Position numbers and translations under genes: made by a program. A DNA stretch of 64,000 bases from NCBI RefSeq assembly GCF_900102015.1, contig NZ_FNAT01000003.1, positions 62,001 to 126,000 of the forward strand, written 5' to 3'. This document shows, piece by piece, positions 1 through 64,000 of the stretch; within the stretch, counting starts at the first letter, position 1, and each line of letters starts with the position of its first letter. Source of the stretch: Limimaricola pyoseonensis. GTDB lineage: Bacteria > Pseudomonadota > Alphaproteobacteria > Rhodobacterales > Rhodobacteraceae. Below the pieces are notes generated by a model, which saw only the letters and a program-made list of their open reading frames with translations, was not told the origin of the DNA and made no database searches.

Positions 1-368
1 AAGTCGCCGTCGCCCGAGAACAGCACCGCGTGGTCGATCCGATCGGCCAGCTCGATCGCGTCGATCGTCAGCTCGACATCCATGTTGCCCTTGATCTTGC
101 GGCGGCCCTGCGCGTCGGTGAACTCGCGCGCGGGCTTGGTGCGCATGGTGAAGCCGTTGTACTGCAGCCAGTCCACCAGCGGCCGGATCGGCGAGTACTC
201 GTCGCCGTCGAGCAGCGCGGTGTAGTAATGGGCCCGGACCAGCCGGCCCCGGCGCAGGAACTCCTGCTTGAGCAGCTTGTAGTCGATGTCGAAGCCCAGC
301 GCCTTGCCGGCGGCGTGCAGGTTGGCGCCGTCGATGAAGAGCGCGAGACGTTCGTCGCGGTAGAACAT
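1..368 (-). CDS. NYN domain (LabA/DUF88-like) protein, 3' end outside window
   Basis: The N-terminal 122 residues are visible, starting with MFYRDERLALFIDGANLHAA; the C-terminus lies beyond the window edge. The pattern FIDGANL near residue 11, a conserved MDVEL segment near residue 95 and FSGDGDF at the visible end are the three acidic patches of NYN (PIN-like) domains of the LabA/DUF88 family, which are putative metal-dependent ribonucleases. The ATG at 368 is divergent from folK. Family function in bacteria is mostly inferred, so the substrate is unknown. A second NYN protein of a different subtype is encoded at 15997-16725. Confidence 0.85.
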   Translation of the reverse strand, partial: MFYRDERLALFIDGANLHAAGKALGFDIDYKLLKQEFLRRGRLVRAHYYTALLDGDEYSPIRPLVDWLQYNGFTMRTKPAREFTDAQGRRKIKGNMDVELTIDAIELADRIDHAVLFSGDGD

Positions 369-435
369 TGCGGAAATCCTTTTCTTCAAATATCGCCGGC
401 GCGGTCCAAAATCCGGCGACCGCCGCCGCCCGTTC

Positions 436-464
436 TTGTTAGCCCCGAGGGGCCCTTTCATTTT
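436..464 (+). promoter_or_regulatory. Possible sigma-70 promoter for folK
   Basis: TTGTTA at 436-441 and CATTTT at 459-464 are separated by 17 bases in the AT-richest part of the folK/NYN intergenic region. The -35 is good and the -10 is poor. A small GCCCC/GGGGC hairpin sits in the spacer. This is only a sequence match. Confidence 0.3.
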
Positions 465-481
465 ATCAAGGGACACCCCCC

Positions 482-1075
482 ATGCCGCAACTCGGCCAAA
501 TCGACAACTCCCAAGGTCAGTTTTGCCGCGCCCTGGTGGCACTTGGCGGCAATGCCGCCTCGCCGGCCGGGCCGCCGGCCGCGACGGTCCGGGCGGCGAT
601 GGCGGCGGTGGCGGATCTCGGCCGCGCGGCGCGCTGCAGCCCGCTCTTCACCACCCCCGCCTTCCCGGCCGGGGCGGGGCCCGACTTCGTCAATGCCGCG
701 ATGGCCTTCGAGACCCGCCTCGCCCCCGAGGCGCTTCTGGCCGAGCTGCACGCGATCGAGGCCCGCTTCGGCCGCGAGCGGCTGGCGCGCTGGGGGATGC
801 GCAGCCTCGACCTCGACCTGCTGGCGCTCGACGGGCTGATCCTGCCGGATCTCGCCGGCTGGAGCGCCTGGCGCGACCTCGCCCCCGAGCGGCAGGCGCG
901 CGAGGCGCCCGACCGGCTGATCCTGCCGCATCCGCGGCTGCAGGACCGGGCCTTCGTGCTGGTGCCGCTGTGCGAGGTGGCCGCCGACTGGCGCCACCCG
1001 GCGACCGGGCTCAGCGTGCGGGCGATGCGCGACGCGCTGCCCGAGGCGGACCGCGCCGCGGTGCGGCCGCTCTAG
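482..1075 (+). CDS. folK: 2-amino-4-hydroxy-6-hydroxymethyldihydropteridine diphosphokinase
   Basis: Encodes 197 residues that fit HPPK, the cytosolic enzyme transferring pyrophosphate from ATP to 6-hydroxymethyl-dihydropterin in folate synthesis. ALGGN near residue 20, FVNAAMAFETRL near residue 75 (cf. FxNxV in the family), RWGMRSLDLDLLAL around residue 107 and LILPHPRLQDRAFVLVPL around residue 150 are the conserved HPPK blocks, including the Mg-binding D-x-D pair. The first 15 residues are poorly conserved, so the true start could be a little downstream. It stands directly upstream of rpoZ and rsh, the usual order in Rhodobacteraceae. Confidence 0.93.
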   Translation: MPQLGQIDNSQGQFCRALVALGGNAASPAGPPAATVRAAMAAVADLGRAARCSPLFTTPAFPAGAGPDFVNAAMAFETRLAPEALLAELHAIEARFGRERLARWGMRSLDLDLLALDGLILPDLAGWSAWRDLAPERQAREAPDRLILPHPRLQDRAFVLVPLCEVAADWRHPATGLSVRAMRDALPEADRAAVRPL

Positions 1076-1099
1076 CCCCGGAAGGCGGCGCGCGCCGCC

Positions 1100-1128
1100 T
1101 TGTCAATCCCGGCGATGGGCTGTAGCTA
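1100..1128 (+). promoter_or_regulatory. Probable sigma-70 promoter of rpoZ-rsh
   Basis: TTGTCA at 1100-1105, a 17-base spacer and TAGCTA at 1123-1128 lie in the gap between folK and rpoZ, leaving a 5' leader of roughly 65 nt before the rpoZ ATG. The same TTGNNN-N17-TAGC pattern recurs before acpS and yhhQ in this window, which makes it more credible as the housekeeping promoter form of this genome. Confidence 0.5.
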
Positions 1129-1198
1129 TGCCCTTTCGAGGCCGGCTGCGCGATTCCGCGTGCGGCGGCCCCTTGCCAAGCCGAATGGGAGTCGTCCG

Positions 1199-1552
1199 AT
1201 GGCCCGCGTGACAGTCGAAGATTGCGTTGACAAGGTTCCGAACCGGTTCGAGCTGGTGATGCTCGCCGCGCACCGGGCCCGCGAGATCACCTCGGGCGCG
1301 CCGCTGACCGTGGCGCGCGACAACGACAAGAACCCGGTCGTGGCGCTGCGCGAGATCGCCGACGAGACACAGCAGGCCGACGACCTGCGCGAGCGGATGA
1401 TCGAGGCGCACCAGACCCAGATCGAGGTCGACGAGCCCGAGGCCGACTCGATGTCGCTCTTGATGAGCCAGGAGGCCGACAAGCCGGCCGAGGACGACAT
1501 GAGCGAGGAGCGCCTGCTGCGCGAGCTGATGCAGGTCCAGAAAGAGGGCTGA
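1199..1552 (+). CDS. rpoZ: DNA-directed RNA polymerase omega subunit
   Basis: The 117-residue product begins [20 protein letters not shown], the characteristic omega N-terminus, and continues with ARxxREITSG and [10 protein letters not shown], which match the fold that clamps the beta' C-terminus in RNA polymerase. The acidic C-terminal tail from residue 80 is typical for alphaproteobacterial omega. The ATG at 1199 was preferred over an in-frame upstream ATG at 1100 because conservation begins exactly here and the upstream start lies inside the likely promoter. Its place before rsh is the conserved rpoZ-rsh pairing. Confidence 0.96.
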
Positions 1553-1590
1553 GGCCCGCCCGACAGACCGACGGGGGTGCGACAGGTCCG

Positions 1591-3744
1591 ATGATGACGG
1601 CAGACGAGCTGATCGCTCTTGTCCGCAGCTACAACCCCGCCACGCGCGACGCGCTGATCCGCGACGCCTTCGCCTTCGGCGCCGAGATGCACGAGGGGCA
1701 GTTCCGCAAGTCGGGCGAGCCCTACTTCATGCATCCGGTCGCCGTGGCCGAGATCCTCGCCAAGCAGCAGATGGACGACGCCACCATCGTCACCGCGCTG
1801 CTGCACGACACGATCGAAGATACCCGCGCCTCCTTCTCCGAGGTCGAGAAGCGCTTCGGCCGCGAGATCGCCGAGCTGGTCGACGGCGTCACCAAGCTGA
1901 CCAACCTGCAGCTGTCGTCGATCCGCACCAAGCAGGCCGAGAACTTCCGCAAGCTGTTCATGGCGACCTCGCGCGACCTGCGGGTGACGCTGGTGAAGCT
2001 CGCCGACCGCCTGCACAACATGCGCACCATCCGCTCGATGAAGCCGGAGAAGCAGGCGCAGAAGGCGCGCGAGACGATGGAGATCTACGCGCCGCTGGCA
2101 GGCCGCATGGGCATGCAGTGGATGCGCGAGGAGCTCGAGGACCTGGCCTTCCAAGTGCTCAACCCCGAGGCCCGCAACTCGATCATCCGCCGCTTCATCA
2201 TGCTGCAGAAGGAAGCCGGCGACGTGGTCGAGAGGATCACCGCCGACATGCGGCTCGAGCTCGACCGCGCCGACATCCGCGCCGACCTGTTCGGCCGCGC
2301 CAAGAAGCCCTACTCGATCTGGCGCAAGATGCAGGAGAAGGACCAGGGCTTCTCGCGGCTGTCGGACATCTACGGCTTCAGGGTCATCACCGAGACCGAG
2401 GCCGACTGCTACCGCGTGCTTGGCGTGATCCACCAGCGCTGGCGCGCCGTGCCGGGCCGGTTCAAGGACTACATCAGCCAGCCCAAGTCGAACGGCTACC
2501 GCTCGATCCACACCACCGTCTCGGGCCGCGACGGCAAGCGCGTCGAGGTGCAGATCCGCACCCGCGAGATGCACGAGGTGGCCGAGACCGGGGTGGCGGC
2601 GCACTGGTCCTACCGCGACGGCCTGCGGGTCGAGAACCGCTTCGCGGTCGACCCGGCGCGCTGGATCGCGCAGCTGACCGAGCGGCTGGAAACGGGCCAT
2701 GACGACGAGGACTTCCTCGAGGCGGTCAAGCTCGAGATGTACCAGGACCAGGTGTTCTGCTTCACGCCCAAGGGCGAGGTGATCAAGCTGCCGCGCGGCG
2801 CCACGCCGATCGACTTCGCCTTCGCGATCCACACCCGCATCGGCAGCGCCTGCGTCGGCGCCAAGGTGGACGGGCTGCGCGTGCCGCTCTGGACCCGGCT
2901 GAAGAACGGCCAGTCGGTCGAGATCATCACCGCCGACGGCCAGCGCCCGCAGGCCAGCTGGCTCGAGATCGCCGTCACCGGCCGCGCCAAGGCCGCGATC
3001 CGCCGGAGTTTGCGCGAGGAGGACCGCGAGCGCTTCGTCAAGCTCGGCTACGAGCTGGTGCGCGTGGCCTTCGAGAATGTCGGCCGGCGCGCCACCGACA
3101 AGGCGCTCAGGACCGCCGCGCGGGCGCTGGGGCTCGACGGCATGACCGAGCTTCTGGCGCGGCTCGGCTCGGCCGACATGACCACCCGCGAGGTGGTGCA
3201 GGCGATCTACCCCGAGCTGGCCGAGCAGGGCCACGCCCAGGAAGTGGCGCAGGAGCGCGCCGTGGCCGGCCTGTCGGAGGGCCAGTCCTTCCGCCGCGCG
3301 CCCTGCTGCCAGCCGGTGCCCGGCGAACGCATCGTCGGCATCACCTTCCGCGGCCAGGGCGTGGTGGTCCACGCGATCGACTGCCCCGCGCTCGAGCATT
3401 ACGAGGAACAGCCCGAGCGCTGGCTCGACCTGCGCTGGCAGGAGGGCACGCACGCCCCGGTCAACACGGTGAGCCTCGACCTGACGCTGACCAACGACGC
3501 GGGCGTACTGGGCCGGATCTGCACCCTGATCGGCGAGCAGTCGGCCAACATCTCGGACATGGCCTTCCTCGACCGCAAGCCGGACTTCTACCGCATCCTC
3601 GTCGATGTCGACCTGCGCGACGCCGAGCATCTGCACCGGGTGATGACGGCGCTCGAGGCCGAGACCCAGGTCTCCTCGATCGCCCGCCACAGCGACCCCG
3701 CGCGCGCCCTGCCCGCCACCGCCGCGGCGCCCGCGGGCGCCTGA
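1591..3744 (+). CDS. rsh: RelA/SpoT-type bifunctional (p)ppGpp synthetase/hydrolase
   Basis: Encodes 717 residues with the full long-RSH order: an HD hydrolase domain (H48, LLHDTIEDT at 71-79), the synthetase domain around 240-355 (PYSIWRKM, SDIYGFRVI, GYRSIHTTV), a TGS domain around 390-450 (VFCFTPKGEVIKLPRGATPIDFAF) and a C-terminal ACT domain after about 640. Both HD and synthetase motifs are intact, so it should make and degrade the alarmone; alphaproteobacteria usually have this single long RSH. It controls the stringent response in the cytosol. It starts 38 bases after rpoZ and is followed 9 bases later by a DUF2062 gene. Confidence 0.97.
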   Translation: MMTADELIALVRSYNPATRDALIRDAFAFGAEMHEGQFRKSGEPYFMHPVAVAEILAKQQMDDATIVTALLHDTIEDTRASFSEVEKRFGREIAELVDGVTKLTNLQLSSIRTKQAENFRKLFMATSRDLRVTLVKLADRLHNMRTIRSMKPEKQAQKARETMEIYAPLAGRMGMQWMREELEDLAFQVLNPEARNSIIRRFIMLQKEAGDVVERITADMRLELDRADIRADLFGRAKKPYSIWRKMQEKDQGFSRLSDIYGFRVITETEADCYRVLGVIHQRWRAVPGRFKDYISQPKSNGYRSIHTTVSGRDGKRVEVQIRTREMHEVAETGVAAHWSYRDGLRVENRFAVDPARWIAQLTERLETGHDDEDFLEAVKLEMYQDQVFCFTPKGEVIKLPRGATPIDFAFAIHTRIGSACVGAKVDGLRVPLWTRLKNGQSVEIITADGQRPQASWLEIAVTGRAKAAIRRSLREEDRERFVKLGYELVRVAFENVGRRATDKALRTAARALGLDGMTELLARLGSADMTTREVVQAIYPELAEQGHAQEVAQERAVAGLSEGQSFRRAPCCQPVPGERIVGITFRGQGVVVHAIDCPALEHYEEQPERWLDLRWQEGTHAPVNTVSLDLTLTNDAGVLGRICTLIGEQSANISDMAFLDRKPDFYRILVDVDLRDAEHLHRVMTALEAETQVSSIARHSDPARALPATAAAPAGA

Positions 3745-3753
3745 GGCGGCGCC

Positions 3754-4410
3754 GTGGTCTTCAAGCGCCGCGACCGGCGATCGGTCGGCCGCGCGATGGC
3801 CGAGACGCTCTACCCCCGTGGCGGCTGGCGCCGCGCCTTCGAATACGTCAAGCACCGGCTGCAGCGCCTGCCCGACACCCCCGAGAAGATCGGCCGCGGC
3901 ATCTTTGCCGGGGTGCTGGCCAGCTGGACCCCCTTCTACGGCCTGCATTTCGTGATCGCGCTGATCTTCGCCAAGATCGGCCGCGGCAACATGCTGGCGG
4001 CGCTGCTGGGCACCTTCTTCGGCAACCCGCTCACCTACGTGCCGATCGGCGTGGTGGCGCTGCAGACCGGGCATTTCATGCTCGGCCGCCCGCCCGGCCG
4101 CGAGATCGAGACCTCCCTGATGGGCAAGTTCGGCGCCGCCGGGCAAGACCTGTGGCACAATCTCGGGGCGCTGTTCACGCCGGCCCGCACCGACTGGGCC
4201 GGGCTCGGACTGTTCTATCACGAGGTGTTCCTGCCCTATCTCGTGGGCGGCATCCTGCCCGGGCTGATCTCGGCCACCGCCTGCTACTGGCTGTTCGTGC
4301 CGGTGATCACCGCCTACCAGAACCGCCGCCGCCGCAAGCTGCGCGCCAAGCTCCAGCAACTGGGCAAAAACCTTCCGGAAACGGCTGACGACGGGCAGGG
4401 GCCGGGCTAG
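3754..4410 (+). CDS. DUF2062 family inner-membrane protein
   Basis: 218 residues from a GTG start 9 bases after rsh. The pattern TPEKIGRGIFAGVLASWTPF (40-60), GNPLTYVP (about 91-98) and at least three hydrophobic segments, the last near residues 165-190, identify DUF2062. The basic tail QNRRRRKLRAKLQQ is cytosolic. The biochemical role of DUF2062 is unknown. Its position between rsh and pdxJ is a conserved arrangement in Rhodobacteraceae and suggests cotranscription. Confidence 0.88.
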   Translation: MVFKRRDRRSVGRAMAETLYPRGGWRRAFEYVKHRLQRLPDTPEKIGRGIFAGVLASWTPFYGLHFVIALIFAKIGRGNMLAALLGTFFGNPLTYVPIGVVALQTGHFMLGRPPGREIETSLMGKFGAAGQDLWHNLGALFTPARTDWAGLGLFYHEVFLPYLVGGILPGLISATACYWLFVPVITAYQNRRRRKLRAKLQQLGKNLPETADDGQGPG

Positions 4411-4437
4411 GATCCCGGGCGAAGGAGACCTTTGCCC

Positions 4438-5193
4438 ATGACGGACCTCAGACTAGGCGTGAACATCGACCACGTGGCGACGCTGCGCAACGCCCGCGGC
4501 GGCGCGCTGCCCTCGCCCCTGCGCGCGGCCAAGCTCGCCGAAGAGGCCGGGGCCGACGGCATCACCGCGCATCTGCGCGAGGATCGCCGCCACATCCGCG
4601 ACGCCGACATCGAGGCGCTGATGGCGGCGCTGAAGGTGCCGCTGAACTTCGAGATGGCCGCCACCGAGGAGATGCAGGCGATCGCGCTGCGCCACCGGCC
4701 GCACGCGGTCTGCCTCGTGCCTGAGAAGCGCGAGGAGCGCACCACCGAGGGCGGGCTCGAGGTGGCGGGCGACGCCGCGCGGCTCACCGATTTCATCGCG
4801 CCGCTGACGGCGGCGGGCTGCCGGGTCTCGCTGTTCATCGCCGCCGAGGCCGCGCAGGTCGAGGCCGCCGCCCGGGTCGGCGCGCAGGTGATCGAGTTGC
4901 ACACCGGCGGCTATTGCGACGCTCATGCCGAGGGCGACACCGCCGCGCGCGACGCGGAACTGGCCCGCATCACCGAGATGGCGACGCTGGCGCAGTCGCT
5001 CGGGCTCGAGGTCCATGCCGGCCACGGGCTGACCTACGACACGGTCGGCCCGATCGCCGCCCTGCCCGAGATGCGCGAGCTCAACATCGGCCATTTCCTG
5101 ATCGGCGAGGCGGTGTTCCGCGGCCTGTCCCCAGCCATCGCCGAGATGCGCCGCCGCATGGAGGCCGCGCGCCGGGTGCTGCGGCAGGACTGA
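4438..5193 (+). CDS. pdxJ: Pyridoxine 5'-phosphate synthase
   Basis: 251 residues. PdxJ condenses 1-deoxy-D-xylulose 5-phosphate with 3-amino-2-oxopropyl phosphate to form pyridoxine 5'-phosphate, the last ring-closing step of DXP-dependent vitamin B6 synthesis. [19 protein letters not shown] at the N-terminus, HLREDRRHI near 43, and [18 protein letters not shown] near 190 are diagnostic. The ATG at 4438 has GGAGA nine bases upstream; an in-frame TTG two codons earlier is less likely. A separately located serC in this window supplies the enzyme shared by serine and B6 synthesis. Confidence 0.97.
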
Positions 5194-5254
5194 GCCGCGC
5201 GGCTTTCCGCCGAGGTCCGCCGCCGCCCCGAAACGCGGGCCGGGGTGCCGCGTT

Positions 5255-5336
5255 GTAGGCTGCAACGGCCGGGATCCCTCCCTCCCCCCCCCCTTTCCCG
5301 GCCCCGCGGACGCCCGGCCCCATGGCCGGGCGTTTT
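5255..5336 (+). ncRNA. Candidate small RNA with C/U-rich anti-SD loop
   Basis: Between pdxJ and the DUF2383 gene, GGCCGGGA (5267-5274) pairs perfectly with TCCCGGCC (5296-5303), exposing a 21-base loop (5275-5295) that contains CCCTCCCTCCC. This is followed at 5311-5336 by a perfect Rho-independent terminator. A stem exposing a CCUCC-rich loop in front of a terminator is the architecture described for the stress-induced CcsR ('cuckoo') RNAs of Rhodobacter. The 5' end is not defined: a motif GAAAC-N16-CGTT (5230-5254) could be the promoter, giving a transcript of about 75 nt. It might equally be just the pdxJ trailer. Confidence 0.4.
5311..5336 (+). terminator. Rho-independent terminator after pdxJ
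   Basis: CGCCCGGCC (5311-5319) and GGCCGGGCG (5324-5332) form a perfect 9-bp stem with a CCAT loop, followed by TTTT at 5333-5336. It ends the pdxJ transcript or the candidate small RNA. Confidence 0.8.
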
Positions 5337-5457
5337 GCGTGTGCACAAGCGTACCCGCGACCGGATTTTCCGCCCCGAATCAGGATCGCGGGCCGCCGCC
5401 ATGCGTTGTCGCCCCGAAGCCCCCGACGGGGCCGCACGCAACGATTGGAGGACTCTC

Positions 5458-5889
5458 ATGAGCCACCACGCCGACACCGTGAAGAAGCTGCACACCCGCG
5501 TCATCGACAGCCGCGACGGCTACAAGCAGTCACGCGAGCAGATCGCCGACGACCACGGCTTCACCGCGCTGTTCGACCGCCGCATCTCCGAGCGCGAGCA
5601 GTTCCACACCCAGATCCACCGCCAGCTCGGCGCCGAGGGCGTCGAGGTGAGCGAGAGCGGCTCGACCGCCGCCGCCGCGCATCGCGGCTTCCTGTCGCTC
5701 AAGGACGCCGTGACCGGCAGCGACGAGAAGGCCGTCTACCAGGAGATCGTCAACGGCGAGGAGGCGCTGCTCGAGGTCTATGACGACGCCATCAAGGCGA
5801 CCTCCGGCCTGCCGGAATGGAGCTTCCTGCCGACCCAGCGCGCCGAGGTCGAGAAGGCGCTGACCGAGGCCAAGGCCCGCGCCGCCTGA
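5458..5889 (+). CDS. DUF2383 (PA2169-type) ferritin-like four-helix protein
   Basis: 143 residues, all helical, with LHTRVIDSRDGYKQSREQI near the start, ISEREQFHTQIHRQL near 45 and VNGEEALLEVYDDAI near 98. These E/H-rich helices match PA2169-family DUF2383 proteins, a ferritin-like group of uncertain function often induced by stress. The ATG at 5458 is preceded by GGAGGA (5447-5452) and is preferred over upstream in-frame starts, which lack conservation. It is monocistronic, flanked by terminators at 5311-5336 and 5913-5941. Confidence 0.82.
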   Translation: MSHHADTVKKLHTRVIDSRDGYKQSREQIADDHGFTALFDRRISEREQFHTQIHRQLGAEGVEVSESGSTAAAAHRGFLSLKDAVTGSDEKAVYQEIVNGEEALLEVYDDAIKATSGLPEWSFLPTQRAEVEKALTEAKARAA

Positions 5890-5912
5890 GCCGCGGCCCT
5901 TTCGGTTCCGAA

Positions 5913-5941
5913 GGCGTCGTCCCGGCGGGGCGGCGCCTTTT
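5913..5941 (+). terminator. Rho-independent terminator after DUF2383 gene
   Basis: A 10-bp stem (5913-5922 with 5928-5937, two G-T wobbles) with a 5-base loop is followed by TTTT at 5938-5941. Confidence 0.75.
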
Positions 5942-5951
5942 CTCGTGCCGG

Positions 5952-5980
5952 TTGCCGCCTCCCTGCCGATCGTCTAGCGA
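5952..5980 (+). promoter_or_regulatory. Probable sigma-70 promoter of acpS (leaderless)
   Basis: TTGCCG (5952-5957), 17-base spacer, TAGCGA (5975-5980). A transcript starting the usual 6-7 bases after the -10 would begin at the acpS ATG itself (5987). No Shine-Dalgarno sequence precedes that ATG, which is consistent with leaderless translation. Confidence 0.45.
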
Positions 5981-5986
5981 TGTGAC

Positions 5987-6394
5987 ATGATCCTCGGCAT
6001 CGGCACCGACCTCGCGAATATCGACCGCATCGCCGGCGTGCTCGAACGCCATGGCGACCGCTTCCGCAACCGCGTCTTCACCGAGACCGAGCAGCGCAAG
6101 GCCGAGCGCCGCCGCGACGTCGCCGGCACCTATGCCAAGCGCTGGGCCGCCAAGGAGGCCTGCTCCAAGGCGCTCGGCACCGGGCTCAGGATGGGCATCG
6201 CGTGGAAGGACATGGCGGTGTCGAACCTGCGCACCGGCCAGCCGGTGATGGAGGTGACCGGCTGGGCCAAGGAGCGGCTCGACGCGATGACGCCGCCGGG
6301 CCACGAGGCGATCATCCACGTCACCCTGACCGACGACCACCCCTGGGCGCAGGCCTTCGTGCTGATCGAGGCGCGCCCGCTGGCGGGGCGCTGA
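5987..6394 (+). CDS. acpS: Holo-[acyl-carrier-protein] synthase
   Basis: 135 residues. AcpS transfers 4'-phosphopantetheine from CoA to apo-ACP, activating fatty-acid synthesis in the cytosol. The N-terminal [15 protein letters not shown] holds the Mg-binding Asp, and [18 protein letters not shown] near residue 46 holds the second metal-binding Glu and the CoA-binding Lys. The length is normal. No RBS is visible before the ATG. The stop overlaps the start of the next gene (ATGA), so the MFS gene is translationally coupled. In related genomes acpS is close to lepB; here the transporter lies between them. Confidence 0.96.
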
Positions 6395-7611
6395 TGTTCG
6401 CGGCGACGCGCGCCCGGCTCGGCGGCAATCCCGGCCTCGGCCCGCTGCTCGCCGCGCAGGTGCCCGCCGATTTCGCCGACTGGCTCGACTTCGTCGCCAT
6501 CGGCGCGCTTCTGGCCTTCACGTGGTCGGCGCCGACCCACGCCTTCGCCTGGCTCGCGGTCGGCCTCGGCCTGCCCTACCTGACGGTCGGGCTCTTCGCC
6601 GGCGCGCTGGTCGACCGGCTGAGCCTGAACCGCGTGCTGGTCTGGTCGAACATCGGCCGCGCCGCGGCGACCGCGCTTATGATTTTCGCGCCGGGCTGGC
6701 AGATGCTGGTCGGGATCGTCTTCCTGCGCGGCTGCGCCGACGCCTTCTTCAGCCCGGCCAAGCAGGCGGCGCTGCAGGCGCGCACGACGGAGCCGGACCT
6801 GATCTTCGCCAACGGGCTCAGCCACTCGATCAACCAGTCGAGCAAGATCGTCGCCCCGGCGCTGGGCGGTGCGCTGCTGGCCTTTCTCGACCCGCAGGGC
6901 GTCTTCGCGATCAACGCTGCCGTGTCGCTTTTGGCGGCGCTGGTGCTGTCGCGGCTCGACCGGTTCGAGCGCGAGGGCCCGGCCCGCGCGCCGCGCCCGA
7001 TCCTGCGCGACGTCGCGGAAGGGCTGGCGCTGGTGCGCGGCAGCCTCGTGCTGCGCTCCACCCTGTCTCTGATGGCGGCGGGCTTCTTCGCGATCTTCTT
7101 CTACGACACGCTGATCGCGCCGCTGATCAAGGCGCTGGGGCAGGACGAGACCGCGCTCGGGCTCTGCCTTGCCGCGCTGGGCGCGGGCGGGGTGCTGCGC
7201 GGGCTCCTGATGGGCGGCGCGCGCGGCACCGGGGGCGCCTTCGCCACCATCGCCGCGGGCAACGCCGCCGCCGCGCTGATCCTGGGCGGCATCGGGCTGG
7301 CCGAGATCGCCGGCTGGATCGCGCCGCTGTGGCTGCTGGCGGCGCTGTTCGGCCTCGCCGGGCTGGTCTCGTCCTTCTCGCTCGTGCCCTACCGGGCGCT
7401 GATCCAGTCGCATGCCGGGGCGCATGGCATCGGCCGGGTCTCGGCGCTGTCGGAGGCCGCCAACACCGTGGCGCTGCTGACCGCGCCCTTTCTCGGCGCG
7501 GCGCTGGCCGAGGCGATCTCGGTCGGGGCCGCCTTCGTGGCGGGCGGATCGGTCACGCTGGTGATCGCGCTGGTGGCGCTGGGGCTGTCGCTGCGGCTCC
7601 GGTCGCGCTAG
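6394..7611 (+). CDS. MFS transporter (EntS/DHA3-like)
   Basis: 405 residues with about ten to twelve hydrophobic segments. FAGALVDRLSLNRVLV near 65-80 is the loop 2-3 motif A of MFS carriers, and FLRGCADAFFSPAKQAALQA near 110-130 together with NGLSHSINQSSKIVAPALGG resembles the EntS/DHA3 efflux group. It probably exports a small molecule across the inner membrane by proton antiport; the substrate cannot be inferred. The ATG at 6394 overlaps the acpS stop by four bases, which fixes the start. Confidence 0.88.
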   Translation: MFAATRARLGGNPGLGPLLAAQVPADFADWLDFVAIGALLAFTWSAPTHAFAWLAVGLGLPYLTVGLFAGALVDRLSLNRVLVWSNIGRAAATALMIFAPGWQMLVGIVFLRGCADAFFSPAKQAALQARTTEPDLIFANGLSHSINQSSKIVAPALGGALLAFLDPQGVFAINAAVSLLAALVLSRLDRFEREGPARAPRPILRDVAEGLALVRGSLVLRSTLSLMAAGFFAIFFYDTLIAPLIKALGQDETALGLCLAALGAGGVLRGLLMGGARGTGGAFATIAAGNAAAALILGGIGLAEIAGWIAPLWLLAALFGLAGLVSSFSLVPYRALIQSHAGAHGIGRVSALSEAANTVALLTAPFLGAALAEAISVGAAFVAGGSVTLVIALVALGLSLRLRSR

Positions 7612-7700
7612 ACCGCTTCGGCGGGGCGTCCCGCGGGGCGTTTCCTTGACTCGCCCCCCGCCCCCCCGCATGTAGCGCCGAAACCCCGAAGGACCGACGC

Positions 7701-8555
7701 ATGGCCAGCAGACCCGACGCCGAGAAGCACGGCATCGTCCACAGCATCTGGGAAACGGTGAAGACCGTGTTCTGGGCGCTCCTGATCGCGGGCGTGTTCC
7801 GCACGCTGTTCTTCCAGCCCTTCTGGATTCCGTCGGGCTCGATGAAGGACACGCTGCTGATCGGCGACTTCCTGTTCGTCAACAAGATGGCCTATGGCTA
7901 CTCCTACGCCTCCTGCCCCTCGGTGCGGATCGGCGCGCTCGGCATCGACGTCTCGGCCGAGGATGTCTGCGGCTGGGCCAAGGGCGGCGACGGCGACCGG
8001 CTCTGGGGCGAGTACCCCGAGCGCGGCGACGTGGTGGTGTTCCGCCACCCCGTCACCGGCGAGGACTTCATCAAGCGGGTGATCGGCCTGCCGGGCGACC
8101 GCATCCAGATGCAGGGCGGCCAGCTCTATCTCAACGACGAGGCGGTGGGCTACGAGCCCGACGGCACCTTCACCGAGGTGATGGAGCGGCAGGGGCCGCA
8201 GGGCCTGATGCCGCGCTGCCGCAACGGCGCGGTCGGCATGGGCGCGGCCTGCGAGAAGACCAAGTATGTCGAGACCCTGCCCAACGGCGTCTCGCACTCG
8301 GTGCTCGACATCGCGCCGCAGTCTTCCGACAATACCGGCGTCTACACCGTGCCCGAGGATCACCTGTTCTTCATGGGCGACAACCGCGACAACTCGACCG
8401 ACAGCCGGGTGCCGCAGAACGCCCGCGGCGTCGGCTTCGTGCCCTTCGCCGATCTCGTCGGCCGCGCCGACCGGATCATGTTCTCCTCGGCCGGCCGCTC
8501 GATGCTGGCCTTCTGGACCTGGCGCGGCGACCGCTTCTTCAAGGCGGTGGAATGA
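7701..8555 (+). CDS. lepB: Signal peptidase I
   Basis: 284 residues. Membrane serine protease that removes signal peptides from exported proteins. One N-terminal hydrophobic segment (about 23-38) is followed by [14 protein letters not shown] with the nucleophile at S47, then GDVVVF and the general-base lysine in [13 protein letters not shown] (K125), and the box [13 protein letters not shown] near 230. An insertion containing C72 and C90 before the lysine box is common in alphaproteobacterial enzymes. It is the first gene of lepB-rnc-era-DUF1491, joined by 4-8 base overlaps. Confidence 0.97.
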
Positions 8556-9232
8556 AGCTCTCGGCCGAGATGAAGGCCTTCGCGGCGCGTCTGGGCCACG
8601 AGTTCTCGCGGCCCGACCTGCTGTCGCGCGCGGTGACGCATGGCTCGATCTCCGGGCCGATGCGCGACGACAACCAGCGGCTCGAGTTTCTGGGCGACCG
8701 GGTGCTGGGGCTGGTGATGGCCGAGGCGCTGCTCGAGGCCGACCGTGCCGCGACCGAAGGCCAGATCGCGCCGCGCTTCAACGCGCTGGTGCGCCGCGAG
8801 ACCTGCGCCGAGGTGGCGCGCGAGATCGAGATCGGCACCGTGCTGCGGCTGGGCCGCTCGGAGATGAAGTCGGGCGGTCGCCGCAAGGAGGCGCTCTTGG
8901 CCGACGCGATGGAGGCGGTGATCGCCGCGGTCTATCTCGACGCCGGCTTCGAGACGGCGCGCGCCGTGGTGCGCCGGCTCTGGGGCGACCGGGTGAAGCG
9001 GGTCGAGGTGGATGCCCGCGACCCCAAGACGGCGCTGCAGGAATGGGCGCAGGCGCGCGGCGAGCCGCCGCCCTCCTACGCCGAGACCGCGCGCGAAGGA
9101 CCGGACCACGCGCCGGTCTTCACGATCGAAGTGAAACTGGCCTCCGGGCCGGCCGAGAGCGCCACCGCCGGCTCCAAGCGGCAGGCGGAACAGGCGGCGG
9201 CGGCCGCGCTGCTGAAACGGGTGAGCGAATGA
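8552..9232 (+). CDS. rnc: Ribonuclease III
   Basis: 226 residues. Double-strand-specific endoribonuclease for rRNA and mRNA processing. The signature [20 protein letters not shown] (residues 41-60) carries the catalytic Glu and Asp; [16 protein letters not shown] near 117 carries the second acidic pair. A C-terminal dsRBD follows from about 155 ([13 protein letters not shown], then [15 protein letters not shown]). Start and stop are coupled to lepB and era by ATGA overlaps. Confidence 0.97.
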
Positions 9233-10188
9233 GCGATAACGACGACATCACACCGGCCGCCCCGATCGGCGGCCCCGAGGGCGAGACCCGCGCCGGCTAC
9301 GTGGCGCTGATCGGCGAGCCCAATGCCGGCAAGTCGACCCTGTTGAACCGCATGGTCGGGGCCAAGGTCTCGATCGTCACGCACAAGGTGCAGACCACCC
9401 GCGCCCGCATCCGCGGCGTCGCGATGGAGGAGCAGAGCCAGATCGTCTTCGTCGACACGCCGGGCCTGTTCCGCCCGCGCCGCCGGCTCGACCGCGCCAT
9501 GGTCGCCGCCGCCTGGAGCGGGGTGGCCGATGCCGACATGGTGGTGCTTCTGGTCGAGGCGCATCGCGGCATCACCGACGGCGTGCGCGCCATCCTCGAC
9601 GCGCTGCCCGAGCGGCTGGGCCGCAAGCCGGTGGCGCTCGCGATCAACAAGATCGACAAGGTGAAGTCCGAGCAGCTCCTGAAGCTGGCGCAGGACCTCA
9701 ACGACGCGCACCCCTTCGTGAAGACCTTCATGATCTCGGCCGAGCGCGGCCACGGCGCGGCCGATCTCAAGGAATGGCTCGGGCAGGAAATGCCCAAGGG
9801 CCCCTGGCTCTACCCCGAGGACCAGCTCGCCGACCTGCCGCTCCGGATGATCGCCGCCGAGATGACGCGCGAGAAGCTGACGCTGCGCCTGCATCAGGAG
9901 CTGCCCTACGAGCTCACCGTCGAGACCGAGAGCTGGCAGGAGCGCGAGGACGGCTCGGCCCGGGTCGACCAGATGATCTACGTCGCCCGCGAGGGCCACA
10001 AGGGCATCGTGCTGGGCCGCGGCGGCGAGACCATCAAGGCCGTCTCCAAGGCCGCGCGCGAGGAACTGACCGAGTTCCTGGGCCGCAAGGTGCATCTCTT
10101 CCTGCAGGTGAAGGTCCGCCCGAACTGGCTCGAGGAGAAGGAGCGCTATTCCGAGATGGGGCTCGACTACAAGGACGGGAATGGCTGA
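9229..10188 (+). CDS. era: GTPase Era
   Basis: 319 residues. Era is an essential GTPase that binds the 3' end of 16S rRNA in 30S assembly. G1 GEPNAGKST (29-37), G3 DTPGLF near 80 and G4 NKID near 141 are present, and the C-terminal KH domain contains [17 protein letters not shown] near 262-278. The ATG at 9229 lies in an ATGA overlap with rnc and matches the family length; a much longer open frame upstream is not coding. In relatives recO usually follows; here a DUF1491 gene does, overlapping by 8 bases. Confidence 0.97.
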
Positions 10189-10519
10189 GCCGCGGCTCGC
10201 CGCCGGCATCTGGGTCTCGGCCTATCTCGCCCGGCTGCGCCTGCACGACATCCCCGCCTTCGTCACCGCCCGGGGCGACGAGACGGCGGGCGCGGTGCTG
10301 GTCAAGTCGAACACGCTCGACGGTCAGGCGCGCTGCCACCAGCGCAGCCTCGACCTGATGAGCGGCGCGCGCACCTGGATCGTGCTGGCCGAGGGGGAAG
10401 AGCCCGAGGTCGACGCCGCGATCGACCGGCAAAAGCGCTTCGACCCCGATCTCTGGGTGATCGAGGTCGAGGACCGGCAAGGCCGGACCCTGCTCGACCA
10501 GCCGGGGCTCGCGGACTGA
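10181..10519 (+). CDS. DUF1491 family protein
   Basis: 112 residues beginning [20 protein letters not shown] and containing SLDLMSGARTWIV and RQKRFDPDLWVIEVEDRQGR, the conserved DUF1491 blocks. The family is small, cytosolic, restricted mainly to alphaproteobacteria and of unknown function. It overlaps the end of era by 8 bases and is the last gene of the lepB operon. The 26-bp tandem repeat begins 16 bases after its stop. Confidence 0.85.
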   Translation: MAEPRLAAGIWVSAYLARLRLHDIPAFVTARGDETAGAVLVKSNTLDGQARCHQRSLDLMSGARTWIVLAEGEEPEVDAAIDRQKRFDPDLWVIEVEDRQGRTLLDQPGLAD

Positions 10520-10535
10520 ACCGGCGCGGGGCCGC

Positions 10536-10690
10536 CGGGCCGCGCGCCGGCGCAGGACGCTCGGGCCAAACGCCGGCGTAAGACGTTCAGGCCGAACGCC
10601 AGCGTAAATCCTTCAGGCCGAACGCCAGCGCAAATCCTTCAGGCCGAACGCCAGCGCAAATCCTTCAGGCCGAACGCCAGCGTTCGAGGA
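10536..10690. repeat. 26-bp tandem repeat overlapping 3' end of OCD-like gene
   Basis: Six units start at 10536, 10562, 10588, 10614, 10640 and 10666, exactly 26 bp apart. The core is CAGGCCGAACGCCAGCG plus a variable CAAATCCTT-like spacer. The three rightmost copies are almost identical and the two leftmost are diverged, consistent with an ageing array. The right end lies inside the minus-strand gene at 10665-11573: each unit encodes, on the minus strand, a variant of its last codons and TGA stop. Because 26 is not a multiple of three, each successive copy is in another frame. Confidence 0.9.
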
Positions 10691-11573
10691 TGTGCCGCGC
10701 CACCATCAGGTCGAGATGCGCGCCGCCGCCGTTCTTGAACAGCGTGATCTCGTCCTCGCCGCCCCGCGCGAAGCGGTCCTGGTCGGTGTACTCCGCCACC
10801 ACGTCCTCGCGGCGGATCGCGCCACTCTCCAGCGGGATCTTCAGTTCGCCGATATGGTCGAAGGTGGTCGCCTTCGAATCCACGAAGACCCGCGCCCGCT
10901 GCAGCGCCCGGTCGTCGGCCTCGCGCATCTCGGGCGTGAAGGCGCCGATCAGGTCGAGATGCTGACCGGGCCTCAGCCAGTCGCCGCGGATCACCGGCTG
11001 CTTGGCCATGGTCGCGCAGGTGACGATGTCGGCCCGGCCGACCGCCTGCTCGAGATCCTCGGCGATCTCGATGTCCGGGTGGCGCTCCTTCAGCCGCTCC
11101 GCCCCCTCGCGCGAGCGGTTCCAGACGGTGAAGCGCGCCTCCGGAAAGGCCGCGCCATAGGCCTCGCGCAGCGAGGCCGCGACGTTGCCCGCGCCGACGA
11201 TCAGGATCTCGCGGCTGTCGGGGCGCGCGAGCCTGCGCGCCGCCAGCAGGCTGTCGCCCGCGGTCTTCCACTTGGTCACCAGCGCGAAGTCGACCACCGC
11301 CTCGAGCGTGCCGTCCACGTCAGACAGGAGGGTCACCGCGCCATTGACGCTCGGTTTGCCGGCCTGCTTGTTGCCCGGAAAGATCGCCGCGACCTTCACC
11401 GCGATGCCCAGCCCGTCGATCCAGGCCGAGCGGTTCAGAAGCGTGTCGTCGCCGCGGTAGAGAAAGCTGTCGTTGACCTGCGCCGGCGGCAGGCGGTGGC
11501 CCTCCCAGATCGCGTCGCTGAGCGCGATCCAGTCGAGTTTTTCCTCGGCCTCGAAGGGGACGATCTCGGTCAT
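10665..11573 (-). CDS. Ornithine cyclodeaminase/mu-crystallin family dehydrogenase
   Basis: 302 residues. A Rossmann motif IVGAGNVAASLREAYGAAFP near 143, the NAD-site blocks WNRSREGAERL and ADIVTCATMAKQPVI, and the substrate-side AVKVAAIFPGN near 60 place it in the OCD/mu-crystallin family, which includes NAD(P)-dependent imine reductases and amino-acid dehydrogenases as well as true cyclodeaminases. The substrate cannot be inferred. The ATG overlaps the HAD gene stop (ATGA). Its last residues, ERWRSA and stop, lie in the 26-bp tandem repeat, so the C-terminus may have been altered by repeat expansion. Confidence 0.85.
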   Translation of the reverse strand: MTEIVPFEAEEKLDWIALSDAIWEGHRLPPAQVNDSFLYRGDDTLLNRSAWIDGLGIAVKVAAIFPGNKQAGKPSVNGAVTLLSDVDGTLEAVVDFALVTKWKTAGDSLLAARRLARPDSREILIVGAGNVAASLREAYGAAFPEARFTVWNRSREGAERLKERHPDIEIAEDLEQAVGRADIVTCATMAKQPVIRGDWLRPGQHLDLIGAFTPEMREADDRALQRARVFVDSKATTFDHIGELKIPLESGAIRREDVVAEYTDQDRFARGGEDEITLFKNGGGAHLDLMVARHILERWRSA

Positions 11574-12193
11574 GCGGCCTCCTGCTCGGTCAGAAGCCCC
11601 TCGGAGACCAGCCTCTCGGCCAGGCCATCGGGGCCGGTGAAGTGATGGGTGCGCCAGCCGCGCGCGGCGGCGGCTGCGACGTTCTCGGCCCGGTCGTCCG
11701 CGAACAGGAGCCGCCCCGGCGCGACGCCGGTGCCCTGCTCCAGCGCGGCGTAGATCTCGGGCTCGGGCTTCGCCATCCGCAGCCGGCCCGAGACGAAGCT
11801 CGCGTCGAACTCGGTCAGGAACGGGTAATGCTCGCCCGCCAGCGCGAAGGTGTCGGCGCCGAAATTGGTCAGCGCGAAGACCGGCACCTCGGCCCGGCGC
11901 AGCGCCCGCAAGAGCCGCACCGAGCGCGGGATCGCCGGGCTCGCCATCTCGATCCAGCGGTCGTGCCAGATCGCGATCTCGTCGGCCCAGTCGGGCTCGG
12001 CCCGCGCCAGATGCGCCACCGCCTCGCCCAGCGCCTCGCCCAGATCGACCCGGGCGTTCATGCCGTGCAGGTCGACCGCGTCGAACAGCGCCGCGCGGCG
12101 CGCAGGCCCGATCAGCCGGTCGTAGACCCGCTCGGGGTTCCACTCGATCAGCACGTTGCCGATGTCGAACACCACCGCCGCGATGCTGCTCAT
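11570..12193 (-). CDS. HAD-family hydrolase (YihX-like phosphatase)
   Basis: 207 residues. [21 protein letters not shown] (motif I, near residue 7; nucleophile Asp, and IGN in place of the more common second Asp, as in the YihX group), [10 protein letters not shown] (motif II), MAKPEPEIY (motif III Lys) and [14 protein letters not shown] (motif IV) are all present. It is probably a sugar-phosphate phosphatase; the exact substrate is unknown. It is the fourth gene of the operon from 14167 to 10665 and has 4-base overlaps at both ends. Confidence 0.87.
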
Positions 12194-12639
12194 GCCGCCC
12201 CCTTCGCCTTGCGTACCAGCCGCTCCAGCGCGTCGAGAAAGCGCGAGCGGTCGGCCTTCGAAAACGCGCGGCCGCCGCCCTGCCGGAACGGGTCGGCGGC
12301 GCGCAGGTCGGCCATCAGGTCGCGCACCGCCAGCGCCTGGCCCACATTGCGCGCATCCAGCGTCTCGCCATTGGGCTTGATCACCAGCGCGCCGCCCTCG
12401 ACGCAGCGCGCCGCGAGCGGGATGTCGCCCGTCACCACCACGTCGCCGGGGCCGGCCCGCTCGGCGATCCACATGTCGGCCACGTCCGGCCCCTCGGGCA
12501 CGATCACCGTGTCGACCAGAGGGTTCTGCGACGGGCGCAGCCCGCCATTCGAGACGAAGGCCACGCGCAGCCCGTGGCGGGTGCCGACCCGCTCGGCCTC
12601 GGCCTTCACCGGGCAGGCATCGGCGTCGACATAGATCAC
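12190..12639 (-). CDS. UPF0178 / DUF188 (YaiI/YqxD) family protein
   Basis: 149 residues from a GTG start that overlaps the fghA stop (GTGA). [17 protein letters not shown] at the N-terminus, [23 protein letters not shown] in the middle and [21 protein letters not shown] at the end are the UPF0178 signature. The family is related to PIN-like folds and is of unknown function; the conserved DADACP suggests a metal site. Confidence 0.88.
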
Positions 12640-13466
12640 GACCAGAGCGCGTTCGCGTGGAAGTCCACGTGATCCTCGATGAAGGACGACACGAAGAAGT
12701 AGCTGTGGTCGTAGCCCCGCTGCAGCCTGAGCGTGCCGGGCTGGCGCCGCTCGGCCATGGCGCGGGCGAAGGCTTCCGTCCCGAGCTTGTCGCCGAACTG
12801 GTCGGCGGTGCCGGTGTCGATCAGCAGCGGGCCGTCGAAGCCGGTCTTGGTCATCAGCAGCGTCGCGTCGTGCCGCGCCCAGGCGGCCTCGTCCGCGCCC
12901 AGATAGGCCGTGAACTGCTTGCGGCCCCACTCGCTCTGCGTCGGGTGGCAGATCGGCGCGAAGGCCGAGACCGAGCGGAACCGCCCCGGCAGCCGCATCG
13001 CCATGGTGAGCGCGCCATGCCCGCCCATCGAGTGCCCGGTGATCGACTGCCGCCCCTCGTCGATGGCGAACTGCCCCTCGAGCAGGCTCGGCAGCTCCTC
13101 GGCGACGTAGTCCCACATCCGGTAATGCGCGGCCCACGGCTCCTCGGTGGCGTTGAGGTAGAACCCCGCGCCCTGCCCCATGTCGAAGGCGTCGTCATCG
13201 GCCACGCCCGCCCCGCGCGGCGAGGTGTCGGGAAAGACCAGCGCGATCCCCTGCTCGGCCGCCCAGCGCTGCGCGCCGGCCTTGGTCATCGCGTTCTCAT
13301 GCGTGCAGGTCAGCCCCGACAGGAACCACAGCACCGGCACCGGCCCCTCCTGCGCCTCCTCGGGCAGGTAGAGCCCGAAGGTCATCTCGGTGCCGGTCGC
13401 CTCGCTCATGTGCGAGTAGACCCCTTGGACGCCGCCGAAACAGGTGTTCTCGCTGATCGTCTTCAT
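12636..13466 (-). CDS. fghA: S-formylglutathione hydrolase
   Basis: 276 residues of an esterase-D type alpha/beta hydrolase. [15 protein letters not shown] near 48-62 (oxyanion region), [10 protein letters not shown] with nucleophile S146, an Asp near 220 and [13 protein letters not shown] with the catalytic His identify it. It hydrolyses S-formylglutathione to formate and glutathione, the second step of glutathione-dependent formaldehyde oxidation. The first-step enzyme, adhC, is about 4 kb away at 17298-18428 on the same strand. It is coupled by 4-base overlaps to the nitroreductase upstream and DUF188 downstream. Confidence 0.95.
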
Positions 13467-14167
13467 GCGTTCTCCGTTCCCGCCCCGATCACGGTCATGA
13501 TCTCGTCGAGCGGCTTCTTCATCTTGGCCACCGCCGGGACGGTAGCGCTCTCGGCCGGGTGGCCCACCGCGAGGATCATCACCGGCTTCTCGGCCTCGGG
13601 CCGGCCGCAGAGCCCGGTCAGGAACTTCATCGGGTTGGGGGTGTGGGTCAGCACCGACAGCCCCGACAAATGCAGCGCGCCGATCAGGAAGCCGGTGGCG
13701 AGACCGACGCTCTCGGGGACGTAGTAGTGCTTGACCTTCTCGCCGTCGCGCTCGCCCCAGCGCTGGGCGAAGACCACGATCAGCCAGGGCGCGATGTCGA
13801 GATGCGGCTTCGAGGCACCCGTGCCGATGGGCTCGAGCGCGGCGATCCACTCGTCGGGCGCGCCGCCGCCGTAAAACTTCTCCTCCTCCTCGGCGGCGGC
13901 GGCGCGGATCTTCGCCTTCATCGCCGGGTCCGAGATCGCCACGAAGTGCCAGGGCTGCTGGTTGGCGCCAGAGGGCGCGCGCCCGGCGGTGGCGATCGCG
14001 GTCTCGATCACCTCGCGCGGCACGGGGCGGTCGGAAAAGTCGCGCACGCTGTGGCGCGTCGCCATCGCCGCGAAATGGTCCCGCGCGGCGGCCACCATCT
14101 CGTCGTCGCTCATCTCGCGCCGGTCGGGCAGCGGCAGCGGCCTGTAGCTGATCTCCATCGCGGTCAT
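13463..14167 (-). CDS. Nitroreductase-family flavoprotein
   Basis: 234 residues. TRHSVRDFSDRPVPREVIETAI near 37-58 and RAPSGANQQPWHFVAI near 64-79 are the FMN-binding signatures of the NfsB/BluB-like superfamily; GALHLSGLSVLTHTPNP and ILAVGHPA follow. It likely reduces a nitro- or quinone-type compound or has a dehydrogenase role, using FMN. The ATG at 14167 is preceded by GGGAGGG at close spacing and is preferred over an internal Met three codons on. First gene of a five-gene operon with fghA. Confidence 0.87.
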   Translation of the reverse strand: MTAMEISYRPLPLPDRREMSDDEMVAAARDHFAAMATRHSVRDFSDRPVPREVIETAIATAGRAPSGANQQPWHFVAISDPAMKAKIRAAAAEEEEKFYGGGAPDEWIAALEPIGTGASKPHLDIAPWLIVVFAQRWGERDGEKVKHYYVPESVGLATGFLIGALHLSGLSVLTHTPNPMKFLTGLCGRPEAEKPVMILAVGHPAESATVPAVAKMKKPLDEIMTVIGAGTENA

Positions 14168-14256
14168 CGGTCCCTCCCCCTCTTGCCGGGCACTCTCGCC
14201 AATGGCGCGGACGGGCGCAAGGCGAAGCGCGGCGCGAACCCCGGGGCGGCGGGCCA

Positions 14257-14280
14257 TGCGTATTTGCGGAGTGAAGTGAA
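14257..14280 (+). repeat. Half-copy of dispersed GTATTT...GAG..AAGT element
   Basis: GCGTATTTGCGGAGTGAAGT in the 115-bp gap between the nitroreductase and mbfA matches one arm of the palindromic elements at 50316-50545. It appears as a solo arm here. Confidence 0.6.
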
Positions 14281-14282
14281 CC

Positions 14283-15260
14283 CTAGCCGCCGCCGATCAG
14301 CACTCCCGCGGCGAAGACCAGCGCGCCGCCCAGCACCACCTGGAAGGCGGCGCGGAAGAACGGCGTGTCCATGTAGCGGCTCTGGATCCAGGCAATCGCC
14401 CAGAGCTCGATGAAGACGATCACGATGGCGGTGATCGTCGCGGTCCAGAAATGCGGGATCAGGTAGGGCAGCGCGTGGCCCAGACCGCCGATGGTGGTCA
14501 TGATGCCGGTGGCGAAGCCGCGCTTGATCGGCGAGCCGCGCCCCGAGAGCTGGCCGTCGTCGGACACCGCCTCGGTGAAGCCCATCGAGATGCCGGCGCC
14601 GACGCTCGCGGCGAGGCCGACGAGGAAGGTGGTGTGCGTGTCCTGCGTGGCGAAGGCGGTGGCGAAGATCGGCGCCAGCGTCGAGACCGAGCCGTCCATC
14701 AGCCCGGCGAGCCCCGGCTGCACGTAGGTCAGCACGAACTGCCGCCGCGCCGCGTGGTCCTCGTCGGCGCGCGCGCCGTCGGTCAGGTGCTCCTCCTCCA
14801 GCGCCTGCGCCGTGTCCTGGTGGCCGGCCTCGGCGGCGGCGAGATCGCCCAGCAGCCGCCGCGTCGCCGCGTCGCCGGCGCGGGCGGCGGCGCGGGCGTA
14901 GAAGGCTCCGGCCTCGCGCTCCATCTCGGCCGCCTGCGCGCGGATCGTGTCGAGGCTCAGATTCTCGACCAGCCAGACCGGGCGGCGGGCGTGGAAGCCC
15001 GCGACATGCTCGCGCCGCAGAAGCGGGATCACCTCGCCGAAGCGCGACCGGTGCAGGTCGATCAGCTGCCGGCGATGCCCGTCCTCCTCGGCAGCCATGC
15101 CGTCGAACACCGCCGCCGAGGCCGGGTAGCCCGCGCGCAGCCGCTCGGCATAGAGCCGGTAGATCCGCGCGTCGTCTTCCTCCGAGGAAATCGCGAGCGC
15201 CAGGACCTCCTGTTCCGACAGATCGTTGAACCGGCGACGGGACGAGAAACCGGGGATCAT
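14283..15260 (-). CDS. mbfA: Membrane-bound ferritin MbfA (rubrerythrin-VIT1 fusion)
   Basis: 325 residues. An N-terminal ferritin-like domain (about 15-165) has EEDDARIYRLYAERL, MAAEEDGHRRQLIDLH, EREAGAFYARAAARA and AAAEAGHQDTA, supplying the E-x6-Y and E-x2-H di-iron ligands. A C-terminal VIT1/CCC1-type transporter domain follows, with LAGLMDGSVSTLAPIFATAFATQ and several membrane segments to the end. MbfA exports iron from the cytosol and protects against peroxide in other alphaproteobacteria. An Irr-box-like palindrome lies 15 bp upstream of the start. Confidence 0.93.
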   Translation of the reverse strand: MIPGFSSRRRFNDLSEQEVLALAISSEEDDARIYRLYAERLRAGYPASAAVFDGMAAEEDGHRRQLIDLHRSRFGEVIPLLRREHVAGFHARRPVWLVENLSLDTIRAQAAEMEREAGAFYARAAARAGDAATRRLLGDLAAAEAGHQDTAQALEEEHLTDGARADEDHAARRQFVLTYVQPGLAGLMDGSVSTLAPIFATAFATQDTHTTFLVGLAASVGAGISMGFTEAVSDDGQLSGRGSPIKRGFATGIMTTIGGLGHALPYLIPHFWTATITAIVIVFIELWAIAWIQSRYMDTPFFRAAFQVVLGGALVFAAGVLIGGG

Positions 15261-15274
15261 GGCAACTCCAGCAC

Positions 15275-15291
15275 TTTAGAATGATTCCAAA
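15275..15291. promoter_or_regulatory. Irr box (ICE-like) operator of mbfA
   Basis: TTTAGAA-TGA-TTCCAAA is a 7-3-7 inverted repeat with one mismatch and matches the TTTAGAA-N3-TTCTAAA type of site recognised by the iron-response regulator Irr in alphaproteobacteria. It lies in the mbfA/TetR divergent promoter region, where mbfA orthologs are known Irr targets. Confidence 0.75.
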
Positions 15292-15378
15292 CTACCAGAG
15301 CGCACCGTCGTGACAAGCCCCATTGCTGGCGGAGCGCGCGGCACCGCGCTAGACTTGTCCGCGCAACCGGGAGAGGCG

Positions 15379-15996
15379 ATGACCGCGCAACCGCAAGAGA
15401 TCCGCAAGGGTCGCAAATACGATCAGGTGCTGGCCGGCGCCCGAGAGGTGTTCATGGGCGAAGGCTTCGAAGGCGCGAGCGTCGACGACATCGCCCGTGC
15501 CGCCGGGGTCTCGAAGGCCACGCTCTACAGCTACTTCCCCGACAAGCGGCTGCTGTTCCTCGAGGTCGCGCGCACCGAATGCTCGGAGCGCGCCACCAAC
15601 GCCATGGCCAAGATCGACACCTCGCGCCCGGTGGCCGAGGTGCTCACCGACGCGGCCGAGCGCATGGTCGCCTTCTACACCTCGGAGTTCGGCCTGCGGA
15701 TGTTCCGCGTCTTCGTGGCCGAGAGCGCGCGCTTTCCCGACATCGGCCGCGCCTTCCACCGCTCGGGTCCCGAGATGGCGCGCGGCCACATGGTGGGCTA
15801 CCTCGAGGAGGCCGCCGCCCGCGGCGAGGTCGAGATCGAGGATTTCGCGCTTGCCGCCGACCAGTTCCACGAGCTGTGCCGCGCCGACCTGTTCTACCGC
15901 GCGATCTTCAACGTCACGCAGGACTTCACGCCCGAGGAATGCCAGCGCGTCACCCGCGGCGCGGTCGAGACCTTCCTCGCGCGTTACGGCGCCTGA
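15379..15996 (+). CDS. TetR/AcrR family transcriptional regulator
   Basis: 205 residues. The N-terminal helix-turn-helix (about 15-60) reads GAREVFMGEGFEGASVDDIA then RAAGVSKATLYSYFPDKRLL, typical of TetR, followed by a helical ligand-binding domain of the TetR_C AefR-like type (MFRVFVAESARFPDIGRAFH). The ATG at 15379, preceded by GGGAGAGG, was preferred to an upstream ATG at 15310 that would add a non-conserved 23-residue extension. It is divergent from mbfA and ends exactly against the stop of the convergent NYN-LOTUS gene, so its target is not obvious. Confidence 0.9.
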   Translation: MTAQPQEIRKGRKYDQVLAGAREVFMGEGFEGASVDDIARAAGVSKATLYSYFPDKRLLFLEVARTECSERATNAMAKIDTSRPVAEVLTDAAERMVAFYTSEFGLRMFRVFVAESARFPDIGRAFHRSGPEMARGHMVGYLEEAAARGEVEIEDFALAADQFHELCRADLFYRAIFNVTQDFTPEECQRVTRGAVETFLARYGA

Positions 15997-16725
15997 TCAG
16001 TCCTTGCGCCGGACCTGCAGCTGGTTGCCGACCCGGCGGGTCTCGAAGCGCTTCAGGTCCAGCACCAGGTCCGACAGCTTGCGCTTGCCGTAGCTGCGCA
16101 CGTCGAAATCCGGGTTGTCGGCGGTGATGTACTGGCCGATCGGCCCGAGCGGGTACCACTCGTCGTCGTCCTGCTCGATCTTGTCCATCGCCCGCAGGAT
16201 CAGCGGCACCGCCTCCAGAGGCGGCTTCTTGCCCGAGGGGGCGGGCGTCTCGCCGGCGGGCTCGCCGGTCTTCTGCGGCGCCGGCTCGTCGACCAGGTTC
16301 TCGATCAGCACGAAGCGGTTGCAGACCTTGCGCAGGCTCTCCGGCGCCTTGGCCTCGCCGATGCCGATCACGTCGAGCCCCTGCTCGCGGATGCGGTTGG
16401 CGAGCGCCGTGAAGTCGCTGTCGGACGAGACCAGCACGAAACCGTCGAAGCGGCCCGTGTGCAGGATGTCCATCGCGTCGATCACCAGCCCGATGTCGGA
16501 GGCGTTCTTGCCCTTGGTGTTGGCGGTCTCCTGATGCGCGACGAGGCCCAGCGCGCGCACGTTCTCGGCCCAGCCGCGCAGCCGCTCGGCCGACCAGTCG
16601 CCATAGACCCGGCGCAGCGCCGGCTCGCCGAAGGAGGTGATCTCCTTGAGGATCGGCTTGGCGAAGCGCGCCGGGATGTTGTCGGCGTCGATCAGCACGG
16701 CGTAGAGCGGGCGGGTCTCGGGCAT
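15997..16725 (-). CDS. NYN domain protein with C-terminal OST-HTH/LOTUS domain
   Basis: 242 residues. The NYN nuclease-like domain (about 8-145) carries AVLIDADNIPARFAKPILKE, KNASDIGLVIDAMDILH and GFVLVSSDSDFTALA, with the conserved aspartates. A Pro-rich linker precedes a LOTUS-type winged helix (about 170-240) with DEWYPLGPIGQYI and KRKLSDLVLDLKRFETRR. This architecture is found in putative RNases of the MARF1/limkain-like class; LOTUS domains bind structured RNA. The role in bacteria is unknown. Its stop codon abuts that of the TetR gene with no gap. Confidence 0.88.
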   Translation of the reverse strand: MPETRPLYAVLIDADNIPARFAKPILKEITSFGEPALRRVYGDWSAERLRGWAENVRALGLVAHQETANTKGKNASDIGLVIDAMDILHTGRFDGFVLVSSDSDFTALANRIREQGLDVIGIGEAKAPESLRKVCNRFVLIENLVDEPAPQKTGEPAGETPAPSGKKPPLEAVPLILRAMDKIEQDDDEWYPLGPIGQYITADNPDFDVRSYGKRKLSDLVLDLKRFETRRVGNQLQVRRKD

Positions 16726-16897
16726 CGCGGGCCTCCATCAATGGTTGCCTTCGGCCATCGCCCCCCTGACGCCGCGCGTCAAGCCGAAGCCATGCGCCGC
16801 ACCGGAACGAATGGTGAACTTTTCGTTTGCGGGACTCAGGTGGCCGGGCGTAGGCTTGCCGCGCGGTCCCGGCGGACCGGCAAGGAGGAACGGACCC

Positions 16898-17254
16898 ATG
16901 AGCTTCATCGACGGATTCGTCGTCGCGGTGCCGAACGCCCGCAAGGACGACTACATCGCGCTGTCGCGCGACTGCTGGCCCCTGTTCAAGGAATACGGCG
17001 CGGTCTCGATGCGCGAATGCTGGGGCGTCGACGTGCCCGACGGCGAGGTCACCTCGTTTCCGATGGCGGTGAAGAAGACGCCCGAGGAAACGGTGGTGTT
17101 CTCGTGGATCGAATGGCCCGACCGCGCGGCGCGCGACGCCTGCATGGCCAACATGGAGAGCGATCCGCGCTGGGAGGTCTTCGCCCCCGACAAGGTGCCC
17201 TTCGACGGCAAGCGGATGATCTTCGGCGGCTTCGAGACCGTGGTCGAGGCCTGA
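16898..17254 (+). CDS. DUF1428 family protein
   Basis: 118 residues starting MSFIDGFVVAVPNARKDDYI, with ECWGVDVPDGEVTSFPMAVK and KRMIFGGFETVVEA, an almost textbook DUF1428 (ferredoxin-like alpha/beta barrel) sequence. The function of the family is unknown. The ATG has AAGGAGG upstream. A GGAAC-N15-CGTT sequence (16804-16827) precedes it, one base too tight for a consensus EcfG promoter. Confidence 0.9.
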   Translation: MSFIDGFVVAVPNARKDDYIALSRDCWPLFKEYGAVSMRECWGVDVPDGEVTSFPMAVKKTPEETVVFSWIEWPDRAARDACMANMESDPRWEVFAPDKVPFDGKRMIFGGFETVVEA

Positions 17255-17263
17255 GAGACGCGC

Positions 17264-17288
17264 GGTGGCCGGCCCCGGGCCGGCCACC
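17264..17288. terminator. Bidirectional hairpin between DUF1428 gene and adhC
   Basis: GGTGGCCGGCCC (17264-17275) and GGGCCGGCCACC (17277-17288) form a perfect 12-base inverted repeat between convergent genes. No T-tract follows on either strand, so termination efficiency is uncertain. Confidence 0.5.
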
Positions 17289-17297
17289 GGCAAGGGG

Positions 17298-18428
17298 TCA
17301 GTAGACCACGACCGAGCGGATGCTCTCGCCCTTGTGCATCAGGTCGAAGCCCTGGTTGATGTCGTCGAGCTTGAGCTTGTGGGTGATCATCGGGTCGATC
17401 TCGATCTTCCCCTCCATGTACCAGTCGACGATCTTCGGCACGTCGGTGCGGCCGCGCGCGCCGCCGAAGGCGGTGCCCTTCCAGGTGCGGCCCGTCACCA
17501 GCTGGAACGGCCGGGTCGAGATCTCGGCCCCCGCCGGCGCCACGCCGATCACCACCGACACGCCCCAGCCGCGATGCGCGCTTTCCAGCGCCTGCCGCAT
17601 CACCGTGACGTTGCCGGTGCAGTCGAAGGTGTAGTCCGCCCCGCCGATCAGGTCGCCGCGCCGCTTGGTCAGGTTGACGAGATACGGCACGATGTCCTCG
17701 CCGATCTCCTTGGGGTTGACGAAATGGGTCATGCCGAAGCGCTCGCCCCATTCCTTCTTGTCGTCGTTGATGTCGACGCCGATGATCATGTCGGCGCCCG
17801 CGAGCTTCAGGCCCTGGATCACGTTGAGGCCGATGCCGCCCAGCCCGAACACCACCGCCGTGGAGCCGATCTCGACCTGCGCGGTGTGGATCACCGCGCC
17901 GACGCCGGTGGTGACGCCGCAGCCGATGTAGCAGATCTTGTCGAAAGGGGCGTCCTCGCGCACCTTGGCCAGCGCGATCTCGGGCAGCACGGTGTGGTTG
18001 GCGAAGGTCGAGCAGCCCATGTAGTGCAGGATCGGGTCGCCATCGAGCGTCGAGAAGCGCGAGCTGCCGTCGGGCATCAGGCCCTGGCCCTGCGTGGCCC
18101 GGATCGACGTGCACAGGTTGGTCTTCTGGCTCAGGCAGGAGGGGCATTGCCGGCATTCCGGCGTGTAGAGCGGGATGACGTGGTCGCCCTTCTTGAGCGA
18201 GGTCACGCCCTCGCCCACCTCGACCACCACGCCCGCGCCCTCATGGCCGAGGATCGCCGGGAACAGCCCCTCGGGGTCGGCGCCCGAGAGCGTGAACTCG
18301 TCGGTGTGGCAGATGCCGGTGGCCTTGATCTCGACCATGACCTCGCCGGCTTTCGGGCCGTCGAGATTCACCTCCATGATCTCGAGCGGCTTTCCGGCCT
18401 CGGTCGCGACGGCGGCACGTGTGCGCAT
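17298..18428 (-). CDS. adhC: S-(hydroxymethyl)glutathione dehydrogenase / class III alcohol dehydrogenase
   Basis: 376 residues, zinc-dependent medium-chain dehydrogenase. Catalytic zinc ligands C40 and H62 (GHEGAG), structural zinc cysteines C92, C95, C98 and C106, and the NAD-binding [20 protein letters not shown] are intact; [10 protein letters not shown] and [14 protein letters not shown] are typical of class III enzymes. It oxidises the glutathione-formaldehyde adduct to S-formylglutathione. GGAGG precedes the ATG. The next pathway enzyme, FghA, is encoded at 12636-13466. The two are usually closer in relatives. Confidence 0.96.
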
Positions 18429-18611
18429 GGGATACCTCCGGGAATGGCTGCGCGCCGAAGAGCGGCGCGCGTCGGGGCGAAGCGTCGCGGAAAGGCGCAG
18501 GAAGATCAATGGGAGCGGCGCCGCGCATCCGCGTCGAAGAGGCCCCGCGCAGCCCCTGCGCAGCCTCTGTGCGCCCTTGCGCGGGTCCGCGCGGCGCGGC
18601 AGGCTCCGGCC

Positions 18612-18899
18612 ATGCATCGCCTCTTGCTCCTCGCCCCGCTTCTCGCCGCCGCCTGCGCCAGCGCGCCCGCGGCCCCGCCGCCGCCCGACAGGCCGCAGAT
18701 GCCGGTCGAGGACAGCTGCGCCGCCGCGCCCTATGCCCGGCTGATCGGGCAGGACGCCACCGCGCTCGAACGCGAGCTGATCCTGCGCCCGGTGCGGGTG
18801 ATCCGCCCCGGCGACGCGGTGACGATGGATTTCCTGCCGACGCGGCTCAACTTCGAGATCGACGCCGCCGGGCGCATCGCGCGGATCTTCTGCGGCTGA
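18612..18899 (+). CDS. I78-family peptidase-inhibitor-like lipoprotein
   Basis: 95 residues. The signal sequence ends in a lipobox LAAAC with the lipidated cysteine at C15, then a Pro/Ala-rich spacer. The mature part has [18 protein letters not shown] and [20 protein letters not shown], the pattern of I78 (elafin-like) inhibitor domains common in proteobacterial envelopes. Likely anchored in a membrane facing the periplasm. The 183-bp region between adhC and this gene shows no other feature I can support. Confidence 0.8.
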
Positions 18900-18906
18900 A
18901 CGCGAG

Positions 18907-18936
18907 ACGGCCCGGACGCCGGGGCGTCCGGGCCGT
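18907..18936. terminator. Perfect 14-base inverted repeat after I78 gene
   Basis: ACGGCCCGGACGCC (18907-18920) and GGCGTCCGGGCCGT (18923-18936). A strong hairpin just after the I78 stop but without a T-run, so it could be a terminator or RNA-stabilising structure. Confidence 0.5.
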
Positions 18937-19112
18937 GAAAATGCGCAAGCAGGCCCCGTCCCTTCGCGGGTCAGGTGGGGGCTGATGATCGCCGCGCCGG
19001 GGCGGGAGCCTGCCGCTGACCCCTTCTTGCCGGCCCCGCGCGGCGGCGATGCGGTGCGCCACGGTCGGGCCGGGGGTGATTTCGCGGCAATCGCGTGGCG
19101 GACGCCTCGCCC

Positions 19113-19140
19113 TTGAAATGACGCACGGCCCGCGTAACTC
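19113..19140 (+). promoter_or_regulatory. Probable promoter of the DUF2794 gene
   Basis: TTGAAA (19113-19118), 16-base spacer, TAACTC (19135-19140). The predicted transcription start falls at or next to the ATG at 19148, so the mRNA may be leaderless. Confidence 0.4.
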
Positions 19141-19147
19141 TGGAGCC

Positions 19148-19489
19148 ATGACGCTGCAGCCCCCAACGCCGTTCCCGGCGCGCCCCCACGAGCAGGTCGC
19201 CTTCCACCGGACCGAGCTGGGGCCGATCCTGTCGGTCTACGGGCGCATGGTCGCCGCCGGCGAGTGGCGCGACTACGCGATCGCCAGCCTGCGCGAGATG
19301 GCGGTGTTCTCGATCTTCCGCCGCACCGCCGAGATCCCGCTCTACCGAATCGAGAAGCGCCCGAAGCTGCGGCTGAAACAGGGCCAGTTCTCGGTGGTCG
19401 GCCCCGAGGGACAGGTGCTGCGGCGCGGCGACGACATCGCGCAGGTGCTCAAGGTCTTCGACGCGCGCCGCTTCCGGGTGATCGAGTAG
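19148..19489 (+). CDS. DUF2794 family protein
   Basis: 113 residues with [40 protein letters not shown] and [18 protein letters not shown], matching the alphaproteobacterial DUF2794 family of unknown function. Soluble, no signal peptide. The ATG at 19148 fits the family start; upstream in-frame codons lack conservation. It converges on the NlpC/P60 gene with only one base between the two stops. Confidence 0.88.
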
Positions 19490-19490
19490 A

Positions 19491-20311
19491 TCAGAGCCGG
19501 CGGCGGTGGGTCACCGGCCCGTCGCCCTGCGCCTCGATCCTGAGCGCGGCCTTGCGCGCATCCTCGTAGGTCACCGCCATGGCGTGGCCGTTGGCGTGGA
19601 TGATGGTCTCGGGATCGACCAGCATCGCCACGTGCCCCTTCCAGAACCACAGATCGCCGCGCTCGGGCGCCTCGCCGTCCACGTCGCGGCCCAGCGCCTG
19701 CTGCAGGTCGCTGTCGCCCGGGCAGGGGATGCCGCAGGCCAGAAGCGCCGCCTGCACCAGCCCCGAGCAATCGATGCCGAGCTTGGAGTTGCCGCCCCAC
19801 AGATACGGCGTGCCGAAGAACATCTGCGCCACCGTCACCGGGTCCTGGAACGGCCGGTCGACCTCGCGCAGGTGCTTCTTGGGGATGAAACCCTCTGGCG
19901 TCTCGAAGAGCGTCTTCAGCTCGTTCGTCACGGTGACACGGCTGCCGAAGCTCAGATGCGCGAGGTCGGGCGACTTGATGTCGGCCTCGGCATAGAGATG
20001 CGTGGCGGGGGTGGCGACGATGTGGGTGGCATCGCGCGGCTCGGCCAGGGCCTCGGCCGCGACATAGCCGCAATAGCCGTCGCGCGCGGCGCGGACGAAG
20101 GCCCAGCCCTCGCGCGTCTCGAACAGCTCGACCGCCTCGCCCGACAAGAGCTGCCGCTCGCGCGCGCCGCCGGGCGCGGCCAGAAGGTCGAGCACCGGGC
20201 GCGCCACCCGCGCCGCCATCGGCGCGACGAAGCGTTCGGCCTCGACCCGGCCCTGCAGCTCCAGCGCCGCGACGCGGCCATTGGCGGGGGTGAGGCGGCG
20301 GTCCATCGCGC

Positions 20312-20315
<4 letters not shown>
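19491..20315 (-). CDS. NlpC/P60 family peptidoglycan hydrolase with SH3 domains
   Basis: 274 residues. SH3b-like regions (about 40-150) precede the NlpC/P60 domain with the catalytic Cys183 in KLGIDCSGLVQAAL, His228 in GHVAMLVD and a third polar residue near H240 (IIHANGH). Such enzymes cleave D-Glu-mDAP bonds in peptidoglycan peptides. No signal peptide is apparent, so it may act on recycled muropeptides in the cytosol, which would fit its ATGA coupling to the M17 aminopeptidase gene upstream. This pairing is conserved in the family. Confidence 0.92.
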
Positions 20316-21709
<1,394 letters not shown>

Positions 21710-21783
21710 GGCGGGCGTCCTGTGCGTCTGCTGGGGTCGGCGCAGAGACTAGCCGCGCCGCGCGCCGCCGCAAGCCGGAAGGC

Positions 21784-22146
21784 TCAGATCCGCCGGCCGC
21801 GCGGTGCCTCGGGCGCGGCCAGCGCCGCCCGGCCGCTGCGCGACAGCCGCGCCACCAGCGCGGCCAGCGCCGCCGCGTCCGCGGCCGCGATGCCGCCCGT
21901 CACCCGGGCCGCGAGGCGGGCCATCTCGGCATGGCCGGCCGACCGGGCCAGCCGTTCGATCGCGCGGGCCTCGGCCTCCAGCCGGGCGAAGGCGCCGCCG
22001 TCCAGCGCCGCGTGCAGCCGCGCGAGCCGGCGCGCCAGCCGCAGGGCGCCGGGGCGCGGCAGCGGCGCGGCCGGGGGCGGCGGCACCGGCAGGCGGGCGA
22101 GAAGGTCGCAGACCGAGGCGGAGAATGTCGGGTAGGCGTGGTCCAT
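21784..22146 (-). CDS. Hypothetical Ala/Arg-rich protein
   Basis: 120 residues starting MDHAYPTFSASVCDLLARLP. The rest is dominated by Ala, Arg and Leu and predicted helical, with no motif I recognise. It lies between the M17 gene and the divergent carbonic anhydrase, and no competing open frame of better quality covers the interval. The strong GC bias makes spurious frames common here, so this is only a probable gene. Confidence 0.5.
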   Translation of the reverse strand: MDHAYPTFSASVCDLLARLPVPPPPAAPLPRPGALRLARRLARLHAALDGGAFARLEAEARAIERLARSAGHAEMARLAARVTGGIAAADAAALAALVARLSRSGRAALAAPEAPRGRRI

Positions 22147-22260
22147 GCGACCGATGCTTCGGCCGGAGGGCTTGCAAAAGGGTTGAGACCGGCGTGGAAA
22201 AGGCTCGAAAGAAGGCGCGAATTTGCCTATTTCAGAACGAACCGACGCAAGGAGACGCCA

Positions 22261-22908
22261 ATGACCGTCGCAAGGCCGCTGCCGGACTACCTCGTGAAGC
22301 GCTATCACGGCTGGAAAGCCACGTCCTACGCCGAGAACCGCAGCTGGTTCCAGAAGCTCGCCAGCGAAGGCCAGCACCCGCGCGCCATGGTGATCTCCTG
22401 CTGCGACAGCCGGGTGCATGTCACCTCGATCTTCGGCGCCGATCCGGGCGAGTTCTTCCTGCACCGCAACATCGCCAACCTCGTGCCGCCCTACGCGCCC
22501 GACGGGCAGCAGCACGGCACCTCGGCGGCGGTGGAATACGCGGTGACCGCGCTCAAGGTGCCGCATCTGATCGTGATCGGCCATTCGAGCTGCGGCGGCG
22601 TGAAGGGCTGCTACGACATGTGCGAGGGCCACGCCCCGGCGCTGGAGGAGACCTCGAGCTTCGTCGGCCGCTGGATGGACCTGCTGCGCCCCGGCTACGA
22701 CCGGCTGCCCGAGGGCACGCCCGAAGAGCGTCTCGCCGCGCTGGAGAAGGAAGGCGTGCTGGTCTCGCTCGAGAACCTGATGACCTTCCCCTTCGTGGCC
22801 GAGGCGGTCGAGCAGGGCCGGCTGACGCTGCACGGGCTCTGGACCGATATCGGCGGCGGCAGCCTCGAGTGCTACGACCCCGAGCGCGGCGGCTTCGCGC
22901 CGCTCTGA
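22261..22908 (+). CDS. Beta-class carbonic anhydrase
   Basis: 215 residues. The zinc and catalytic-dyad motif CCDSR (C47, D49, R51) and the second motif GHSSCGGV (H108, C111) define the beta class, which interconverts CO2 and bicarbonate in the cytosol. AAGGAG precedes the ATG at 22261. The 3' end overlaps that of the convergent AbrB-type gene by 37 bp. Confidence 0.95.
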   Translation: MTVARPLPDYLVKRYHGWKATSYAENRSWFQKLASEGQHPRAMVISCCDSRVHVTSIFGADPGEFFLHRNIANLVPPYAPDGQQHGTSAAVEYAVTALKVPHLIVIGHSSCGGVKGCYDMCEGHAPALEETSSFVGRWMDLLRPGYDRLPEGTPEERLAALEKEGVLVSLENLMTFPFVAEAVEQGRLTLHGLWTDIGGGSLECYDPERGGFAPL

Positions 22909-23981
22909 GCCGGCCGTCCGGATCTGGGCCGCGTCAGCCGGAACACCGGCTGCGCGGCGAAGATCACCAGCATGATCCGCACCAGGTGCAGCACCGAGAC
23001 ATAGGCCACGTCCTGCCCCATCGCGAGCGCGAGCAGGCTCATCTCGGTCAGCCCGCCCGGCGAATAGCCCAGGAAGCTCAGCGACAGCGGGATGCCGGTG
23101 AGCGCGGTGAGCGCCGTGGCGAAGCCCACCGCCACCGCGATCATGGCGAGCGACGACACCGCGCCGAGGCTCAGGTCGCGGCCGATCTGCCGCGCCGTGG
23201 TGCCGAGGAAGCGGCAGCCGATCACCGTGCCGATCACCACCTGCGCCACCACGATCAGGAAGCCCGGCGGCGCGACGGTGACGAGGCCGGTGACGTGCAT
23301 CGCCCCGCTCAGGAGCATCGGCCCGACGATCTGCGGCGCCGGCATCCGCATGAGCTTGCCCAGCGGCACGCCCGCCACCGCCGCCGCGCCCAGGAGCAGC
23401 CAGTCGAGCGGCGCCAGCGCCGTGGCGGCGGTGCCGCGCGACACCTCGTCCGAGGTCACGTCGAGCGCGTAGCCGTAGAACAGCACCACGAAGAGGATCA
23501 CCAGCAGCACCCGCGCGGCATGGGCCAGCGCGATGCGCTTCTCGTTGCCGCCCGCCGCACCGCCGAGGATCAGCATGTCGTTCAGCCCGCCCGGCATGGC
23601 CGAGAAGAAGGCCGTGACCGGGTCGTAGCGCCCGAGCCGGCGATAGACGGCGTAGGAGACCAGCGCCGTCAGCCCGAGGAAGGGCAATAGCAGCGCGAAG
23701 CTCGCGGCGTAGCGGCCGGCGGCGCCGAACATCTCGGGCGACATGGCCGAGCCGAGCATGACGCCGATCACCGGGATCACCAGCGGGCGCAGCCGGTCGG
23801 GCCCGCGCACCGGCAGCGCCAGCACCGCGGCCAGCGTGTTGCCGATCATCGGCCCGAGCATCCAGGGCAGCGGCATCCCGGCCAATGCGGCGAGCCAGCC
23901 GCAGACCGCGCCGATGGCCAGCGCGAACAGCGCCCGGCGGCCCGGCACGAGGCCGCGCAGATACGTGACGACAACATCCAT
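22872..23981 (-). CDS. AbrB family (putative ammonia monooxygenase-like) membrane protein
   Basis: 369 residues with about ten membrane segments in two similar halves. MPLPWMLGPMIGNTLAAVL near 35-55 and MPAPQIVGPMLLSGAMHVTG near 210 are the duplicated AbrB-duplication motif, and FFSAMPGGLNDMLILG and FLGYSPGGLTEMSLLAL are the matching loops. The family is often labelled ammonia monooxygenase or AbrB regulator, but that is a naming artefact; it is probably a transporter. The start at 23981 matches the membrane topology. Confidence 0.88.
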   Translation of the reverse strand: MDVVVTYLRGLVPGRRALFALAIGAVCGWLAALAGMPLPWMLGPMIGNTLAAVLALPVRGPDRLRPLVIPVIGVMLGSAMSPEMFGAAGRYAASFALLLPFLGLTALVSYAVYRRLGRYDPVTAFFSAMPGGLNDMLILGGAAGGNEKRIALAHAARVLLVILFVVLFYGYALDVTSDEVSRGTAATALAPLDWLLLGAAAVAGVPLGKLMRMPAPQIVGPMLLSGAMHVTGLVTVAPPGFLIVVAQVVIGTVIGCRFLGTTARQIGRDLSLGAVSSLAMIAVAVGFATALTALTGIPLSLSFLGYSPGGLTEMSLLALAMGQDVAYVSVLHLVRIMLVIFAAQPVFRLTRPRSGRPAQSGAKPPRSGS

Positions 23982-24022
23982 GTCGCCCCACTTAGCCCGA
24001 CCCCGGGTCAAGGTGTAGGGGG

Positions 24023-24922
24023 TCAGCCCGATTGCGCGGCGCGGGCGCGGGCCAGCTCGATCTGGCGCTGGCGCTCGGCGAAGCGGGCCTTGTCCTCCTC
24101 CGAGGTCTCGCCCGCGCAGGCCGGGCAGGACACGCCCGCCACATAGGCCGGGTCGGCCTTGGCCCCGGGCGCGACCGGGCGACGGCAGGCGCGGCAGAGA
24201 TCGTGGCTGCCCTGCTCGAGCCCGTGCCGCACCGCGACGCGCTCGTCGAAGACGAAGCATTCGCCCTGCCACAGGCTTTGCTCCTCGGGCACCTCCTCGA
24301 GGTATTTCAGGATGCCGCCCTGCAGGTGGTAGACCTCCTCGACGCCCTGCGCCTTGAGGAAGCTCGTGGACTTCTCGCAGCGGATGCCGCCGGTGCAGAA
24401 CATGGCGACGCGCTTGCCCTGCAGCCGCTCGCGGTTGGCCGCCCACCAGCCGGGAAATTCGCGGAAGCTGCCGGTGCCCGGGTCAACCGCGCCGGCGAAG
24501 CTGCCGATCTCCACCTCGTAGTCGTTGCGGGTGTCGATGGTGACGACGTCGGGGGCCGAGATCAGCGCGTTCCACTCGGCCGGCGGCACGTGGGTGCCGA
24601 CCTGCCCCAGCGGGTCGACATCGGGCTGGCCCATGGTGACGATCTCGCGCTTGAGCCGCACCTTGAGGCGGCGGAAGGGCGCGGTGTCGGCGGCGCTCTC
24701 CTTCCATTCCAGCGCTTCGAAGCCGGGCCAACCGCGCAGATGCGCGACCAGTTCGAGGATCGCGTCGCGCCCGGGCGCGGCGACGGTGCCATTGATGCCC
24801 TCATGGGCGAGGATCAGCGTGCCGGCGATGCCGCGCGCCTCGCAGAAGGCGAAGAGCGCGTCACGGCGCAGCGCGGCGTCGGGCAGCGGGGCGAAATGGT
24901 AGAGGGCGGCGACGGTGAACAT
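24023..24922 (-). CDS. trhO: tRNA uridine(34) hydroxylase, rhodanese family
   Basis: 299 residues. An N-terminal acylphosphatase-like region ([11 protein letters not shown] near 40-50) precedes a rhodanese domain with the active-site loop CTGGIRCEK (C176) and a C-terminal Cys-rich part ([12 protein letters not shown]). This is the TrhO/YceA architecture, which hydroxylates U34 of certain tRNAs to ho5U with oxygen. It is encoded next to the selD fusion on the same strand; the third U34-modifying protein of the window, MnmH, is at 49218-50270. Confidence 0.93.
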
Positions 24923-24990
24923 GGCGCGCGGCCTTACGCCGGGGACGGCGCGGGCGCAAGCCGGGGCAGCGCCCGCGCCCGGCCATGGGC

Positions 24991-25013
24991 GACTTCGCTC
25001 TTCAAATACTCGC
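24991..25013 (-). repeat. Half-copy of dispersed GTATTT...GAG..AAGT element
   Basis: GACTTCGCTCTTCAAATACT sits in the 112-bp gap between the selD fusion and trhO and is one arm of the element found as pairs at 50316-50545, here in the reverse orientation. Confidence 0.6.
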
Positions 25014-25034
25014 CCCCAGGCCGGCCACCGCGCC

Positions 25035-27188
25035 TCAGACCAGCCGCAGCCCGCCGCCCTCGGTCATCCGCCCGACGATCGCGGCCGGATAGCCCGCCGC
25101 CCGCAACCGCGCCAGAAGCGCCTCGGCCTGATCCGCCGCCACCGCCGCGAGCAATCCCCCTGCCGTCTGCGGGTCGAACATGAGGTCGTGGCGCGCGCCG
25201 CCCGAACCGGCGATCACCGCGCCGGCGCCCGCAAGGTTGTCGGCGAAGAGCGTCGAGCGCGTGCCCGCCTCGGCCAGCTCCAGCGCGCCCTGCATCAAGG
25301 GCACGTCGGCGACGCGGAGTTCGGCGCCGCAGGCGGAGGCCTCGCAGATGCCCGCAAGATGCCCGGCGAGGCCGAAGCCGGTGACGTCGGTCATCGCCTG
25401 CGCGCCGGCGAGGATCCCGGACGCCCGGCCCTGCGGCTGCACCATCGCCTCCCACGCCTCGGCCACCACCGGTCCGGGTGCGGCGCGGGCCATCTCGGCC
25501 GCCATGATCGTGCCGGAGCCGATCGGCTTGGTCAGGATCAGCGCCGCGCCGGGCTGCGCGCCCGCGAGCGTCACCGGCTCGGCATCGCACAGACCGGTCA
25601 CGGTGAAGCCCACCGTCAGCTCCGAGCCGAGCGAGCTGTGCCCGCCAAGGATCGCGGCGCCCGCCTCGTCCATCACTTCGCGGGCCGCTGCCATGATCTC
25701 GGCCATGGTGCGGCGCTGCATCTCGGCGCTCATGCGCGGCAGGATCAGGCTGACCGTGGCGGCCTGCGGCCGCGCGGCCATGGCCCAGACGTCGCCCAGC
25801 GCGTGGATCGCGGCGATCCTTGTCATCAGCGCCGGATCCTCGACCATGGCGCGCAGGTGGTCGGTCGAGATCACCTGCCGCGCGCCACCGGTGCGGATCA
25901 CGGCGGCGTCGTCGCCGGGCAGCGGCACGACGTCGTCGCGGGTCACGGGCGGCAGACCGGCCAGCGCCTCGCGCAGCGCGCCGCGCCCGACCTTGGCGCC
26001 GCAGCCGCCGCACATCGGCTTGTCGCCCAGCGCCTCGATCACGCCCTCGGCCACCGGGTCGGGCAGCTTCGGAGCCTTCATCTCCGGCAGGTCCGAGAGC
26101 TTGCGCATGAACTTGCGGTCGATCCGGTCCTTCCACTGCCAGAGCAGCGGGTTGGCGTAGGTGCGGCCCCATTTCTCGGCCATCGCCGCCTTGCCGCCGA
26201 GCGAGACCAGCTTGAGGTAGTCCTTCTGCGGCCGGTAGTCGCGCAGCCGCCCGCCCGAGAGCGCGGCGCGCAGGTTGTCGAACAGCACCGGTGCCTGCCG
26301 CACGGCGTAGACCCCGGCCTTGGGGCGCGGGTCGTGCGCCATGTGGGCGCAGTCGCCCACGGCGAAGATGCCGGGCGCGCTCGTCTCCAGCGTCGGGCCG
26401 ACGGTGACGAAGCCGTCCTCGTGGGCGAGGCCGGTCTCCGCGAGCCAGCCCTGCGGCTTCGCCCCGGCCGCGCCGATGGTGAAGTCGGAGGCGACCTCGC
26501 GCCCGTCGGCAAGCACCACCCGCCCGGCCTCGACCCGCGCGACATCGGTGCCCTCGACCGCCTCGACCCCGAGACCCGCCATGCGGTCCCTCACCAGCCG
26601 GCGCGCCTCCTCCGAGGTCTCGGACAGGAGCCGTTCACGATCGATCACGGTGACCTTGGCCTCGCGGTGTCGCAGGCCATGCGCGGCGGCCATGGCCAGT
26701 TCCGCCCCGGCCACGCCGCCGCCGATCACCGCGACGCGGGCCGGGCCCGCGCCGTCGCGATAGGCGGTCCAGTCGCGCGCGAGGCGGCCCAAAGGCTTGG
26801 CGGGCACGCCGTGTTCCTCGAAGCCTTCGAGCTGCGGCATGGCCGAGGTCACGCCGACATCGATCGAGGCCGCGTCGAAGCCGATGCGGCGTCCGGCCAC
26901 CACCACCTCGCGCGCGGCGAGGTCGATCTCCTCGGCCCGGCCCAGCACCAGCCGCGCGCCGGCGAAGCGCGCGAGGCGGACGAGGTCGATCTGCGTCTCG
27001 GGCAGGTCGTAATGCCCGGCCACCAGCCCCGGCAGCATGCCGGAATAGGCGGTGAGCGGGCCGGGATCGATCAGCGTGACGCGCACGCCGGGCAGCGGGT
27101 CCATGCCCCAGCGGCGCAGCAAAAGCGCATGGGCGTGGCCGCCGCCGATCAGAACGAGGTCGCGGGTCAGGGGGATGAGGGGCGTCAT
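25035..27188 (-). CDS. selD: Selenophosphate synthase fused to FAD/NAD(P)-dependent oxidoreductase
   Basis: 717 residues in two parts. Residues 1-360 are an NDH-2/sulfide-quinone-reductase-like flavoprotein: [14 protein letters not shown] (FAD), [14 protein letters not shown] near 152 (NAD(P)) and GIFAVGDCA near 273. From about 388 follows a SelD domain with GGCGAKVG, where C396 and K399 align with the catalytic Cys17 and Lys20 of E. coli SelD, then PGDDAAV, STDHL, GGHSS and [10 protein letters not shown]. It makes selenophosphate from selenide and ATP. No selenocysteine codon is needed. The probable user, mnmH, is 22 kb away. Confidence 0.92.
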
Positions 27189-27236
27189 GCGCGGCGATCT
27201 ACCCCTCCGGGCCGCGCCTTGCCAGAGCGCGCGGGC

Positions 27237-27797
27237 TCACGGCACCAGCCAGCTGCCCTGCCAGCCCTCCTCGCGCTCGTAGCGGGCGCGGCGATGGATC
27301 TCGCCGATATGCAGCGCCTCGATCCGCAGGATGCGGGCGCGCAGCACCGCGAAGCGCGCCGGCCGCGGGTTCGGGCGCCAGGCGTCGGCGGCGGCGATCG
27401 GGGTGCCGGGCGGCGGCACCGCGCCGTATTGCGCGCGCGAGGGCTCGGGCACGTCCTCCCAGAACACCTTCTCCTCCTCGTGCGGCAGGCGCACGACATG
27501 GGCGCGCATCCGGATCTGCAGGCTCGCCTCGGCGTCCCAGACATGGATCGCGGCGCGCGGCCCGTCGGTGAGTTGCAGCACCTTGGCCGCGTCGGCGTCG
27601 GAATGGATGTCGAGCGTCCATTCCCGCGGATCGAAGCCCCTGAGCACCATGGTCCGGGCCGAGGGCCAGCCCTGCGCGTCGCGGGTCGCCAGCACCGGCA
27701 GCCGCGCGGCGGCGTCCTTGTCGTGCAGCCCGGCCTCGAGCCGGTCGCGCGCCAGCTCCAGAAGCCCCGCCAGTGTCGTGTGATCGTGCTCACTCAT
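27237..27797 (-). CDS. Pyridoxamine 5'-phosphate oxidase-like flavoprotein
   Basis: 186 residues. LPVLATRDAQGWPSARTMVLRG near 33-54, SDADAAKVLQLTDGPRAAIH near 66-86 and QIRMRAHV are typical of the Alr4036-type PNPOx-like FMN-binding split barrel. True PdxH would be longer and keep RRxxPFxxWLP, absent here, so B6 oxidation should not be assumed. It overlaps the preceding AttH-like gene by 8 bases and is 48 bases before the selD fusion. Confidence 0.85.
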   Translation of the reverse strand: MSEHDHTTLAGLLELARDRLEAGLHDKDAAARLPVLATRDAQGWPSARTMVLRGFDPREWTLDIHSDADAAKVLQLTDGPRAAIHVWDAEASLQIRMRAHVVRLPHEEEKVFWEDVPEPSRAQYGAVPPPGTPIAAADAWRPNPRPARFAVLRARILRIEALHIGEIHRRARYEREEGWQGSWLVP

Positions 27798-28833
27798 AGC
27801 CCGTCATCTCCAGATAGCCCCGCCCTTCATGGCTGCCGCTCACCGTCACGGGGCCCTCCCAGTAGGGCGGCGAGAGCGCGTTCCAGCTTTCGGGGTTGAG
27901 CGCCGCCACCTCGGCGTCGAGCCCCTCCTGCGGCAGCCGCACCCGCCAGCGCACCGGCACCGATATCCCGTCGAGATCGACACGGTCCAGAGGCTCGGCC
28001 TCGAAGGCCCCGACATAGGGGGTGAGCGCGCCGCCCGGCTCGATCCAGCTGGCGTAAGTGTAACCGCCCGCCTCGCCCTCGCGAAGCCGGAAGCCCATCA
28101 GCTTCTCGCCGCCCGCGAAGGAGAGCGAGAACCAGTCCCATCCGGTCTGCCGCTCGGACAAGGGCTGCGAGGACCATTCGTGGTCGAACCAGGCGGTGCC
28201 GGTCACCGGCACCTCGCCCTCGGGCAGGGTCAGAACGCCCTCCACCGCGAAGTAGGGTTGTGAATAGTAGTAGCTCGCCTGCCCCTCGGCCGACTTGACC
28301 GAGTAGCCCTCCTCGCCGTGCGGAACGAGCGGCCCCTGCGCCGCGAGCGACACGTCGTAGGCGAAGTCCGGGCCGGTCGCCGAAAGCTGCAGGTCGTCGA
28401 AGTCGGGTCCCGCCATGCGCCAGTCGTCGATGAAGGCCTCGAAGGGCTGGGCGGTCACGCCCGCCTGCCCGATTCCGCCGCGCGCCAGCCGCTGGGTGAA
28501 GAGATGCGTGTCCGGCCCGGTGACGGCGGCATGGCCGAGCCAGACCTGCGGGCTGTCGAAGCCCGCCGCCTCGCGCGGCGCGATGGCCGAGCGGAACAGC
28601 GTCCATTGCAACCCGTAGGGCGTGCCATCCGGGCCGCTCAGGTTGGCGGTGACGTACCACCACTCGATGCGGAATTCGGGATGCGGCCCGTGATCCTCGG
28701 GAAAGACGGGCGGCGCGCCGCGTTCGGGCAGCGCGAAGGCCTCGGCCTCGCCGCCCAGGCCCGCGAAGCCCTGCGCCTGGGCGAGGCCCGGCAGGCAGAG
28801 CAGCAGAAGCGGGGCGAGCCATCTAGCGTTCAT
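27790..28833 (-). CDS. AttH/CrtC-type lipocalin-like secreted protein
   Basis: 347 residues. A clear signal peptide ends in GLAQA (about residue 20). PEFRIEWWYVTANL, WTLFRSAIAP, GTAWFDHEWSSQPL and WDWFSLSFAGGEKLMGFRLR are the paired beta-domain motifs of the CrtC/AttH lipocalin-like family, also called carotenoid 1,2-hydratase-like. Since it sits behind an ABC exporter in one operon, it resembles AttH of the AttEFGH systems rather than a carotenoid enzyme. It overlaps the permease gene by 11 bases. Confidence 0.88.
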   Translation of the reverse strand: MNARWLAPLLLLCLPGLAQAQGFAGLGGEAEAFALPERGAPPVFPEDHGPHPEFRIEWWYVTANLSGPDGTPYGLQWTLFRSAIAPREAAGFDSPQVWLGHAAVTGPDTHLFTQRLARGGIGQAGVTAQPFEAFIDDWRMAGPDFDDLQLSATGPDFAYDVSLAAQGPLVPHGEEGYSVKSAEGQASYYYSQPYFAVEGVLTLPEGEVPVTGTAWFDHEWSSQPLSERQTGWDWFSLSFAGGEKLMGFRLREGEAGGYTYASWIEPGGALTPYVGAFEAEPLDRVDLDGISVPVRWRVRLPQEGLDAEVAALNPESWNALSPPYWEGPVTVSGSHEGRGYLEMTGYE

Positions 28834-31207
28834 TGGCGAAGACCCCCAGCAGCGCGGCGGGCGGGGTGCGCGCCAGCCGCAGCGCCGGCCAGAGCGCGGC
28901 GAGGCCGGCCGCCAGCAGCGCGAACAGCCCGAGCAGCGCGTAATCCGCCGGAAACAGGAACATCGGCAGCCGCCAGCCAAAGGCCGCGACGTTGACGATC
29001 GCCAGCAGCACCCAGGCCAGCGCGAGGCCCAGCGGCAGCGCGAAGAGCGCGGTCAGCGCCGCCAGCAGCACCGCGCGCGCCATTTCCAGCGCGGCGAGGC
29101 GGCGGCGGGTCAGGCCCAGCGCCCAGACCGGGGCGAGCTGCGGCAGGCGCAATGCCGCCAGCGTCAGCAGCGACATCAGGATCGCGAAGCCCGCCACCGC
29201 CAGCGTCAGCACGTTCAACGCCGCCGTCACCGCGAAGGTGCGCTCGAACACCTGCAGCGAAAAGCGCTTCACCGCCGCCTGGTCGGTGATCGCCGAGGCC
29301 GGCAGCCCCTGCCCGACCAGCGCCTCGCGCAGCGCCGGCACCTCCGAGGGCTCGAGCCTCAGGCCGAAGCGGCGCGGCTCGATGCCGGGATGGAGCGCGC
29401 CGAACAGCGCCTCGGTGACGATCACCTCGCCCTGCGGGTTGCCGTAATCGCCATAGACGCCGAGCACCGGCAGCTCGACCCCCGGCGCGATCCGCACCGC
29501 ATCGCCCAGCCCCAGACCGGCGCGGCGCGACAGCTGCTCGTTGACCAGAAGCCCCTCCTGCGCGGCGAGCTTCTCCCAAGGGCGCTCGACCGCCTGCAGG
29601 AAGCGCCAGTTCTCCGGGTAGGTCGGGTCGGGCCGGGCGAGGTTGAGCGAGGCCGGCATCCCCGCCACCTCGGTCTCGACGGAGGCGAGCGGCAGCACCG
29701 CGCGGACGCGCGGCTCGAGAAAGGCCACGACCTCGCGGGCCTGATCCTCGTCGGCGGTCTCGATGTAGAGCTCGGGCGCGAGGCGCTGGTCGAGGAAGCC
29801 GGTGAAGGTCTCGCGGAAGGACGACACCATGGTCGAGACGCCGATATTGGCGGCCATGGCCAGCAAAAGCGCCATCAGCGCCAGCGACAGCCCCGGCAGC
29901 TGCTGGCGGGTGTCGGCCCAGAACCACTGCGCCAGAGGCCCGCGCGCCATGCGCGCCCCGAGCCGCATCACCGCGCCCAGCGCCACGGGCAGCAACAGCG
30001 CCGCGCCGACGAGGCCGGTGCCCAAGAGCGCGAAGCCCGCCGTCAGCCCCTCGCCCCAGACCGCGAGTCCGACGGCCAGCGCCAGCAGCCCCAGCGCCGC
30101 CACCGCCTGCACCCGGGCCGAGCGCGCATCCGCCATCGCCCAGGCCCGCCGCCCGCCCGCGGCCAGAAGCGGCATGGTGGCGAGCCGCCACAGCGCCGCG
30201 CCCGCGGCGACCGCCGTGCCGAAGAGCGCGATGCCGAGGCCCGAGAGCCACCAGACCGGACGCAGCTGCAGCCCGCCCGCCACCTCGGCGCCGTAGAGCC
30301 CGCGCAAGGTCGCGGCGACGTCCGGCAGCAGGCTCGCCGCCAGCAGCCAGCCCAAGCCCACGCCGATGGTGCCCGCGATCAGCGCGAAGCCCAGCAGCTC
30401 CACCGCCATCAGCACCACCAGCCGGTTCAGCGGCACGCCCAGCGCCCGCAGGGTCCGCAGCACGGGGCGGCGCTGCTCGAAGGCGAGGCCGACCGCGCCG
30501 TGCACGATGAAGATGCCGACCGCGAAGCACAGCAGGCCGAAGGCGGTGAGGTTGAGGTGGAAGCTGTCGGTCAGCCGCCCGACCTCGGAGCCCGCCTGCG
30601 CCGGGCGCAGCGCGAGGTCCGGGGCGATCTCGGCAAGGTCCGGCCGGCCCAGCGGCTGCTCCGGCGCGACCAGCAGGAAGCTGAGATCCTCGCGGCCCAG
30701 CAGCCGCCGCGCCACCGAGATGTCGGTGATCGCGGTCTCGGGCGCGACGTCGGGCGAGACGACCTTCTCGGGCCCGTCCGCCGGCAGCGCGTCCAGCACC
30801 TCGGCCCGGCCGAAGAGCTGCCCGCCGCCGGTCAGGAAGGCCGCGACGTCGGCGTCCTCGCTCGCCACCGGCCCGAGCCCGCCCGGCGCGGTCAGCGGCT
30901 CCAGCCCGACCACGCGCACGCCCGCGAGCCGCCCCTCGACCACCGGGCTCACCTGCCAGCCGGCGCGGCGCAGCGCGACGTAGTCGGAAAGCGCGACGCC
31001 GCCCCCCGCCGCCGCCTCGATCCGGTCGAAGCGCCCCTCGCCCAGCGTCGCGGCTGCCGCGTCATAGCTCGCCCGCGCCTCGGCGTTGATCGCCTGCACG
31101 CCGGACCAGAGCCCCGTGGCCAGCGCCAGGCCGGCGATCAGGGTGAAGAGCTGCAGCGGCGCGCGCTTCCAGTGCGACAGAAGCGCCGCAAGCACCGCCC
31201 GGGTCAC
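28823..31207 (-). CDS. FtsX-like ABC transporter permease (AttF/G-like, fused)
   Basis: 794 residues from a GTG start overlapping the ATPase stop (GTGA). Membrane segments appear at about 15-37, then after a large periplasmic domain three segments (about 245-345), further helices in the middle, a second periplasmic domain and a final three-helix block. This gives two FtsX domains and a MacB-PCD-like extracytoplasmic region, so one chain could equal AttF plus AttG. Probably extracts or exports a lipid or lipoprotein-type substrate with the ATPase at 31204-31860. Confidence 0.9.
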   Translation of the reverse strand: MTRAVLAALLSHWKRAPLQLFTLIAGLALATGLWSGVQAINAEARASYDAAAATLGEGRFDRIEAAAGGGVALSDYVALRRAGWQVSPVVEGRLAGVRVVGLEPLTAPGGLGPVASEDADVAAFLTGGGQLFGRAEVLDALPADGPEKVVSPDVAPETAITDISVARRLLGREDLSFLLVAPEQPLGRPDLAEIAPDLALRPAQAGSEVGRLTDSFHLNLTAFGLLCFAVGIFIVHGAVGLAFEQRRPVLRTLRALGVPLNRLVVLMAVELLGFALIAGTIGVGLGWLLAASLLPDVAATLRGLYGAEVAGGLQLRPVWWLSGLGIALFGTAVAAGAALWRLATMPLLAAGGRRAWAMADARSARVQAVAALGLLALAVGLAVWGEGLTAGFALLGTGLVGAALLLPVALGAVMRLGARMARGPLAQWFWADTRQQLPGLSLALMALLLAMAANIGVSTMVSSFRETFTGFLDQRLAPELYIETADEDQAREVVAFLEPRVRAVLPLASVETEVAGMPASLNLARPDPTYPENWRFLQAVERPWEKLAAQEGLLVNEQLSRRAGLGLGDAVRIAPGVELPVLGVYGDYGNPQGEVIVTEALFGALHPGIEPRRFGLRLEPSEVPALREALVGQGLPASAITDQAAVKRFSLQVFERTFAVTAALNVLTLAVAGFAILMSLLTLAALRLPQLAPVWALGLTRRRLAALEMARAVLLAALTALFALPLGLALAWVLLAIVNVAAFGWRLPMFLFPADYALLGLFALLAAGLAALWPALRLARTPPAALLGVFANER

Positions 31208-31860
31208 GCGACCTGCCCGCCCGACAAATGCAGCCGCCGCGCCATGCGGGCGGCGTGGTGCTCGGAATGGGTGACCATCATCAGCGCCGCGCCGGTCTCC
31301 TCGACCAGCGCCAGCATCGCCCCCAGCACCTCCTCGGCGGTGGCCTCGTCGAGATTGCCGGTGGGCTCGTCGGCCAGCACGAGATCGGGCCTCGCCGCCA
31401 GCGTGCGGGCGATGGCGGTACGCTGCTGCTGCCCGCCCGACAGCTGCTCGGGGTATTTCGACAGATGCGCCGCGAGACCCAGCCGTTCGGCCAAGGCCTG
31501 CGCCTGCTCGGGCTCGTGCCGCCCGGCGAGGCGGGCCTGGAAGGCGATGTTGTCGCCGACATTCAGCGAGGGGATCAGGTTGAACTGCTGGAACACCACG
31601 CCGACCGTGCCGCGCCGGAGCTTCGCGCGGCCCGAGTCGTCGAGCGCCGTCACCTCGGTCCCGGCCACCTCGATCCGGCCCGAATCGGGCCGGTCGAGAC
31701 CGCCGACGAGATGCAGAAGCGTCGACTTGCCCGAGCCGCTCTCGCCGGTCAGCGCCAGGGTCTCGCCCGCCGCGAGCTCGAGATCGACGCCGCGCAACAC
31801 CGGCACCGGCCCCTCGGCCCCGGCGAAACTCTTGTGGATGTCGCGCAGTCGCATCAGCAT
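31204..31860 (-). CDS. ABC transporter ATP-binding protein (MacB/LolD-like)
   Basis: 218 residues. Walker A GESGSGKST near 41, Q-loop VFQQFNLIPSLNV, signature LSGGQQQR, Walker B LVLADEPTGNLD and switch His in MVTHSEHH are all intact and of the LolD/FtsE/MacB class. It powers the FtsX-like permease encoded next. The start at 31860 is uncertain: a second ATG two codons later is possible and no strong SD is visible. First gene of a minus-strand operon divergent from bphO. Confidence 0.92.
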   Translation of the reverse strand: MLMRLRDIHKSFAGAEGPVPVLRGVDLELAAGETLALTGESGSGKSTLLHLVGGLDRPDSGRIEVAGTEVTALDDSGRAKLRRGTVGVVFQQFNLIPSLNVGDNIAFQARLAGRHEPEQAQALAERLGLAAHLSKYPEQLSGGQQQRTAIARTLAARPDLVLADEPTGNLDEATAEEVLGAMLALVEETGAALMMVTHSEHHAARMARRLHLSGGQVA

Positions 31861-31945
31861 GGGGTCCAAGCTAAACCGAAGATCGGCCGGGGAAATGGCG
31901 CCGCCGCCACCAGATCGTCGCAGTCGCAGGGTACGCTGCCGGGAG

Positions 31946-31971
31946 GGAACCGCCCCCTTCCCGGGCACGTT
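31946..31971 (+). promoter_or_regulatory. Candidate EcfG-type promoter of bphO-bphP
   Basis: GGAAC (31946-31950), 17-base spacer, CGTT (31968-31971) is a full match to the GGAAC-N16/17-CGTT promoters of the alphaproteobacterial general-stress sigma factor EcfG. It lies 73 bases upstream of the bphO ATG in an otherwise featureless divergent region. No direct evidence of expression is available, and EcfG is reported missing from many Rhodobacterales. Confidence 0.5.
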
Positions 31972-32044
31972 GAGTTTCCTTACAACAATACGGGGGCTTG
32001 GCGCCTCCGCCACGAGGGACCGCACGACATTGGACTTGCCCGCG

Positions 32045-32590
32045 ATGCCGCTCCGGCGGCGACTGAAGAGCGATCTTGCCCCGGTCCACGACCGGTTGGA
32101 CGCGCTGTTCTCGGGCTTCGACCTGCGTGACCCCGACGATCTCGGCGGCTTTCTCGCCGCGCACCGGCTGGCCTTCGCGGCAATCCGCCCGGCGCCGGGC
32201 GGCGCAACCGGAGGGGCGCTGCTCGACCGGATGACCGCCGCGCTCGACGCCGATCTCGCCGCGCTGGGCCGCGCCCCCGGCCCCGCCCTGCCGCTGCTCG
32301 AATTGCGCGAGCCGCTGGCGCAGGACTACGTGCTGCTCGGCTCGCGGCTCGGCACGCAGGTGCTGGCCCGGCGCTGGGCGGAGGGCCGCGACCCGCGCGC
32401 CCGCACAGCCGGGCGCTACCTGTCGCTGCCGCCGATGGCCGCCGAATGGCGCGGCTTCTGCGAGATGGCCGACCGCCTGCCCGGCGACGACGCCCGCGCG
32501 GCGGCCGTGCTGGCCGAGGCGGCCGCGCTCTTCGCGCTGTTCCACGCCGCCGGCGAAGCGGCGGGGGCGCAGGCCCGGAGGGCGGCATGA
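32045..32590 (+). CDS. bphO: Biliverdin-producing heme oxygenase
   Basis: 181 residues. LKSDLAPVHDRLDALFSGFDL at the start places the proximal heme-ligand histidine at H15; LGSRLGTQVLARRW near 99 is the distal-helix glycine region. BphO opens heme to biliverdin, iron and CO, supplying the chromophore of the phytochrome encoded immediately after (4-base overlap). The ATG at 32045 gives the normal length; no SD is evident. Confidence 0.9.
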   Translation: MPLRRRLKSDLAPVHDRLDALFSGFDLRDPDDLGGFLAAHRLAFAAIRPAPGGATGGALLDRMTAALDADLAALGRAPGPALPLLELREPLAQDYVLLGSRLGTQVLARRWAEGRDPRARTAGRYLSLPPMAAEWRGFCEMADRLPGDDARAAAVLAEAAALFALFHAAGEAAGAQARRAA

Positions 32591-35160
32591 GCGACACCCT
32601 CCCCGATCCCGGCACCGATCTCGACAGCTGCGCGCGCGAGCCGATCCACCTGCTGGGCCACGTCCAGCCCTATGGCTGCCTGATCGCGGTGTCGAACCAG
32701 TGGGAGGTGCGCCACGTCTCGGCCAATCTCGACGAGATGCTCGGCCTCGACCCCGAGGCGGCGATCGGCGCGCGGCTGTCGGAGCTGCTGCCGCGCGATG
32801 CGGTGCACGACCTGCGCGGCCGGGTGCAGATGATCGGCCCCGACAGCGGCCCGGCCCGGCTCTACGGGATCGACCTGATCGGCGACGGGCCGCGCTTCGA
32901 CGTCTCGGTGCATGCCACCGGGCACGGCTACCTGATCGAGGCCGAGCACCGCACCCGCAACGGCAACCGGCAGGAGATGACGCTGGTGCAGCCGCTGATG
33001 GCGCGGGTGCGGCGGCGGCGCGAGATCCCGGCGATGGCGCGCGAGGCGGCGCGCGCCGTCAAGGCGATGACCGGCTTCGACCGGGTGATGATCTACCGCT
33101 TCCACCCCGACGACAGCGGCGAGGTGATCGCCGAGGCCGCGAGCCCCGGCCTGGAGCCCTTCCTCGGGCTGCGCTACCCGGCCAGCGACATCCCGCCCCA
33201 GGCGCGCGCGCTCTACATCCGCAACCCGATCCGGCTGATCATGGACGTGGACGCCGTGCCCTGCCCGGTGCGCCCGGCGCTCGACCCCGAGGGCGAGCCG
33301 CTCGACCTGTCGCTGTCGGTGACGCGCTCGGTCTCGCCGATCCATCTCGAATACCTGCGCAACATGGGCGTCGCGGCCTCGATGTCGGTCTCGATCCTGC
33401 GCGACGGCAGGCTCTGGGGGCTGATCGCCTGCCACCACGGCGCCGCGCATTACGTCGATTACGAGACCCGCTCGGCGGCGGAGCTGTTCACCCAGCTCTT
33501 CGCCTACGAGATCGCCGCCGTCGAGAGCGCGGCCGAGCGCGATCAGGCCGAGCGCGCCCGCGCGCTGCACGGCACGCTGCCCGCGCGCATGAGCGACGGC
33601 GCGACCATCGCTCGCGAGTTCGAGACGATCGCGCGCGACATCGCCGCCGTGGTGCCCTGCGACGGCATCGCGATGTGGATCGGCGGGCGCTACCTGCGCC
33701 ACGGCGCGACGCCGAGCCATGACGAGTTCATGGGGCTTCTGGGGCCGCTGCGCGCCGCCGATGACGGCCGCGCCTTCGCCAGCGACTGCCTGACCGACAT
33801 CCACCCCGCCGGCACCGGCTTCGCCGACCGCGCGGCGGGGCTTCTGAGCCTGCCGATCAGCCAGGGGCCGGGCGACTACCTCGTGCTGTTCCGGCGCGAG
33901 CAGGTCGAGACGGTCAACTGGGCGGGCGACCCGCGCAAGGCGGTCACGCAGGGGCCGAACGGCCTGCGCGTCAGCCCGCGCCAGAGCTTCGAGGCCTGGT
34001 CCGAGACGGTGCGCGGCCGCAGCGCGCCGTGGCGCCGCGGCGAGATCGCCGCCGCCGAGACGCTGCGCGTGGCGCTGATCGAGACGGTGCTGAAGATCGC
34101 CGACGATTCCATCGCCGAGCGCAAGCGCGCGCAGGAGCGGCAGGAGCTGGTGATCGCCGAGCTGAACCACCGCATGCGCAACGTGCTCAACCTGATCCGC
34201 AGCCTGATCGCCCAGAGCCGGCCCGGCGCGCGCTCGGTGGCCGAGTATGTCCGCATCCTCGACGGCCGGGTCGAGGCGCTGGCGCGCGCGCATGACCAGC
34301 TGACCGAGACCGACTGGCGCGCCGCCTCGCTCAAGGGGTTGATCGAGACCGAGATCGACGCCTTCCTGTCGGGCAAGCGCGACCGGGTGAAGCTGACGGG
34401 CGCCGACGTGCTGCTCTCGGCCGAGGCCTATGCGACGCTGGCGCTGGTGCTGCACGAGATGGTCACCAACGCCGCGAAATACGGCGCGCTGCAGGATTCG
34501 CACGGCCGGGTCGAGGTGACGCTCGACCGGCGCACCGACGGCGCGCTCGTGATCGGCTGGCGCGAGAGCGGCGGCGCGCCGGTGAAGGCGCCCGAGGGGC
34601 GCGGCTTCGGCACCACGGTGATCGAGCGCTCGGTGCCGTTCGAGCTGCGCGGCGAGGCGGAGCTGCGCTTCGCGCTGACCGGGGTGGAGGCGCGCTTCGT
34701 GATCCCGGCCCGCCATGTCAGCGACGCGCCCGAGGCCGGCGACGCGGCGCCCGCGGCCGAGGCCCCCGCGCAGCAGCGGCTCTCGGGCCGGGCGCTGGTG
34801 GTCGAGGACAACATGATCATCGCGCTCGACGGCGCCGACATCCTGACCGAGCTGGGCTGCGCCGAGGCGGTCACCGCCAACGGCGTGGGCGAGGCGCTGC
34901 GGCTGATCGAGAGCAACGGCTTCGATCTGGCGCTGCTCGACGTCAATCTCGGCAACGAGACCTCGACCCCGGTGGCCGAGGCGCTGACCGCCCATGGCGT
35001 GCCCTTCGTGCTGGCCACGGGCTACGGCGCGACCGAGGCGATCGCCGAGGCCTTTCCCGGCGCGCCGGTGATCAAGAAACCCTATACCAAGCGCAGCCTG
35101 CAGGCCGGTTTCACCCGGCTGCTGTCGCCGTCGGCGGATGCGCGCGACCCGATGGACTGA
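32587..35160 (+). CDS. bphP: Bacteriophytochrome HWE/HisKA_2 histidine kinase with receiver domain
   Basis: 857 residues: PAS (with biliverdin-binding C15 in LDSCAREPIHLLGHVQPYG), GAF with PASDIP at 198-203 (D201), PHY with tongue motif PRQSF at 464-468, a HisKA_2/HWE kinase with phospho-acceptor H528 (AELNHRMRN) and WRESGG, and a C-terminal receiver domain with acidic pocket E740/D741 and phospho-acceptor D785. All key residues are present, so a red/far-red photoreceptor kinase that may phosphorylate its own receiver is expected. Cytosolic. It is transcribed with bphO, probably from the EcfG-like promoter. Confidence 0.96.
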   Translation: MSDTLPDPGTDLDSCAREPIHLLGHVQPYGCLIAVSNQWEVRHVSANLDEMLGLDPEAAIGARLSELLPRDAVHDLRGRVQMIGPDSGPARLYGIDLIGDGPRFDVSVHATGHGYLIEAEHRTRNGNRQEMTLVQPLMARVRRRREIPAMAREAARAVKAMTGFDRVMIYRFHPDDSGEVIAEAASPGLEPFLGLRYPASDIPPQARALYIRNPIRLIMDVDAVPCPVRPALDPEGEPLDLSLSVTRSVSPIHLEYLRNMGVAASMSVSILRDGRLWGLIACHHGAAHYVDYETRSAAELFTQLFAYEIAAVESAAERDQAERARALHGTLPARMSDGATIAREFETIARDIAAVVPCDGIAMWIGGRYLRHGATPSHDEFMGLLGPLRAADDGRAFASDCLTDIHPAGTGFADRAAGLLSLPISQGPGDYLVLFRREQVETVNWAGDPRKAVTQGPNGLRVSPRQSFEAWSETVRGRSAPWRRGEIAAAETLRVALIETVLKIADDSIAERKRAQERQELVIAELNHRMRNVLNLIRSLIAQSRPGARSVAEYVRILDGRVEALARAHDQLTETDWRAASLKGLIETEIDAFLSGKRDRVKLTGADVLLSAEAYATLALVLHEMVTNAAKYGALQDSHGRVEVTLDRRTDGALVIGWRESGGAPVKAPEGRGFGTTVIERSVPFELRGEAELRFALTGVEARFVIPARHVSDAPEAGDAAPAAEAPAQQRLSGRALVVEDNMIIALDGADILTELGCAEAVTANGVGEALRLIESNGFDLALLDVNLGNETSTPVAEALTAHGVPFVLATGYGATEAIAEAFPGAPVIKKPYTKRSLQAGFTRLLSPSADARDPMD

Positions 35161-35171
35161 AGGAGACGACG

Positions 35172-35456
35172 ATGCATTCCCCCCTCGCGCCCGCGGCTGC
35201 GGCGCTCGTTCTGGCGCTGGCGGGCTGCGCCCCCGCCACGTCCCCCGACCAGGCGGTGGCGATGCCCTTCGGGCAATGCCTCGAGCGGATCGACGCCACC
35301 GCCGACCGGATCGGCCAGGCCCCGGCGGTGCTGGTCGAGACCTCCGAGCAGCGCATGGTGCGCTTCATCGACGGCGCCGAGACGGTCACCGTGACCTGCG
35401 ACGCGCTGATGAGCCAGATGGTGGTCAAGACCCGCCCCGCCCCGGCGACCTTCTAG
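35172..35456 (+). CDS. Small putative lipoprotein
   Basis: 94 residues beginning 12 bases after bphP, with AAGGAGA upstream of the ATG. A hydrophobic signal ends in the lipobox LALAGC (C19). Two further cysteines (near 36 and 76) might form a disulfide in the periplasm. No domain recognised. The close spacing suggests it is part of the bphO-bphP-idi transcript. Confidence 0.7.
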   Translation: MHSPLAPAAAALVLALAGCAPATSPDQAVAMPFGQCLERIDATADRIGQAPAVLVETSEQRMVRFIDGAETVTVTCDALMSQMVVKTRPAPATF

Positions 35457-35458
35457 GC

Positions 35459-36007
35459 ATGGCGCAACGATCCGAGGCGGCGCCGATGCCGGCGGACCGG
35501 GACATCGCCATCCCGGCCTGGGTCGAGGACGAGCTGCGCCCGGTGGGCAAGGTCGAGGTGCACCGGCGCGGCCTGCGCCACCCGGCGGTCAGCGTCTTCG
35601 TGATGTCGCAGGGGCGCACGCTGCTGCAGCGGCGGGCGGCCGGCAAGTACCACACGCCCGGGTTGTGGGCCAACAGCTGCTGCACCCATCCGCTCTGGGG
35701 CGAGGCGCCGCTCGACTGCGCGCGTCGGCGGCTGCGCGAGGAGCTGGGCCTCGACGGGCTCGAGCTGCGCCCGGCGGGCGAGTTGGAATACCGCGCCGAT
35801 GTCGGCGGCGGCATGACCGAGCACGAGGTGGTGACGCTGTTCGTGGCCGACTGCCCCGTGCCGCCCGAGCCGCGCCCCAACCCCGAAGAGGTGCAGGACA
35901 CGGCCTGGATGGCGCTGGCGGATCTGCGGGCCGACATCGCGGCCCGCCCCGAACGCTACACGCCCTGGCTCCGGATCTACGCCGCGACCGAGGGGCTGCT
36001 GGGCTGA
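35459..36007 (+). CDS. idi: Isopentenyl-diphosphate delta-isomerase, type 1
   Basis: 182 residues. A Nudix-type fold with LLQRRAAGKYHTPGLWANSCCTHP, where the active-site Cys and metal-binding His cluster, and the Nudix box CARRRLREELGLDGLELRP. Converts IPP to DMAPP for terpenoid synthesis. The ATG at 35459, 2 bases after the preceding stop, was chosen; a Met at residue 10 is an alternative. Type 1 idi is found in phototrophic Rhodobacteraceae near photosynthesis genes, and its neighbour here is a bacteriophytochrome, but no photosynthesis gene is in the window. Confidence 0.94.
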   Translation: MAQRSEAAPMPADRDIAIPAWVEDELRPVGKVEVHRRGLRHPAVSVFVMSQGRTLLQRRAAGKYHTPGLWANSCCTHPLWGEAPLDCARRRLREELGLDGLELRPAGELEYRADVGGGMTEHEVVTLFVADCPVPPEPRPNPEEVQDTAWMALADLRADIAARPERYTPWLRIYAATEGLLG

Positions 36008-36044
36008 GCCCCGCAGGCCCCATGAGCCCCGTGGGCCCCGCGGC

Positions 36045-36476
36045 TCACCGGGCCGACAGGCTCTGCAGATAGGCCCAGATGTCGGCCGCGGTCTGGGCGT
36101 CGCGCACCCGGTAGGCCATCTTGCCGCGGGCGCGGCGGTCGTCGAGCTCGTCGCGCAGCCAGCCGGTCGGATCCTGCAGGTAGCCGGTGAAGCGCTCGGC
36201 GGTCCAGGTGACGCCGCGCTCGCGCATCCGGTCCATCGCCTCGCCGTAGCGGAACTCCTCGACATCGCCGATCACCCGGCCCTCGAGCCCGTGCAGGTTG
36301 GGGCCGGTGCGAGCGGTGCGCCCGGCCAGCACCGCGCCGCCGGGGTCGCGGACCACGTGGCAGGCGACGCATTGCCGGCTGAACTGGGTTTCGCCATTGG
36401 CGATGTCCTGGGCCAGGGCCGGTGCGGCGGCCAGCGCGGCCAGCGCGGCGATGACCGCGCGTTTCAGCGATTGCAT
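36045..36476 (-). CDS. Periplasmic class I cytochrome c (c2-like)
   Basis: 143 residues with a signal peptide ending near APALA (about residue 22). CVACH is the single heme c attachment site, and GKMAYRV near 120 offers the distal Met ligand. Overall length and the GRTARTGPNLHGLEGR segment resemble c2/mitochondrial-type cytochromes, i.e. periplasmic electron carriers. Not clearly the main cytochrome c2; monocistronic. Confidence 0.87.
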   Translation of the reverse strand: MQSLKRAVIAALAALAAAPALAQDIANGETQFSRQCVACHVVRDPGGAVLAGRTARTGPNLHGLEGRVIGDVEEFRYGEAMDRMRERGVTWTAERFTGYLQDPTGWLRDELDDRRARGKMAYRVRDAQTAADIWAYLQSLSAR

Positions 36477-36601
36477 GGATGTCTCCCTGGATATCCCGAT
36501 GACCGTTGCCCCAGTCGACGCGGTGATATCGCGACCGGGCACGGCTTCCAATCCCCCGGCGCCGGGCCGGTTGCACGGCACACGCGAAATTGCGCCGCGG
36601 C

Positions 36602-37165
36602 TCAGTCGCCGGGGTGGACCGCGCCGTGCCACAGGCCCGGATCCTCGGTCACGAAGCCCGATTCGTGCAGCCCGAGCCGGGCGTCGCGCCCGAGCCCCGG
36701 AATCGCGTGGTCGAGCCCGCCGCGCACCCGGCAGAAGCCGTGCTCCAGCGCCACGAGCCGGCCGCCATCGGCCGCGCGCAGCCGCGCCGTCGCCACCTCG
36801 AGCGGCCGCGCCTCGGGCAGGTCGAGCCGGTTGAGCGGCACCGCCATCCAGGCCGGGGTGAAGCCGAGATCGAGATCCTCGCCCGGCACCGCCTCCTGCC
36901 CGTCGAGCGCGAAGCCGCCGTCGCGCCGCGCGATCCGGTAGGCCACCGGCCGCTCGCCGCGGAAACCGGTCACGTCGGCGCCGGTGCAGCGCCAGCCCAC
37001 GTCGCAGCGCAGCGCGTAGTCGAGCGCGACCACCTCGCCCGCCTCGTCCCAGCGGGCATGTCCCACCAGCAGCCAGCCGCCCTCGACCCGGGCCATGCGG
37101 CAACGGTCGGTGCCATCGCGGTCGAGACGGTGCCAGATCACGCTGGCGACGGTGGTGCCGGTCAT
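36602..37165 (-). CDS. Putative glycolipid-binding domain protein
   Basis: 187 residues. SVIWHRLDRDGTDRCRMARV near the start, GWLLVGHARWDEAGEVVALDY and DLDLGFTPAWMAVPLNRLDL match the PF06475-type (PA1994-like) family, described as a spiral beta-roll with possible glycolipid binding. No signal peptide. The family assignment comes from memory of the sequence pattern; the function is unproven. Confidence 0.78.
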   Translation of the reverse strand: MTGTTVASVIWHRLDRDGTDRCRMARVEGGWLLVGHARWDEAGEVVALDYALRCDVGWRCTGADVTGFRGERPVAYRIARRDGGFALDGQEAVPGEDLDLGFTPAWMAVPLNRLDLPEARPLEVATARLRAADGGRLVALEHGFCRVRGGLDHAIPGLGRDARLGLHESGFVTEDPGLWHGAVHPGD

Positions 37166-37286
37166 GCGGAACGCTCCACAGGCATGGAAAGACTCGCTTT
37201 TCGCCTTGCGAAATGGTGGCACGGCCCATGCGCGCCTGTCCACGCCGCTGCTTGCCGGGCCTGTGGCCGTCCCGTAACGTCGCGCC

Positions 37287-37754
37287 ATGGCACCCCCGCT
37301 CCGCCCCCGCCCGTTCCGCCCCCGCGCGATCGGCGAGATCGCGATCCGCTGCGCCGATCCGACGCGCATGGCGCGTTTCTACGAGGAGGTGATCGGTCTC
37401 GAGCGCCTGTCCGGCGAAGACGACGCCCCGATCATCTTCCTGAAGGTGGCCGACGGATATGCGGGTCACACGGCCGTGGTGGCGCTGTTCCGGTTCGATG
37501 CGGGCGGTGTCGCGGTCCCCGCGCCCGGCGGCCGCCCCGCGACCGGGGCGGGCTCGTCGCTGCATCACCTCGCGCTGTCGATGGACCATGCCGAGCAGGA
37601 GCAGGCCATGGCGTGGTACGACGAGATCGGCCAGCCCTACCGGGTCGAGCATTTCGGCTGGATCGGCTGGCGCGGCGTGTTCATCACCGACCCCGAGGGC
37701 AACACGGTGGAACTCGTGGCCTACGACGCCTCGGAGCTGTCCTCCAAAAGCTGA
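37287..37754 (+). CDS. VOC family (glyoxalase/bleomycin-resistance type) protein
   Basis: 155 residues with the two beta-alpha-beta-beta-beta modules of the vicinal oxygen chelate superfamily: IRCADPTRMARFYEEVIGLERL and HHLALSMDHAEQEQAMAWYDE, ending in GVFITDPEGNTVELVAYD, where H and E may bind a metal. Substrate unknown. The 3' end overlaps convergent recQ by 34 bp. Confidence 0.87.
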   Translation: MAPPLRPRPFRPRAIGEIAIRCADPTRMARFYEEVIGLERLSGEDDAPIIFLKVADGYAGHTAVVALFRFDAGGVAVPAPGGRPATGAGSSLHHLALSMDHAEQEQAMAWYDEIGQPYRVEHFGWIGWRGVFITDPEGNTVELVAYDASELSSKS

Positions 37755-39796
37755 AGGAAGGCGCGGCCGAAGCGCTCGGCATGGCGCGGGCCGATCAGCC
37801 GCTCCAGCGCCGCCATGTCGCGCGGCTTGGCGCTGGCGACGCGGGCCAGCTCCTTGGCCGAGCAACTCATCGGCTTCTCCATCCCGTCCGGTCCGCGATG
37901 CAGGTCGGCCTGCGCCGCCATCAGCCGGTCGTAGAGCGAGCCCGCCTCGCGCCCCGCCAGCCTGCGCCGCGCCGGGTGCACCTCTTCCTCGGCGCCGGTG
38001 ATCACGGCGAGGAACTCGCGCCCGTAGCTTTCGAGCTTCTTCGCCCCCACCCCGCCGATCCGCGCCATCTGGTCGAGCGTCGAAGGTTTCGTCTCGGCCA
38101 TCTCGATCAGCGTGCGGTCGGTGAAGATGATGTAGGCCGGCAGGTTCGCCGCCTCGGCCAGCGCGCGCCGCTTGGCCTTGAGCGCGGAAAGCAGCGGAGC
38201 ATCCTCTTCTGACACCATGGCCCGCACCTTCGGGCCGGAGCGTGCGGATTTGATCGTGTCCTTGCGGAGCACGATGCTTTCCTCGCCCCGCAGGATCGGG
38301 CGCGCGGCCTCGGTCATCCTGAGCGCGCCGTGGCGCTCGGGGTCGGGGCGCATCAGGTCGCGGCCCATGATCTGCCGGAAGATCGCCTGCCACTGCGCCT
38401 TGGAATGGCCCTTGCCCACCCCGAAGGTCGGCAGGCCGTCATGGCCACGCTGGCGCACCTTCTCGGTCTCGTTGCCCATGACGATGTCGATCAGATGGCC
38501 CGCGCCGAAGCTTTCGCCCGTGCGCAGCGCCGCCGACAACGCCATGCGCACCGGCTGGGTGGCATCGAAGGTCTCGGGCGGCTTGTCGCAGAGGTCGCAA
38601 TGGCCGCAGGGCTCGCCCGGCGCCTCGCCGAAATAGCCCAGAAGCACCTTGCGGCGGCAATCCAGCGCCTCGGCGAGGCCCAGCAGCGCGTTGAGCCGGC
38701 CGTGATCAGCGGCGCGGCGCTCGGGCGGGGCCAGCCCCTCGTCGATCTGCTGGCGGCGGTAGCGGATGTCGTCGGGGCCGTAGAGCGTGAGCGTTTCCGA
38801 CGGCGCGCCGTCGCGCCCGGCGCGGCCGATCTCCTGATAGTAGGCCTCGATGCTCTTGGGCAGGTCGGCATGCGCGACCCAGCGGATGTCGGGCTTGTCG
38901 ATGCCCATGCCAAAGGCGACCGTCGCCGCCACGATTAGCCCGTCCTCGCGCTGGAAGCGGGTCTCGGCCTCGCGCCGGGCGTCGGCCTCCATGCCGCCAT
39001 GGTAGTACAGCGCCGAATGCCCGGCCTCCGACAGCGCCTTGGCGAGGCTCTCGGTCTTGGCGCGGGTGCCGCAATAGACGATGCCGGACTGGCCGCGCCG
39101 GGCTGCGGCGAAGTCGAGGATCTGCCGGCGCGGGCTGTCCTTCACCGCGAAGGCGAGGTGGATGTTCGGCCGGTCGAAGCCGCGCAGGAAGGTCTCGGGC
39201 TGGGTGCCGCCGAAGAGCTTCTGCACGATCTCCTCGCGGGTCTCGGCGTCGGCGGTGGCGGTGAAGGCGGCGAGCGGCACGCCGAGCTGGCGCTTCAGCT
39301 CGCCGATGCGCAGGTAGTCGGGGCGGAAATCGTGGCCCCATTGGCTGACGCAATGCGCCTCGTCGACGGCGATGAGCGAGGTGCCGGCGCGCTGCAAGAG
39401 CGGCACCGTCGCGCCGGAGGCCAGCCGCTCGGGCGCCATGTAAAGGAGCTTCAGCCGGCCCTCGCGCAGGCTTTCGAGCACCGCGTCGGTCTCCTCGGGC
39501 GTGTTGCCCGACGTGAGCGCGCCGGCCTCGACCCCGGCCTCGCGCAGGCCGCGCACCTGGTCGCGCATGAGCGCGATCAGCGGCGAGATCACCACCGTGA
39601 CGCCGTCGCGCGCCAGCGCGGGCAGCTGGTAGCACAACGACTTGCCGCCGCCCGTGGGCATGATCGCCAGCGTGTCGCGCCCGGCGGTGACGGCGTCGAC
39701 GATCTCCTCCTGCCCGGGGCGGAAGGCGTCGAAGCCGAACACGTCGCGCAGGAAGCTCACCGGGCTCATCTTGGGCGTCACCTCGGGCTGGGTCAT
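37721..39796 (-). CDS. recQ: ATP-dependent DNA helicase RecQ
   Basis: 691 residues. Walker A MPTGGGKSLCYQLPAL, DEAHC box, AFTATAD, motif VI QEIGRAGRDGAPSE, a zinc-binding RQC part (CRRK, CGHCDLC) and an HRDC domain near 515-595 (YIIFTDRTLIEMAETKPST). A further C-terminal extension of about 90 residues is usual for alphaproteobacterial RecQ. It acts in recombination repair in the RecF pathway. Confidence 0.96.
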   Translation of the reverse strand: MTQPEVTPKMSPVSFLRDVFGFDAFRPGQEEIVDAVTAGRDTLAIMPTGGGKSLCYQLPALARDGVTVVISPLIALMRDQVRGLREAGVEAGALTSGNTPEETDAVLESLREGRLKLLYMAPERLASGATVPLLQRAGTSLIAVDEAHCVSQWGHDFRPDYLRIGELKRQLGVPLAAFTATADAETREEIVQKLFGGTQPETFLRGFDRPNIHLAFAVKDSPRRQILDFAAARRGQSGIVYCGTRAKTESLAKALSEAGHSALYYHGGMEADARREAETRFQREDGLIVAATVAFGMGIDKPDIRWVAHADLPKSIEAYYQEIGRAGRDGAPSETLTLYGPDDIRYRRQQIDEGLAPPERRAADHGRLNALLGLAEALDCRRKVLLGYFGEAPGEPCGHCDLCDKPPETFDATQPVRMALSAALRTGESFGAGHLIDIVMGNETEKVRQRGHDGLPTFGVGKGHSKAQWQAIFRQIMGRDLMRPDPERHGALRMTEAARPILRGEESIVLRKDTIKSARSGPKVRAMVSEEDAPLLSALKAKRRALAEAANLPAYIIFTDRTLIEMAETKPSTLDQMARIGGVGAKKLESYGREFLAVITGAEEEVHPARRRLAGREAGSLYDRLMAAQADLHRGPDGMEKPMSCSAKELARVASAKPRDMAALERLIGPRHAERFGRAFLQLLEDSSEAS

Positions 39797-39823
39797 GCCG
39801 CTCGCAGGGGGCGCGGCATCTGG

Positions 39824-39849
39824 TTACTTTGCTCTGAAAATACTCATGG
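39824..39849 (-). repeat. Half-copy of dispersed GTATTT...GAG..AAGT element
   Basis: TTACTTTGCTCTGAAAATAC between recQ and the YggT gene matches the arm sequence of the paired elements at 50316-50545. Confidence 0.6.
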
Positions 39850-39876
39850 CCCCGGCGGCGGGGCCCGCGCGCCGCG

Positions 39877-40164
39877 TCAGTAGAACGCGGCGGCGTTGTT
39901 CCTCAGCACGATCTCGATGGCGTAGATGCCGACCAGCACCACCAGCGGCGCGAGGTCGAGCCCGCCCATCTGCGGCAGGATGCGGCGCACCGGGCCGTAG
40001 AGCGGCTCGAGCAGGCGCGACAGCCCGTCCCAGATCTGCGCCACGAGCGGCTGGCGCAGGTTCAGCACCTGGAAGCTGATCAGCCAGCTCATGATGAAAT
40101 GCGCGAAGATGAGGAAGGTGGCGATGTCGAGGATCAACATCAGGATCTGGTAGAGCGAGGTCAT
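39877..40164 (-). CDS. YggT family membrane protein
   Basis: 95 residues with two hydrophobic segments (about 5-30 and 68-88) around the conserved LEPLYGPVRRILPQMGGLDLAP. YggT proteins are small inner-membrane proteins, linked in plants and bacteria to membrane or cell-division functions and osmotic tolerance; the role here is unproven. The start was placed at the ATG at 40164, where the family begins. Confidence 0.9.
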   Translation of the reverse strand: MTSLYQILMLILDIATFLIFAHFIMSWLISFQVLNLRQPLVAQIWDGLSRLLEPLYGPVRRILPQMGGLDLAPLVVLVGIYAIEIVLRNNAAAFY

Positions 40165-40319
40165 CGGCGGTCCCGTCCGGCTTTGGTCGCCTAGACAGGT
40201 AAGGATCGGCCGGCCCAAGGGCAATCCTCGTGATCCGCGACGCGCCGTCCCCCGCGTCAATGTTGACCTTGGCGTCAGCCTCGCCCAGTTTCGCCGCGAC
40301 CCAAGGCCCGGAGTATTCG

Positions 40320-40889
40320 ATGTATCCCTTCATCCGCATGATCTGGCAGTTCTGGCGGCATCGCGACGACGCGGCGCTGCCGGTGACGGGCACGCATGTC
40401 AGCCGGCACATCGTCCTGCCCTGGGATCTCGACTTCTGGAACGAGCTGAACAACGGCCGCACGCTGACGCTCTACGACATGGGCCGGATGCCGCTGTCGC
40501 AGCGCGCCGGCATCATCCCGGCGCTGAGGCGCGAGGGCTGGGGCATGGTGGTGGCCGGGGTCTCGGTGCGCTACCGCCGCCGGGTGCAGGGCTTCGCGCG
40601 CATCACCATGAAGAGCCGCGCGGTCTGCTGGGACGAGCGCTTCGTCTACACCGAGCAGGCGATGTTCCGCGCCGATGGCGAGGCGACCAGCCATGCCATG
40701 GTCCGGCTCGCCGTCACCGACCGCAAGAAGGGCGGCACCGTCGCCCCGGCGCGTCTGATGGAATCGATGGGGCTGGACCCGGTCTCGCCGCCGATGCCGG
40801 GCTGGATCGCCGACTGGGTGCGCGCCGAGAACGAGCGCCCCTGGCCGCCGATGGCCGACGACGCGGCGCAGGCGATGGCGGCGGAATAG
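40320..40889 (+). CDS. Hotdog-fold thioesterase (THEM6-like)
   Basis: 189 residues. VLPWDLDFWNELNNGRTLTLYDMGR near 33-57 is the active-site region of 4HBT-like proteins of the THEM6/MesH type (LDxN-like pattern), followed by GVSVRYRRRVQGFARITMKS and ERFVYTEQAMFR. Likely acyl-CoA thioesterase activity. The ATG at 40320 is chosen as the region before it lacks conservation and holds a possible promoter (TTGACC-N17-CAGTTT, 40263-40291). Confidence 0.82.
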   Translation: MYPFIRMIWQFWRHRDDAALPVTGTHVSRHIVLPWDLDFWNELNNGRTLTLYDMGRMPLSQRAGIIPALRREGWGMVVAGVSVRYRRRVQGFARITMKSRAVCWDERFVYTEQAMFRADGEATSHAMVRLAVTDRKKGGTVAPARLMESMGLDPVSPPMPGWIADWVRAENERPWPPMADDAAQAMAAE

Positions 40890-40933
40890 GGAACGGCCGG
40901 GCGGGCGCGACGCCCCCGCCCGGCACGGGGCCC

Positions 40934-41065
40934 CTAGCGGCCCTTCTTCTCCCCGAGCGAAACCGGCTTGGCCGCGCCGGAATTGGCGGTGGCCAGGACC
41001 TTCGGTTTTTCCTGCTTGGGTTTCTTCGCTTCGCGATTGCCGCGTCTGTGGTCGCCTTTGCCCAT
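40934..41065 (-). CDS. Small basic protein, 43 residues, conserved-looking
   Basis: A short frame too small for most gene finders. It starts MGKGDHRRGNREAKKPKQEK and ends SLGEKKGR; about 40% of residues are Lys, Arg, Gly or Glu. The MGKGD-RRGNREAKKPK-type start is one I associate with tiny conserved alphaproteobacterial proteins of unknown function. The frame fills the gap between convergent neighbours and has a proper stop. Its strong positive charge suggests nucleic-acid or ribosome binding. Confidence 0.7.
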   Translation of the reverse strand: MGKGDHRRGNREAKKPKQEKPKVLATANSGAAKPVSLGEKKGR

Positions 41066-41378
41066 CGTGATCCCGCATGCTGACATCTCCGCCCGGCGAC
41101 AGGCCGGACGGACCGTTCCCGATGCAAATCAAGGTTGCCTGACCTTCGTCAGGGCGGTGATTCTGGCAGGGCGCGGCCCGGTCCGACTCTGGCCCGAGTC
41201 GGGGCCGTTCCGCGCAATGAGGATGCTAGGCGCGCCCCGATCTTCCCGCAAGCGTCCCGAGAGGGCGGCACGGCTGCCGCAGCCCGGCCGCGATCTGCCC
41301 CCTTGCACCCCGCCGGCGGTTGCCCCCCGGCCCGTCCGCCTGTCTGATCCGCGGCAACGAGAGGCGCGGGGACGAAGC

Positions 41379-42740
41379 ATGGCGAGCAGGAAACGCATCT
41401 GGGGCTGGATGATCTTCGACCTTGCGCAGCAGCCCTATGCCACGCTCGGCCTCACCTTCATCTTCGCGCCCTATTTCGCCGCCGTGGCGACCGAGCGCTT
41501 CGCCCGCGAGGGGCTCGACCCCGGCCTGGCGGATGCCCGCGCGCAGTCGCTCTGGGCCTCGGGGCAGACCGTGGCGGGGCTGGTGATCGCCTTCACCGCG
41601 CCGGTGCTGGGCGCGATGGCCGACGCCTCGGGGCGGCGGATGCCGTGGATCGCGGGCTTCTCGGTGATCACCGTGATCTGCGCGGCGCTGCTGTGGATGC
41701 TCACGCCAGACGGGTCGATGCTGGTGCCGGCGCTGGCGCTGTTCTTCGCGGGCTTCGTCGCCGCCGAGAGCGCCACCAACGTCAACAACGCGCTGCTGCC
41801 CTCGCTCGCCACCGGGCCGATGATCGGCCGGATCTCGGGCTCGGGCGCGGCGCTGGGCTACTGGGGCGGCGTCGCCTCGCTGATCATCATGCTTCTGCTT
41901 CTGGCCGAGAACGACCGGGGCGTGACGCTGCTCGGTCGCCCGCCGGCCTTCGGGCTCGACCCCGAGGCGCGCGAGGGCACCCGCGCGGTCGGGCCGGTGA
42001 TCGCGATCTGGTACGCGGTCTTCATCATCCCCTTCTTCGCCTGGGTGCGCGACGCGGGGCCGGTGGCGCGGGCGAAGGTGACGCCGCGCGTGGTCATGTC
42101 GCGGCTCGGCGAGGTGCTGCGCGACGTGATGCGGCGGCCCAGCCTCGCGGCCTTTCTCGGCGCCTCGATGCTCTATCGCGACGCGCTGGCGGCGGTCTAC
42201 GCCTTCGGCGGCATCTACGCGACGCTGGTGCTGGGCTGGTCGGTGATCCAGATCGGCGTGTTCGGCATCATCGGCGCGATCGCGGCGGCGGTGCTGACAT
42301 GGGCCGGCGGCCTGGCCGACCAGCGGCTCGGCCCCAAGCCGGTGATCCGCTTCTGCTGCTGGGTGCTGATCGGCGTCTCGGTGCTGGTGGTGTCGATGAG
42401 CCGCGATAGCCTGTTCGGCGTCACGCTGGCCGAGGGCTCGCGCCTGCCCGACATCCTGTTCTACCTCTGCGGCGCGCTGATCGGCGGCGCGGGCGGGGCG
42501 CTCTACGCGGCCTCGCGCAGCCTGATGGTGCGCCATGCCGACCCGACGCGCGCCACCGAGGCCTTCGGTCTCTTCGCGCTGTCGGGCCGCGCCACGGCCT
42601 TTCTCGCGCCGATGAGCATCGGGCTCGCCACATGGATGAGCGGATCGACGCGCGCCGGGCTGATCCCGGTGATCGTGCTGTTCGCCCTTGGGCTGTTTCT
42701 GCTACGCTGGGTGGATAGAAACGGAGATCGAGCAGCATGA
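41379..42740 (+). CDS. UMF1/Atg22-like MFS transporter
   Basis: 453 residues with about 12 membrane helices. WGWMIFDLAQQPYATLGLTF near 9-28, PVLGAMADASGRRMPWI near 78-94, NALLPSLA and ALGYWGGVASL are characteristic of the UMF1 (Atg22-like) MFS subfamily, related to vacuolar amino-acid effluxers. Substrate unknown. The ATG at 41379 follows a GAGG-like site. Its stop overlaps the mepA start by four bases. Confidence 0.88.
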   Translation: MASRKRIWGWMIFDLAQQPYATLGLTFIFAPYFAAVATERFAREGLDPGLADARAQSLWASGQTVAGLVIAFTAPVLGAMADASGRRMPWIAGFSVITVICAALLWMLTPDGSMLVPALALFFAGFVAAESATNVNNALLPSLATGPMIGRISGSGAALGYWGGVASLIIMLLLLAENDRGVTLLGRPPAFGLDPEAREGTRAVGPVIAIWYAVFIIPFFAWVRDAGPVARAKVTPRVVMSRLGEVLRDVMRRPSLAAFLGASMLYRDALAAVYAFGGIYATLVLGWSVIQIGVFGIIGAIAAAVLTWAGGLADQRLGPKPVIRFCCWVLIGVSVLVVSMSRDSLFGVTLAEGSRLPDILFYLCGALIGGAGGALYAASRSLMVRHADPTRATEAFGLFALSGRATAFLAPMSIGLATWMSGSTRAGLIPVIVLFALGLFLLRWVDRNGDRAA

Positions 42741-43642
42741 TCCGCCCCCTCGCCGCCGCCCTACTGGCGCTCGGCCTCGTTGCCTGCGGGCGCGAGGATC
42801 CGGCCCCGCGCGCCATGATCTCGACCCAGAACGCGCAGGACCAGCGCGTCGCCAAGGAGCTGTTCGGCCGAATCTCGACCGCCTCGTCGCAGCGCTCCGA
42901 ATCGATCGGCTTCTACTCGAAGGGCTGCATGGCCGGCGGCGCGCAGCTGGCCGAGACCGGCCCGACCTGGCAGGCGATGCGGCTGTCGCGCAACCGCAAC
43001 TGGGCCCAGCCCGAAACGCTCGATTACGTGCAGGACCTGAGCCGCGTCGCCGCCACCCTGCCCGGCTGGAACGGCATCTATGTCGGCGACATGAGCCAGC
43101 CGCGCGGCGGCCCGATGCTGACCGGCCATGCCAGCCATCAGACCGGGATCGACATCGACATCTGGCTGCGCCCCGCCGACCGGCTCGACCTTTCGGTGGC
43201 CGAGCGCGAATCCATCTCCTCGATCGACATGCAGGCGCGCGGCGGCGCCTACACCAACGACAACTGGACGCCGGCGCATGAGGCGCTTCTGAAGGCCGCG
43301 GCCTCGGACCCGCGCACCGCGCGGATCTTCATCTTCCCCGGCGCCAAGGTCGCGATGTGCGACAGCGCCACGGGCGACCGGTCGTGGCTCGGCAAGATCC
43401 GGCCCTGGTACGGGCACAACACGCATTTCCACGTGCGGCTGAACTGCCTGCCGGGCGACCCGTCCTGCGAGGGGCAGGAGCCGCCGCCGCCGGGCGACGG
43501 CTGCGAGGAGGCGCGGGAATGGCAGCGCAACATCCTCAACCCGCCGCCGCCGGACCCCGACGCGCCGCCGCCCGCGCCCAAGCGCGAGACCCGCATGTCC
43601 GACCTGCCCGCGCAATGCGCCTCCGTGCTGACGAGCGACTGA
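42737..43642 (+). CDS. mepA: Penicillin-insensitive murein endopeptidase
   Basis: 301 residues. LAS-type zinc peptidase that cuts D-Ala-mDAP cross-links: motif [14 protein letters not shown] (H131, H134, D139-D141 region) and HFHVRLNC near 238 give the metal ligands, and paired cysteines match the MepA disulfides. Unlike E. coli MepA, the signal ends in LVAC (C17), so it seems to be a lipoprotein. The C-terminal 50 residues are Pro-rich. Coupled to the UMF1 gene upstream and followed after 4 bases by the phytase-esterase-like gene. Confidence 0.93.
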
Positions 43643-43646
43643 CCCG

Positions 43647-44504
43647 ATGAAACCACTCGTACTGGCCGCGATGCTGCTCGGCGGCGCGCCGTCGCAGCAG
43701 CCGGCGACCTATCTGGGCAGCTACACCTGGCCCGAGGAGGCGCATGGCCTGGGCGGCTTCTCGGCGCTCGAGACCGACGCGCAGGGACAGGGCTTCGTGA
43801 TGCTGAGCGACCGCGCCCGGATGCTCGACGGGCGCTTCCTGCGCGACGAACAGGGCCGGATTACCGGCGTCGAGATCGAGGAGGAGGGCCCGCTGCGCAA
43901 CGGGCCCGACGGGCTGATGAGCGGGCCGCACGCCGACAGCGAGGGGCTGGCGATCGACGCCTCGGGCCGGCGCTGGATCTCCTTCGAGGGCCGCGCCCGG
44001 GTGCGGGCCGAGACCGGCCGCGACGGGCCGGAGCTTCTGCCCGAGCCCGCGGCCTTCCGCGAGATGCAGCTCAACAGCGCGCTCGAGGCGCTGGCGGTGG
44101 GCTCTGACGGCGCGCTCTACACCATCCCCGAACGCTCCGGCCGGGTCGACCGGCCCTTCCCGGTCTATCGCTGGCGCGCCGGCGCCTGGGACGAGGCCTT
44201 CCAGGTCCCGCGGCGCGACGCCTTCCTGGTGACCGGGGCCGATATCGGGCCGGACGGGCGGTTCTACCTGCTCGAGCGGGATTTCGTCGGGGTCGGCTTC
44301 CGCAGCCGGGTGCGCCGCTTCGCGCTGGACGGCTCGAACGAGGAGGTGCTGCTCGAGACCGGCGTGGGCGTGCATGACAACCTCGAGGGGCTGTCGGTCT
44401 GGCAGGACGCGGCCGGCCGGATCCGCCTCACCATGGTCTCCGACGACAATTTCCGCTTCTTCCAGACCACCGAGTTCGTGGAATACGCGCTGCCGGCCGA
44501 GTGA
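43647..44504 (+). CDS. Esterase-like activity of phytase family protein
   Basis: 285 residues. A short N-terminal hydrophobic segment could be a signal peptide. [20 protein letters not shown] near 34-53, [19 protein letters not shown] near 112-130, [20 protein letters not shown] and [20 protein letters not shown] are repeated blades of the beta-propeller PF13449 family. Probably periplasmic; catalytic function unproven. Confidence 0.85.
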
Positions 44505-44524
44505 GGGGCCGTTGAGCGGCAAGA

Positions 44525-44553
44525 TTGACGCGCGGGGTCCGGGGGTGTAGCTG
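44525..44553 (+). promoter_or_regulatory. Probable sigma-70 promoter of yhhQ
   Basis: TTGACG (44525-44530), 17-base spacer, TAGCTG (44548-44553). The best housekeeping-type match in the window. It leaves a 5' leader of about 50 nt with a CCCCGCGCGCGGGG palindrome. No preQ1 aptamer could be recognised in that leader. Confidence 0.6.
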
Positions 44554-44611
44554 CCCTTGTCCCCGCGCGCGGGGGCCAAGTGCCGCACCCTTGCCAAAAC
44601 GGACCCCTGCA

Positions 44612-45244
44612 ATGCGACTTCTTCCCGGCATCATCGCCATGGCCGCCATCGTGCTGGCCTCCAACATCCTCGTGCAGTTCCTGATCCTCGACGGTCTGCT
44701 GACATGGGGCGCCTTCACCTACCCCTTCGCCTTTCTCGTCACCGACCTGACCAACCGCTTCTACGGCGCGCAGGACGCGCGAAAGGTCGTGCTGGCCGGC
44801 TTCGTAACCGGCATCGCCTGCTCGCTGATCGGCACGCAGGTCATGCTCGAATACGGGCCCGCCGTGACGCTGCGCGTCGCCGTCGCCTCGGCCACCGCCT
44901 TCCTGGTGGCGCAGCTTCTCGACATCGGCGTGTTCGACCGCCTGCGCGAGGGCAGCTGGTGGCGCGCGCCTCTGGTGTCGTCGGTGGCGGGCGCCACGGT
45001 GGACACCGCGCTCTTCTTCTCGATCGCCTTCGCCGGCGTCTTCAACGGCATCGTGCCCGGCGCCGACGCGCATGTGACCTGGGCGCAGGAGGCGGTGCCC
45101 TTCCTGACCGCGGGGCCGCTGGCGCCGCTCTGGGTGTCGCTCGCCGTGGCCGACTGGTGTGTGAAGATCGCCCTCACCTTGATCGCCCTGCTGCCGTTCC
45201 GCCTGATTGTCAGGCTTCGGCAACAATCCCCTTCCGCGGCGTAA
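44612..45244 (+). CDS. yhhQ: Queuosine precursor transporter (YhhQ/DUF165)
   Basis: 210 residues with about six membrane helices. GAFTYPFAFLVTDLTNRFYG near 33-52 carries the family PFxFLVTDLxNxxYG pattern, and SSVAGATVDTALFFSIAF and VADWCVKIALTLIALLPFRL follow. YhhQ-type proteins import preQ0/preQ1 or queuine for tRNA queuosine synthesis. The ATG at 44612 gives the normal length. A weak stem plus TTTTTT at 45254-45259 after the stop may end its transcript. Confidence 0.9.
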   Translation: MRLLPGIIAMAAIVLASNILVQFLILDGLLTWGAFTYPFAFLVTDLTNRFYGAQDARKVVLAGFVTGIACSLIGTQVMLEYGPAVTLRVAVASATAFLVAQLLDIGVFDRLREGSWWRAPLVSSVAGATVDTALFFSIAFAGVFNGIVPGADAHVTWAQEAVPFLTAGPLAPLWVSLAVADWCVKIALTLIALLPFRLIVRLRQQSPSAA

Positions 45245-45262
45245 ACGCACGGATTTTTTCGT

Positions 45263-45291
45263 TTGACGAACGCCCGATCCATGCCAGCTTT
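45263..45291 (+). promoter_or_regulatory. Possible promoter of arfB leader RNA
   Basis: TTGACG (45263-45268), 17-base spacer, AGCTTT (45286-45291). A good -35 and mediocre -10. Transcription from about 45298 would start 28 bases before the short leader ORF. Confidence 0.4.
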
Positions 45292-45325
45292 GGGTCAGGC
45301 GAAACTCAAGAAAGGAGGTGATCCA

Positions 45326-45382
45326 GTGTCGAGAAGGGTATTGGAGAAATGTGTCGGGACAGCTCGGGGGGCGCGCGGCTGA
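45326..45382 (+). CDS. Leader ORF of 18 codons with extreme Shine-Dalgarno
   Basis: GTG start at 45326, TGA at 45380-45382; product MSRRVLEKCVGTARGARG if GTG is read as Met. The SD core GGAGG at 45314-45318 lies 7 bases before the GTG, in an 18-base perfect anti-rRNA match, so initiation should be very strong or ribosomes should be held. The peptide is Arg/Gly-rich and ends ARGARG-stop. No homologue was recognised. Its place before a terminator and a ribosome-rescue gene suggests a regulatory leader peptide. Confidence 0.5.
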   Translation: MSRRVLEKCVGTARGARG

Positions 45383-45450
45383 GGCAGCCCTTGGCCAAGA
45401 GGCACCCCGGGTGGGCCCCGGTCTAACCGACCCACCTCCTTAACTTCGGA

Positions 45451-45481
45451 GGGCCGTTCCCATCGCCGGGAACGGCCCTTT
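45451..45481 (+). terminator. Rho-independent terminator before arfB
   Basis: GGGCCGTTCCC (45451-45461), loop ATCGCC, GGGAACGGCCC (45468-45478), then TTT. A perfect 11-bp stem 44 bases upstream of the arfB ATG, which therefore needs read-through or its own promoter. Confidence 0.85.
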
Positions 45482-45525
45482 CCGTTTGCGCGCCCCGGCG
45501 CTATCTCCCCGGCCGGAGGACCGAC

Positions 45526-45936
45526 ATGCTCAGGATCGACGACCGCATCGCCATCGAGGACTGGGAGCTGACAGAGCAGTTCACCCGCGCCTCCGGGCCC
45601 GGCGGGCAGAACGTCAACAAGGTCAGCACCGCGGTCGAGCTGCGCTTCGAGGCCGAGCGCAGCCCCAATCTGCCCGACCCGGTCAAGCGGCGGCTGAAGC
45701 GGCTCGCCGGGCGGCGCTGGACCACCGACGGGGCGGTGATCATCTTCGTGCAGGACACCCGCCACCAGCCGCGCAACCGCGAGATCGCGCGCGAGCGGCT
45801 GGCCGAGCTGATCCGCAAGGCGACCGAGACGCCGAAACGCCGCATCCCGACCAAGCCCACCAAGGGCTCGGTCCGGCGGCGTTTGGAGGCGAAGAAGCAG
45901 CGCGGCGAGGTCAAGGCGCTGCGCAAGAACCCCTAG
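45526..45936 (+). CDS. arfB: Alternative ribosome-rescue factor / peptidyl-tRNA hydrolase ArfB
   Basis: 136 residues. SGPGGQNVNKVSTAVELRF near 24-42 holds the GGQ motif that hydrolyses peptidyl-tRNA, as in class I release factors. The C-terminal third is a basic tail (KRRIPTKPTKGSVRRRLEAK, ending KALRKNP) that enters the empty mRNA channel of stalled ribosomes. This is ArfB/YaeJ rather than a true RF, which would be longer. GGAGG precedes the ATG. The upstream leader with strong SD, short ORF and terminator may control it. Confidence 0.94.
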   Translation: MLRIDDRIAIEDWELTEQFTRASGPGGQNVNKVSTAVELRFEAERSPNLPDPVKRRLKRLAGRRWTTDGAVIIFVQDTRHQPRNREIARERLAELIRKATETPKRRIPTKPTKGSVRRRLEAKKQRGEVKALRKNP

Positions 45937-46469
45937 ATGTTCGAGACCAGCACCACCATCAGGATGGTGTAGAGCATGATGCCGCCGCCGATCATCCACA
46001 GCCCGTAGTTCTGGCCGATCGAGGCACGCGCCATCTGCTTGGCCTGGTAGATCAGGTCGGGCCAGGTGTAGGAGACGAAGTCGCCTTGGGAGAACACCGC
46101 CTTGATCCGCCCCTCGCTGTCGACCACCGGCAGGCGGCGGAAGCGTTCGTTCGACATGATCCTGAGCCAGTTGAGCACCTCGTCATCCTCACGGGCGAGG
46201 CGCAGCTCGGTGGTCATGATGTCGCCGAGCGAGGTGGTGGTGGGGTCGCGGTTCTCGTTGATCAGCTTGCGCATCAGGTCGCGCTCGGTGACGATGCCCA
46301 CCACCTTGTCGTCGCCGTCGACGACGATGACCGAGCCGTAGCCCCGCGCCACCATCTCGGCCACCGCTTCGGAGACCTTCACCTCGGCCGTGCGGGTCAG
46401 CGGACTCTTCTTGCTGGCAAATTCCGGACGGTCCTTGAGACGCATCCCCACATGGTCGGTCGCGGTCAT
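45933..46469 (-). CDS. CBS-domain protein with C-terminal membrane segment
   Basis: 178 residues. Two CBS motifs: SEAVAEMVARGYGSVIVVDGD then VVGIVTERDLMRKLI near 33-70, and DEVLNWLRIMSNERFRRLPV then GRIKAVFSQGDFV near 98-131. A hydrophobic segment at about 155-176 should anchor it in the membrane. CBS pairs usually sense adenosyl nucleotides. Its stop overlaps the arfB stop by 4 bases on the opposite strand. Confidence 0.9.
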   Translation of the reverse strand: MTATDHVGMRLKDRPEFASKKSPLTRTAEVKVSEAVAEMVARGYGSVIVVDGDDKVVGIVTERDLMRKLINENRDPTTTSLGDIMTTELRLAREDDEVLNWLRIMSNERFRRLPVVDSEGRIKAVFSQGDFVSYTWPDLIYQAKQMARASIGQNYGLWMIGGGIMLYTILMVVLVSNI

Positions 46470-46572
46470 GGCGGGCTCCTTGGCTTGGGTCTTGGCAAGG
46501 CAAGCTAGAGCGGCACGCCCGGCGCGGCGTGTCGATCACGACAACGTGAGATTCGCCCCGGTAGAGGCCCGC

Positions 46573-46923
46573 CTATTTCGCCAGCGGCCCCCTGAAGCCG
46601 CAGCTGGCGCCGTGGAAGGCCATGCAGCCCTGCACCTCCTGCATGAAGTAATGGTCGCCCATGTCGTCGATCTGGACGACGCAGGTCTCGGGCACGTACT
46701 GGTCGCTCAGCATCGCGTGCCAGGTGGTCCGGCCGACCTGCCTCAGGGTCCCGACGCCGCTGCCGAGGCAGTTCCGCGTGCTGACCGTGATCTCGACACG
46801 CCCGCCGGACGCCTTCAGGTCGAGCTGGAACGGACCGCTGCCGGAGTAGGAACCGTCCGGCAGGGCGTGCACCGCCGCCGCCGAGACGGCGAGACCGGCG
46901 GACAGGATCAATCGCTGCAACAT
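46573..46923 (-). CDS. Secreted hypothetical protein
   Basis: 116 residues. A signal peptide is likely (MLQRLILSAGLAVSAAAVHA, cleavage near residue 20). The mature part contains five cysteines and beta-type segments (GGRVEITVSTRNCLGSGVGT, CVVQIDDMGDHYFM). No family recognised. Monocistronic; the 89 bases upstream show no convincing promoter. Confidence 0.7.
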   Translation of the reverse strand: MLQRLILSAGLAVSAAAVHALPDGSYSGSGPFQLDLKASGGRVEITVSTRNCLGSGVGTLRQVGRTTWHAMLSDQYVPETCVVQIDDMGDHYFMQEVQGCMAFHGASCGFRGPLAK

Positions 46924-47012
46924 GGGTCACCCCCTTCGTCGCTCACCATGGAAAGGTGGCGACAGGATACGCCCGATCGGCCCGATCCCCGCGCGGTTTC
47001 TGCGGTCCCGCC

Positions 47013-47252
47013 TCAGAACACCTTGAAGGTCTGCGTCGTCAGCGTCCGCTCGATCCCCTCGATGCCCATCAGGTGCTCGTTGAGATACATGCCGATGTCC
47101 TCGCCCTCGGGGACATAGATCTTCACCAGCAGGTCGAAGGCGCCCGAGGTGGAGTAGAGCTCGGAATGGATCTCGCGCAGGGCGATGGCGTCGGCGACCT
47201 TGTAGGTGGTGCCGGGGGTGCAGCGGATCTGGACGAAGAGCGGGAGCGACAT
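47013..47252 (-). CDS. Stand-alone Lrp/AsnC ligand-binding (RAM) domain protein
   Basis: 79 residues. VQIRCTPGTTYKVADAIAL, YSTSGAFDLLVKIYVPEGED and GIERTLTTQTFKVF match the C-terminal RAM domain of Lrp/AsnC regulators with no DNA-binding part. Such stand-alone proteins form oligomers and bind amino acids. It is 20 bases after pncB in the same direction. Confidence 0.87.
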   Translation of the reverse strand: MSLPLFVQIRCTPGTTYKVADAIALREIHSELYSTSGAFDLLVKIYVPEGEDIGMYLNEHLMGIEGIERTLTTQTFKVF

Positions 47253-47272
47253 GGGGGGCCTCCTGAAAGGGG

Positions 47273-48565
47273 TCAGACGGTGACGGGGATGGCCTCTTGC
47301 GGGCCGACGCCGAAGACGCGCTTGTAGCGGGCGATCTCGGCCGCGGGGCCCATCGCCTTCTCGGGGTTGTCCGAAAGCTTCACGGTGGGCCGGCCCTCGG
47401 CCGCCACCGCCTTGCAGACGAGGCTGAAGGGCGCGAGCGCGTCGCCCGCCACCAGCCCGGTGAAGTCGTTGGTCAGCCGCGTGCCCCAGCCGAAGCTGAC
47501 CCGGACCCGGCCCGAGAAACGGGCGTGCAGCTCGAGGATCTTCTCGGCGTCGAGCCCGTCGGAGAAGATGACGAGCTTCTCCTTCGGGTTCTCGCCCCGC
47601 TCCTGCCACCAGCGGATCGCGGTCTCGGCGCCCGTGGCCGGGTCGCCCGAGTCGATGCGGATGCCGGTCCAGCCGGCGAGCCAGTCGGGCGCGCGGTCGA
47701 GGAAGCCTTGCGTGCCGTAGGTGTCGGGCAGGATGATCCGCAGGTTGCCCTCGTGCTCGTCGTGCCAGTCGGCCAGTACGTCGTAGGGCGCGCGCGCCAG
47801 CGCCTCGTCGTCCCCGGCCAGCGCGGCGTAGACCATCGGCAGCTCGTGGGCGTTGGTGCCGATCGCCTCGAGGTCGCGGTTCTTGGCGATCAGGCAGTTC
47901 GAGGTGCCGGCGAAGCTGTCGCCGAGGCCCTCGAGCATCGCCTGCACGCACCAGTCCTGCCACAGGAAGGAATGCCGCCGGCGGGTGCCGAAATCGGCGA
48001 TCCTGAGGCCCGGCGTGCCGCGCAGATGCTCGACCTTCTCCCACAGCTTGGTCATGGCGCGGGCGTAGAGCACCTGCAGCTCGAACCGGCCCATGTCGTT
48101 CAGGACCGCGCGCGAGCGCAGCTCCATCAGCACGGCGAGCGCCGGGATCTCCCACAGCATCACCTCGGGCCACTGCCCCTCGAAGGTCAGCTCGTACTGC
48201 CCGTCGCGCTTCTCGAGATGGTAGGGCGGCAGGCGCAGCCCCTCGAACCACTCCATGAAGTCGGAGCGGAACATCTGCCGCTTGCCGTAGAAGGTGTTGC
48301 CGCGCAGCCATGTGCTCTCGCCCCGGGTCAGCGAGAGCGAGCGGATGTGGTCGAGCTGCTCGCGCAGCTCGCCCTCGTCGATCAGTTCGGCGAGGCGGAT
48401 CGACTTGGTGCGGTTGATCAGGGAGAAGGTGACCTGCGTGTCGCGGCGATTGCGGAACACCGACTGGCACATCAGGAGCTTGTAGAAGTCGGTGTCGATC
48501 AGCGAGCGGACGATCGGGTCGATCTTCCACTTGTGGTTCCAGACCCGTGTCGCGATATCCACCAT
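47273..48565 (-). CDS. pncB: Nicotinate phosphoribosyltransferase
   Basis: 430 residues. [19 protein letters not shown] near 21-40, [16 protein letters not shown] near 190, [17 protein letters not shown] and [10 protein letters not shown] are the conserved substrate- and PRPP-site blocks of PncB. It converts nicotinate to nicotinate mononucleotide in NAD salvage. Translationally coupled to pncA by a TGATG overlap. Confidence 0.96.
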
Positions 48566-49167
48566 CAGACGAGCACCACGCCGGCGTCGCGCATCGCGGC
48601 GCGCGCATCCTTGAGGCTGCCGTCGAGGTCGATGCCGCGCGAGAGCTTCTCGACCACCGTGACCTTGTAGCCCAGCCGCGCCCCGTCGAGCGCCGAGTAG
48701 TTCACGCAGAAATCCGTGGCGAGCCCGACCAGCGTGATCGCGGTGATGCCGCGCTCCTTGAGGTAGCCGTCGAGACCGGTCGGCGTCTCGCGATCGTTCT
48801 CGAAGAAGGCGGAGTAGCTGTCGATCTCGCGGCGGAAGCCCTTGCGCAGGATCAGGTCGGCATCAAGGCGCAGATCGGGGTGGAACGCGGCGCCCTTGGA
48901 CCCTTGCACGCAGTGATCGGGCCAGAGAACCTGCAGCCCGTAGGGCATCTCGGTCATCGACATCGGCGCGGCACCCTCGTGCTGCGACGCAAAGGAAAGG
49001 TGGTCGGCCGGGTGCCAGTCCTGCGTCAGCACCACGGCGCGGAACTCGTCCATCAGCGCGTTGATGCCGGGGACGATGGCGTCGCCCTCCGCCACCGCCA
49101 ACGCGCCGCCGGGGCAGAAGTCGTTCTGCATGTCGATGACGATCAGGGCCTCGTTCGCGGGGCGCAT
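48565..49167 (-). CDS. pncA: Nicotinamidase
   Basis: 200 residues. [17 protein letters not shown] near 7-23 (catalytic Asp), [13 protein letters not shown] with the metal-binding D and H residues, and [14 protein letters not shown] with the nucleophilic Cys near 155 form the PncA active site. Hydrolyses nicotinamide to nicotinate, feeding PncB. TTGAAAGACCGCAGGAGGG-type upstream sequence gives a good SD. Confidence 0.95.
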
Positions 49168-49217
49168 GCTTCCCTCCTGCGGTCTTTCAACCGAGGTAAG
49201 CCCCCCGCGCAGCGCCG

Positions 49218-50270
49218 TCAAATACCGTTCATCGCCGCCGCGATGGCGTCGGCGGCGCGGTCGAGGCCGCCCGCGTCGAGCGTCTCCGCCTCCACATGCG
49301 CGGCGAAGACCGGCGCGTGCGCGGCGCGCGAGCGGGCATAGGCCGGGTCGTAATGCTCGCGCATCAGCGCCGCCGACAGCTCGACCATGCGGCCTTCGGC
49401 CAGCAGCGTCTGCCAGCCATCGACGGTGGCGTGGCCGCGATGCGCGCGCAGCTGGTCGAGCAGGCCCGACAGCCGGGCCGGATCGGCGCTGACATCCTCG
49501 TACTCGGCGGCGAGGAAGCGGGCGCGCGCCTCGATCGGCGCGGTGATCTCGATGCGCGGCGCCTGCGTCATCGCCGCCCAAAGCGCGGGCGGCAGGGTGA
49601 TGCGGCCGATCTTCGAGCTTTCGGCCTCGACCAGCACCGGGCGTTCGGGGTCGAGCCGGGCGAGGCGTTGGGCCAACTCGCTCTCGAAGCCCTTCTGCGC
49701 CGGCTGTTCGTCGGGGTCGCCACCCAGCAGCGAGCCCCGGTGGTGCGCCAGCCCCTCGAGGTCGAGCACCTGCCCGCCCCGCGCCTCCACAAGCGGCAGC
49801 AGCGCCGTCTTGGCGGTGCCGGTGAAACCGTCGAGCAGCACCAGCCGATGCAGGATCGCCGCGCCGTAGAGCGCGTCGTGCACCAGCCGCCGCCACGTCT
49901 GGTAGCCGCCCTCGACCACCTCGGCGCGCCAGCCGATCTGGCTCAGGATCGAGGCGAAGGAGTTCGAGCGCTGGCCGCCGCGCCAGCAATAGACCAAGGG
50001 CCGCCAGCGGTATTCGCGGTCCGCGAGCGGCCCGGCGATGTGGGTGGCGGCGTTGCGCGCCACGATCGCCGCGCCGATCTTGCGGGCGTCGAAGGGCGAG
50101 ACCTGCTTGTAGATCGTGCCGACCTCGGCGCGTTCGGCGTTCGACAGCACCGGCAGGTTGATCGCGCCCGGCACCCGGTCCTCGGCGAACTCGGCCGGGC
50201 TGCGCACGTCGATCACGTCGTCGAAGCCGTGGTCGAGAAAGGCGGGGATGCTGTCGAAACGCGTGCTCAT
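49218..50270 (-). CDS. mnmH: tRNA 2-selenouridine synthase
   Basis: 350 residues. An N-terminal rhodanese domain (FDDVIDVRSPAEFAEDRVPG near 16-35; catalytic C95 in YCWRGGQRSNSF) and a C-terminal P-loop domain match MnmH/SelU, which replaces the sulfur of s2U34 in tRNAs with selenium, using selenophosphate. The P-loop reads GFTGTAKT (148-155), with Ala where Gly is usual. Depends on SelD, encoded at 25035-27188. ATG at 50270. Confidence 0.94.
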   Translation of the reverse strand: MSTRFDSIPAFLDHGFDDVIDVRSPAEFAEDRVPGAINLPVLSNAERAEVGTIYKQVSPFDARKIGAAIVARNAATHIAGPLADREYRWRPLVYCWRGGQRSNSFASILSQIGWRAEVVEGGYQTWRRLVHDALYGAAILHRLVLLDGFTGTAKTALLPLVEARGGQVLDLEGLAHHRGSLLGGDPDEQPAQKGFESELAQRLARLDPERPVLVEAESSKIGRITLPPALWAAMTQAPRIEITAPIEARARFLAAEYEDVSADPARLSGLLDQLRAHRGHATVDGWQTLLAEGRMVELSAALMREHYDPAYARSRAAHAPVFAAHVEAETLDAGGLDRAADAIAAAMNGI

Positions 50271-50315
50271 GCGGGCTTCTCTACAGGGGCTGCGGCAAGG
50301 CGGAAAGCGGGTGGC

Positions 50316-50408
50316 CCACTTCACTCCGAAAATACTCGGGCACCGCGCCGACCTCTGGTCGCGCCCTGTCCGGGGCGGCGTGCCGTGAGTATTTGGGGAG
50401 TAAAGTAG
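50316..50408. repeat. Palindromic dispersed element, copy 1
   Basis: Left arm CACTTCACTCCGAAAATACT (50317 onward) and right arm GAGTATTTGGGGAGTAAAGT (50387-50406) are inverted copies of one another, separated by about 48 bases. The 358-bp gap 50271-50628 between mnmH and serA holds this element, copy 2 and the serA hairpin and no gene that I can support. Confidence 0.7.
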
Positions 50409-50454
50409 CGGCAGCAATTCCAGGACCAACGCGCGGCGGGACGTGGCGGCGCAG

Positions 50455-50545
50455 GTTACTTTTCTCCGGAAATACGCATGCGCCCGGATTGCTGCCGGCG
50501 CGCCGGGCGGTCGGAGCGGGCTGGCGTATTTGAAGAGAAAAGTAG
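50455..50545. repeat. Palindromic dispersed element, copy 2
   Basis: Left arm GTTACTTTTCTCCGGAAATA (from 50455) and right arm GCGTATTTGAAGAGAAAAGT (50524-50543) are inverted copies with the same spacing as copy 1. Together with the solo arms at 14257, 24991 and 39824 they form one family. Confidence 0.7.
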
Positions 50546-50574
50546 GCCGGATGGGAGCGGCGGCGGAACGACGA

Positions 50575-50601
50575 GGGGCCGCGCTGGTCCGGCGCGGCCC
50601 C
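50575..50601. terminator. Hairpin downstream of serA
   Basis: GGGGCCGCGC (50575-50584) and GCGCGGCCCC (50592-50601), a perfect 10-bp stem with a 7-base loop, 28 bases after the serA stop on the minus strand. No T-tract. Confidence 0.55.
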
Positions 50602-50628
50602 CTGCCCTGCCCTGCCCCGTGGCGGGGT

Positions 50629-52224
50629 TTACTCTTCGACGTCGAAGGTCAGCGCCTTCACCTGCTGGAACTTGCCGGTGTCGCGCAGCTTCTGCAGCGT
50701 CGTCTCCGGCACCGCGTCGTCGGCGTAGAGGATGGCGATCGCCTCGCCGGCGCGGGCGTTGCGGCCCAGCGTGAAGTTGGCGATGTTGACGCCGTTCTCG
50801 CCCATGATCGTGCCCAGCACGCCGATGATGCCCGGCACGTCCTGGTTGGTGGTGTAGACCATGTGGCGGCCGATCTCGGCGTCGATGTTGATGCCCTTGA
50901 TCTGGATGAAGCGCGGCTTGCCGTCCGAGAACACCGTGCCCGCGACCGAACGCTCGCGCTTCTCGGTGACCACCGTGACCTTCACGTAGCCCTCGAAGGT
51001 GCCGGACTGGTCCTGCTTGGTGGTCGAGATCTGGATGCCGCGCTCCTTGGCGACCACCGGGGCCGAGACCATGTTCACGTCCGGGTTCACCTTGCGCATG
51101 ATCCCCGCCACCAGCGCCGAGTTCAGCGCCGCGAGGTTCATCTCCGAGACGTTGCCGTCATAGAGGATGTTGATCGCCTTGATCGGCTCGTCGGTCATCT
51201 GGCCGATGAAGTTGCCCAAGTGCCCCGACAGGCCGATCCACGGCCCCATGATCTTCGCCTCCTCGGCGGTGATCGAGGGCATGTTGATGGCGTTGGTGAC
51301 GGCCCCGGTCAGCAGGTAGTCCGACATCTGCTCGGCCACCTGCAGCGCCACGTTCTCCTGCGCCTCGGTGGTGGCCGCGCCCAGATGCGGCGTGACGACG
51401 ACGTTGGGCAGGTTGAAGAGCGGCGATTCGGTCGCCGGTTCCACCGCGAAGACGTCGAAGGCGGCGCCGGCGACCCGGCCCTCCTGCAGCGCCTCGGCCA
51501 GCGCCTCCTCGTCGACGAGGCCGCCGCGGGCGCAGTTGACGATCCGCACGCTCGGCTTGAGCTTGGCGATGTTCTCGCGGCTCAGGATGTTGCGGGTCTG
51601 GTCGGTCAGCGGCACGTGCATGGTGATGAAGTCCGACCGGCCGAGCAGCGTGTCGAGGTCGACCTTCTCGACGCCGATCTCGGTGGCGCGCTCTTCCGAC
51701 AGGAAGGGATCATAGGCGATCACCTTCATCTTCAGGCCATGCGCGCGGTCGATCACGATCGAGCCGATGTTGCCGGCGCCGATCACGCCCAGCGTCTTGC
51801 CGGTGACCTCGACGCCCATGAAGCGCGACTTCTCCCACTTGCCGGCATGGGTCGAGGCGTTGGCCTCCGGGATCTGGCGCGCGACCGACATCAGCATCGA
51901 GATCGCGTGCTCGGCGGTGGTGATCGAGTTGCCGAAGGGCGTGTTCATCACGATGATGCCCTTCTTGCTTGCGGCCGGGATGTCGACGTTGTCGACGCCG
52001 ATGCCGGCGCGGCCGATGACCTTGAGGTTGGTCGCGCGCTCGATCAGCTTCTCGGTCGCCTTGGTGGCCGAGCGGATGGCGAGGCCGTCATAGTCGCCGA
52101 TGATCTCGGCGAGCTTTTCCTTGTCCTTGCCGAGCTTCGGCTGGAAGTCGACCTCGATGCCGCGGTCGCGGAAGATCTGAACGGCGGCGTCGGAGAGGGC
52201 GTCGGAAATGAGAACCTTGGGCAT
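50629..52224 (-). CDS. serA: D-3-phosphoglycerate dehydrogenase
   Basis: 531 residues, the long type 1 form. LGVIGAGNIGSIVIDRAHGL near 145-165 binds NAD; NCARGGLVDEEALAEAL and the His in TPHLGAATTEAQENVA complete the catalytic domain. An intervening domain (about 320-450) and a C-terminal ACT domain (VYTTNQDVPGIIGVLGTIMG) suggest allosteric control by serine. First enzyme of the phosphorylated serine pathway. It follows serC after an 83-base gap with a hairpin. Confidence 0.97.
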   Translation of the reverse strand: MPKVLISDALSDAAVQIFRDRGIEVDFQPKLGKDKEKLAEIIGDYDGLAIRSATKATEKLIERATNLKVIGRAGIGVDNVDIPAASKKGIIVMNTPFGNSITTAEHAISMLMSVARQIPEANASTHAGKWEKSRFMGVEVTGKTLGVIGAGNIGSIVIDRAHGLKMKVIAYDPFLSEERATEIGVEKVDLDTLLGRSDFITMHVPLTDQTRNILSRENIAKLKPSVRIVNCARGGLVDEEALAEALQEGRVAGAAFDVFAVEPATESPLFNLPNVVVTPHLGAATTEAQENVALQVAEQMSDYLLTGAVTNAINMPSITAEEAKIMGPWIGLSGHLGNFIGQMTDEPIKAINILYDGNVSEMNLAALNSALVAGIMRKVNPDVNMVSAPVVAKERGIQISTTKQDQSGTFEGYVKVTVVTEKRERSVAGTVFSDGKPRFIQIKGINIDAEIGRHMVYTTNQDVPGIIGVLGTIMGENGVNIANFTLGRNARAGEAIAILYADDAVPETTLQKLRDTGKFQQVKALTFDVEE

Positions 52225-52275
52225 TGGATGCTCCTGTGGCGGTCGGACGTCTCGCGTCCGGGGAATGGGGGAAGA

Positions 52276-52298
52276 CGGGGCGCGTCAGGCGCGCCCCG
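52276..52298 (-). terminator. Hairpin between serC and serA
   Basis: CGGGGCGCG (52276-52284) and CGCGCCCCG (52290-52298) form a perfect 9-bp stem with a 5-base loop. With only TCTTCC after it on the minus strand it may only partly terminate, lowering serA relative to serC. Confidence 0.45.
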
Positions 52299-52307
52299 GA
52301 AGGGGGA

Positions 52308-53462
<1,155 letters not shown>

Positions 53463-53525
53463 TGCTGGTATCCTTGCAGATATGCGCCCCTCGTTGGGGA
53501 GGGGTGTCCCGCCGCCGGACATACG
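53463..53525 (-). ncRNA. Candidate serC leader RNA element
   Basis: Immediately upstream of serC on the minus strand, CCCCTC/GAGGGG (53499-53504 with 53487-53492) forms a compact hairpin, followed by AAGGA and the ATG. A GTCCGGCGGCGGGAC arm lies just 5' of it. A conserved serC RNA motif of alphaproteobacteria is known at exactly this position; the resemblance is by location and compact hairpin, and family membership was not tested. Confidence 0.5.
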
Positions 53526-53621
53526 CGGCGTCAGCGACTTTCACAATCGCCAAAATGTCGGTAAGCGGCGCCTTGCCGCAGCAATGCGACCCCTCGCGTC
53601 TCGTATCGGAAACATCCGCCC

Positions 53622-54509
53622 ATGTTCACCACGCTCCTGATCAACGCCCCCGACGCCGCCCCGCTCGACCCGGGCCTTGCGGAAAACCTGCGCGGCGCAT
53701 GGGGCGGCGCGGCGCTCGACTGGCTCGCGCCCGGCGAGGCGGTGGAGTTCGGCATGCCCGAGATCCCGTCGAACCGCTGGCAGGTCTGGGCCGACCTGCA
53801 GGGCATGGGCGTCGATCTCGTGGTGCAAAGGACCGCGGCCCGGCGCAAGAGGATGCTGCTCGCCGACATGGACAGCACCATGATCGAGCAGGAATGCATC
53901 GACGAGCTGGCCGACGAGGCGGGCGTCGGCGCGCGCGTGGCCGAGATCACCAAGCGCGCCATGAACGGCGAGCTGGATTTCGAGGGCGCGCTGATCGAGC
54001 GGGTCGGGCTGCTCGCGGGCCTCGACGAGGCGGTGATCGCCCGCGTGCTCGAGACCCGCATCACCCACATGCCGGGCGGGCGGGCGCTGATCGCCACGAT
54101 GAAGGCGCATGGCGGCCACGCGGCGTTGGTCTCGGGCGGCTTCACCGCCTTCACCGAGAAGGTCGCCGCGGCGCTGGGCTTCGACGAGCACCGCGCCAAC
54201 ACGCTTCTGGCCGAAGACGGCCGGCTGACTGGCGAGGTCGCGCGCCCCATCCTCGGGCGCGAGGCCAAGGTGCAGGCGCTGCACGAGATCACCGCGCGGC
54301 TCGGCATCGCGCCCGACGACGTGATCGCGGTGGGCGACGGCGCCAACGATCTCGGCATGCTGGGCCTTGCCGGAACGGGCGTGGCGCTGCACGCCAAGCC
54401 GGTGGTGGCCGAGCAGTGCGAGGTGCGGATCAACCACGGCGACCTGACCGCGCTGCTCTACCTGCAGGGCTACCGCCGTTCCGAGTTCTCCGACGGGCTC
54501 CCTGCCTGA
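53622..54509 (+). CDS. serB: Phosphoserine phosphatase
   Basis: 295 residues. HAD-type phosphatase: LLADMDSTMIEQECIDELAD with nucleophile D82 and D84, LVSGGFTAFTEKVAAALGF (motif II Ser), and VGDGANDLGML near 236 (motif III/IV). An N-terminal ACT-like region of about 75 residues precedes it. Last enzyme of serine synthesis. It is transcribed away from serC, so the whole pathway clusters around one divergent promoter. Confidence 0.96.
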   Translation: MFTTLLINAPDAAPLDPGLAENLRGAWGGAALDWLAPGEAVEFGMPEIPSNRWQVWADLQGMGVDLVVQRTAARRKRMLLADMDSTMIEQECIDELADEAGVGARVAEITKRAMNGELDFEGALIERVGLLAGLDEAVIARVLETRITHMPGGRALIATMKAHGGHAALVSGGFTAFTEKVAAALGFDEHRANTLLAEDGRLTGEVARPILGREAKVQALHEITARLGIAPDDVIAVGDGANDLGMLGLAGTGVALHAKPVVAEQCEVRINHGDLTALLYLQGYRRSEFSDGLPA

Positions 54510-54636
54510 GCGCACGAGCCTTCGAGTTCACGTTTTGATCTTGCCCGAATCGCCGCCCCGGGGGACACTCCGGGGCGAGGCAGATCCATGCGCGGGACCC
54601 ATCGGGGCAGCAGCCACGACAAGGGGGAAGACGGCC

Positions 54637-54963
54637 ATGGCCGACAAGCGTTTCATGTATATCTACCACGGCGGCGGCGACATGCGGCCGCCCGAGACCG
54701 AAGAGGCCCGCACCGCCGAGATGGCGCGCTGGCAAAGCTGGATGGACGGCATCCGCGACCATATCGACGACGAGGGCGCGCCCGCGGGCCAATCGCACAC
54801 CGTGCGCCGCGACGGCGTCGCGCATGACGGCGGGCCGAACCCGGTCTTCGGCTACACGCTGGTCCATGCCGCCGACATCGACGAGGCGATCGAGATGGCG
54901 AAGGACTGCCCGATGGTGCTCGACGGCGGCAGCATCGAGGTCTGCGAGGCGGTGCAGATGTGA
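54637..54963 (+). CDS. YCII-related family protein
   Basis: 108 residues. FMYIYHGGGDMRPPETEEAR and PVFGYTLVHAADIDEAIEMA then CPMVLDGGSIEVCEA match the YCII/DGPF-type dimeric alpha-beta barrel fold. Function unknown. The ATG at 54637, with AAGGGGGAAG upstream, is preferred to one at 54535. Confidence 0.82.
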   Translation: MADKRFMYIYHGGGDMRPPETEEARTAEMARWQSWMDGIRDHIDDEGAPAGQSHTVRRDGVAHDGGPNPVFGYTLVHAADIDEAIEMAKDCPMVLDGGSIEVCEAVQM

Positions 54964-54984
54964 CACCGCCGACGGCGTGACGGC

Positions 54985-55020
54985 AAAAAAAGAACGACCG
55001 GCCCGAGGGGCCGGCCGTTT
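54985..55020. terminator. Bidirectional Rho-independent terminator
   Basis: CGACCGGCCC (54995-55004) and GGGCCGGCCG (55008-55017) form a 10-base stem with one mismatch. TTT follows on the plus strand, and on the minus strand it is followed by TTCTTTTTTT, a strong tract for the asparaginase gene. Confidence 0.85.
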
Positions 55021-55056
55021 CCGGTTGGAGCTTCCGGTTGGACGGGGGGGGCGGCC

Positions 55057-56100
55057 TCAGCCCAGCAGCGCCGCCGCCGGCCGGATCGCGCCCACCTCCA
55101 TGCCGCGGCGGTTGGTCAGCACCGGCGTCATCCGCTTCACCGCCGCCGGGGCGGCGGGGTCGAGCACGCCGAGCCGCACCAGGATCGCCGCGATGGCGCA
55201 TTCGCTGGCGCGGGTGGTGCCGTCGGTGATCTTGACCGCGACGCCCAGCTGCTGGCCCGGCAGGATCGCGGTGAACACGCCCTCGGCGCCGGTCTTGATC
55301 GCCACGCCGTCCATGGCGCGCATCAGCTCGGTGCAGGCCCGCCCCTCGCCGGCCACCAGCTCGGGATGCGCGGCCATCGCCTCGCGCAGCCGCACCATCG
55401 CCTTCTCGCGCGTCGAGCCCTCGGGACGGGCGGCGGCGAATCGGGCCATGGCGCGGGCCAGACCGGTCATCGTGGTGGCGAAGTTCGGCGCCGCGCAGCC
55501 ATCGATGCCGTAGAACGGGCTCGGCTCGCCGGTCACCTCCTCGAAGGCCTGGCGAATCGCCTGCTGCACCGGGTGGTCGGGCGCCTCGTAGTCCGGCCCG
55601 CCGCCGATATGCCTGTTCAGCGTCAGAAAGCCCGCATGCTTGCCCGAGCAGTTGTTGTGGATCTGCCGGGCCGCGCCATGCGCCCGGATCAGCGCGTCGC
55701 GCGTCGGGATGTCGCGCGGCGTCTCGGGGCCGCAGCGGTAATCCTCGTCCGACAGCCCCTGCGCCGCCAGCCAGCGCGAGATCGGGTCGGAATGGATCGC
55801 CGCCCCCTGGTGGCTGGCGCAGGCCAGAGCCAGCTCCTGCGGGCCGAGGCCGGCGGCATCGGCCGCGCCGCTCTCGATCAGCGGCAGCGCCTGGATCATC
55901 TTGCACGACGAGCGCGGGTAGATCACCGCGCCCGGATCGCCCAGCGACCAGACGACGCGCCCCGACGCGTCGCAGACCACGGCATGGCCGCGATGCACGC
56001 TCTCGACCCGCCCGCCGCGCGTCACCTCGACCAAGACGGCGTCCTGGCTGGCGGGGCTTGCGGGGCTCTGGGCTTCGTGCAGCTGCTCGGTTCCGTCCAT
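55057..56100 (-). CDS. Asparaginase, ReAII (PF06089) type
   Basis: 347 residues. VEVTRGGRVESVHRGHAVVC near the start, YPRSSCKMIQALPLIESGAA with the S-S-C-K active-site motif near 62-66, NNCSGKHAGFL near 148 and YGIDGCAAPNFATTMTGLA are typical of the Rhizobium etli AnsA-like family, whose fold resembles serine beta-lactamases. Hydrolyses L-asparagine to aspartate and ammonia. Cytosolic, monocistronic. Confidence 0.9.
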   Translation of the reverse strand: MDGTEQLHEAQSPASPASQDAVLVEVTRGGRVESVHRGHAVVCDASGRVVWSLGDPGAVIYPRSSCKMIQALPLIESGAADAAGLGPQELALACASHQGAAIHSDPISRWLAAQGLSDEDYRCGPETPRDIPTRDALIRAHGAARQIHNNCSGKHAGFLTLNRHIGGGPDYEAPDHPVQQAIRQAFEEVTGEPSPFYGIDGCAAPNFATTMTGLARAMARFAAARPEGSTREKAMVRLREAMAAHPELVAGEGRACTELMRAMDGVAIKTGAEGVFTAILPGQQLGVAVKITDGTTRASECAIAAILVRLGVLDPAAPAAVKRMTPVLTNRRGMEVGAIRPAAALLG

Positions 56101-56316
56101 CTTTCCTCCGACATGGCGACCCGTGGCATATAGGTCACGGTTCCCGCCGCTGCCAGAGACAGGCTTGGCTGGGCGGGAATCCGCGCAGACTCGTGACCGG
56201 GCGGGTCTTTCCCAAGCGGCACGATCTTTGATAGGTCACTGGCTATCGAGTTGAACCCGCCCCTTCCAGTCGAAAAGGCGCCGGGGGCACAGAGGCCAGC
56301 AGCTGGAGGCTGTAGA

Positions 56317-56859
56317 ATGATGAAACGACTGTTCCGTGCGCTTGCCCCCCTGACCGCGGGGGCCGCCCTTGCCGCGGCCGCCGCCACGGGCGCGCTCGCG
56401 CAGGAGGCGTCGAATCGCGTCGCCGCCAACACCGACTGGAGCGTGTTCCAGGAAAGCGACCCGGCCGAGTGCTTCGGCGTCTCGGCGCCCAAGGAACAGC
56501 TCAACACCAAGGACGGCCAGCCGGTCACGGTGAGCCGCGGCGAGACGCTGCTCTTCGTCTTCTACCGCCCCGGCCAGGGCGTGGACGGCCAGGTGACCTT
56601 CACCGGCGGCTATCCCTTCGCCTCGGGCTCGACCGTGACGCTCGAGGTCGCCGGCCGCGAGTTCCAGCTCTTCACCGAGGGCGACTGGGCCTGGCCTGCC
56701 ACCCCCGAGGACGACGCCCGCATCGTCGCCGCGATGAAGGGCGGCGCCGAGGCGGTCGTCACCGGCGTCTCGGGCCGCGGCACCACCACCCGCGACACCT
56801 TCTCGCTGATGGGCTTCACCGCCGCGGTCGAAGAGGCCGCCAAGCGCTGCGCCACCTGA
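56317..56859 (+). CDS. Invasion-associated locus B (IalB) family protein
   Basis: 180 residues with a signal peptide ending near GALAQ (about residue 28). DWSVFQESDPAECFGVSAPK, GQVTFTGGYPFASGSTVTLE, FTEGDWAWPATPEDDARIVA and DTFSLMGFTAAVEEAAKRC are IalB-like. These periplasmic proteins are common in non-pathogenic alphaproteobacteria, so the name should not be read as evidence of invasion. GGAGG precedes the ATG at 56317. Confidence 0.87.
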   Translation: MMKRLFRALAPLTAGAALAAAAATGALAQEASNRVAANTDWSVFQESDPAECFGVSAPKEQLNTKDGQPVTVSRGETLLFVFYRPGQGVDGQVTFTGGYPFASGSTVTLEVAGREFQLFTEGDWAWPATPEDDARIVAAMKGGAEAVVTGVSGRGTTTRDTFSLMGFTAAVEEAAKRCAT

Positions 56860-56903
56860 GCGCCCGCGCCCCCTTTAGGGCGCGCCAGTTTCGAACGTGA
56901 CCC

Positions 56904-56944
56904 GAAAGCGGGGCCGGTTTTCCTTGATGACCGGCCCCGCTTTC
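56904..56944 (+). terminator. Terminator after ialB-like gene
   Basis: GAAAGCGGGGCCGGT (56904-56918) pairs perfectly over 15 bases with ACCGGCCCCGCTTTC (56930-56944), loop of 11 bases. The A/T positions at the stem base act as the usual A-tract/U-tract. Confidence 0.8.
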
Positions 56945-56982
56945 CCATATCTGCCGGATCATCCCGGCCGCGAGGTACCCCC

Positions 56983-58158
56983 ATGACCGCCACCGCCCCG
57001 ATCACACAGGACCTGGTGACCATCCCGCGCAAGGCGCCGGAGGGGCCGGTCAACCTCGTCGGCCTGACCCGGCCGGCGCTGCGCGAGGCGCTCCTGGCCG
57101 CCGGCACGCCGGAAAAGCAGGTCAAGATGCGGGTGAACCAGGTCTGGCAGTGGATCTACCACTGGGGCGTGCGCGACTTCGAGGAGATGACCAACCTCGC
57201 CAAGCCGTACCGCGAGCTCCTGGCCGCGAACTTCGTCATCGGCCTGCCCGAGATCGTCTCGAAGCAGGTCTCGACCGACGGCACCCGCAAGTACCTCGTG
57301 CGCATTGCCGGCGGCCACGAGGTCGAGACGGTCTACATCCCCGAGGACGAGCGCGGCACGCTGTGCATCTCGTCTCAGGTCGGCTGCACGCTGACCTGCT
57401 CCTTCTGCCACACCGGCACCCAGAAGCTGGTGCGCAACCTCACCCCGGGCGAGATCATCGGCCAGGTGATGATCGTGCGCGACGACCTCGCTGAATGGCC
57501 GCGCCCCGGCGTGCCGAAGGAGGAGCGCCGGCTGCTGTCGAACATCGTGCTGATGGGCATGGGCGAGCCGCTCTACAATTTCGAGGGCGTGCGCGACGCC
57601 ATGCAGATCGCCATGGACGGCGAGGGCATAGCGCTGTCGCGCCGCCGCATCACGCTGTCGACCTCCGGCGTCGTGCCCGAGATCGCGCGCACCGCGGAAG
57701 AGATCGGCTGCATGCTGGCGGTGAGCTTCCACGCCACCACCGACGAGGTGCGCGACAAGCTGGTGCCGATCAACAAGAAGTGGAACATCGAGAAGCTTCT
57801 GGAGGCGCTCAAGGCCTATCCCAAGCTGTCGAATTCCGAGCGCATCACCTTCGAGTACGTGATGCTGAAGGACGTCAACGACAGCGACGAGGACGCGCGC
57901 CGCCTGGTGAAGCTGATCGAGGGCATTCCCGCGAAGATCAACCTGATCCCCTTCAACGAGTGGCCCGGCTCGCCCTACGAGCGCTCCTCGAACAACCGGA
58001 TCCGCGCCTTCGCCGACATCATCTACAAGGCCGGCTACGCCAGCCCGATCCGCACGCCGCGCGGCGAGGACATCATGGCCGCCTGCGGCCAGCTGAAATC
58101 GGCGACCGAGCGGCAGCGCAAGAGCCGCGCCCAGATCGAGGCCGAGGCACGGGCATAA
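56983..58158 (+). CDS. rlmN: Dual-specificity 23S rRNA A2503 / tRNA A37 C2-methyltransferase
   Basis: 391 residues of a radical-SAM enzyme. C135-TLT-C139-SF-C142 is the RlmN CxxxCxxC cluster motif; [13 protein letters not shown] near 195, [10 protein letters not shown] and [19 protein letters not shown] follow; the second catalytic Cys is in IMAACGQL near 365. It methylates A2503 of 23S rRNA and A37 of some tRNAs. Monocistronic after the terminator at 56904-56944. Confidence 0.97.
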
Positions 58159-58199
58159 TCAACGGGCCCCGCAACGCGGGCCGACAGGGGGGAACGACA

Positions 58200-58982
58200 G
58201 TGCAGATCAAGCTCAACGACATCGCCTTCGAGGTCAGCGCGGTGGAAGGCCCGCTGCGCGCGGCGATCCTTTCCGACCCGCTGATCGGCCGGGCGATCTG
58301 GCGCGACGTCTGGGCCTGGGACCAGGCCGCGCAGGAGGGCAAGCCGCTCGGGCCGCTGACCCAGAACGGCTCGATCCCGCTGGCCAACGGCATCTCCTTC
58401 TTCGTGCCGAAATCGGGCGGCACCGAGAAGAACGAGAGCGCCTCGAAGACCTCGGGCGAGCGCTTTCTCAAGGCGCTGAACGTCAAATCCTCGATCGACG
58501 TGCTCAAGGCGATGGCGCGGCTTCTGGGCATGCCGCAGAAGACCCTGCCCAAGGAGTTCGACGCGCTGAAGCCGGTGGCCTCGTACCAGCTGAAGATGCA
58601 CGTCGAGCACTCCGTCGTGCGGCTGCGCAACGCCAGCCGCAACCTGCAGGCCTACATCCTGATCCCCGGCCAGATCGGCTTCCACCACGAGATCACCGCG
58701 ATCGGCGACCAGGAAGGCTACGACGCGCTGGTGGCCGAGAAGCCCGAGCTGAAGAGCCTGACGCCGCTCTTCCTCGTGCCGGCGCGCAGCAAGGCCAACC
58801 GCGAGATGCGCGCCACCGCGCTGATGACGCGCCAGCGCGAGCTGGTGGCCGAGGCGCAGGGCCAGGACCCGGCGCCCGAGGCGCTGCGGATGCAGATCGG
58901 CCGGGTGCAGGCGGAGCTTCGGATGCTGGCACAGGCTGCCAACCAGACCCGCCAGCCGCAGCGCCCGACCGCCCGCGCCTGA
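58200..58982 (+). CDS. Conserved-looking hypothetical protein
   Basis: 260 residues from a GTG at 58200 with GGGGG seven bases upstream, 41 bases after rlmN. It begins VQIKLNDIAFEVSAVEGPLR and is soluble, with no signal or membrane segments; the C-terminal 70 residues look helical (RATALMTRQRELVAEAQGQD). I do not recognise a family. Codon use is like its neighbours and the frame is clean, so it is a real gene. It could be functionally linked to rlmN by cotranscription. Confidence 0.75.
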   Translation: MQIKLNDIAFEVSAVEGPLRAAILSDPLIGRAIWRDVWAWDQAAQEGKPLGPLTQNGSIPLANGISFFVPKSGGTEKNESASKTSGERFLKALNVKSSIDVLKAMARLLGMPQKTLPKEFDALKPVASYQLKMHVEHSVVRLRNASRNLQAYILIPGQIGFHHEITAIGDQEGYDALVAEKPELKSLTPLFLVPARSKANREMRATALMTRQRELVAEAQGQDPAPEALRMQIGRVQAELRMLAQAANQTRQPQRPTARA

Positions 58983-59026
58983 CGCGCGCCTGAGACCTCT
59001 CGCCTGAGACCTCGCGTCGCGGGGCC

Positions 59027-59052
59027 GGAACGCCGGCCCCGCCCCCGCCGTT
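59027..59052 (+). promoter_or_regulatory. Candidate EcfG-type promoter of DUF2945 gene
   Basis: GGAAC (59027-59031), 17-base spacer, CGTT (59049-59052), ending 35 bases before the ATG. Matches the general-stress promoter consensus fully. The -35 lies in the loop of a GGGGCCGG/CCGGCCCC hairpin that may also terminate the upstream transcript. Confidence 0.55.
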
Positions 59053-59087
59053 TCGGCCCCGAACCGACGCAGCGGAAAGGACGCGCC

Positions 59088-59300
59088 ATGGCCTACAGCG
59101 AAGGCGACAAGGTGAAATGGGAGTGGGGCAACGGCACCGGCACCGGCAAGGTGACCAAGGTCTACCACCAGAAGATCACCAAGAAGATCGACGGCTCTGA
59201 GATCACCCGCGACGCCAGCCAGGACGACCCGGCCTACCTGATCGAGCAGGATGACGGCTCCGAGGTGCTGAAGGGCGACTCGGAGGTCAAGAAGGCCTGA
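59088..59300 (+). CDS. DUF2945 (hypervirulence-associated TUDOR-like) protein
   Basis: 70 residues starting MAYSEGDKVKWEWGNGTGTG, with PAYLIEQDDGSEVLKGDSEV: the DUF2945/HVA1 TUDOR-like family. Small, soluble, function unknown, but members in other alphaproteobacteria behave as general-stress genes, which fits the EcfG-like promoter immediately upstream. AAAGGA before the ATG. Confidence 0.9.
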   Translation: MAYSEGDKVKWEWGNGTGTGKVTKVYHQKITKKIDGSEITRDASQDDPAYLIEQDDGSEVLKGDSEVKKA

Positions 59301-59445
59301 CCGGGGCGCGGGCCCCGGCCCGCCTCCCTTTCGGGACTCTAGGGAAGCCCCCCACCGATCGCGGCGATCCGCCATGCGGGCCGGATCGGCGATGCATGGC
59401 GAGATTCACTTCGCCCTTTTCGGCCGGCCGCGCTACCCAGACGCC

Positions 59446-59958
59446 ATGGCCTACGATTACGACAAGCTCTACGGCGAGACCCCCGACGCGCTTGGCAGCC
59501 CGACAAAGGCCTTCGTCGATTTCTTCGACCGGTTCGGGCCGAAGCCGACGCGCGTGCTCGATGTCGGATGCGGTCAGGGCCGTGACGCGCTGTTCATCGC
59601 GAGGCGGGGTCACTCCGTTCTGGACGTGGACCTGTCGCCGAACGGCATCAGCGACCTCGAGGCCGCCGCGCGACAGGACGGGCTGGCGATCGAGGCCGTC
59701 GTCGCGGACGTCACGACCTACACCCCTCCGGGCCTGTTCGGCGTCATCGTGATCGACCGCACGCTTCACATGCTCGGCCGGGCCGAGCGGATGTCGGTTC
59801 TCGCCGCCCTGCTCGATCACGTGGAGGATCATGGCTGGCTGCTGATCGCAGACGAGCCATCGAACATGGCGGATTTCAGGTCCGTCCTGTCGGCGCATCG
59901 CGCCGAGTGGGCGACCGAATACCAAGCAAGTGGCTACCTGTTCGCCAAGCGCGCCTGA
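59446..59958 (+). CDS. SAM-dependent methyltransferase (TehB-like)
   Basis: 170 residues from the ATG at 59446. RVLDVGCGQGRDALFIARRG near 42-61 is motif I, followed by LDVDLSPNGI (motif II), VVADVTTY and GVIVIDRTLHML. Class I fold, similar to TehB-type detoxifying methyltransferases; substrate unknown. Codon use is less GC3-extreme than the neighbours (for instance GAT, TCG and GTT are more frequent), a mild hint of transfer. Upstream in-frame starts at 59374 and 59395 are possible. Confidence 0.82.
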   Translation: MAYDYDKLYGETPDALGSPTKAFVDFFDRFGPKPTRVLDVGCGQGRDALFIARRGHSVLDVDLSPNGISDLEAAARQDGLAIEAVVADVTTYTPPGLFGVIVIDRTLHMLGRAERMSVLAALLDHVEDHGWLLIADEPSNMADFRSVLSAHRAEWATEYQASGYLFAKRA

Positions 59959-60014
59959 CAGGGCCTCCGGCCCCGAAAGCGGGAGCGGCACGCCTTGCCG
60001 ACGGGCCTGATGGC

Positions 60015-60037
60015 AAGGGGCGCCGCGGCGCCCCTTT
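60015..60037. terminator. Bidirectional terminator between convergent genes
   Basis: AAGGGGCGCCG/CGGCGCCCCTT is a perfect 22-base palindrome (60015-60036) followed by T on the plus strand. It separates the methyltransferase and LOG genes, which are convergent. Confidence 0.7.
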
Positions 60038-60039
60038 CG

Positions 60040-60906
60040 TTACTCGGCCCGGCCGGGGATGTGCTCGCGCCGCTCGCCGGCGTGCTCCCAATTCGCCATC
60101 GCCTCCAGCGCCTCCTCGGCGGTCTCGACGAAGCGGAACAGCTGCAGGTCCTCCTCGGCGATGGTGCCGGCCTCCGCCAGCGCCTGCCAGTCGACGATCC
60201 GCTCCCAGAACTTGCGGCCGAACAGCAGGAACGGCACCCGCCGCATCCGCCCGGTCTGGATCAGCGTCAGCGACTCGAACATCTCGTCGAGCGTGCCGAA
60301 TCCGCCCGGGAAGACGCAGATCGCGCTGGCGCGCATCAGGAAATGCATCTTGCGGATCGCGAAGTAGTGGAAGTTGAAGGCGAGCTCCGGCGTCACGTAG
60401 GCGTTGGGCGCCTGCTCGTGCGGCAGCACGATGTTGAGCCCGACCGAACGCCCGCCCGCCTCGTGCGCGCCGCGATTGCCGGCCTCCATCACGCCGGGGC
60501 CGCCGCCGGTGACGATGACGTTCTCGGTGCCGTTCGAGGATCTGAGCGACTCCTCGGTGATCCGACGCGCGAAGACCCGCGCCTCCTCGTAGAAGGCCGA
60601 CAGCTCGGCCAGCGTCTCGGTGCGCGCGGTGTGCTTCTGGGCCGCCTCGGGGATGCGCGCGCCGCCGAACAGCACCACGGCCGAGTTCACCTCGGCCTCG
60701 TTCATCAGGAGTTCCGGCTTCAGAAGCTCCAGCTGCAGCCGCACCGGGCGCAGCGCCTCGCGCACCATGAAATCCTCGTCGAGGAAGGCGAGCCGGTAGG
60801 CCGGCGAGCGGGTCTGCGGCGTGTCGGGGATCTGGCCCGTGGTGATCCGGTCCTCGCGGCTGTCGCGGAACGACTCCTTGCGGGGCTGCGGCGGGGTCTT
60901 GGTCAT
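60040..60906 (-). CDS. LOG family (TIGR00730-like) nucleotide-ribosyl hydrolase
   Basis: 288 residues. SAVVLFGGARIPEAAQKHT near 75, IVTGGGPGVMEAGNRGAHEA near 130 and the signature PGGFGTLDEMFE near 205 are those of the LOG/PpnN group, formerly mislabelled lysine decarboxylase. Cleaves AMP-type nucleotides, and in cytokinin-makers their N6-modified forms. The 65-residue N-terminal extension is typical of the alphaproteobacterial type. Cytosolic. Confidence 0.9.
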   Translation of the reverse strand: MTKTPPQPRKESFRDSREDRITTGQIPDTPQTRSPAYRLAFLDEDFMVREALRPVRLQLELLKPELLMNEAEVNSAVVLFGGARIPEAAQKHTARTETLAELSAFYEEARVFARRITEESLRSSNGTENVIVTGGGPGVMEAGNRGAHEAGGRSVGLNIVLPHEQAPNAYVTPELAFNFHYFAIRKMHFLMRASAICVFPGGFGTLDEMFESLTLIQTGRMRRVPFLLFGRKFWERIVDWQALAEAGTIAEEDLQLFRFVETAEEALEAMANWEHAGERREHIPGRAE

Positions 60907-60921
60907 GCGGTCTCCGGAAGC

Positions 60922-61653
60922 TCAGATGGCGCGCAGGCGGTTGCGCAGGCGGCGCGCGCCGCCGATCACCGTGCGTAGCAGCGGGGCCCGGTCTTTCCAA
61001 CCCGGCGCGCTGACATCGGTGCGCGAGGCGCGCTGGTAGGCCAGCGCCGGCTGGGCCAGCACCGCCGGCAGGTCGGGCCGCGCCCGCCGCCACCAGCCAT
61101 AGGCGCCGTCCACGTCCATCGGCCCGCCCTCGGGCGCGCCCTCGGGCCGCGCCGCCATGGCGCGCAGGTGGTCGCGGGCCGAGCCGATGGCGTCGCCGCG
61201 CAGCCCGATGAAATGCGTCTGCAGCAGGTCGCGCCCGGGCGGCAGCGGTACCAGCGCGGGCGCCGCGCGCGAGGCCGCGTGGCCGCCATGCAGGAAGGCC
61301 CAATCCCGCTCGCGCCAGCCGGTGATCTCGGCCGGATCGGCGCGCAGAAGGCCCGGCGAGACGTCCATGTCGTCCTCGAGGATCGCGATCGCCCCGTGCC
61401 CCGCCGCCACCGCGCGGTCGAGCACGGCGAGATGGCTCTCGTAGCAGCCGCGCGCGCCGATGCTGCGCCAGCCGCCGCGGCTCTCGGGCCTGAGCGCCGG
61501 CACCCGCTCGACGGCCGGGTGCTCGAGCGACAGGCCGAGCCGCGCGAGCTGGGCCGCGATCTCGGCCCGGCGGTCGGGGCGGCTGTCGAGGTTGATGACG
61601 TAGAGCCGGTCGAACAGCGCCAGCAGCGCCGCGCCATGCGCAGTGGAGGTCAT
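60922..61653 (-). CDS. Glycosyltransferase family 25 protein
   Basis: 243 residues. [20 protein letters not shown] near 14-33, [20 protein letters not shown] near 69 and [13 protein letters not shown] near 89 (acidic EDD motif) define GT25, the LPS/LOS glycosyltransferase family. Likely acts on a cell-surface saccharide. 15 bases upstream of the LOG gene in the same direction, so possibly cotranscribed, but no functional link is apparent. Confidence 0.87.
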
Positions 61654-61708
61654 GCGGGGGCCTGGCTCCGGGTTCGGGCGCGCGCCGCGCCGGTTGACGC
61701 CGGGACGG

Positions 61709-61737
61709 TTGCACAAAGACCCCGCGCGATCTAGTCC
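61709..61737 (+). promoter_or_regulatory. Probable promoter of dapD
   Basis: TTGCAC (61709-61714), 17-base spacer, TAGTCC (61732-61737), leaving a short 5' leader of about 25 nt with GGAGGGA before the ATG. Confidence 0.45.
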
Positions 61738-61768
61738 CGGACCCGTATCCGCCACCGGAGGGACAGGG

Positions 61769-62596
<828 letters not shown>

Positions 62597-62605
62597 TCCC
62601 CTAGA

Positions 62606-62645
62606 CCGGCCCCGCGCGGCGGAACTCCGCGCCGGGGCCGGCCCT
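62606..62645 (+). terminator. Terminator after dapD
   Basis: CCGGCCCCGCGCGG (62606-62619) pairs with CCGCGCCGGGGCCGG (62627-62641), one bulged C, loop of 7, then CCCTT. Strong stem, weak T-tract. Confidence 0.65.
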
Positions 62646-62654
62646 TGGGGGGGC

Positions 62655-63683
<1,029 letters not shown>

Positions 63684-63687
63684 GCGC

Positions 63688-63713
63688 GGAACGCGACGGC
63701 CGGTCGCGGTGTT
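63688..63713 (+). promoter_or_regulatory. Weak EcfG-like promoter of GlsB gene
   Basis: GGAAC (63688-63692), 17-base spacer, TGTT (63710-63713): one mismatch to CGTT, 48 bases before the ATG. Supported mostly by the stress-type gene downstream. Confidence 0.35.
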
Positions 63714-63761
63714 GCCGCTCCGAGAGCCGGGCGGTTCCCGGCAAAATGACGGAGTGACGAC

Positions 63762-64000
63762 ATGAGCGGTGTGGGTTGGTTCACGGCCATCATCATCGGC
63801 GCGATCGCCGGCTGGCTGGCCGAGAAGTTCATGAAGGCCGACATGGGCCTTCTGATGAACATCATCCTCGGGATACTCGGGGCGATGCTGTTCAACTTCC
63901 TCCTCGGTCTCGTGGGCGGCGGGCTCTCGGGGTTCTGGGGGTCGCTGATCGCCGGATTCATCGGCGCCTGCATCCTGATCGGCGTCGCGCGGATGATCCG
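63762..64000 (+). CDS. GlsB/YeaQ/YmgE family stress-response membrane protein, truncated by window
   Basis: The first 79 codons are visible, beginning MSGVGWFTAIIIGAIAGWLA, with GLLMNIILGILGAMLFNFLL and GFWGSLIAGFIGACILIGVA: three glycine-rich membrane helices of the GlsB/YeaQ (transglycosylase-associated) family. The family averages about 85 residues, so little is missing. Small stress-linked inner-membrane protein of unknown mechanism. GGAG at 63751-63754 serves as the RBS. Confidence 0.9.
   Translation, partial: MSGVGWFTAIIIGAIAGWLAEKFMKADMGLLMNIILGILGAMLFNFLLGLVGGGLSGFWGSLIAGFIGACILIGVARMI

Follow-up and report, generated by a model that had tools for sequence, protein, structure and literature searches.

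CC2171 (Rfam RF01867) is the described RNA family closest to the element analyzed here, and Landt et al. (2008) is reportedly its source report. In the papers searched, CC2171 appears as an Rfam entry with a revised structure (PMC11701678) and, in Mesorhizobium, as a predicted sRNA (PMC5596092). The literature searched, which included the accessible portions of PMC4117421, PMC5521070, and PMC5082802 and had subscription papers (the original report among them) mostly outside its scope, yielded no functional account of this family. Three further systems share individual traits with the locus: the anti-Shine-Dalgarno small RNAs SisA to SisD of Caulobacter, which carry an anti-SD motif (PMC12559287); rnTrpL of Sinorhizobium, a short dual-function RNA in which a small ORF is combined with a terminator (PMC10117765); and the extended SD sites and leader peptides of Staphylococcus aureus, in which long SD pairing lies near the start codon, also at small ORFs (PMC13009471).

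The element described herein lies in a 64,000-nucleotide stretch of Limimaricola pyoseonensis DNA, which is referred to as the window. With CC2171 of Caulobacter it shares a near-identical GAAAGGAGGUGAUCCAGUGUC start segment and a terminator-like 3' hairpin, whereas the encoded peptide differs and the mimic of the 16S rRNA tail is placed elsewhere. At curated thresholds, Rfam reported nothing at the element. A sensitive scan aligned positions 1-159 of 159 of RF01867 with 45302-45478 at 43.1 bits (E 6e-8), which is below the Rfam gathering cut-off of 75 bits. The SD/start segment and the terminator stem align well, and the middle is unaligned; the pair CAUUGUC/GACAAUG of the Rfam structure, which belongs to this unaligned part of the model, is absent in the window, where GTCGG:CCGAC and a SD helix are found instead. 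Much of the score is generic, because the terminator stem alone yields 25.2 bits (E 0.0015) against RF01867 on the opposite strand. We regard the element as a real, conserved, and little described RNA and as a divergent relative of CC2171. Elsewhere in the window, a serC leader (RF00517) is found at 53463-53514 on the - strand with 71.5 bits.

An earlier note on this DNA, made from the letters alone, had pointed to an 18-base SD match, an ORF, an anti-SD copy, a terminator stem, a GGAGG, and arfB, and each of these was found where it had been placed. The features of the locus are as follows (R1 is our covariance model).

44609 to 45244, + strand: queuosine precursor transporter gene (start putative), upstream neighbor (TIGR00697, 96.6 bits, cut-off 50.95)
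45263 to 45268, + strand: TTGACG, candidate -35 hexamer of an own promoter (TTGACA-like in relatives)
45298 to 45487, + strand: small RNA gene, probable 5' end (RF01867 match 45302-45478; R1 model 152 bits, the window copy itself being in the R1 training set)
45309 to 45326, + strand: anti-16S element and Shine-Dalgarno sequence (16S-tail complement; GGAGGTG in 142/142 copies)
45311 to 45320, + strand: conserved core AAAGGAGGTG of the anti-16S element
45322 to 45345, + strand: start-codon hairpin TCCAGTGTC / GGTATTGGA (helix 2, pairing in 142 copies)
45326 to 45382, + strand: 18-codon ORF with GTG start and TGA stop (coding 45326-45379, TGA 45380-45382)
45353 to 45357, + strand: GTCGG, pairs with CCGAC at 45427-45431 (helix 3)
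45379 to 45394, + strand: stop-codon hairpin CTGAGG / CCTTGG (helix 4)
45427 to 45431, + strand: CCGAC, partner of GTCGG (helix 3)
45433 to 45441, + strand: anti-SD copy CACCTCCTT, pairs with 45312-45320 (7-bp partner conservation)
45451 to 45487, + strand: terminator stem of 11 bp (45451-45461 with 45468-45478) and weak T tract TTTCCGTTT (helix 5)
45526 to 45936, + strand: arfB, a ribosome-rescue gene, downstream neighbor, outside the RNA (NCBIfam ArfB NF006718, 186.2 bits, cut-off 100)

Over all of its 18 bases, the sequence AGAAAGGAGGTGATCCAG (45309-45326) is perfectly complementary to the 16S 3' end as read in relatives, and its last base (45326) is the G of the GTG start codon. The match holds against relatives, because the 16S genes of four of them (two from the same family and two from the same class) end in CTGGATCACCTCCTTTCT; a search of the window's own assembly gave no RF00177 match for 16S, and the same search missed 5 of 14 control genomes. 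An 18-base complement is expected by chance about 2e-6 times per window and 1e-4 times per genome, and the second-best anti-16S site within the window matches 14 of 18 bases. In the whole assembly AAGGAGGTGATCCA occurs twice, the second place having no start codon after it. A 16S fragment was rejected as an explanation, as the loci with the word (L004-L180) lack the adjacent 16S 1492-region and an Rfam search of 15 loci showed no rRNA.

The element was found by BLAST in 158 of 198 family genomes. The R1 covariance model, which was built from 50 copies and run on the same 198 genomes that supplied most of them, placed it in 179 of the 198 (157 of 174 good genomes) and gave no match in 19; the SD match, the ORF, and the anti-SD copy are conserved in relatives. 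An RF01867 search of the class matched 85 of 385 genomes at E ≤ 0.001, 13 of them above its cut-off, and gave a single match, in Caulobacter vibrioides, among 14 named control genomes. R1 recovers 27 of 30 RF01867 loci in place at E ≤ 0.01, and 15 of these 27 beat the best wrong-strand terminator match (5.1e-4). The exact SD/start word is present in 40 of 398 phylum genomes, all 40 within the class, and a looser word in 59 of 289 class genomes at 60 places; one of the 59 (G209) has two copies, 2.1 Mb apart. Among the matches listed there were none for the reversed exact and looser words. These words are no test of the start codon, because the start codon is part of them.

For comparative analysis, 142 copies were assembled: family genomes supplied 102, and the other 40 are from named contigs that had been selected for an exact SD word. 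Loci represent 110 (30 + 80) of the 158 genomes with a BLAST match. Near-identical copies were merged, four BLAST loci without a SD word within 4 substitutions (L031, L245, L250, and L254) were left out, and one step kept 107 of 143 copies under a strict terminator pattern. Also left out was L257, in which the SD is damaged (AAAGGGTGTG) and a stop follows right behind the start codon, possibly a decay of the whole unit. Both GGAGGTG and the GTG start occur in 142 of 142 copies, an invariance that is conditional because the 40 named contigs were picked by an exact SD word. In the family-genome copies GGAGGTG is present in 102 of 102, and the long complement GAAAGGAGGTGATCCAG (17 bases) is exact in only 54 of 102.

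The ORF, which encodes VSRRVLEKCVGTARGARG in the window, is exactly 18 codons long in 135 of 142 copies (95/102 from family genomes and 40/40 from named contigs). The stop codons of the 18-codon ORFs are TGA (55), TAG (53), and TAA (27), with TGG in none (with relatedness ignored, Fisher p for the two stop columns is 2e-17). These columns are also paired within a hairpin, where G-C, A-U, and G-U pairs are all seen, so TGG would not be ruled out by structure alone. At conserved residues the codons are nearly fixed (AGA for 125 of 125 Arg, GAG for 141 of 141 Glu, ACA for 138 of 139 Thr), and residue changes are found at codons 4, 5, and 13-18. The comparison indicates that the start and the stop of the ORF are under selection, with translation being putative. 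Since start, length, and stop are kept and the peptide only partly, the pattern points to the passage of a ribosome on a structured RNA.

In single folds, the predicted partner of the SD lies more than 70 nt downstream (p > 0.5) in 141 of 142 copies; for the start codon, the mean predicted pairing probability is 0.88. Folding alone is weak evidence, because sequences with a shuffled middle still gave distant downstream pairing of the SD in 142 of 200 folds, as compared to 50 of 50 for real sequences. The SD partner varies (CACCTCC in 55, CATCTCC in 37, and CGCCTCC in 26 copies) with pairing kept via G-U; a perfect 7-bp partner (G-U allowed) is present in 129 of 142 copies and absent in 13, as compared to 22% of shuffles. 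In the start hairpin, 94.5% of cells are paired in the 142 copies versus 36-47% in slid versions. Across 50 diverse copies, pairing in the five-helix structure extends to 92.1% of cells, two-sided changes are found in 15 pairs, and the covariation score is 0.217, as compared to 37-56% of cells, 6-10 pairs, and 0.06-0.085 for slid versions, and none of 500 shuffles attained any of these measures. Two-sided changes occur in 4 of 5 pairs of helix 3 and in 6 of 7 pairs of helix 5 (99.1% of cells paired); helix 4 has 77.7% of cells paired, with A-U, G-C, and G-U exchanges at the stop columns. The SD helix has one-sided changes only, with the SD side fixed, which would be expected if 16S rRNA constrains that side as well. 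Taken together, the covariation supports a predicted fold that buries the SD, the start codon, and the stop codon. By eye, the conserved apex of the stop hairpin, GGCAGCCC (45379-45390), looks like the family terminator's 3' arm (GGCGGCCC), so that pairing with the terminator 5' arm would be possible.

To open 45309-45326 costs 14.8 kcal/mol, and to open on to +12 costs 19.4 kcal/mol (model values). The modeled duplexes with 16S give -8.7 kcal/mol for GGAGG, -18.9 kcal/mol for GAAAGGAGGTG, -24.7 kcal/mol for GAAAGGAGGTGATC (which adds ATC), and -32.8 kcal/mol for all 18 bases. By these model energies, the SD of the element would be strong enough to open the lock, and a normal SD would be too weak.

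The gene context of the RNA varies. The start of arfB lies at most 450 nt downstream in 120 of 142 copies and 739-1134 nt away in four (L033, L064, L078, and L085); in 17 it was not found in at least 900 nt downstream, and one further contig is too short. Within the sequence examined, the element thus does not always lie upstream of arfB. An EamA transporter gene separates the RNA from arfB in L064 and L078; Pfam lends no support to the intervening ORFs of L033 and L085, and that of L033 overlaps arfB in antisense. A queuosine precursor transporter gene is found upstream in 135 of 142 copies. Within the sequence examined, arfB is adjacent in none of 74 SH-type and none of 10 Bradyrhizobium-type loci, and the neighbors differ in the other orders looked at. 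By gene order, the link to arfB is clade-specific. The gap between the terminator stem and arfB is short (median 50 nt; ≤60 nt in 72 of 108 loci measured), and thus read-through may feed arfB partly in this family.

Upstream of the RNA, TTGACA (≤1 mismatch) occurs within 80 nt in 114 of 142 copies, in 99 of them at -47 to -52 from AAAGG, and a control window farther upstream has a TTGACA-like hexamer in 33 of 86 copies, none at the -47 to -52 positions. This fixed-distance hexamer suggests that the RNA has its own promoter. A consensus scan at the element returned no terminator and no sigma-70 promoter, so a consensus sigma-70 promoter was dropped as a candidate, and the T tract after the terminator stem is poor in the window (TTTCCGTTT). 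From the variable arfB context and the fixed hexamer together, the RNA is most likely its own gene, with expression predicted.

Beyond the window's group, the same SD/start word precedes other ORFs, which read SHCH... in many orders and KRCHLAGIAR in Bradyrhizobium. In Bradyrhizobium-type copies a local hairpin hides the SD and the start in 10 of 10. Only 54 of 74 SH-type copies have a hidden SD (p > 0.5), and CTGGATC-n-GCCTC (≤3 mismatches), which resembles the 16S tail CTGGATCACCTCC and can pair with the anti-16S word, lies in or near the ORF, downstream of the word, in 52 of 74, as compared to 348 of 1480 shuffles. A duplex test gives a weaker result: the duplex with the downstream part beats at least 29 of 30 shuffles in 80 of 142 copies of the window's group, and the corresponding counts are 32 of 74 for the SH type, 3 of 10 for the Bradyrhizobium type, and 2 of 13 for look-alikes from other classes or phyla. 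The mimic lies at three different sites in the window's group, Bradyrhizobium, and the SH-type lineages, which argues for selection on hiding the SD.

Outside the class, AAAGGAGGTGATCCAGTG was seen in at least 13 among 117 stretches listed, each time followed by a short ORF of 9-44 codons and in many cases also by a hairpin and a T run. These look-alikes are found in Planctomycetota (L073, L074, L076, L082, L133, and L172), in L081, L120, L151, and L122, and in Lujinxingiaceae, Myxococcales, and Deltaproteobacteria (L102, L115, and L144). The three from Phycisphaerae (L073, L076, and L133) all have CTCGACGG after the stop, and both L102 and L115 have TAGEVV(R/H)F at the end of the ORF. R1 gave 3 weak matches at E ≤ 0.01 against the 13. 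They are possibly similar units in other phyla.

Based on these results, our preferred reading, to which we assign a probability of roughly 0.55, is that the element is an independent small-RNA gene, related to CC2171, with a self-locked 18-codon mini-ORF that would be opened by pairing of the 30S subunit along the 16S tail. In the closed form, for which the comparison provides the pairing potential, the SD would be paired with the internal copy of the 16S tail, and the start and stop codons would lie in hairpins. An ordinary SD would be too weak for this lock and pairing with a free 16S tail strong enough, which would leave the RNA poised between the closed form and a 30S-bound, translated form. 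The open form most likely would bare the anti-SD copy for base-pairing or alter the stability of the RNA, which would thereby report ribosome availability; in this family, read-through that reaches arfB may have been added on. The ribosome-responsive RNA of the earlier note is a good reading insofar as the strong SD, the ORF, the anti-SD copy, and their pairing show conservation and seem to be under selection. The switch that it had placed at the terminator was not conserved: the GGAGG beside the terminator, at 45448-45452 in the window, occurs in only 7 of the 136 copies scored, and CCTCC:GGAGG antitermination was rejected. Compared with an arfB leader, the alternative that it had offered, an independent small RNA, is the better fit, given the likeness to CC2171, the hexamer, and the RNA's own terminator stem.

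A trans-acting small RNA, in which the CCACCTCC seed blocks the ribosome-binding sites of target mRNAs and the ORF gates its exposure, is rather unlikely in our estimate. The anti-SD stretch is present in most copies, and the Caulobacter SisA to SisD RNAs are described as working via a 10-mer with an anti-SD signature (PMC12559287). However, the predicted pairing of the stretch with the SD in 141 of 142 copies would leave no exposed CCTCC seed in the free RNA, and the variants of the stretch track pairing with the RNA's own SD. Exposure of the seed after 30S binding is possible, and here the trans-acting alternative overlaps with the mini-ORF opened by the 30S subunit. We consider it improbable that the element is a cis leader in which the state of the ORF sets read-through into arfB. 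The nearness of arfB in 120 of 142 copies, the median gap of 50 nt, and the weak T tract in the window are what such a leader would look like, but arfB is farther away in four copies and was not found in 17, the EamA gene intervenes in L064 and L078, other neighbors are present in other orders, a conserved GGAGG antiterminator is lacking (7/136), and the stop codon lies about 70 nt ahead of the terminator stem. As a general function, the arfB leader was rejected on its placement.

The 18-base pairing of -32.8 kcal/mol, which reaches the start codon, would also suit a decoy or buffer that holds 30S subunits by its long anti-16S element and so lowers or stores initiation capacity. A pure decoy has no need of an exact ORF length and a kept stop, and the complement is shorter in about half of the family copies; we judge this explanation improbable as well. 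A small mRNA whose 18-residue product is under selection would account for the conserved start, stop, and several residues, but the nearly fixed codons at conserved residues, the variation at codons 4, 5, and 13-18, and the other peptides encoded by related RNAs of other orders make it very improbable, and a conserved functional peptide was rejected as weak. Complementarity to the 16S 3' end might further be read as an antisense guide for the 3' end of pre-16S rRNA. Such a guide is scarcely credible, given that the match stops at the mature end and does not extend into the precursor AAGGA, and that the element stands at SD distance from the start codon in every copy examined.

The self-locked mini-ORF could be part of something wider. 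We put forward tentatively, and with some doubt, that this is a widely kept alphaproteobacterial RNA that gauges the free 30S subunits, or the condition of the 16S 3' end, through a competition in which the real 16S tail and the built-in mimic would compete for one anti-16S element, the SD of the mini-ORF. The look-alikes from Planctomycetota, Myxococcales, and other groups suggest an older design or one with more than one origin. For an Rfam-listed family for which no function was found, the analysis adds a near-complete complement of the 16S tail, a strict mini-ORF, and an internal 16S mimic, and it gives a concrete and testable idea, ribosome sensing by competition for the 16S tail, in bacteria that are harmless and amenable to culture and editing. 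Such sensing could explain why the element is retained in about nine in ten of the family genomes sampled.

The same features set the RNA apart from the known systems. Unlike in SisA to SisD (PMC12559287), the anti-SD motif of the window RNA is predicted to be paired with its own SD and is accompanied by a conserved ORF. In contrast to rnTrpL, which is leaderless (PMC10117765), the element has no biosynthetic gene and no run of regulatory codons, and the peptide is not its conserved part. Lastly, the extended SD of Staphylococcus aureus is a general feature of mRNAs (PMC13009471), whereas the type found in the window is one site per genome that is combined with a mimic of the 16S tail.
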